A stretch of DNA of 20,426 nucleotides, from IMG/VR virus record IMGVR_UViG_3300036894_000029, positions 1 to 20,426 of that record, one strand, 5' to 3'. Of this stretch, positions 1-20,426 are shown in pieces. Within the stretch, counting starts at the first letter, position 1. Each line of letters opens with the position of its first letter. The notes below the pieces were generated by a model. The model was not told the origin of the DNA. It saw nothing but the letters and a program-made list of their open reading frames with translations, and searched no databases. The position numbers and the translations under genes were made by a program. The DNA comes from a virus.

Positions 1-173
1 CTTAGGATGCACCAGCCTGACGGACTCGTGATTCGCCGGCCATCCGGCCCGGCCGCCATCGGAATGGCTGCAAACCCGCTGATGCGGGGCTTGTTGTAGT
101 TGGTAATCGCGCGGCGGCGTTGAACCTCTGAGATGGCTGTTGGGTCTTTCGGCTTCTTCTGTTTGGGACTCAC
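1..173 (-). CDS. Unknown small phage protein, 3' end cut by the window edge
   Basis: An open frame runs leftward off the window from a GTG at 173-171. It reads MSPKQKKPKDPTAISEVQRR at its start, then a basic stretch ending ...RITSPSGWCIL at the edge, 57 codons without a stop. The GTG overlaps the TGA of the upstream minus-strand gene by four bases (GTGA), the same coupling used throughout this window, which is the main reason to accept it. The N-terminus is lysine-rich and probably disordered. I do not recognise the family. The C-terminus lies outside the window, so no function is offered. Confidence 0.55.
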   Translation of the reverse strand, partial: MSPKQKKPKDPTAISEVQRRRAITNYNKPRISGFAAIPMAAGPDGRRITSPSGWCIL

Positions 174-541
174 TGCGCACACTCCCGAAGTCTTCGCCAG
201 TCGATATACACCCGGGAACAGCCGAGAACGGGGCAATGGTACGGCGTGTCTGAGAGCGCATCCCACGAGCCCGTGCCATCCTGAATCTCCACCCAACCAA
301 GCCTCTTTAGAGTGTGCAGATCCTCCAGGCATTCGGTAGCCGTGTATCTGCCGTACTGGAGTGCCTTCATATCCAGGCAAGATAAAGGATCTCCGTGCGC
401 CTTGGCGACTGGACCATAGGGAAGCACTGCTAAAGCCAACAAGAGGCTCCATTCGCGCGTTGAAAGCTTTGGAATCAACGGCAAAAGGAGGAAGAGTAAC
501 TCATCGCCCGAGGATGGGGCAATTTGCGTCGATGGCGTCAT
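170..541 (-). CDS. Small winged-helix-like protein, possible replication or regulatory DNA-binding factor
   Basis: This 123-residue protein has hydrophobic and basic helices arranged like a small helix-turn-helix fold: LLFLLLPLIPKLSTREW (about 15-31), then a second helix set ending TATECLEDLHTLKRLGWVEI (about 67-86), which resembles the recognition helix and wing of winged-helix proteins (a leucine-rich helix, then GWVEI-type strand). The replication protein at 5579 has a similar local pattern (AIPRLLEIGWLEQV). The ATG at 541 has no clear ribosome binding site and lies inside the 3' end of the preceding 50-residue gene, so translation may depend on coupling. The downstream gene overlaps by GTGA. 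The winged-helix call is inference from pattern only; specific function unknown. Confidence 0.5.
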   Translation of the reverse strand: MTPSTQIAPSSGDELLFLLLPLIPKLSTREWSLLLALAVLPYGPVAKAHGDPLSCLDMKALQYGRYTATECLEDLHTLKRLGWVEIQDGTGSWDALSDTPYHCPVLGCSRVYIDWRRLRECAQ

Positions 542-653
542 GAAAATAATTCGTGACGGGTCTTGAACTTGGCGTGGAAAATCGGTTATACTGCGACTGT
601 CCAGCCAGGTATTGACCCGTGGCGGGATGAGTTGCTTGATCGGCTACGCTCAT
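501..653 (-). CDS. 50-residue hypothetical protein at the head of the left minus-strand operon
   Basis: An ATG at 653 is preceded on the minus strand by AAGGAG with about seven bases of spacing, one of the best ribosome binding sites in this region. The frame encodes 50 residues starting MSVADQATHPATGQYLAGQS and ending ANCPILGR before TGA at 503-501. The protein is polar and has no recognisable domain. It overlaps the 123-residue gene by about 40 bases. The strong binding site and the promoter-like element about 120 bases upstream support it; the short length and lack of homology recognition keep confidence moderate. It could instead be a leader peptide regulating the next gene. Confidence 0.4.
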   Translation of the reverse strand: MSVADQATHPATGQYLAGQSQYNRFSTPSSRPVTNYFHDAIDANCPILGR

Positions 654-689
654 CTCGCCTCTCCTTTTCTCTCAGATTTTCCCCGCCTA

Positions 690-766
690 TCACCACTCCA
701 AGCATTTGCGCCAGTGTCTTGCCTCGTGAGGGCTGAAGGTCGTGTTGAAGTGGTGACAAGCAAGAC
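690..766 (-). promoter_or_regulatory. Interlocking inverted repeats in the leader of the left minus-strand operon
   Basis: Two inverted-repeat pairs interleave: 690-699 pairs with 747-756 (10 bp with one mismatch, a G-U wobble in minus-strand RNA), and 716-722 pairs perfectly with 760-766 (GTCTTGC/GCAAGAC). In the minus-strand transcript the order is stem A 5' arm, stem B 5' arm, stem A 3' arm, stem B 3' arm, which is the topology of a pseudoknot or of two mutually exclusive hairpins. The last arm ends about 25 bases before the AAGGAG of the gene starting at 653. This could be a translation-control element or protein-binding operators. Not matched to any known RNA family. Confidence 0.3.
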
Positions 767-773
767 GTTTCTG

Positions 774-802
774 ATTGTAATTCAGTACTCGGACTCCCGC
801 AA
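774..802 (-). promoter_or_regulatory. Candidate sigma70-type promoter for the left minus-strand genes
   Basis: On the minus strand TTGCGG (802-797) is followed after 17 bp by TACAAT (779-774). The predicted start of transcription is near 767, giving a leader of about 114 bases before the ATG at 653. That leader contains the interlocking inverted repeats. Four of six bases match the -35 consensus and five of six the -10 consensus. Confidence 0.4.
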
Positions 803-935
803 CTGAAATCTTCATTTTTCACCAAAGCGAACAGTAGGCGAATGGCTACAGTACATGACGCCACTTGCCGTCCTGGGTGACGCGCAACGCCCCCGCATCC
901 CTATATATAAATCAAGCGTTAAATAAACCCATAGA

Positions 936-1007
936 GGCGGGCGGGATTTTTCGAGGGTTCAATGAGGCTTGAGAGCCCAGCGGCGAAACGAGCGCTGCCC
1001 GCCCGCC
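936..1007 (-). terminator. GC-rich inverted repeats just after the minus-strand operon, possible terminator
   Basis: GGCGGGCGGG at 936-945 is exactly complementary to 998-1007. A second pair, AGCGGCG near 979-985 with CGCCGCT near 1004-1010, overlaps it, so only one of the two can form at a time. The structure begins a few bases after the TAG of the gene ending at 1014. On the minus strand there is an A-rich rather than U-rich run between the arms, so it is not a canonical intrinsic terminator. Confidence 0.25.
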
Positions 1008-1013
1008 GCTTTG

Positions 1014-1223
1014 CTATTTCAAATCGTCGGAAGCCAAACGCCGCTTGCCGTCCTTGTCTGTCTTCCGACCGGTAGAAATCTTCCGCACCACCCCGGCCGT
1101 CCCGCTGGCCACTGGCGCCCCGGTGACGTGGTATTGCGCTCCCCGCTTGCAGGAATTGCCCCACCTGGACAGATCAATCCCGCCCGGCCCCCAGTACTCC
1201 TGGTCGTACGGCTGGTCCGTCAT
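1014..1223 (-). CDS. Small conserved protein, paralogue of the gene at 6544-6783
   Basis: This 69-residue protein begins MTDQPYDQEYWGPGGIDLSR and carries the block DLSRWGN-x-CKRG followed by VASGTAGVVRKISTGRK. Nearly the same block occurs in the protein at 6544-6783 on the opposite strand, so the two are clear paralogues, diverged at the DNA level and therefore not a recent copy. The ATG at 1223 directly abuts the TAA of the upstream gene (TAAATG), so the two form an operon. The C-terminal third is basic (KTDKDGKRR). No known function; the conserved Asp, Arg, Trp and Cys suggest a small folded or ligand-binding module. That it is a real gene is well supported by the conserved paralogue. Confidence 0.75.
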   Translation of the reverse strand: MTDQPYDQEYWGPGGIDLSRWGNSCKRGAQYHVTGAPVASGTAGVVRKISTGRKTDKDGKRRLASDDLK

Positions 1224-1439
1224 TTAATCAGCAGTTCTGCCCGGCGACCATGTCGATTGCCACACCGGCAAAGATGCCGCACCTTTCTTTCGAGCGCGCT
1301 CCGCGTCCCACCTGGCGTTAATCGCCTCGCGCGCTGCATCGCTCCGTTGCGCGGCCGTCATGTTCTTTGCCCGCTTCTTTCCGCCCCGCGCGCCAAGCAA
1401 CACGGCCGCTGGATCTTTTTTCCGCTTGCGTTTCTTCAT
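1224..1439 (-). CDS. Basic small protein of the GG-K-RAK / REAINARW repeat type
   Basis: From ATG at 1439 the frame encodes 71 residues starting MKKRKRKKDPAAVLLGARGG, followed by KKRAKNMTAAQRSDAAREAI and NARWDAERARKK. The pattern (small residues, GGKKRAK, then AAQRSDAAREA.NARW) is familiar from short, very basic proteins in bacterial and phage genomes that may bind nucleic acid; their biochemical role is not established. I chose 1439 over the longer frame start at 1514 because a promoter with TATACT ends only eight bases upstream of this ATG, so the 1514 start would not be on the transcript. It would therefore be translated from a leaderless or nearly leaderless mRNA. It heads an operon with the gene at 1014-1223. 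Confidence 0.65.
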   Translation of the reverse strand: MKKRKRKKDPAAVLLGARGGKKRAKNMTAAQRSDAAREAINARWDAERARKKGAASLPVWQSTWSPGRTAD

Positions 1440-1447
1440 CGCTTTGG

Positions 1448-1477
1448 AGTATAGTTCAAAGCGGTATGAATCGTCAA
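1448..1477 (-). promoter_or_regulatory. Promoter for the minus-strand operon, leaderless geometry
   Basis: On the minus strand TTGACG (1477-1472), an 18-bp spacer and TATACT (1453-1448) give a near-consensus sigma70-type promoter. Only eight bases separate the -10 element from the ATG at 1439, so transcription should begin at or within about two bases of the start codon. Confidence 0.65.
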
Positions 1478-1504
1478 TGGTACCGCGAATGGAACGGCCG
1501 GTAC

Positions 1505-1533
1505 TTGCTTTCATTCGGAGCAGTACGTATATT
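1505..1533 (+). promoter_or_regulatory. Promoter for the rightward genes, leaderless geometry
   Basis: TTGCTT (1505-1510), a 17-bp spacer and TATATT (1528-1533) lie so that seven bases separate the -10 element from the ATG at 1541. This mirrors the divergent minus-strand promoter about 60 bp away and would also give a leaderless transcript. No Shine-Dalgarno sequence precedes the ATG. Confidence 0.5.
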
Positions 1534-1540
1534 CAGAATC

Positions 1541-1894
1541 ATGCAACAGCCATTGCAGATTCAGCCGCGGCCGATCTACCGCGCCGAAAGGCCCGTCAGA
1601 GATCCCAAGTACCTGCGATTCCTGAAGCGCCTGCCCTGCGTTGCCTGCCTGCGGACCTGGAGCGTTGACCCGGCGCACACGGGCGGCCATGGGATGTCAC
1701 AGAAGTCCTGCGACCTGAAAGCAATCCCCCTTTGCCGACGGTGCCACGAAGCGTTCGATGCCGACCCGCGCGGGTTTGCGGAACGGAATCGACTGGACAT
1801 CCCGGCACTGATCGCACGTTTCAATCGCTTCTACAGCGAACGGATAACAGGTACCGTTAACGAGTCATCTCCCGATTCCAAACAAGCCGCGTGA
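1541..1894 (+). CDS. HNH-like nuclease (DUF968-type zinc/HNH protein)
   Basis: A 117-residue protein with the arrangement expected of small phage HNH-fold proteins: C33-x2-C36, then D43-P-A-H46 and H50, then K55-x2-D58, then C65-x2-C68-H69, followed by a C-terminal helix containing RNRLDIPALIARFNRFY. The spacing resembles the DUF968/HNH family found in phage early regions, whose members are predicted metal-dependent nucleases. The paired cysteines probably bind structural zinc, and H46 with the later histidines could be catalytic. An in-frame ATG at 1466 exists, but 1541 is preferred because the promoter -10 element ends seven bases upstream. The family assignment rests on motif spacing read by eye. 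Confidence 0.7.
   Translation: MQQPLQIQPRPIYRAERPVRDPKYLRFLKRLPCVACLRTWSVDPAHTGGHGMSQKSCDLKAIPLCRRCHEAFDADPRGFAERNRLDIPALIARFNRFYSERITGTVNESSPDSKQAA
1784..1816 (+). repeat. Direct repeat, copy 1 (inside the HNH gene)
   Basis: This 33-bp stretch encodes the RNRLDIPALIA segment of the HNH protein. It recurs at 1964-1996 with 29 of 33 bases identical by hand comparison. Some similarity also extends upstream (GACCCG before each copy). Confidence 0.8.
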
Positions 1895-1963
1895 AGACGC
1901 AAAGTAAAAGCATGGAACGCAACGATTTTATCGACTTGGACGAAGGGTACCGACCCGGTAAGG

Positions 1964-1996
1964 CGGAACCGGCTGGACATCCCGGCGCTGATCGCG
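1964..1996 (+). repeat. Direct repeat, copy 2 (downstream of the HNH gene)
   Basis: Second copy of the repeat at 1784-1816. It lies in the same reading frame as the HNH gene but beyond its TGA, and would read RRNRLDIPALIADERGRR before the next stop. This looks like a decaying partial duplication of the end of the HNH gene. Confidence 0.75.
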
Positions 1997-2013
1997 GACG
2001 AAAGAGGGAGACG

Positions 2014-2247
2014 ATGACGATGACTAAATTGAAGAAGTTGATTTTCCGGCTCAAGAGATGGTGGTGTGGCAGGAGCCATGCCGGACAGTTACAGTACAGC
2101 GGATACGGCTGCTGGACGTGTAAAAAGTGCGGATGTGCTGGCCGCCCCATCGCCATGTCCGATCAGTTCATGGCGCGGGATGCGATCCGGCGCGGCTCTG
2201 ATGGCTGGCGTGACTGGATGAAAGGAGATAAATTCGATGATTGCTGA
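2014..2247 (+). CDS. Mini zinc-binding protein (RLKR-x-WC-x3-H ... CxxC type)
   Basis: From ATG at 2014, behind GGGAG with five bases of spacing, the frame encodes 77 residues: a basic amphipathic N-terminus (KLKKLIFRLKRWWC), then C18-x3-H22, then C33-x2-C36-x2-C39-x-C41. The same arrangement, RLKR-x-WC-x3-H followed by Y-x-C-x2-C, occurs in the 48-residue protein at 11361-11507, so the two are probably related. A longer GTG start at 1891 would overlap the HNH stop, but it lacks a binding site and its extra N-terminus reads through the repeat copy in an unrelated frame. The C-terminal half contains the peptide MSDQFMA, which is shared with another gene at 2621. Likely role: small zinc-stabilised protein, function unknown. 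Confidence 0.6.
   Translation: MTMTKLKKLIFRLKRWWCGRSHAGQLQYSGYGCWTCKKCGCAGRPIAMSDQFMARDAIRRGSDGWRDWMKGDKFDDC
2151..2176 (+). repeat. 26-bp perfect direct repeat with palindromic arms, copy 1
   Basis: Identical to 2719-2744. The unit has CGCCATG and CATGGCG as inverted arms around a central segment containing GATCAG, so it looks like an operator or protein-binding site. It encodes the peptide AMSDQFMA in the gene at 2014-2247. Confidence 0.85.
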
Positions 2248-2392
2248 AACTCTAGCAAGCCAGCAAGATGCCGCGCTGGTGGCCGCCATGGCGCGCCAGG
2301 CAGCGGAGGACGGCGAGGTGGTGGAAATGTGCCTAGCGGCCGGATGCACGCTGGCAGAGGCAGAGGCGGGGATAAGGGGAGGAGTCGTATGA
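2237..2392 (+). CDS. 51-residue hypothetical protein
   Basis: ATG at 2237 is preceded by AAAGGAG with nine bases of spacing, a strong ribosome binding site. The product starts MIAETLASQQDAALVAAMAR and ends with TLAEAEAGIRGGVV; it is alanine-rich and probably helical. It overlaps the upstream gene by eleven bases, and its TGA overlaps the next ATG (ATGA). No family recognised. The context, a chain of small overlapping early genes, supports it as real. Confidence 0.6.
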   Translation: MIAETLASQQDAALVAAMARQAAEDGEVVEMCLAAGCTLAEAEAGIRGGVV

Positions 2393-2643
2393 ACGAATCG
2401 AAGACTCGTAAACCCCACATCTACAAACAGAGGGGATACTTCGCATTCAAAATGATGGCTGATTTGCACCGGGAATTGTTCCCTGACCAGAAGTCGGTAG
2501 ATGGTAACAGTCGCATCGCTCACAAAATCTATCATGCTCTCGACAAGGCGTATACGGATGGAATCGAGGATGCGGCGCAGATGGAGGACGATAAGCTCCA
2601 GCGCATCAGAAGGAGAATCTATGGCAGAACCCAAAACTGTTGA
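2389..2643 (+). CDS. Hypothetical early-region protein, 84 residues
   Basis: The frame begins at ATG 2389, which overlaps the previous stop by four bases and follows GGGGAGGAG. It begins MNESKTRKPHIYKQRGYFAF and continues with KMMADLHRELFPD and helical segments such as DKAYTDGIEDAAQMEDDKL. It is mixed charged, soluble and probably alpha-helical. I do not recognise the family. The next gene starts inside its 3' end. Confidence 0.65.
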   Translation: MNESKTRKPHIYKQRGYFAFKMMADLHRELFPDQKSVDGNSRIAHKIYHALDKAYTDGIEDAAQMEDDKLQRIRRRIYGRTQNC

Positions 2644-2851
2644 CGTGCTTCCCCCACTCACCGGCATCGCACGGAAAGAACGCCGCGACAAGGGCGTCCC
2701 GCGCAAGAGCAACGTCGCCGCCATGTCCGATCAGTTCATGGCGCTCGATCTGGAGACGCAGATCGTAATGCTTGAGGTACTCCAAGCGCTCCACCGCCAG
2801 GTGGTCAAAGGCCGCATCGCGGCAGGAACGGAGGTGGACGATGGCGTATAA
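2621..2851 (+). CDS. Hypothetical protein containing the repeated MSDQFMA peptide
   Basis: ATG at 2621 follows AAGGAG with good spacing. The 76-residue product has a basic, proline-containing N-terminus (TGIARKERRDKGVPRKSN), the peptide AMSDQFMALDLETQ encoded by the 26-bp repeat, and a C-terminal helix (IVMLEVLQALHRQVVKG). The same MSDQFMA peptide occurs in the otherwise unrelated zinc protein at 2014-2247. Function unknown. It overlaps both neighbours, fitting the early gene chain. Confidence 0.65.
   Translation: MAEPKTVDVLPPLTGIARKERRDKGVPRKSNVAAMSDQFMALDLETQIVMLEVLQALHRQVVKGRIAAGTEVDDGV
2719..2744 (+). repeat. 26-bp perfect direct repeat with palindromic arms, copy 2
   Basis: Exact copy of 2151-2176, 568 bp downstream, in the same reading phase relative to its host gene. 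Flanking sequence on both sides is different. Confidence 0.85.
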
Positions 2852-3122
2852 CAGCCCCGAAGACCGCCGCTGGCTGGCCGCCATGGGCGTAGCACTCGAA
2901 TCGCCAGACGATATGCACGCGCTATGCCACCAGCGCTGGCTGGAAGAACGCCAGAAACGCGAGACCGCCGAGGAGAGCATCGTCGCCAACGCGGCGACTT
3001 ACTCGGCGCTCACCGAGATCCTGGAGACAGAGATCCGGCGCCAGCACGCGGCGGCCGTCTCGGGCTGGTGCATCGCTGTTATCGCCTGCCTCGCGCTGGT
3101 GGTGACATGGGCAGTCGGATAG
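2841..3122 (+). CDS. Small protein with a C-terminal membrane segment
   Basis: From ATG 2841 (behind GGAGGTGG) the frame encodes 93 residues. The N-terminal two thirds are charged and helical, with a likely coiled coil (QRWLEERQKRETAEESIVAN and TALTEILETEIRR-like helices). The last 25 or so residues form one hydrophobic segment (GWCIAVIACLALVVTWAVG) preceded by RR, suggesting a tail-anchored inner-membrane protein with the coiled coil in the cytoplasm. This could be a phage superinfection or host-takeover factor, but nothing in the sequence decides that. Family not recognised. Confidence 0.65.
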   Translation: MAYNSPEDRRWLAAMGVALESPDDMHALCHQRWLEERQKRETAEESIVANAATYSALTEILETEIRRQHAAAVSGWCIAVIACLALVVTWAVG

Positions 3123-3147
3123 TAAGTGAAAAAGGAGACTTAGTAAC

Positions 3148-3777
3148 ATGCCGAAACTGATATTCCGCGGAGCTTACATCCGCTTTGTTGACTTACGTTA
3201 CGACGATAAGTCGAAACAAAAGTACGTCAAGTTGAACTTCACCGCCGCTTTCTCGGAGCCTGTCCGCGAGGCTCTGGAATGGGGCGAACCGCCGGTCGGC
3301 TTCGACTCGGCAAAACTCGATGGCGATCTAACAGCGAGCCATTTTATCCTGACTCCGGATGGCAAGGAACTCCGGCAGCACGAGTTGCAACTTGACTCGA
3401 CCGGCATTTCGAACTTCGAGTTCGCGCGCGTCAAGGTGGGCGAGGACAGCTTCGAGAATCAGCTGCGCTTCCAGATCGTCACTTCGGCGGTCGGCGCGGC
3501 GGCCGTTGCAGAGGCGTACATCGAGGCCATCGGCAAGAGCACCGCGCAACTCCGCGTCAACTACGAGCACCAGGCTGAAATGCCCCTGGAGGACAAACAA
3601 GAGCCGCTGATCTCTCGGGAGCAGGCGCGCGACACCAGCGAGGAAACGGATAACATCGAGGAAACCAGCAATCCTGATGCCGCGGCCCCGCTCGCTCCGC
3701 TGGCCTCTGCCGTCGCAATGGGCGAAGGGACGCACCAGAAGCGCAAGCCGCGCGAGAACAAGAGCACGGTGAACTGA
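3148..3777 (+). CDS. Unknown protein with acidic tail, recombination/replication neighbourhood
   Basis: ATG 3148 follows AAAAAGGAG; the product has 209 residues. The first 140 look like a compact, strand-rich domain (MPKLIFRGAYIRFVDLRY, KYVKLNFTAAFSEPV, FENQLRFQIVTSAVG). The last 60 or so are a low-complexity, acidic then alanine/proline-rich and basic tail (SEETDNIEETSNPDAAAPLA). A strand-rich core plus disordered acidic tail directly upstream of a RusA resolvase invites comparison with phage single-stranded DNA-binding proteins, but no OB-fold signature can be proved by eye and the very end is basic. Treat the function as unknown. The stop overlaps the RusA start by one base (TGATG). Confidence 0.7.
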   Translation: MPKLIFRGAYIRFVDLRYDDKSKQKYVKLNFTAAFSEPVREALEWGEPPVGFDSAKLDGDLTASHFILTPDGKELRQHELQLDSTGISNFEFARVKVGEDSFENQLRFQIVTSAVGAAAVAEAYIEAIGKSTAQLRVNYEHQAEMPLEDKQEPLISREQARDTSEETDNIEETSNPDAAAPLAPLASAVAMGEGTHQKRKPRENKSTVN

Positions 3778-4277
3778 TGCTCCGCGAGGTACCCGGATTC
3801 GCAATCCACGGCGCTCCCCGAAGCAAGAAGAACTCGCCGCGTATCGTCAACATTGGCCCCATGTGCCGGGTGTGCGGAAAACGCGGCGGGTTCCCAAAGG
3901 TGCTTCCGTCTCTCGCCTACGAGCAGTGGGAGAGAGCGGCCCTCATCGAGTGTATGGTCATCAAGCAGCGGCTCCGCGCGGCCGGCGTGGAGCTTTCGAT
4001 CATCGACCCTATCAGCGTCGAGGCGCTATTCTACCTAGTGCCAACGAAGTCCGGCCTAATGCGCCTGGACTGCCCCGACCTGTCGAACCTGATGGAGGCC
4101 GTCGGCGACATGCTCCAGGCGGCAGACATCATCAGCGACGACCGGCAGATTTGCGACTGGGACGGCACTCGGCGCATGCTTGACGGATCGGACCCGCGCG
4201 TTGAGATCTACATCACGATATTGGAAGAAATCCCAGTACAGGAGAAACTGTATGTCGAATCTGATGCCCGAGATTGA
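3777..4277 (+). CDS. rusA: RusA-family Holliday junction resolvase
   Basis: The 166-residue product carries the RusA signature: D101-L-S-N104 followed by a helix with D111 and then DIISDD (D121-D122) and Q124-I, matching the family pattern of acidic residues around 'DxDN ... DALN ... DDxQI'. RusA dimers cleave four-way junctions during phage recombination and genome maturation. Two oddities are visible. The position of the second aspartate of the usual DxDN motif is Ser103 here, and there is a C30-x2-C33-G insert near the N-terminus (a possible zinc ribbon), absent from the E. coli protein. An extra Asp at 98 might compensate. The N-terminal HGAPRSKKNSPRI fits the family's usual strand-plus-basic start. 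Confidence 0.85.
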   Translation: MLREVPGFAIHGAPRSKKNSPRIVNIGPMCRVCGKRGGFPKVLPSLAYEQWERAALIECMVIKQRLRAAGVELSIIDPISVEALFYLVPTKSGLMRLDCPDLSNLMEAVGDMLQAADIISDDRQICDWDGTRRMLDGSDPRVEIYITILEEIPVQEKLYVESDARD

Positions 4278-4449
4278 CCGCGAGTGGCCGGCGCACCTGG
4301 AGCCGATCCACGGGGACTACGGGCCGGTACCGCAGCACTACGCACGCTCGCGGCGGGCTCTGCCGGAAGCGCCGGAAGCGCCTCCCGTGTCCCGCCGAAA
4401 GTGGAGGAAATCGCTGATACGACGTAAATTGCAAGGGGATCGTGAGTAA
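4252..4449 (+). CDS. Hypothetical basic protein, 65 residues
   Basis: ATG 4252 follows AGGAG and lies inside the 3' end of rusA. The product starts MSNLMPEIDREWPAHLEPIH, has a proline- and alanine-rich middle (RRALPEAPEAPPVS) and a strongly basic C-terminus (RRKWRKSLIRRKLQG). It is probably partly disordered and may bind nucleic acid. No family recognised. Confidence 0.55.
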   Translation: MSNLMPEIDREWPAHLEPIHGDYGPVPQHYARSRRALPEAPEAPPVSRRKWRKSLIRRKLQGDRE

Positions 4450-4777
4450 GCCAGTAACAGGAGGTTCTACAGTCCGAATGAAAACCGAACAGGAAATCCG
4501 GGAGAAGATGATGGTGCGGGAGTCCTTGGCCTTTCGTCCTCCACGACTAGAGTTCCATTCCGAGGTGACGCCGCGCATGATCGAGCTGGGCCGAGAGATG
4601 GAGCGCACGCTCATCATGAGAGCCATTCGAGGGGCGGCGGCGAGGCTGAAGCTGAAGCGCGGCGACGGCACGCTCGACTACCGCGCGATGGAACTGCTGC
4701 TCAGCGCCCAGGGCTACACGCTGGCGTCGGCGTACCAGCAGGCGCGCGACGAGCAGGAAAAGGCGGCGCCGAAATGA
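4442..4777 (+). CDS. Hypothetical helical protein upstream of the DNA methyltransferase
   Basis: The frame is open from GTG 4442, which overlaps the previous stop by eight bases; an internal ATG at 4478 is an alternative start, with AGGAGG thirteen bases before it, unusually far. The 111-residue (or 99-residue) product is charged and helical: KTEQEIREKMMVRESLAF, then TPRMIELGREMERTLIMRAI and a C-terminal LDYRAMELLLSAQGYTLASA. It overlaps the methyltransferase start by four bases (ATGA). No known function. Confidence 0.6.
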   Translation: MSKPVTGGSTVRMKTEQEIREKMMVRESLAFRPPRLEFHSEVTPRMIELGREMERTLIMRAIRGAAARLKLKRGDGTLDYRAMELLLSAQGYTLASAYQQARDEQEKAAPK

Positions 4778-5481
4778 GACCCTACTTCGAGGAAGACGGC
4801 ATCACGATCTATTGCGGGGACTGCCGGGAGATCTTACCAACGTTGCCGAATGTCGATCTGGTGTTGACGGACCCTCCCTACGAAATTACGTCGACCGGTG
4901 GAGGAATCGGTGCCAGACGGAAATATTTATCGGACATCACCGACCATCTTGACGGAGGTTTTGATGTTGGAATACTTCGCGCTTTCCCTAACTGGATGTG
5001 CTTCTGCGCCAAGCGGACTTTGGTTGAGTTGCTTTCTATGGCGTCCGAGTCTGGCCGGTGGGCGCTAATCACTTGGAATAAGCCTAACCCTACTCCACTC
5101 GTGAACGGAAATTACCTGCCGGACACTGAATACATAGTTCACCACTTTCGGACTTCTGCTGACCTCCATGGGGGATACGCGGAAAGGTCCCGTTTTATAC
5201 TGCATTCGGCAGAGCAAAACGGAGACATGGGCCATCCGACAGTCAAGCCGCTTGGGGTAATCTCCCGGCTGATGAAAGTTGGCAGCATGGAAGGGCAAGC
5301 CATCCTCGACCCCTTCATGGGCAGCGGTACCACGCTTCGCGCCGCCAAAGACCTGGGCCGCCGCGCAATCGGAATCGAGATCGAGGAGCGCTACTGCGAG
5401 ATTGCGGCGAACCGACTGCTGCAGGGCGTGCTCGATCTGGCGCCCGAAAAGCCTTTACACCCCGGCGAAAGCGGGGTATGA
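4774..5481 (+). CDS. DNA N6-adenine or N4-cytosine methyltransferase, beta class
   Basis: A 235-residue S-adenosylmethionine-dependent DNA methyltransferase. The catalytic DPPY motif is at residues 33-36 (LTDPPYEI). The HPTVKPL motif precedes the cofactor-binding DPFMGSGTT at about 179-187, then RRAIGIEIEERYCEIAANRL. Catalytic motif before cofactor motif defines the beta class, shared by N6-adenine and N4-cytosine enzymes, so the modified base cannot be decided from motifs alone. The product is short and lacks a separate target-recognition domain beyond residues 50-150, as is common in phage orphan enzymes. No restriction endonuclease lies beside it, so a self-protection role is likely. Start is coupled to the preceding gene by ATGA. 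Confidence 0.9.
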   Translation: MRPYFEEDGITIYCGDCREILPTLPNVDLVLTDPPYEITSTGGGIGARRKYLSDITDHLDGGFDVGILRAFPNWMCFCAKRTLVELLSMASESGRWALITWNKPNPTPLVNGNYLPDTEYIVHHFRTSADLHGGYAERSRFILHSAEQNGDMGHPTVKPLGVISRLMKVGSMEGQAILDPFMGSGTTLRAAKDLGRRAIGIEIEERYCEIAANRLLQGVLDLAPEKPLHPGESGV

Positions 5482-5582
5482 TTTCCTTGAGGCTGCCGCA
5501 AACCAGCTTCAACGGATGGCCGGACCCGCCGCGTCGCTCCCACGACGCGGCCCCGGCTCACCTTGGGAGAGGTGAACAGTGA
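5478..5582 (+). CDS. 34-residue microprotein bridging two genes
   Basis: An ATG at 5478 overlaps the methyltransferase TGA (ATGA), and its own TGA overlaps the GTG start of the next gene (GTGA). The frame thus fills the gap exactly with the coupling used elsewhere in the window. It begins MISLRLPQTSFNGWPDPPRR. GGGG lies three bases before the ATG. It spans a strong hairpin, so the stretch could alternatively be an untranslated regulatory spacer. No family recognised. Confidence 0.45.
   Translation: MISLRLPQTSFNGWPDPPRRSHDAAPAHLGRGEQ
5528..5551 (+). promoter_or_regulatory. Perfect 9-bp hairpin between methyltransferase and replication gene
   Basis: GCCGCGTCG (5528-5536), a six-base loop and CGACGCGGC (5543-5551) form a GC-rich stem about 28 bases upstream of the GTG at 5579. 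There is no U-run after it, so it is not an intrinsic terminator. It may protect mRNA ends or tune expression of the downstream gene. Confidence 0.45.
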
Positions 5583-6547
5583 CACTTCGTGTCCGCGATT
5601 GGAACAAGCATTTTGAGACGGCCGCCAGCCGAAAATTGGTGAAGTTGGACTGGGTGGCGATACCGAACAAGATGGACGGGTTGGGATATACCACCCTCGT
5701 AGATCATCCCCGAGGGGCGTCTCATCTCGGGTCCTGGTACGCCATCGTGGAGATCGCATCCAGGCAGAAAAAGCGCGGTACGCTCCCGGATGGACCCGGC
5801 GGGGTCTGTTTGAGCCTTGCCAGGCTGTCTCGGTTGCCGGCCGCCGAGTTCGAGGAAGCAATTCCGCGATTGCTTGAAATTGGATGGCTTGAACAAGTCG
5901 ATTCGATTCAAGCAGATACAGAGAATCCGCCAATCATCCGCCAATCATCCGCCAGTAATCCCCCATCGTCCGCCACTTCGTTGGGAGACGTTGGCGGACC
6001 TGTTATGTTATGTCCTGTAATGTCTTGTAGTGTTTCATCATCAAACCTCAAAGAAGAAAAAGTTGTTTTTTTTAAGAAGTTTGATGATGAAAAACCAACA
6101 CAACAAAAAGCACAAAACAGGCGATCCCCCGAGGAAGAACTGCGCGCGATCCATGAAGAGAAAACCGGCATCCGAATCTCGCCCGATGTCGAACGTCGCA
6201 TCTGGGAACTGGTCGAACTGCGAGACGTGCCGCGCGTTGAATTTATTGAGCGACTTCGCCCGCATGTGCCGAATACCTGGGAGAATCCGGCCGGATTCCT
6301 GACATCGTTTGCCAAACGAATCAACCAGGTTGTGGGCACGGAAATCACGATTCCAGAGTCTCCTCCGGAGCCGTCAAAGAACCCGAATGGACGTTGCAGC
6401 GCATGCAACGGGCTCGGCAAGGTGGGTGACGAATGGTGTACCTGCCAGACCGGTCGGGACTTCCACGCGCTGGAACTTCGAAGTCTCGGGCGAAAGCAAA
6501 TGGCATCCGCGCCGGCAGAACAGGCACAAGCGAAGGCGCAAGCATGA
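5579..6547 (+). CDS. Phage replication initiator/organizer-like protein with winged helix and Cys cluster
   Basis: A 322-residue protein starting at GTG 5579 behind GGGAGAGG. Residues 1-110 resemble the winged-helix N-domain of phage replisome organizers: WNKHFETAASRKLVKLDWVA, then LSLARLSRLPAAEFEEAIPR and LLEIGWLEQV (helix then wing). A Ser/Pro and Cys-containing low-complexity linker follows (about 118-185), then a helical domain rich in basic and acidic pairs (about 185-265), then C273-x2-C276-x-G-x-G...C287-x-C289, a zinc-ribbon-like cluster, and an Ala/Gln tail. Such proteins recruit the host helicase to the phage origin. The linker-coding DNA contains an iteron array and AT-rich DNA, as in lambda gene O. 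Replication role is inferred from architecture and neighbours. Confidence 0.65.
   Translation: MTLRVRDWNKHFETAASRKLVKLDWVAIPNKMDGLGYTTLVDHPRGASHLGSWYAIVEIASRQKKRGTLPDGPGGVCLSLARLSRLPAAEFEEAIPRLLEIGWLEQVDSIQADTENPPIIRQSSASNPPSSATSLGDVGGPVMLCPVMSCSVSSSNLKEEKVVFFKKFDDEKPTQQKAQNRRSPEEELRAIHEEKTGIRISPDVERRIWELVELRDVPRVEFIERLRPHVPNTWENPAGFLTSFAKRINQVVGTEITIPESPPEPSKNPNGRCSACNGLGKVGDEWCTCQTGRDFHALELRSLGRKQMASAPAEQAQAKAQA
5925..6000 (+). repeat. Iteron cluster inside the replication gene (candidate origin)
   Basis: Short direct repeats with an 11-bp period start at 5925, 5936 and 5947 (ATCCGCCA), then a variant at 5958 (ATCCCCCA) and GTCCGCCA at 5968. An exact inverted copy of the last, TGGCGGAC, is at 5992-5999. 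The first two units are identical over 11 bp. They lie immediately before an AT-rich segment. Helical-period iterons plus AT-rich DNA within a replication gene is the classic layout of lambdoid origins. Confidence 0.6.
6033..6092 (+). repeat. Perfect 14-bp inverted repeat in AT-rich segment, possible unwinding element
   Basis: TTTCATCATCAAAC (6033-6046) is exactly complementary to 6079-6092, separated by 32 bases that are A- and T-rich and include a run of eight T. The surrounding 6001-6120 is strikingly AT-rich compared with the rest of the window. It lies directly downstream of the iteron cluster, so it may be the DNA unwinding element of the same origin. Confidence 0.6.
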
Positions 6548-6783
6548 TCATCTCCGAATTTATTGCGATTCACGGCCAACCTCCGTACGATCTCAACTTC
6601 TGGCCAGGCGGCGTGGACCTCTCACGCTGGGGCAACGAGTGCAAGCGCGGTCTCCGTTACGCCGATACCGGCACGGCGGTCGCAAGCGGGACAGCCGGAG
6701 TTGTGCGTAAGATCAGCACGGGGCGCAAAGAGCGCGGGTCCGCCAGCGATGGCTACGACCGACAGCAGGCGCGCAATGGCTGA
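6544..6783 (+). CDS. Small conserved protein, paralogue of the gene at 1014-1223
   Basis: ATG 6544 overlaps the stop of the replication gene (ATGA). The 79-residue product has N-terminal MIISEFIAIHGQPPYDLNFW and then the block PGG-V-DLSRWGN-E-CKRG and VASGTAGVVRKISTGRK shared with the minus-strand protein at 1014-1223. The N-terminus is about ten residues longer than that of its relative. Its tail is serine, arginine and glutamine-rich. Function unknown, but retention of two diverged copies in one phage region, one in each transcription direction, suggests a useful role, perhaps regulatory. Confidence 0.75.
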   Translation: MIISEFIAIHGQPPYDLNFWPGGVDLSRWGNECKRGLRYADTGTAVASGTAGVVRKISTGRKERGSASDGYDRQQARNG

Positions 6784-6904
6784 CACCGAGCGCTACCAGA
6801 TGCACTGCCAGTACTGCCAGCAGCGATTCGAGGGCAACACGGTAGCCGAGGCATTGCGCAAAGTCGAAGAGCACGAGCGGGAGAAACATGCCCCTGTGCA
6901 TTGA
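6776..6904 (+). CDS. 42-residue mini C2H2-type zinc-finger protein
   Basis: ATG 6776 lies within the 3' end of the previous gene. The product begins MADTERYQMHCQYCQQRFEG and contains C11-x2-C14 and, after a helix (TVAEALRKVEEHEREKH), two histidines. This is a C-x2-C ... H-x4-H arrangement like a single classical zinc finger. It overlaps the start of the C5 methyltransferase gene by 17 bases. Likely a small zinc-bound DNA- or protein-interaction module; partner unknown. Confidence 0.6.
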   Translation: MADTERYQMHCQYCQQRFEGNTVAEALRKVEEHEREKHAPVH

Positions 6905-7673
6905 TTTATTTTGCGGGTTAGGCGGTTGGACGGAAGGATTTTTGGCAGAGGGTTATCGTGTCATCGGATTCGACATCGAGCGGCATCAGTACGGCGAAGC
7001 GCACTACCAGACGCAACTGGTGCTGCAGGACGTGCTCACGCTCCACGGGTCGCAATTCCGGCACGCTGACGTGATTGTGGCCTCGCCCCCCTGCCAGGCG
7101 TATTCTTACCGGGCGATGCCCTGGAAGCGCGCAAAGGCTCTTCCGCCGCCGTCGAACGATCTCTTCGACGCGTGCTTCCGGATTCAGGCTGAAGCGTGCG
7201 CCGCGGCCGGTCGCCATGTGCCGATGGTGGTGGAAAACGTCAGGGGCGCCCAGCCGTGGGTTGGTCGGGCAGCGTGGCACTTCGGGAGCTTCTATCTGTG
7301 GGGCGACGTGCCGGCGGTGATGCCTGGAGTGAAATGTACTGGGCAGAAACACGGCGAAGAGTACGCTATGACGCGCGGGCCGGTGGGCGATGGCGTCAAG
7401 CAGCGGGGCAGCGGGCCGGAATGGTTCGACAAGGCGCTGGATGAGCGGCGGAAAGCGGCGACGTTGACGAAGGACGATTCGCGGCTTGTTGAAGGCCGGA
7501 AAGGCTTGGACGGTAAAAGCGCCATTCGGGACAGGAGCAAAGATCCGCGCAAGAGCCACGGCAACAGCAATTCCCGCAAGGCAGCTTCGGCCATGATCGC
7601 CAAGATACCGGAGGAGTTATCGCGGTACATCGCCCGCTTCTACCGGACACATGAAGCACAGCGTGCTCGCTAG
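6888..7673 (+). CDS. DNA (cytosine-5) methyltransferase
   Basis: A 261-residue C5-cytosine methyltransferase. Motif I, DLFCGLGG, is at residues 6-13 and binds S-adenosylmethionine; motif IV, SPPCQ, places the nucleophilic cysteine at 69; motif VI, ENV, is at 116-118. The later part is shorter and more basic than in restriction-linked enzymes, suggesting a reduced target-recognition region and a phage orphan enzyme. ATG 6888 follows GGGAG. With the beta-class enzyme at 4774 it gives this phage two different base-methylation chemistries, a common way to escape host restriction. No cognate endonuclease is nearby. Confidence 0.9.
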   Translation: MPLCIDLFCGLGGWTEGFLAEGYRVIGFDIERHQYGEAHYQTQLVLQDVLTLHGSQFRHADVIVASPPCQAYSYRAMPWKRAKALPPPSNDLFDACFRIQAEACAAAGRHVPMVVENVRGAQPWVGRAAWHFGSFYLWGDVPAVMPGVKCTGQKHGEEYAMTRGPVGDGVKQRGSGPEWFDKALDERRKAATLTKDDSRLVEGRKGLDGKSAIRDRSKDPRKSHGNSNSRKAASAMIAKIPEELSRYIARFYRTHEAQRAR

Positions 7674-7718
7674 ATCTGTCAAAGGTGCTACGATGCGGGC
7701 TGAGAGGATTTTACCGGA

Positions 7719-8282
7719 TTGTCCGCAAAAGAGCGCAAGATCGAGGGCTTCCACGTTGAAATGTGGGATATCGACCGTCCAATCGACTATCCGAAGAACG
7801 CGCGCAAGTGGTCTCCAAAGGCGGTCGAGAAGGTGGCCACCAGCATTCGCGAGTTCGGCTGGCGGCAACCGGTCGTAGTCGATTCCGCGGGCGTCATCGT
7901 CATCGGCCACCTGCGCCGCGCCGCCGGCAAGAGCATTGGACTGACCGAGTGCCCAGTACACGTGGCTGCCGATCTCTCGCCGGCAAAGATCCGCGCGCTA
8001 CGCCTGGCTGACAACCGCACGGCGCAAGAGGCTGAGTGGGATCTCGACATCCTGGCGAGCGAGTTCGCGGACCTGAAGACGTTCGACTTCGATCTGACCA
8101 TCACGGGATTTGAAGCGAAAGACTGGAGTCCGTATCCAAGCGCCGATCCGTTGGACGCTTCGCCGATGGTCGGCAATCTGCAATATCGACTGGTTGTATC
8201 GTGCTCATCCGAACAGCACCAAGCCGAACTATTGCAGCGATTTGAAAGCGAGGGGCTTACGTGCCAAGCATTGATCTCGTAG
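7719..8282 (+). CDS. ParB-like nuclease-domain protein
   Basis: A 187-residue protein with the ParB/sulfiredoxin-fold N-domain as seen in phages: IDYPKNARKWSPKAVEKVAT, then SIREFGWRQPVVVDSAGVIV, the GHLRR motif corresponding to the nucleotide-binding GxxRR of ParB, and RALRLADNRTAQEAEWD. After about residue 140 a small C-terminal domain follows (YRLVVSCSSEQHQAELLQRF). The start is the TTG at 7719, with GAGAGG about eleven bases upstream; the domain would be cut by any later ATG. Phage members often sit beside DNA-modification genes and terminase, as here. They may target or regulate modification, but nuclease or CTPase activity is not shown by sequence alone. Confidence 0.8.
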   Translation: MSAKERKIEGFHVEMWDIDRPIDYPKNARKWSPKAVEKVATSIREFGWRQPVVVDSAGVIVIGHLRRAAGKSIGLTECPVHVAADLSPAKIRALRLADNRTAQEAEWDLDILASEFADLKTFDFDLTITGFEAKDWSPYPSADPLDASPMVGNLQYRLVVSCSSEQHQAELLQRFESEGLTCQALIS

Positions 8283-9388
8283 TCGAAACGGCAGTGTCGC
8301 GCACGCCGCGGGCGCGCCAATTGGAAGCCATGTTCGACGTTCCGGCGTCCGAGAAATGCGCGCTCCGCTGGCAGGGTGAGCTTCCAATCGAGGTCGATGA
8401 TTGGAACGTCGGCCTGATCGTTGGACCGTCTGGCAGCGGGAAAACGTCCATAGCGCGGCATTGCTTCGGAGAACACTATCACCCGCCGATGGAATGGCGC
8501 GGCAAATCCGTTGTCGATGACTTCGCGCCCGGATTGGCGATGGATCGAATCGCTTCGGCGTGCCAAGCCGTCGGTTTCAACACGATTCCGGCATGGCTTC
8601 GACCGTACAACGTGCTCAGCCACGGCGAACAGTTCCGCGTCGAACTGGCGCGGCGCCTTATTGAACTGCCGGACCCGATTGTCGTAGACGAATTCACCAG
8701 CGTGGTAGACCGCCAGGTAGCGCAGATTGGCGCGCACGCAGTCCAGAAATTCGCGCGCCGCGAGAAACGGAAGTTCGTTGGTGTATCGTGTCACTACGAC
8801 ATCATTGATTGGCTTCAACCGGATTGGATATTCGAGCCGGCGACAATGCACTTTGCACGGAGGTCGCTTCAGCGACGGCCAATCCTCGATGTCGCAATTT
8901 CACGTGTTCCGTATTCCGCTTGGCAAATCTTCGCTCCGTTTCACTATCTGACGCGGGATTTGCATAAAGCGGCGCGATGCTTCGGCCTATTCGTTGGCGA
9001 CCGGATAGCGGCATTCGGCGGAATGCTGCACCGACCACACGCGATTGTCCGCGATATCATGGGATTGTCCCGGCTGGTAACGCTCCCGGATTGGCAAGGT
9101 TTAGGTCTAGCAATGATTCTGTCGGATAAACTCGGCGCGGCTTACAAAGCCATCGGAAAACGGATGCACACGTATCCGGCACACCCTTCGCTGATCCGCA
9201 GTTTCGATCATTCCAAATTCTGGGCGATGACAAAAAAAGCGGGCGAATTTTCATCAAGAACGCAGGGAGGAATTCGCGGACGATCCGACGGAACCGCGAG
9301 CTTCGGCGGCCGCGCGTGCGCCGTGTTTGAATACGTCGGCCCGTCCATGGAAGAAGCGGACGCACGCGCACTGTTGGAGGTAGCGTGA
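8261..9388 (+). CDS. ABC-type ATPase fused to a GNAT (Mom-like) acetyltransferase domain
   Basis: A 375-residue fusion of the kind grouped as COG2401. The ATPase half has Walker A GPSGSGKT (55-62), ABC signature LSHGE (119-123), Walker B IVVDE (140-144), a D-loop-like TSVVDR and a switch histidine near 178. The C-terminal half has GNAT features: a strand pair CFGLFVGDRIAAFGG, then SRLVTLPDWQGLGLAM (270-285), the acyl-CoA-binding Q/RxxGxG-like loop, and YPAHPSLIRSF. No membrane segments, so it is not a transporter. GNAT domains of this kind are related to Mu Mom, which modifies adenine in DNA; a DNA-modification or anti-restriction role is inferred. Overlaps the ParB-like gene by 22 bases and the small terminase by four. 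Confidence 0.85.
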   Translation: MPSIDLVVETAVSRTPRARQLEAMFDVPASEKCALRWQGELPIEVDDWNVGLIVGPSGSGKTSIARHCFGEHYHPPMEWRGKSVVDDFAPGLAMDRIASACQAVGFNTIPAWLRPYNVLSHGEQFRVELARRLIELPDPIVVDEFTSVVDRQVAQIGAHAVQKFARREKRKFVGVSCHYDIIDWLQPDWIFEPATMHFARRSLQRRPILDVAISRVPYSAWQIFAPFHYLTRDLHKAARCFGLFVGDRIAAFGGMLHRPHAIVRDIMGLSRLVTLPDWQGLGLAMILSDKLGAAYKAIGKRMHTYPAHPSLIRSFDHSKFWAMTKKAGEFSSRTQGGIRGRSDGTASFGGRACAVFEYVGPSMEEADARALLEVA

Positions 9389-9756
9389 AGACTAAGCCGC
9401 CCTACGCGCCCAGCGACAACGACCGCTGCCTGGTGCGAAACATGGCCGCCGCCGGCATCGCAGCGAACTGCATTCATCGGTGCCTGCCGAATCGCCCGAA
9501 GTCCGAGAAGACCTTCCGCAAAGCCTTCCGCGAAGAGCTCGATACCTCCGCTGATATCGTGAGCGCGAAGGCAATCAGCAACCTCGTGGTAGCCATCGAC
9601 GCGGGGCAAGCCTGGGCGATTTGTTTCTGGCTGAAGTGCCGCGCCGGGTTCCAGGAGACGAGCGCGCACCGCTTCGTGGCGAAGGACGGCGAGGATCGCA
9701 AGATGGACATGGAGGCTGTCCGCGCCTTCATGCAGTCCGATGACCGATCCGGTTAG
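9385..9756 (+). CDS. terS: Terminase small subunit (likely)
   Basis: A 123-residue protein starting at GTG 9385 (GTGA overlap with the previous stop). It has a helix-turn-helix-like N-half (VRNMAAAGIAANCIHRCLPN, then SEKTFRKAFREEL) followed by helices ending AIDAGQAWAICFWLKCRAGF, a pattern common in phage small terminases, which recognise the packaging site and load the large subunit. The immediate downstream gene is the large subunit, overlapping by 17 bases, which strongly supports the call. Length is typical of the smaller members. Confidence 0.75.
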   Translation: MKTKPPYAPSDNDRCLVRNMAAAGIAANCIHRCLPNRPKSEKTFRKAFREELDTSADIVSAKAISNLVVAIDAGQAWAICFWLKCRAGFQETSAHRFVAKDGEDRKMDMEAVRAFMQSDDRSG

Positions 9757-11152
9757 GTTCCAGGAGAAGTTCCTCGGCCGCAAACTCTGGGCTAAGCAGC
9801 AGGAACTCTGCCGCGCCATCACGACACACCCATCAGTCGCCGTCAAGGGCTGCCACGGTAGCGGCAAGACCTTCGCCGTCTCCGGCATGGTGCCCTACGA
9901 GCTCACCGGCCAAGACGAATCCATCGTCCTCATCATGGCGCCCACCTTGCGCCAAGTGAAAACCGTGTGGGGCGAAATCACGGCGGCGATCAGCGACAGC
10001 AAGATTCGCTATCCGGAGCCGACTACGACGCGCTGGGAGATTTCGCCGAAGTGCTACGCGCAAGGATTCTCGAGCAGCAAGGGCGTCAATGCGCAAGGCT
10101 TCCACGGGCGACGCGTCACCATCTTCGCGGATGAAGCCATCGGCATATCGTCGGACATCTGGGATGCTATCGAAGGCATCCGCTCTGCTGGCGACGTGCG
10201 CCTCGTGACTCTCTGCAATCCGACCGTGCCCGCCGGCCCGGTATACGAGAGCTTCACGAAACTCCGCGGCACACCTGGCCATTGCTGCATCACGATCTCC
10301 GCATTCGACACGCCGAACCTGGCCGGTCTGACGCTCGAATCGTTGATGGCGCTCCCGGAGGATCAACTCGACTATGCGCCGTTCCCGTGGCTGACGCGCC
10401 GCCGGTGGGTACGCGAGATGTATCACAAGTGGGGGCCGCAGAATCCGCGGTTCCAATCGCGCGTGCTCGGCGAGTTTCCCCAGCAAGGCCAGTGGGCGGT
10501 ATTCTCCCTGGCCTGGATCGAGCGCGCCGACCGAGAGCCCAATGCGGACGAACAGCGCGCGTCTAAGGGCTGTTACATTCAGGTGGGCCTGGACGTAGCG
10601 GCCGGCGGCGATGACGAAACGGCGGCCTGCGCCCGCGTAAATGGCACGATACTGGCGCGAGACTCCTGGAGCGAAGCCGATCCGCGCGGTTCTGTCGTCC
10701 GCTGGCTGCGCGGACTGTCGGAACGCTTTCGACTGCCGGTGGGCCTCGTGGTGGTCGATACGGTGGGAGTCGGCCACGGCATGGCGCTGCATATTGCCGA
10801 CTGCGGATTCCCGGTGTTCGGCTTCAAGGCAGGGTCGAGCCCGATGGACAAAGAGCAATTCCTAAACGCCAAAGCGGAGTCGTATTTCAGATTGCGCGAT
10901 TGCTATAAAGAGAATTATATCAGTCACTTGCCGGACGCCATCGACGAAGACACGAAGGCGCAATTATCAGGCGTAGAATATCGCGAACTCTCCCACGGTC
11001 AGATCCAGGTAGAGCCGAAAGAGGATGCGCGGAAACGCGGCGTGCAATCGCCGGATCGTGCGGAAGCTGAAGTCATGGCGTTCTGTCGAGTGGTACCGCA
11101 GCATCAGGGCGGCCCGATAGTACCGGGCGGATTGCAGATATCCCCGATTTAG
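9740..11152 (+). CDS. terL: Terminase large subunit
   Basis: A 470-residue packaging motor protein. ATPase domain: Walker A GCHGSGKT (37-44), Walker B VTIFADEA with D131-E132, coupling motif LCNPT (about 158-162). Nuclease domain: RNase H-like fold with acidic residues D285 in GLDVAAGGDD, D340 in VVVDTVGVG and D439 in SPDRAEA. It pumps DNA into the prohead and cuts concatemers. Full length for the family and apparently intact. The gene normally next in line, the portal, is instead more than 5 kb downstream. Confidence 0.95.
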   Translation: MTDPVRFQEKFLGRKLWAKQQELCRAITTHPSVAVKGCHGSGKTFAVSGMVPYELTGQDESIVLIMAPTLRQVKTVWGEITAAISDSKIRYPEPTTTRWEISPKCYAQGFSSSKGVNAQGFHGRRVTIFADEAIGISSDIWDAIEGIRSAGDVRLVTLCNPTVPAGPVYESFTKLRGTPGHCCITISAFDTPNLAGLTLESLMALPEDQLDYAPFPWLTRRRWVREMYHKWGPQNPRFQSRVLGEFPQQGQWAVFSLAWIERADREPNADEQRASKGCYIQVGLDVAAGGDDETAACARVNGTILARDSWSEADPRGSVVRWLRGLSERFRLPVGLVVVDTVGVGHGMALHIADCGFPVFGFKAGSSPMDKEQFLNAKAESYFRLRDCYKENYISHLPDAIDEDTKAQLSGVEYRELSHGQIQVEPKEDARKRGVQSPDRAEAEVMAFCRVVPQHQGGPIVPGGLQISPI

Positions 11153-11159
11153 ATTTCTA

Positions 11160-11189
11160 TTGACATCCCGCCGAGGTGCGCTCTAGAAT
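11160..11189 (+). promoter_or_regulatory. Strong promoter at the start of the cargo block, leaderless geometry
   Basis: TTGACA (11160-11165, perfect consensus), an 18-bp spacer and TAGAAT (11184-11189). Seven bases later lies GTG 11197, in frame with the ribbon-helix-helix gene, so the transcript would begin at or next to the start codon. This is the third promoter in the window with the same spacing. Confidence 0.7.
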
Positions 11190-11196
11190 GCTAATT

Positions 11197-11364
11197 GTGC
11201 CTGACAAAGTGCAATTTAACGTGCTGATGGACTCCGAGACGGCTAAACTCGCGCGACTGGCCGCCATCGGCGAGAACATGCGCTTGGCGGACTGGTTGGA
11301 CGAAGCCATCCGCAAGCGCGCGGGGCGTCCGATCAAAACTCCGCCGGTCAGGAGTGGCGAATGA
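11197..11364 (+). CDS. Ribbon-helix-helix-like small regulator
   Basis: A 55-residue protein read from GTG 11197. It has a short strand (DKVQFNVLMDSE) followed by two helices (TAKLARLAAIGENM and LADWLDEAIRKRAG), the order of ribbon-helix-helix repressors such as Arc or CopG. GTG 11197 is chosen over ATG 11188 and GTG 11176 because the -10 element ends at 11189, so the earlier starts would lie at or before the transcription start. As first gene behind a strong promoter it may autoregulate the block. The C-terminus is basic and proline-containing. Stop overlaps the next ATG by four bases. Confidence 0.65.
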   Translation: MPDKVQFNVLMDSETAKLARLAAIGENMRLADWLDEAIRKRAGRPIKTPPVRSGE

Positions 11365-11507
11365 TCCGCCGATTGAAGCGCCGATGGTGCAAGATGCTGC
11401 ACAGCGCGATCTACTTTGCCGGCGGCCGCACGTATCAGTGCCGAACCTGCGGAGAGCGGTTCCCGAATCCAGCCGTTCTGTCGCATCGCGCCGGGGTGCG
11501 GCCATGA
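11361..11507 (+). CDS. 48-residue mini zinc protein, relative of 2014-2247
   Basis: ATGA coupling at both ends (start overlaps the RHH stop, stop overlaps the glycosyltransferase start) supports this short gene. It begins MIRRLKRRWCKMLHSAIYFA and then has Y25-x-C27-x2-C30-G. With C10-x3-H14 this gives a C-x3-H plus CxxC zinc-binding set. The same RLKR-x-WC-x3-H ... Y-x-C-x2-C layout is in the 77-residue protein at 2014-2247. Function unknown; probably a zinc-stabilised nucleic-acid or protein adaptor. Confidence 0.6.
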   Translation: MIRRLKRRWCKMLHSAIYFAGGRTYQCRTCGERFPNPAVLSHRAGVRP

Positions 11508-12268
11508 GCGAGCCGCTTGTCTGCGCCGTCATGCTGGTCAACGGGCGAGCCGAGATGGTGCGCCGGGCGGTCGCGAGCTTCCGAGCGCAGACCTACGCCA
11601 ACAAATCGCTGCTGATTCTGGACACCGGCGAGCCGAAGCTCGGCGGCTATTACCGTCCGAACGAAGTCTACTCGATGATGAATGGCACGGGCCTCACCTT
11701 CGGCGCACTCCGCAATTACGCGAACACGCTGGCGCAGTCGGCCGATATCATCGCGCACTTCGACAGCGATGATTGGAGTCACCCGCTGCGCATCGAAGAG
11801 CAGGTGGCGTTCCTGCAATCGAGCGGCGTAGAGGCCGTCGGCTACCGTGAGCTCCTGTTCTGGGACACGCGGACAGTAGCACATGAATGCTCTTACGACG
11901 AGCGCGAGGCTTCGTGCCCGATCTGTGTAGACGAGCAACAGCGTCAACATGAGCAACATGGCGAAGCGTGGATCTACGCGCACCCGCACCCGCAATATAT
12001 CGTAGATGCTTCCCGATGCTATTGGCGGCGCGTCTGGGAAGCGCACCCATACCGCGAGGACTGCAAGTACCCCGACCAGGATTGGTGGTTGCACCACTGG
12101 CCGCTGTGCGCGGCCGAATCGGCAATAGCGGGAGCCGAGTCGCGAATAATCTGCGGCATTCACGGCGGTAACACAAGCGAGGCGTACTTAGCTAAGCACA
12201 TGATCGCGCCGGGCTGGAAACGTGCGCCGAAGTTCGACAGCTATTGCGCGGAGAGGATGCGGTTATGA
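11504..12268 (+). CDS. Family 2-like glycosyltransferase (first of the block)
   Basis: A 254-residue GT-A fold protein. It opens with VCAVMLVNGRAEMVRRAVAS, the nucleotide-sugar-binding strand and helix of GT2 enzymes, and has the metal- and sugar-nucleotide-binding HFDSDDW (DSDD at 87-90) after LRNYANTLAQSADIIA. A C-rich segment follows (about 126-145), then DQDWWLHHWP near the acceptor side. Cytosolic, no membrane segment. Donor and acceptor cannot be deduced. It lies between terminase and portal with three further glycosyltransferase-like genes, so virion or DNA decoration and host-surface change are all possible. Confidence 0.8.
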   Translation: MSEPLVCAVMLVNGRAEMVRRAVASFRAQTYANKSLLILDTGEPKLGGYYRPNEVYSMMNGTGLTFGALRNYANTLAQSADIIAHFDSDDWSHPLRIEEQVAFLQSSGVEAVGYRELLFWDTRTVAHECSYDEREASCPICVDEQQRQHEQHGEAWIYAHPHPQYIVDASRCYWRRVWEAHPYREDCKYPDQDWWLHHWPLCAAESAIAGAESRIICGIHGGNTSEAYLAKHMIAPGWKRAPKFDSYCAERMRL

Positions 12269-12990
12269 AAATCCTGGCCATCGTCTGCACGTTTCAGGAG
12301 GCGGACATAATCGGCTGGACCGTGCGCCACCTCAAGCGGCAGGGCTGCGACGTGCTGGTGATCGACTGTGAGAGCACGGATGAAACCGTGATGGTGGCGC
12401 ACACGGCCGGCGCAGAGATCCTCCGCCATCCAGCGCCGCCGGTGTCCTGGCACGAACTCTTGCGCCAGGTGGAAAAGATCGCAGCCGGGGCTGACGCCGA
12501 CTGGATTATGCATTGCGATGCCGACGAACTGCGCTACAGCCGTTACCCTGATGATGTCTTGGCTCAAGCATTCCAGAACGTCCAAGACTCAAGCTTCAAC
12601 GCCGTCGATTTTCAGGTGCTCACGTTCCACCCGGTCGACAATGGCTTCGACGGCTCACAAGACCCCGAGCAGTACTTCCGCTATTACAGCGACGACCCGC
12701 TCAACCAGCGCATCGGCCAGGTGAAAGCATGGCGCAACGTCGGGCCCGTGAGCCTCGCGGCCAGCGGCGGCCACCAGGTGCAGTTTCGCGGCCGACGCAT
12801 CTGCCCGGTGAAGTTTCTGTCGAAGCACTACCCGATTCGCTCACAGGCGCACGGCGAGCGCAAGGTATTCGAAGAACGAAAGTGGCTCGATCAAGCGCTG
12901 GGGCGCCAGGGCTGGCACGTGCAATACAACGGCATCGTGCCGGGGCACAGCTTTCTCAAATATCCGAAATGCCTGATGGAGTGGAAATGA
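12265..12990 (+). CDS. Family 2-like glycosyltransferase (second of the block)
   Basis: A 241-residue protein starting at ATG 12265, behind GGAGAGG and overlapping the previous stop (ATGA). MKILAIVCTFQEADIIGWTV and LVIDCESTDETV are typical GT2 opening strands; HCDADE (DADE 85-88) is the metal-binding motif. The middle contains a hydrophilic region with FHPVDNGFDG and later GRRICPVKFLSKHYPIRSQ, common in GT2-like proteins with HYP(I/L)RS near the acceptor site. No membrane helix. Acts presumably on the same pathway as its neighbours. Confidence 0.82.
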   Translation: MKILAIVCTFQEADIIGWTVRHLKRQGCDVLVIDCESTDETVMVAHTAGAEILRHPAPPVSWHELLRQVEKIAAGADADWIMHCDADELRYSRYPDDVLAQAFQNVQDSSFNAVDFQVLTFHPVDNGFDGSQDPEQYFRYYSDDPLNQRIGQVKAWRNVGPVSLAASGGHQVQFRGRRICPVKFLSKHYPIRSQAHGERKVFEERKWLDQALGRQGWHVQYNGIVPGHSFLKYPKCLMEWK

Positions 12991-13235
12991 GTTACATCGT
13001 CGAAAAGAATGTGCCCCTCCCCGATAAAAAAAGTCGGTCAGGGACGCTGAGTCAGTTGCCGTGGGATCGGATGGAGGTAGGAGATTCCTTTGTGTATGAG
13101 CACAATTCCTCCGGTGGGCTAAGAAAATCCGCAAAGAATGCAGGAATCGAAATTCTCATCAAAGGAATTAGTGTGATACACACAGTTGGCCATGGGACAA
13201 AGTGCGATAAATGGCGGATTTGGAGAGTCAAATGA
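12987..13235 (+). CDS. Small conserved phage protein (MEVGDSF ... WRIWRVK type)
   Basis: ATG 12987 overlaps the previous stop by four bases. The 82-residue product has LPWDRMEVGDSFVYEH near the middle and ends DKWRIWRVK. The combination of 'MEVGDSF', a short basic helix with SAKNAGI, and a terminal 'RIWRV' is a pattern I associate with small phage proteins of unknown function. The DNA of this gene is noticeably less GC-rich than its glycosyltransferase neighbour. It may be a small DNA-binding or regulatory protein, but there is no direct evidence. Confidence 0.65.
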   Translation: MSYIVEKNVPLPDKKSRSGTLSQLPWDRMEVGDSFVYEHNSSGGLRKSAKNAGIEILIKGISVIHTVGHGTKCDKWRIWRVK

Positions 13236-13810
13236 TTCTCGACTCCAACTTACCGCCGATCCTGGAGACCGCGCCCTGGATGCTCTCCGACGGCGGCGCG
13301 CTCGACGTGGACCGCTGCCCGGACTGCTGGGAGCGCCGCGCGCACATCGAGCGCTACACGTGGGCCTGCCGCGTCTGCACTGGCATGCGCGTGCTCGACT
13401 TCGGCTGCGGCGTCGGCTATGGCTCCGAGATGCTGGCGGCGGCGGGAAACAGCGTCACGGCGGTGGATACGTCGGAATTCGCATTGGCTCTAGCCGAGGA
13501 ATTCCATCCCGGCCCGATGTATCTGCCTACGATTCCGAGCAAGTATCCATTCGACGCCTGCGTGGCCTTCGAGGTCCTCGAGCACCTGGACGACCCGCAG
13601 CACTTCATCGACACGGTTCCGGCACGGCACCTGATCGTATCCGTTCCGGTGCGGGTGGAACAGGACAACCCGCATCACAAACAGCACTTCACAAGTTGGC
13701 GTATGCGCGCGATGTTACTGAGGCGCTTCCTGCCTCGCTCCTGTTGGCAGCAAACGGAGCCGTATCACTGGGACCCGAGCATCGCGGTATTCCACATGGA
13801 GGCGCGATGA
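13232..13810 (+). CDS. SAM-dependent methyltransferase, class I
   Basis: A 192-residue protein. RVLDFGCGVGYGSEML is the glycine-rich cofactor-binding motif and VTAVDTSEFALALAEE the acidic-strand motif; AFEVLEHLDDP matches the post-motif II region of small-molecule methyltransferases (Methyltransf_11/23 type). An N-terminal C-P-D-C and a C-R-V-C pair (around residues 29-52) may bind zinc. No DPPY or PPCQ, so it is not a DNA methyltransferase of the kinds at 4774 and 6888. Placement among glycosyltransferases suggests methylation of a glycan or of a modified acceptor. Start coupled by ATGA. Confidence 0.85.
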   Translation: MILDSNLPPILETAPWMLSDGGALDVDRCPDCWERRAHIERYTWACRVCTGMRVLDFGCGVGYGSEMLAAAGNSVTAVDTSEFALALAEEFHPGPMYLPTIPSKYPFDACVAFEVLEHLDDPQHFIDTVPARHLIVSVPVRVEQDNPHHKQHFTSWRMRAMLLRRFLPRSCWQQTEPYHWDPSIAVFHMEAR

Positions 13811-13866
13811 CGAACCGAACAATGAATCGGTATGAGCGCCTTCGCGCCGGGAAGGTGGCTGCGTAA
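13807..13866 (+). CDS. 19-residue coupled microprotein
   Basis: ATG 13807 overlaps the methyltransferase TGA (ATGA) and its TAA overlaps the following ATG by one base (TAATG). The product, MTNRTMNRYERLRAGKVAA, is basic and probably one helix. Either a real microprotein or a translational bridge that lets ribosomes pass to the next gene. Confidence 0.4.
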   Translation: MTNRTMNRYERLRAGKVAA

Positions 13867-14429
13867 TGGCCTGTACGTGTGGGAAGTGCCAGGAGTGCGA
13901 TTGGGCGCGCAGTCATCCCAGCGAGGATGCTGCGCTGAGACAGACAAACTCAGCCGAACAGCCGATTCAGTGTGGAACATTCGGCGGGAAGGATGTTCGG
14001 TCCAGAAAAGCTCAGTTTGAGCAGGCAGAAAAGTACCTCGATATTTCCAATCGGCTGAAAGACCATTATGCCGGGCTGTTCCCTGATTGCGCGTGGGTGG
14101 ACGAGGAATCCGCCATCGCTCTCATGGCCCTAGCCAGAATGGCCGGAGAGTACAAACGCCTGTATCACGAGATATGTGGACCGATGTTGACCCGTTGCCG
14201 CGCTGCTCAGGACGCCGAGCACGGTGGTCCGGCGCACGATGATACACATACGCCAGCCGAGTGGGCTGAGTTCATCCGAAAGTTCGCTGGCCGTGCGGAG
14301 TACCAAGGCCAGTTTCAAGACAACGCCGAAGCCATCGCGCGCTACCAAAAATGCATGATTGACGTTGCTGGATTGGCGATATCTGCTGTGCTGAGTTCCC
14401 AGCGGAAAGTCTGTGGTGAATCCGCATGA
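13866..14429 (+). CDS. Hypothetical protein with N-terminal Cys cluster
   Basis: A 187-residue protein starting ACTCGKCQECDW: C3, C5, C8 and C11 form a likely metal-binding knot. A polar linker follows, then a mainly helical body (QAEKYLDISNRLKDHYAG, SAIALMALARMAGEYKRLYH, AEWAEFIRKFAGRAEYQG). One ATGA junction joins it to the next gene. The base composition is somewhat less GC-rich than the enzymes around it. I recognise no family; a structural or regulatory role in the block cannot be separated. Confidence 0.65.
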   Translation: MACTCGKCQECDWARSHPSEDAALRQTNSAEQPIQCGTFGGKDVRSRKAQFEQAEKYLDISNRLKDHYAGLFPDCAWVDEESAIALMALARMAGEYKRLYHEICGPMLTRCRAAQDAEHGGPAHDDTHTPAEWAEFIRKFAGRAEYQGQFQDNAEAIARYQKCMIDVAGLAISAVLSSQRKVCGESA

Positions 14430-14761
14430 AACGCCCTACTGTTCGCCAAACACACGCTATCTGTGATTCGTTGAATGCGCGGGCCGTCCTAGTGATCGCG
14501 CTGTCGAAAGATGGTGTGATGGCAGCTTCCTACGGCGAGACGAAGCTCGAATGCCAGCAGGCAGGCTACACACTCGATAAGATTGTGGAAGCGCTGGAAA
14601 ACGGGTGGATACCCGTCTGGGCCACGCCCAACCGCGCACAAGAGGAGCGTCGAGCGCAAGAGGAAGGCGACTGGTGCCCCGAATGCAAAACCCCGCTTTC
14701 GTGTTGTAACTGCGACCGAGCACACACATTGGAGTTCGGCTACACACTGGAGTCCGAATGA
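14426..14761 (+). CDS. Hypothetical protein with C-terminal zinc ribbon
   Basis: A 111-residue protein. The first part (QTHAICDSLNARAVLVIALS, then GETKLECQQAGYTLDKIVEA) looks like a small alpha/beta domain; the C-terminus has DWCPECKTPLSCCNCDRAHT, a double CxxC zinc-ribbon motif. ATGA junctions on both sides. Could be a small zinc-stabilised accessory factor; function unknown. Confidence 0.65.
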   Translation: MKRPTVRQTHAICDSLNARAVLVIALSKDGVMAASYGETKLECQQAGYTLDKIVEALENGWIPVWATPNRAQEERRAQEEGDWCPECKTPLSCCNCDRAHTLEFGYTLESE

Positions 14762-14901
14762 GAGGTACCGTGTATTTTATCCAGTTCACCGGCCGGCTTA
14801 TCCCAGCAAAGATTACAGGTGCGGGAGATATCCCGGTATCGGTTGCTGACATTGAGGACGTGGTGGAGGGCAACATTTACGACCATGAGGGAGCGGACTG
14901 A
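14758..14901 (+). CDS. 47-residue hypothetical protein
   Basis: ATG 14758 overlaps the previous TGA (ATGA) and the stop directly abuts the next ATG at 14902. The product begins MRGTVYFIQFTGRLIPAKIT, continues GAGDIPVSVADIEDVVEG and ends with acidic YDHEGAD. The strand-rich pattern could be a small beta barrel. No family recognised. Confidence 0.55.
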   Translation: MRGTVYFIQFTGRLIPAKITGAGDIPVSVADIEDVVEGNIYDHEGAD

Positions 14902-15603
14902 ATGGCTTACTCAGTGATAATTCCGTCAAGAAACATCGACAACCTGCTGGCGTGCGTTGGCGCGCTGCGAGCGGCCGGTGAGACTGCCCGCGTGATAGTC
15001 GTCTGGGATCACGGGAAGCCCGCGCCGCCCGGCGTTCAGTGCCGCGCAATCCCGGCGACTGGCGACCAGCATCTCGAAGTTTACGAAGGCGTCTCGCCGT
15101 TCTGCTTCGCCCGCAACTGCAACATCGGAATCGCTGCGGCCGGAACGGATGACGTGGTGCTGCTGAACGACGATGCGCTACTAGAGTCAGGATCACATTT
15201 CGAGGATCTTCGGCCGTCAGACGGCTACGGCATCGTCGGCGCAACGACGAACGTCACCGGCTACACAGGACAATTGCGGCGGCGATATGCCGCCCAACTA
15301 TCCCGCGAGGTCCGGCGCATCGCCTTCGTGTGCGTCTACATCCCGCGGAGCACGCTCGATACTGTGCCGCTGCTTGATGAGCGATTCTGCGGTCCCGGGG
15401 TCTACGGCGGAGAGGATGTCGATTACTGCCTGCGCGTGCAGCAGGCCGGCCTGAAGGTGGGTGTTTCCGACCTGTGTTTCGTCGATCACGCGAGTCTAAA
15501 GAGCACGTTTCGCGGCGCGCATCCGACGAACGGCGCGCCGGGCGACATCCGCGAGAGTAATCGAATAGGGCGCGAGAAATGGGGCGACAAATGGCCAATC
15601 TGA
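14902..15603 (+). CDS. Family 2-like glycosyltransferase (third of the block)
   Basis: A 233-residue GT-A-like protein: YSVIIPSRNIDNLLACVGAL is the opening strand and helix, CFARNCNIGIAAAGTDDVVL then LNDDA (NDD at 89-91) is the metal-binding region, and GGEDVDYCLRVQQAGLKVGV is the ED-containing acceptor-side motif seen in rhamnosyltransferase-like GT2 proteins. ATG 14902 follows GAGGGAG. Because NDD replaces the usual DxD it may use the variant found in many GT2 members. Soluble. Substrate unknown. Confidence 0.85.
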   Translation: MAYSVIIPSRNIDNLLACVGALRAAGETARVIVVWDHGKPAPPGVQCRAIPATGDQHLEVYEGVSPFCFARNCNIGIAAAGTDDVVLLNDDALLESGSHFEDLRPSDGYGIVGATTNVTGYTGQLRRRYAAQLSREVRRIAFVCVYIPRSTLDTVPLLDERFCGPGVYGGEDVDYCLRVQQAGLKVGVSDLCFVDHASLKSTFRGAHPTNGAPGDIRESNRIGREKWGDKWPI

Positions 15604-16277
15604 CGCTCGTCTACGTCGCGAAGGATCTATCCGGGCTCGATGCGTTCGACCTGACGCACATGACCGGAGCCGAGGTCATCGGCTGGGCGAACGATGCCGG
15701 GCTCGCGCTCTCGCGTATCGGCAACGAGATGCTCGACCGCTGCAAGTCTCTCGTGTTCGGCCTCTGTCATGCAGACGCGGTCTTCGGCCCCGGCGCGCTC
15801 GATGCGTTCGTGGCTGAGGCCATGCGCGGCGCCGTCTGCGGCATCGTGGGCATCGATCTGGCCGGCCTCTATCGATGCTCGTTTGAGAGCCGTCGAGACT
15901 CGTGGTGGCAAGGCGAAGGGGCCGGCCGAGGCTGGGCGCATGAGAACGAGAATGGCTTGGTTCACTCAAGGCCACGCTGGCCACCAAGCCGCATACTCAC
16001 AGGCGGTCCCGGCGAGGTCTCGACGCTCGACGGAATGGCGGTCTTCTTCCGCCGCGACCTGGGCCTACGATTCGACGAGGAGACCTTCACTGGCTACCAC
16101 TGCCACGTGGAAGACCTCTGCCTCCAGGCGCACTCTCGCGGCATCCCGGTAACGGTTCCAGCGGCAGACGCGCACCACCGCAACCATATACAGAGTCAGG
16201 CGTTCTTGGCCGACTATCGCCGTTATCGCGCGAAACTTGCGGCGAAATGGGCAGGCACGGAGTTCAGAACGACATGA
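15591..16277 (+). CDS. Glycosyltransferase-like protein (fourth of the block)
   Basis: A 228-residue protein if started at ATG 15591 (GGGG six bases upstream); ATG 15579, four codons earlier, is equally possible. It begins MANLTLVYVAKDLSGLDAFD. LVFGLCHADAVFGPGALDAF occupies the metal-binding position with a relaxed H-A-D in place of DxD; STLDGMAVFFRRDLGLRFDE and VEDLCLQAHSRGIPV resemble the C-terminal half of GT2/rhamnosyltransferase-like proteins. The N-terminal region is weaker, so it may be a diverged or partly degenerate enzyme. It contains copy 1 of a 22-bp repeat shared with the portal gene. Confidence 0.65.
   Translation: MANLTLVYVAKDLSGLDAFDLTHMTGAEVIGWANDAGLALSRIGNEMLDRCKSLVFGLCHADAVFGPGALDAFVAEAMRGAVCGIVGIDLAGLYRCSFESRRDSWWQGEGAGRGWAHENENGLVHSRPRWPPSRILTGGPGEVSTLDGMAVFFRRDLGLRFDEETFTGYHCHVEDLCLQAHSRGIPVTVPAADAHHRNHIQSQAFLADYRRYRAKLAAKWAGTEFRTT
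15965..15986 (+). repeat. 22-bp perfect repeat shared with the portal gene, copy 1
   Basis: Identical to 17595-17616. It contains GGCCACGCTGGCC, which has inverted GGCCA/TGGCC arms. In this gene it is read in a different frame from the portal copy. Confidence 0.8.
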
Positions 16278-16348
16278 TGGGATCGCAAGACACGCGCTAC
16301 ACTGATGACGAATGGCACCACACAATCCGAACAATCCGAGATATCTGA
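16274..16348 (+). CDS. Possible 24-residue coupled microprotein
   Basis: ATG 16274 overlaps the glycosyltransferase TGA (ATGA); the frame reads MMGSQDTRYTDDEWHHTIRT and four more residues before TGA at 16346-16348. The next gene starts inside it. Supported only by coupling and by protein-like composition. Confidence 0.3.
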   Translation: MMGSQDTRYTDDEWHHTIRTIRDI

Positions 16349-16536
16349 TAATCGTGGCGCAGAGCCGCATACTCCTCCAGATGGCTGTTGACCCGAAGTT
16401 GGCCGATGGCGTCTGGGAGTGCAGCGGGCCGCCGTTTTGGGACGCGCAGACCCGCGAGTGGTGCCAGGCTATCGTGCGGCGCCTGCGAGAGCCTGCCGCC
16501 GGTACAGTCAATCTCCGCGAGGTGAAACGTCGATGA
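16312..16536 (+). CDS. Hypothetical protein upstream of the portal
   Basis: An open frame of 74 residues from ATG 16312, or about 60 from GTG 16354; neither start has a clear ribosome binding site. The conserved-looking part is SRILLQMAVDPKLADGVWEC followed by SGPPFWDAQTREWCQAIVRR. The stop overlaps the portal ATG by four bases (ATGA), which supports it as a real gene. A TACACT element eight bases before the ATG 16312 resembles a -10 box, but no -35 is evident. Function unknown. Confidence 0.55.
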   Translation: MAPHNPNNPRYLIIVAQSRILLQMAVDPKLADGVWECSGPPFWDAQTREWCQAIVRRLREPAAGTVNLREVKRR

Positions 16537-18758
16537 ATTTCTTCCAGCGTCTATTCGTCCGCGCCGCCGCGTGGATCGCACCGCCGCTCGGCAAACTGCT
16601 GCGCTCCACAGGCGGCACAATCGAGCGCGCCCAGGCTGAAATCAGCGAACTGCGGGAGCGGAATAACATCCGCCGCCAGCAGATCCAAGACGAACAACAG
16701 GAACTCCGCGAAGCAATTCAGATGATCGCGCCCGCGTGGTTGCCACCCGTCGCCCGGCTCACCGCCGCCACCTCGGAATCGTTGCGCGAGTCCGGCGCGC
16801 CGGGCGCCGTCATCAAATGCGTCGAGCGGCTGTGGGAGTTGGAACTGGCGCTCGAAGATCGCGGCTGGGTCAGAGAACTGACGCTGGCAAACTTCGAATT
16901 CAGTCTGTTCGGGATTCATCGCATCATTGCGATTTGCCGATTATTCCACATCAAGAACCCGCTCATCAGGCGCGGCATCCAGGTTTGCAGCTTCTACGTT
17001 TTTGGCCGCGGCGTGACGATCAGCAGCGATGATGATGACACCAACCAGGTGCTTCAAGACTTCTTCACGAGCCCCAAAAACATTCAGGAGGTCGGGCATT
17101 GCGCGCTCGTGCGGAAGAACGAATCCATGTGGACGGACGGCAACCTCTATGTCATTTTCTTCCGCGATCAGAAGACCGGCGAGCTCGTGATTCGCTCTCT
17201 CGATCCAATCGAGATCGTAGAGATCGTTCACGATCCTGACGACGCTAGCCAAGAGCAATTCATCCACCGCCGATGGATGTCTCAGCAGTTCGACGTGGCT
17301 TCCGGAGTCCACAGACCCGTACCGGCCGAGGCTTGGTATCCGGCGCTCGGATACGATCCTGACGTGATGCCGGATAAGATCGGGAACATCGAGGTTTCCA
17401 AAGACACTCCCGTCGATCATGTGAAAGTCGGGGCTATGGCGAACTGGCAGTACGGCGTGCCGCTCACATATCCGGCCATCGACTACGCGCGTGCTGTGCG
17501 GAAACTCATAGACAATTGGTGCTCGATTCAGGAGGCAATGGCGCGGTTCTCATGGCAGGTGGAGACACAGGGCGGCTTGCCGGCCATCGCGAATCTCAAG
17601 GCCACGCTGGCCACCACGCTGGCCACTGGCGACGGTTCGATGTACGAACAGAACCCGCCGCCGAACGCTGCATCCGCGTGGATCAGCGGCCCCGGCAACA
17701 AGTTGTCGATGAGCAAGACCTCGGGCATGATCGATAGCCCCGAGATAGGCCGGCGCGTGGCGCACCTGGTCTACATGGTGTTCGGACTGCCGGAGACGTT
17801 CTTCGCGGATGCTTCGGTCGGCACAGTGGCCACGGCTACCAGCCTGGATCGTCCCACCGAACTGAAGTTCAAGGAGGACCAGGCGAGATGGCGCGAGATA
17901 CTCCAGAAGTGGGGAGGATACGCCGTCGAATCGAGCAAACAATCGCCGAGCGGCCGGCTGTCCGAGGCGAAGATCAAGAGCAAACCGAAGACTCCGCCCA
18001 CGATCAACGTGATTTTCCCCTCGATTCTGGAACATGACATCGTGCAGCAGATTCAAGCCATCGTGCAGGCGGCAACGTTGGGCGGCTTTGAGTGCACGGG
18101 TACGGATGAACGCTTGACGATGGGTCTCCTGATGCAAGAGTTGGAAGTTGAGGGCTGGAAAGACGTGCTCGAATTGATGTATCCCGAGGACGAATACAAA
18201 TCGCTGATGGATCGCACGCCGCTCCTGGCGCAGCAGCAGGACGCGGCGCTCAATCCTCCTCCGGCTCCGGCAATGGGAGGCGCGCCGCCGAACACGGGTC
18301 CGACCGGCACGCCGACGCCGAACCCTGCCAAGCCCGCTGCGGGTGCCCAGCCGGAAACGCCAACTGGCGCGCCGCCGCAAGCGCCCATGCCGAAGAAGCC
18401 GCACGCGAAGCATATGACCGGCGCGGAGTCGGCGCAACTGGCGCGCGCGGTGGCTGGACTTGAGCGAGCGGCGAAACTGCTCAAAGAGCGCCGCGCGTCT
18501 AAGATAGGGGACTTCCCCGATAGTTTCGTGCGCGGAAACGATGTATCATCAGGTATGGAATTACGAGAATTTAACGACGACCAACCGCGCGACCCGGATG
18601 GAAAGTTTGCCGGCGGCGGAGGCGATACGGGATCGGCGGTTCGGGCGGCTCAGGATAAGGTATCTGCGGCTCGCGATGCTCATATCGCAGCGCTGAAGTC
18701 AGAGCGGGCCGAAGCCGAAGGCGGAAGCGCCGGCGACATCAGAGAGAGAGCGAGGTGA
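16533..18758 (+). CDS. Phage portal protein with long C-terminal extension
   Basis: A 741-residue protein from ATG 16533. A predicted helical N-terminus with coiled coil (RAQAEISELRERNNIRRQQI, about 30-60) precedes the portal core: NPLIRRGIQVCSFYVFGRGV, then DGNLYVIFFRDQKTGELVIR, VGAMANWQYGVPLTYPAIDY and MVFGLPETFFADASVGTVAT. Portals form the dodecameric DNA-entry ring and bind the terminase. After about residue 560 comes a proline/alanine-rich linker, then a helix with AKHMTGAESAQLARAVAGLE and finally, from residue 675, MELREFNDDQPRDPDGKFAG and a charged helix. That last segment resembles sequences found at the start of separate virion proteins. It contains copy 2 of the 22-bp repeat. Position and core motifs make the call solid. 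Confidence 0.88.
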   Translation: MNFFQRLFVRAAAWIAPPLGKLLRSTGGTIERAQAEISELRERNNIRRQQIQDEQQELREAIQMIAPAWLPPVARLTAATSESLRESGAPGAVIKCVERLWELELALEDRGWVRELTLANFEFSLFGIHRIIAICRLFHIKNPLIRRGIQVCSFYVFGRGVTISSDDDDTNQVLQDFFTSPKNIQEVGHCALVRKNESMWTDGNLYVIFFRDQKTGELVIRSLDPIEIVEIVHDPDDASQEQFIHRRWMSQQFDVASGVHRPVPAEAWYPALGYDPDVMPDKIGNIEVSKDTPVDHVKVGAMANWQYGVPLTYPAIDYARAVRKLIDNWCSIQEAMARFSWQVETQGGLPAIANLKATLATTLATGDGSMYEQNPPPNAASAWISGPGNKLSMSKTSGMIDSPEIGRRVAHLVYMVFGLPETFFADASVGTVATATSLDRPTELKFKEDQARWREILQKWGGYAVESSKQSPSGRLSEAKIKSKPKTPPTINVIFPSILEHDIVQQIQAIVQAATLGGFECTGTDERLTMGLLMQELEVEGWKDVLELMYPEDEYKSLMDRTPLLAQQQDAALNPPPAPAMGGAPPNTGPTGTPTPNPAKPAAGAQPETPTGAPPQAPMPKKPHAKHMTGAESAQLARAVAGLERAAKLLKERRASKIGDFPDSFVRGNDVSSGMELREFNDDQPRDPDGKFAGGGGDTGSAVRAAQDKVSAARDAHIAALKSERAEAEGGSAGDIRERAR
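17595..17616 (+). repeat. 22-bp perfect repeat, copy 2, inside the portal gene
   Basis: Exact copy of 15965-15986; here followed by a second CACGCTGGCCAC unit, making a 12-bp tandem. It encodes the NLKATLATTLAT region of the portal protein. Confidence 0.8.
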
Positions 18759-18763
18759 TTTCG

Positions 18764-19150
18764 ATGGGAATCAATAGCGAAACGCTGGCGACCGTTACCG
18801 CCGTTACTTCTGGAAGTTCCAACATTGGTAAGCTGTTTTATGGGAGGTTTAACTTCCACACGATGGATTTCTTCCCATTTACGGAGCTCGATGTGATGGG
18901 CGGAACGTGCTTCGTTGACTACCGAGAGATCAAAAACGTTTGGTTCGCGGATACCGAAATGGGTATCGTCAGAACCTACGACGTGCTGCACGATGGCAGC
19001 GTGGCGACGGCGACGGCTTCGCGACCTTGCGAGATTGATAATCGCTGCGAGTATCTTCCGAGCGACTTCCCAGGCCGTGAAGTGGAGTGCCCGCGGTACG
19101 GGGCGCTCAGTGAGACGCTGCGCGGGCGCGTGCAAATCTTCGGGGCCTGA
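18764..19150 (+). CDS. Unknown protein between portal and nuclease-bearing head protein
   Basis: ATG 18764 has GAGGTGA six bases upstream and is preferred over the in-frame GTG 18755 that overlaps the portal stop. The 128-residue product looks beta-rich: ETLATVTAVTSGSSNIGKLF, FTELDVMGGTCFVDYREIKN, DVLHDGSVATATASRPCEID, then PRYGALSETLRGRVQIFGA. It has five cysteines. It is less GC-rich in its first half than the portal, so it may be a later insertion (moron). It could be a decoration or immunity-type protein; nothing decides. Confidence 0.65.
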   Translation: MGINSETLATVTAVTSGSSNIGKLFYGRFNFHTMDFFPFTELDVMGGTCFVDYREIKNVWFADTEMGIVRTYDVLHDGSVATATASRPCEIDNRCEYLPSDFPGREVECPRYGALSETLRGRVQIFGA

Positions 19151-19151
19151 A

Positions 19152-19907
19152 GTGGAGCCAGAAACTGAGCTTATCGAAGCGATAACGATTCTCGCGGATC
19201 AGGTCTGCGAGATCCTGGAGGCCCCGCGCGGGCTGAAGCACCCGCGCCACCAGGAGCACCTGGCACCGGCTACGGCGCGCGTCAAGGCGGTGCTCGCTCA
19301 CTACTTCCGCCGGCAGGGCGCGGCTATCCTGGAAGACATCCGCCCGCACATCGAGCACGCGCGCGCGATGTTCGAGGAAGCCGAGGACCGAGCAATCCAG
19401 GAAGCCGGAGAGTGGGTGACGATCAACGGACACCCCGTGCTGATCGGCGGCGACGCGGCAGATAACGCGGAGAGAGTCGAGCGCGCGAAAAAGAGCGCGG
19501 TCAGGACGGATAAGGTATCTCAGGACATTGCTGAACGTAGTGAGATCGTACTCGCGAAGGCCCTTGGAATTCCAAAGAGCGGGGACAATCTCGCATTCGA
19601 TGTGCGGAATGATGATGTCGCCATTGAGTGCAAAACTCTTGTGAACGGGAAAAATGAAAGGATCTCAATGGGCAAGGCAGCTCTCGGGCGCAAGATCGCA
19701 GAACAGCGCGCCGAGGGCCTGAAGGCGTATACCGTAGTAGTTGATCGTCGCGCCGAGTACTCATCCAGGATCGGTCATGGTGCTAAGGTTGGAGATCCGC
19801 TCACTGGACATGCGACCTATTATTACAAAGAGGGTCTCGGGTCTTGGCGTCTCGGGTCGATGACCAAAGTCACAATTGCCGAGTTGAAGGAGATAATAAA
19901 GCCATGA
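19152..19907 (+). CDS. Head-module protein with C-terminal PD-(D/E)XK-like nuclease domain
   Basis: A 251-residue protein from GTG 19152. The N-terminal half is helical (RVKAVLAHYFRRQGAAILED, then HIEHARAMFEEAEDRAIQEA) and resembles helical portions of portal-adjacent head proteins; a short motif WVTINGHPVLIGG (88-100) ends it. The C-terminal half has the spacing of a PD-(D/E)XK nuclease: E131 in a first helix, D150 in AFDV, then E159-C-K161, followed by a basic helix (KAALGRKIAEQRAEG) and a strand YTVVVDRRA. GC richness drops near 19500, close to this domain boundary, which suggests a swapped-in domain. Nuclease role is inferred from motif spacing. It may act on DNA at ejection or as a toxin carried in the virion. 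Confidence 0.7.
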   Translation: MEPETELIEAITILADQVCEILEAPRGLKHPRHQEHLAPATARVKAVLAHYFRRQGAAILEDIRPHIEHARAMFEEAEDRAIQEAGEWVTINGHPVLIGGDAADNAERVERAKKSAVRTDKVSQDIAERSEIVLAKALGIPKSGDNLAFDVRNDDVAIECKTLVNGKNERISMGKAALGRKIAEQRAEGLKAYTVVVDRRAEYSSRIGHGAKVGDPLTGHATYYYKEGLGSWRLGSMTKVTIAELKEIIKP

Positions 19908-20197
19908 GTCTTGAACTCGCGAACGAAAAGTGGCTCGGGCACAATCCGAACGGCCTGCTTGGACAATTCGCAACCACCGGCGGTTACACGGAACTGATTG
20001 CGGCGGCCAACGAGAAAGATTATCCGACTCTGTTCCAGTTTTTCGAGGACGGCGTAACCGGAGATGTCGATCAGGTGCGCGCCGAACTCAAGGCGCTTGC
20101 AGCCGTGGCGAGCAAGGATGTGGCTTCCTGTGCGCGTGCCATGCGCGATCTTGCCGAGGGGCAGGAAATGATTATAGTGACCAACGGGGGGAACTGA
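19904..20197 (+). CDS. 97-residue head-module or immunity-like protein
   Basis: ATG 19904 overlaps the nuclease-protein stop (ATGA), with AAGGAG upstream. It begins MSLELANEKWLGHNPNGLLG, then QFATTGGYTELIAAANEKDY and a helical, acidic remainder (DQVRAELKALAAVASKDVAS) ending EMIIVTNGGN. Small acidic proteins directly downstream of a nuclease can be immunity partners, but this one also fits the small head-completion proteins found at this place in phage genomes. I cannot separate these two from sequence. Confidence 0.65.
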   Translation: MSLELANEKWLGHNPNGLLGQFATTGGYTELIAAANEKDYPTLFQFFEDGVTGDVDQVRAELKALAAVASKDVASCARAMRDLAEGQEMIIVTNGGN

Positions 20198-20426
20198 TGG
20201 GCACCGCGACCGGTAAGCGATTCGCCAACGTGCTGCTGCCGTCCAGCGTTTCACCGCTCGCGTTTGCCGTCACGGATTCCGAGGACTCCGAGTATGCCGC
20301 GGCGATCCAGTCTGCCATCGCGGGCGCCGCGAAAGTGCTCTCCGCCGAGATGGAGGCCGGCGACTGGTCCGCGCCGAACGTCGCCACCAATTTTCTGCGC
20401 CAGAACTCGCTGAGCAAACTCACGGG
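20197..20426 (+). CDS. Unknown structural-module protein, cut by the right edge
   Basis: ATG 20197 overlaps the previous stop by one base (TGATG) and follows a GGGGGG run. The 76 codons visible begin MGTATGKRFANVLLPSSVSP and continue with alanine-rich helices (EYAAAIQSAIAGAAKVLSAE). The frame is still open at the window end. Position in the head module suggests a structural or assembly role; no family recognised. Confidence 0.6.
   Translation, partial: MGTATGKRFANVLLPSSVSPLAFAVTDSEDSEYAAAIQSAIAGAAKVLSAEMEAGDWSAPNVATNFLRQNSLSKLT

What the first reader, a model, noticed from the sequence alone, without database searches (positions are those of the whole stretch)
1439..1541. Divergent promoter pair with leaderless geometry
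Two near-consensus promoters point away from each other within about 100 bp. On the minus strand TTGACG-18-TATACT ends eight bases before ATG 1439; on the plus strand TTGCTT-17-TATATT ends seven bases before ATG 1541. Neither start has a Shine-Dalgarno sequence, whereas most internal genes do. The first genes of both main transcripts therefore seem to be translated from leaderless mRNAs, which differs from most well-studied phages.
Basis: partly seen in the sequence, partly recalled or inferred. Interest (0 to 1): 0.52.

Follow-up and report, generated by a model that had tools for sequence, protein, structure and literature searches.

The report
Leaderless divergent early phage promoters
In this environmental phage two back-to-back promoters sit so close to the start codons that the first genes in both directions probably have no ribosome-binding leader, and unrelated phages keep the same spacing at the same nuclease gene; leaderless genes are a known phenomenon, so this is a well-supported prediction rather than a new mechanism.

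Summary
The coordinates are right. Minus: TTGACG-18-TATACT, 8 nt before ATG1439 (10/12). Plus: TTGCTT-17-TATATT, 7 nt before ATG1541, but its -35 is only 3/6 (8/12). Neither start has a Shine-Dalgarno (SD) match; 21 of 24 other valid hand-listed starts do, and none of the 24 has a promoter at this distance.

Comparison supports the leaderless reading. The plus gene is DUF968/HNH-type. Seven other IMG/VR phages carry homologues. In the five where it heads a divergent transcript, four keep the -10 6-8 nt from an ATG/GTG without SD; the fifth has a short leader with GAGG. In the two where it is internal, it has an SD. Upstream DNA is 16-47% identical: the spacing, not the sequence, is kept. These phages lack the window's terminase type. 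Minus side: geometry seen in the window, L114 and L117, not in L110. A third such start (GTG11197) follows the terminase and recurs there in relatives.

No transcript start was measured. Leaderless genes are known in bacteria and in lambda/P2: a new member of a known kind.

The parts
1448..1477 (-). Leftward promoter TTGACG-18-TATACT, -10 ending 8 nt before ATG1439
   Evidence: 10/12 match; shuffle p 0.0006 for this position
1224..1439 (-). First leftward gene: 71-aa small basic protein with GG-K/R-A motif, no SD
   Evidence: phrog_2384 E 3.9e-5; same kind of gene divergent from the HNH gene in L110, L112, L114, L117
1014..1223 (-). Second leftward gene (69 aa), start directly after the stop of the first; has a paralogue at 6580-6732 (+)
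1505..1533 (+). Rightward promoter TTGCTT-17-TATATT, -10 ending 7 nt before ATG1541
   Evidence: 8/12 match; shuffle p 0.015 for this position
1541..1894 (+). First rightward gene: DUF968/HNH-type nuclease-like protein, 117 aa, no SD
   Evidence: PF06147 E 7.9e-13, 49.2 bits against cut-off 27.8; start conserved in homologues
1440..1463 (.). Weak inverted repeat CGCTTTG-10-CAAAGCG over the leftward -10, possible operator
   Evidence: p 0.067, not significant alone
11160..11189 (+). Third promoter of the same kind, TTGACA-18-TAGAAT, -10 ending 7 nt before GTG11197
   Evidence: 11/12, best in the window
11197..11364 (+). 55-aa protein (ribbon-helix-helix-like by eye, not tested) just after the terminase, start without SD

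Best explanation
The 101-bp gap at 1440-1540 is a divergent control region of an environmental phage. Host RNA polymerase with a sigma-70-type factor starts leftward and rightward transcripts at, or within a few bases of, the start codons of a small basic protein (leftward) and a DUF968/HNH-type protein (rightward). Both first genes are then translated as leaderless (or near-leaderless) mRNAs, while the genes behind them use SD sequences. Shown: the sequence geometry, the lack of SD, the conserved protein start of the HNH gene, and the conserved spacing at homologues in other phages. Inferred: promoter activity, exact transcript starts, leaderless translation, and (from the relatives) that a repressor may bind in the promoter spacers.
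For: Geometry and lack of SD. Homologues: 4 of 5 distinct phages with the HNH gene first in its transcript have the -10 6-8 nt from ATG/GTG without SD, while 2 of 2 with the gene internal have GGAGGT or AAGGA; combined shuffle p 2e-7 with the miss L111 counted. Upstream DNA only 16-47% identical; 0 of 8 records with these homologues have the window's type of terminase. Same geometry at GTG11197 and at different genes after the terminase in L020, L021, L023, L025 (combined p 2.7e-4 over seven non-window loci). Pyrimidine before the start codon at 11 of 13 such sites against 9 of 24 other window starts, p 0.007, as expected if transcripts begin on the start codon. All these starts are ATG or GTG, the codons that work at a leaderless 5' end in mycobacteria (PMC4633059, passages).
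Against: No transcript end measured. Plus -35 poor. L111 HNH gene has a 15-nt gap and GAGG; L110's small gene has AGGAG; L112's small gene is ambiguous. Three post-terminase relatives have 9-11 nt and one scores low. In 90 loci outside these groups the excess at 6-7 nt is modest: 28 against 14 expected at score 9 or more, but 1 of 59 decoy motifs exceeded it; at score 10 or more 11 against 2.4, of which 5 come from one repeated cassette in L102. The nearest relatives lack the region and use an SD for their first early gene.
Confidence: 0.75

Rival explanations
1. The promoters are real, but transcription starts a few bases upstream, giving leaders of 1-6 nt that are too short for an SD; initiation is by a short leader rather than strictly leaderless.
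For: Minus start has G at -1 and preceding CA/CG steps; spacings of 9-11 nt in L010, L026, L029.
Against: At the plus start and most homologues the start codon's purine follows a pyrimidine 7-8 nt after the -10.
Confidence: 0.15
2. Chance AT-rich matches; the real promoters lie elsewhere and the mRNAs are leadered.
For: Promoter matches in the window are no more than shuffles give; plus -35 only 3/6.
Against: Spacing kept at homologues in other phages with diverged DNA, combined p 2e-7; no SD for any leader to use.
Confidence: 0.07
3. The true starts are upstream, ATG1514 (minus) and ATG1466 (plus).
For: Both frames are open upstream.
Against: HNH homologues start at the 1541-equivalent position, and in L111 and L112 an in-frame stop lies just upstream; the two extensions would run through each other's control DNA.
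Confidence: 0.03

Closest known systems
TA-led (leaderless) genes of bacteria (Zheng et al. 2011, PMC3160421; passages read)
   Same: TANNNT element about 12 bp upstream of the start, no SD, first gene of a transcript; SD in distal genes
   Different: Described for cellular genomes; here in uncultivated phages with unknown host
Leaderless phage mRNAs: lambda cI and P2 (named in PMC3160421 and PMC4633059, passages)
   Same: Phage gene with its mRNA starting at the start codon; in lambda a control region
   Different: Here both divergent first genes, one of them a DUF968/HNH gene, and no repressor domain was found in the small protein
Mycobacterial leaderless transcripts (PMC4633059, passages)
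   Same: ATG or GTG at the 5' end, promoter right upstream, no SD
   Different: Measured there, only predicted here
DUF968/HNH proteins of enterobacterial phages (YdfU-like)
   Same: Same Pfam family; about 35-42% identity in the rows listed
   Different: Promoter position in those phages was not examined

Membership tests
Leaderless (TA-led) gene | -10-like TANNNT element about 10-12 bp upstream of the start | tested here: met
Leaderless (TA-led) gene | No SD sequence | tested here: met
Leaderless (TA-led) gene | Transcript 5' end at the start codon | not testable with these tools
   Only sequence available; pyrimidine-purine step at the start is indirect support
Leaderless (TA-led) gene | ATG or GTG start | tested here: met
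DUF968 (PF06147) | Score above Pfam gathering cut-off | tested here: met
   49.2 bits against 27.8; L110 and L111 homologues also above
DUF968 (PF06147) | Nuclease activity | not testable with these tools
   Family named HNH endonuclease in PHROGs
Lambda-type cI/cro switch | Divergent promoters over a short control region | tested here: met
Lambda-type cI/cro switch | Divergent gene encodes a repressor with a known DNA-binding domain | tested here: not met
   No Pfam family for the small protein; single-sequence model of low confidence, one helix
Lambda-type cI/cro switch | Operators shared by both promoters | tested here: inconclusive
   Repeated elements near both promoters in L110, L112 and L117 (L114 by eye); only one weak inverted repeat in the window

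The most novel reading that the evidence does not exclude
A mobile phage control module: divergent early transcripts that both begin leaderless, with an operator lying in the -35/-10 spacer of each promoter so that one repressor closes both directions, exchanged between unrelated phages and keeping leaderless starts so that first-gene expression does not depend on SD-reading initiation by the host.
Probability: 0.15. Interest if true: 0.6.

Novelty: new member of a known kind. Interest (0 to 1): 0.42.

Why it matters
If true, some uncultivated phages start transcripts at the start codon of the first gene and keep SD sequences for the genes behind it. Gene callers that look for SD sequences could misplace or miss such first genes (here the plus ORF's first candidate start lies 174 nt upstream of ATG1541). 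It also gives a simple signature (-10 element 6-8 nt before ATG/GTG) for finding control regions in phage genomes with no cultured host, and a testable case of leaderless initiation at an early phage operon.

Tried and rejected
So whether the host itself uses many leaderless genes is unknown.

A search for the exact control sequence in viral contigs gave 0. The near-identical phages were hoped to show conservation of the region, but their homology begins at window 2253 or later.

Coarse gene calling over related records missed short genes such as the HNH gene; it was used as a lead to GTG11197 and for a rough SD share (214 of 311 predicted genes with SD at some candidate start). Its excess of promoter-near starts (10 of 774 against 7 of 2639 internal codons, p 0.001) includes window and HNH-module records and was not used as independent evidence.

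The small protein's model (mean pLDDT 66.7, one sequence) was not searched against structures. Literature searches for leaderless phage transcripts (listings, with passages read of PMC3160421, PMC4631060 and PMC4633059 only) listed no paper on leaderless divergent phage promoters; that is no proof of absence.

Full report
What the window is. The window is a whole IMG/VR virus record of 20,426 bases. It carries a terminase, a portal, methyltransferases, a RusA-like resolvase and a ParB-like protein. Its host is unknown.

The observation. The two promoter-like elements and the distances are exactly as stated. The minus one is good (10/12), the plus one mediocre (8/12; -35 only 3/6). A whole-window scan finds no excess of such matches (7 against 6.3), so the matches alone mean little. 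The position counts: shuffles of the upstream DNA rarely give as good a promoter with the -10 ending 6-8 nt before the start (p 0.0006 and 0.015), though the two sites were picked because they looked striking. Neither start has an SD; 21 of 24 other valid hand-listed starts in the window have one, and none of these 24 has a promoter score above 6 of 12 at 5-9 nt (two further rows of that list were not start codons and are dropped, and ATG541 and GTG11197 were outside the tally).

Evidence from the nuclease gene. The plus gene belongs to DUF968/HNH. Four viral-contig scans gave homologues in seven distinct other phages: L003 (=L113), L110 (=L118), L111 (=L119), L112 (=L120), L114 (L115 and L116 show the same sequence, L121-L123 are the same records), L117 (=L125) and L124. 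In L110, L111, L112, L114 and L117 it heads a rightward transcript with a divergent small gene. Four of these five have a -10 ending 6-8 nt before ATG or GTG and no SD of 4 nt; L110, L114 and L117 have a perfect TTGACA. L111 is the exception (15 nt, GAGG). In L003 and L124 the gene follows other genes and has GGAGGT and AAGGA. The combined shuffle p for the five, with the miss counted, is 2e-7. Anchored upstream identity among the loci, window included, is 16-47%, so this is not simply recent common DNA. The protein start is conserved. None of the eight records searched that carry these homologues has the window's type of terminase, so the module sits in otherwise different phages.

The leftward partner. 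In L110, L112, L114 and L117 the divergent gene encodes a small basic protein with the same GG motif as the window's; phrog_2384 is hit at E < 0.001 by three of the five (window, L114, L117), weakly by L112 and not by L110. Leaderless geometry is present in the window (8 nt), L114 (6) and L117 (7), ambiguous in L112 and absent in L110, which has AGGAG. The combined p for the five non-window minus sites, L111's different gene included, is 0.013. The leftward case is therefore weaker than the rightward one.

A third site and a pattern. GTG11197, just after the terminase, has TTGACA-18-TAGAAT ending 7 nt before it. In relatives with different sequence at that place, L020, L021, L023 and L025 have 6-7 nt; L029 and L026 have 9 and 11; L010 and four identical copies have 10 (by eye); L028 scores low; L027 shows nothing clear by eye; L022 ends too soon. 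The combined p for the seven non-window loci tested is 2.7e-4 (L010 and L027 were not in that test). Over 13 sites of this type, 11 have a pyrimidine right before the start codon against 9 of 24 other window starts (p 0.007); a pyrimidine-purine step is what polymerase prefers at a transcript start (recalled, not from a call). For L112 I counted the TAATAT reading (6 nt) there; the script preferred GATAAT (8 nt).

How general it is. In 90 loci outside these groups the excess of starts 6-7 nt after a promoter-like site is modest (28 against 14 expected at score 9 or more, with 1 of 59 decoy motifs higher; 11 against 2.4 at score 10 or more, 5 of them from one repeated cassette in L102). It is thus not shown to be a rule for phages at large.

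Results against. The phages most like the window (terminase about 100% identical) lack this region: homology begins at window 2253 or later and other genes stand upstream. The first early gene of L007 there has an SD and no promoter of score 8 on its strand. So leaderless starts are not fixed for first genes even in this group.

Operators. L112 has inverted copies of a 14-mer near both promoters (14 of 14), L110 (12 of 14) and L117 (11 of 14) direct copies, and L110 a 22-bp palindrome between -35 and -10 that none of 300 shuffles reached. In L114 two TGCG-8-CGCA elements lie in the two spacers (seen by eye; its palindrome score is not significant, p 0.19). The window has only a weak inverted repeat (p 0.067). 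Control by a shared repressor is an inference from the relatives.

Comparison with what is known. Bacterial leaderless genes with a TANNNT signal about 12 bp upstream are described (PMC3160421, passages), at 13.3% on average in three Acidobacteria and 19.2% in Actinobacteria; lambda cI and P2 are phage cases. The window's genes meet the sequence criteria; transcript ends are untested. I file this as a new member of a known kind; the new part is the conserved divergent arrangement in several otherwise different phages.

Noticed in passing
window 1784-1815 and 1964-1995: A 32-bp stretch from the 3' part of the HNH gene is repeated (91%) 180 bp downstream, near the point where homology to close relatives begins; perhaps a scar of recombination.
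   Followed up: no
window 1017-1223 (-) and 6580-6732 (+): Two paralogous small genes on opposite strands, 75% identical over 52 aa.
   Followed up: partly
window 1-2252 against L007, L010: The left arm is swapped: close relatives carry other early genes there (RecT-like and Gp157-like by recall, not tested) in place of the divergent region.
   Followed up: partly
L102 15276, 16661, 18459, 18987, 20397 (+): Five genes in one phage each have their own near-identical promoter with the -10 6 nt before ATG and a similar spacer: a repeated leaderless cassette.
   Followed up: no
L107 11987 and 16700 (-): Two leaderless-type promoters with a palindromic CACTGCGCAGTG-like element in the spacer.
   Followed up: no
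window 8261-9388 (+): A fused ATPase/acetyltransferase-like protein (phrog_11143, E 7e-96) of unknown function is widespread: 178 of 179 pattern matches in IMG/VR encode relatives.
   Followed up: no
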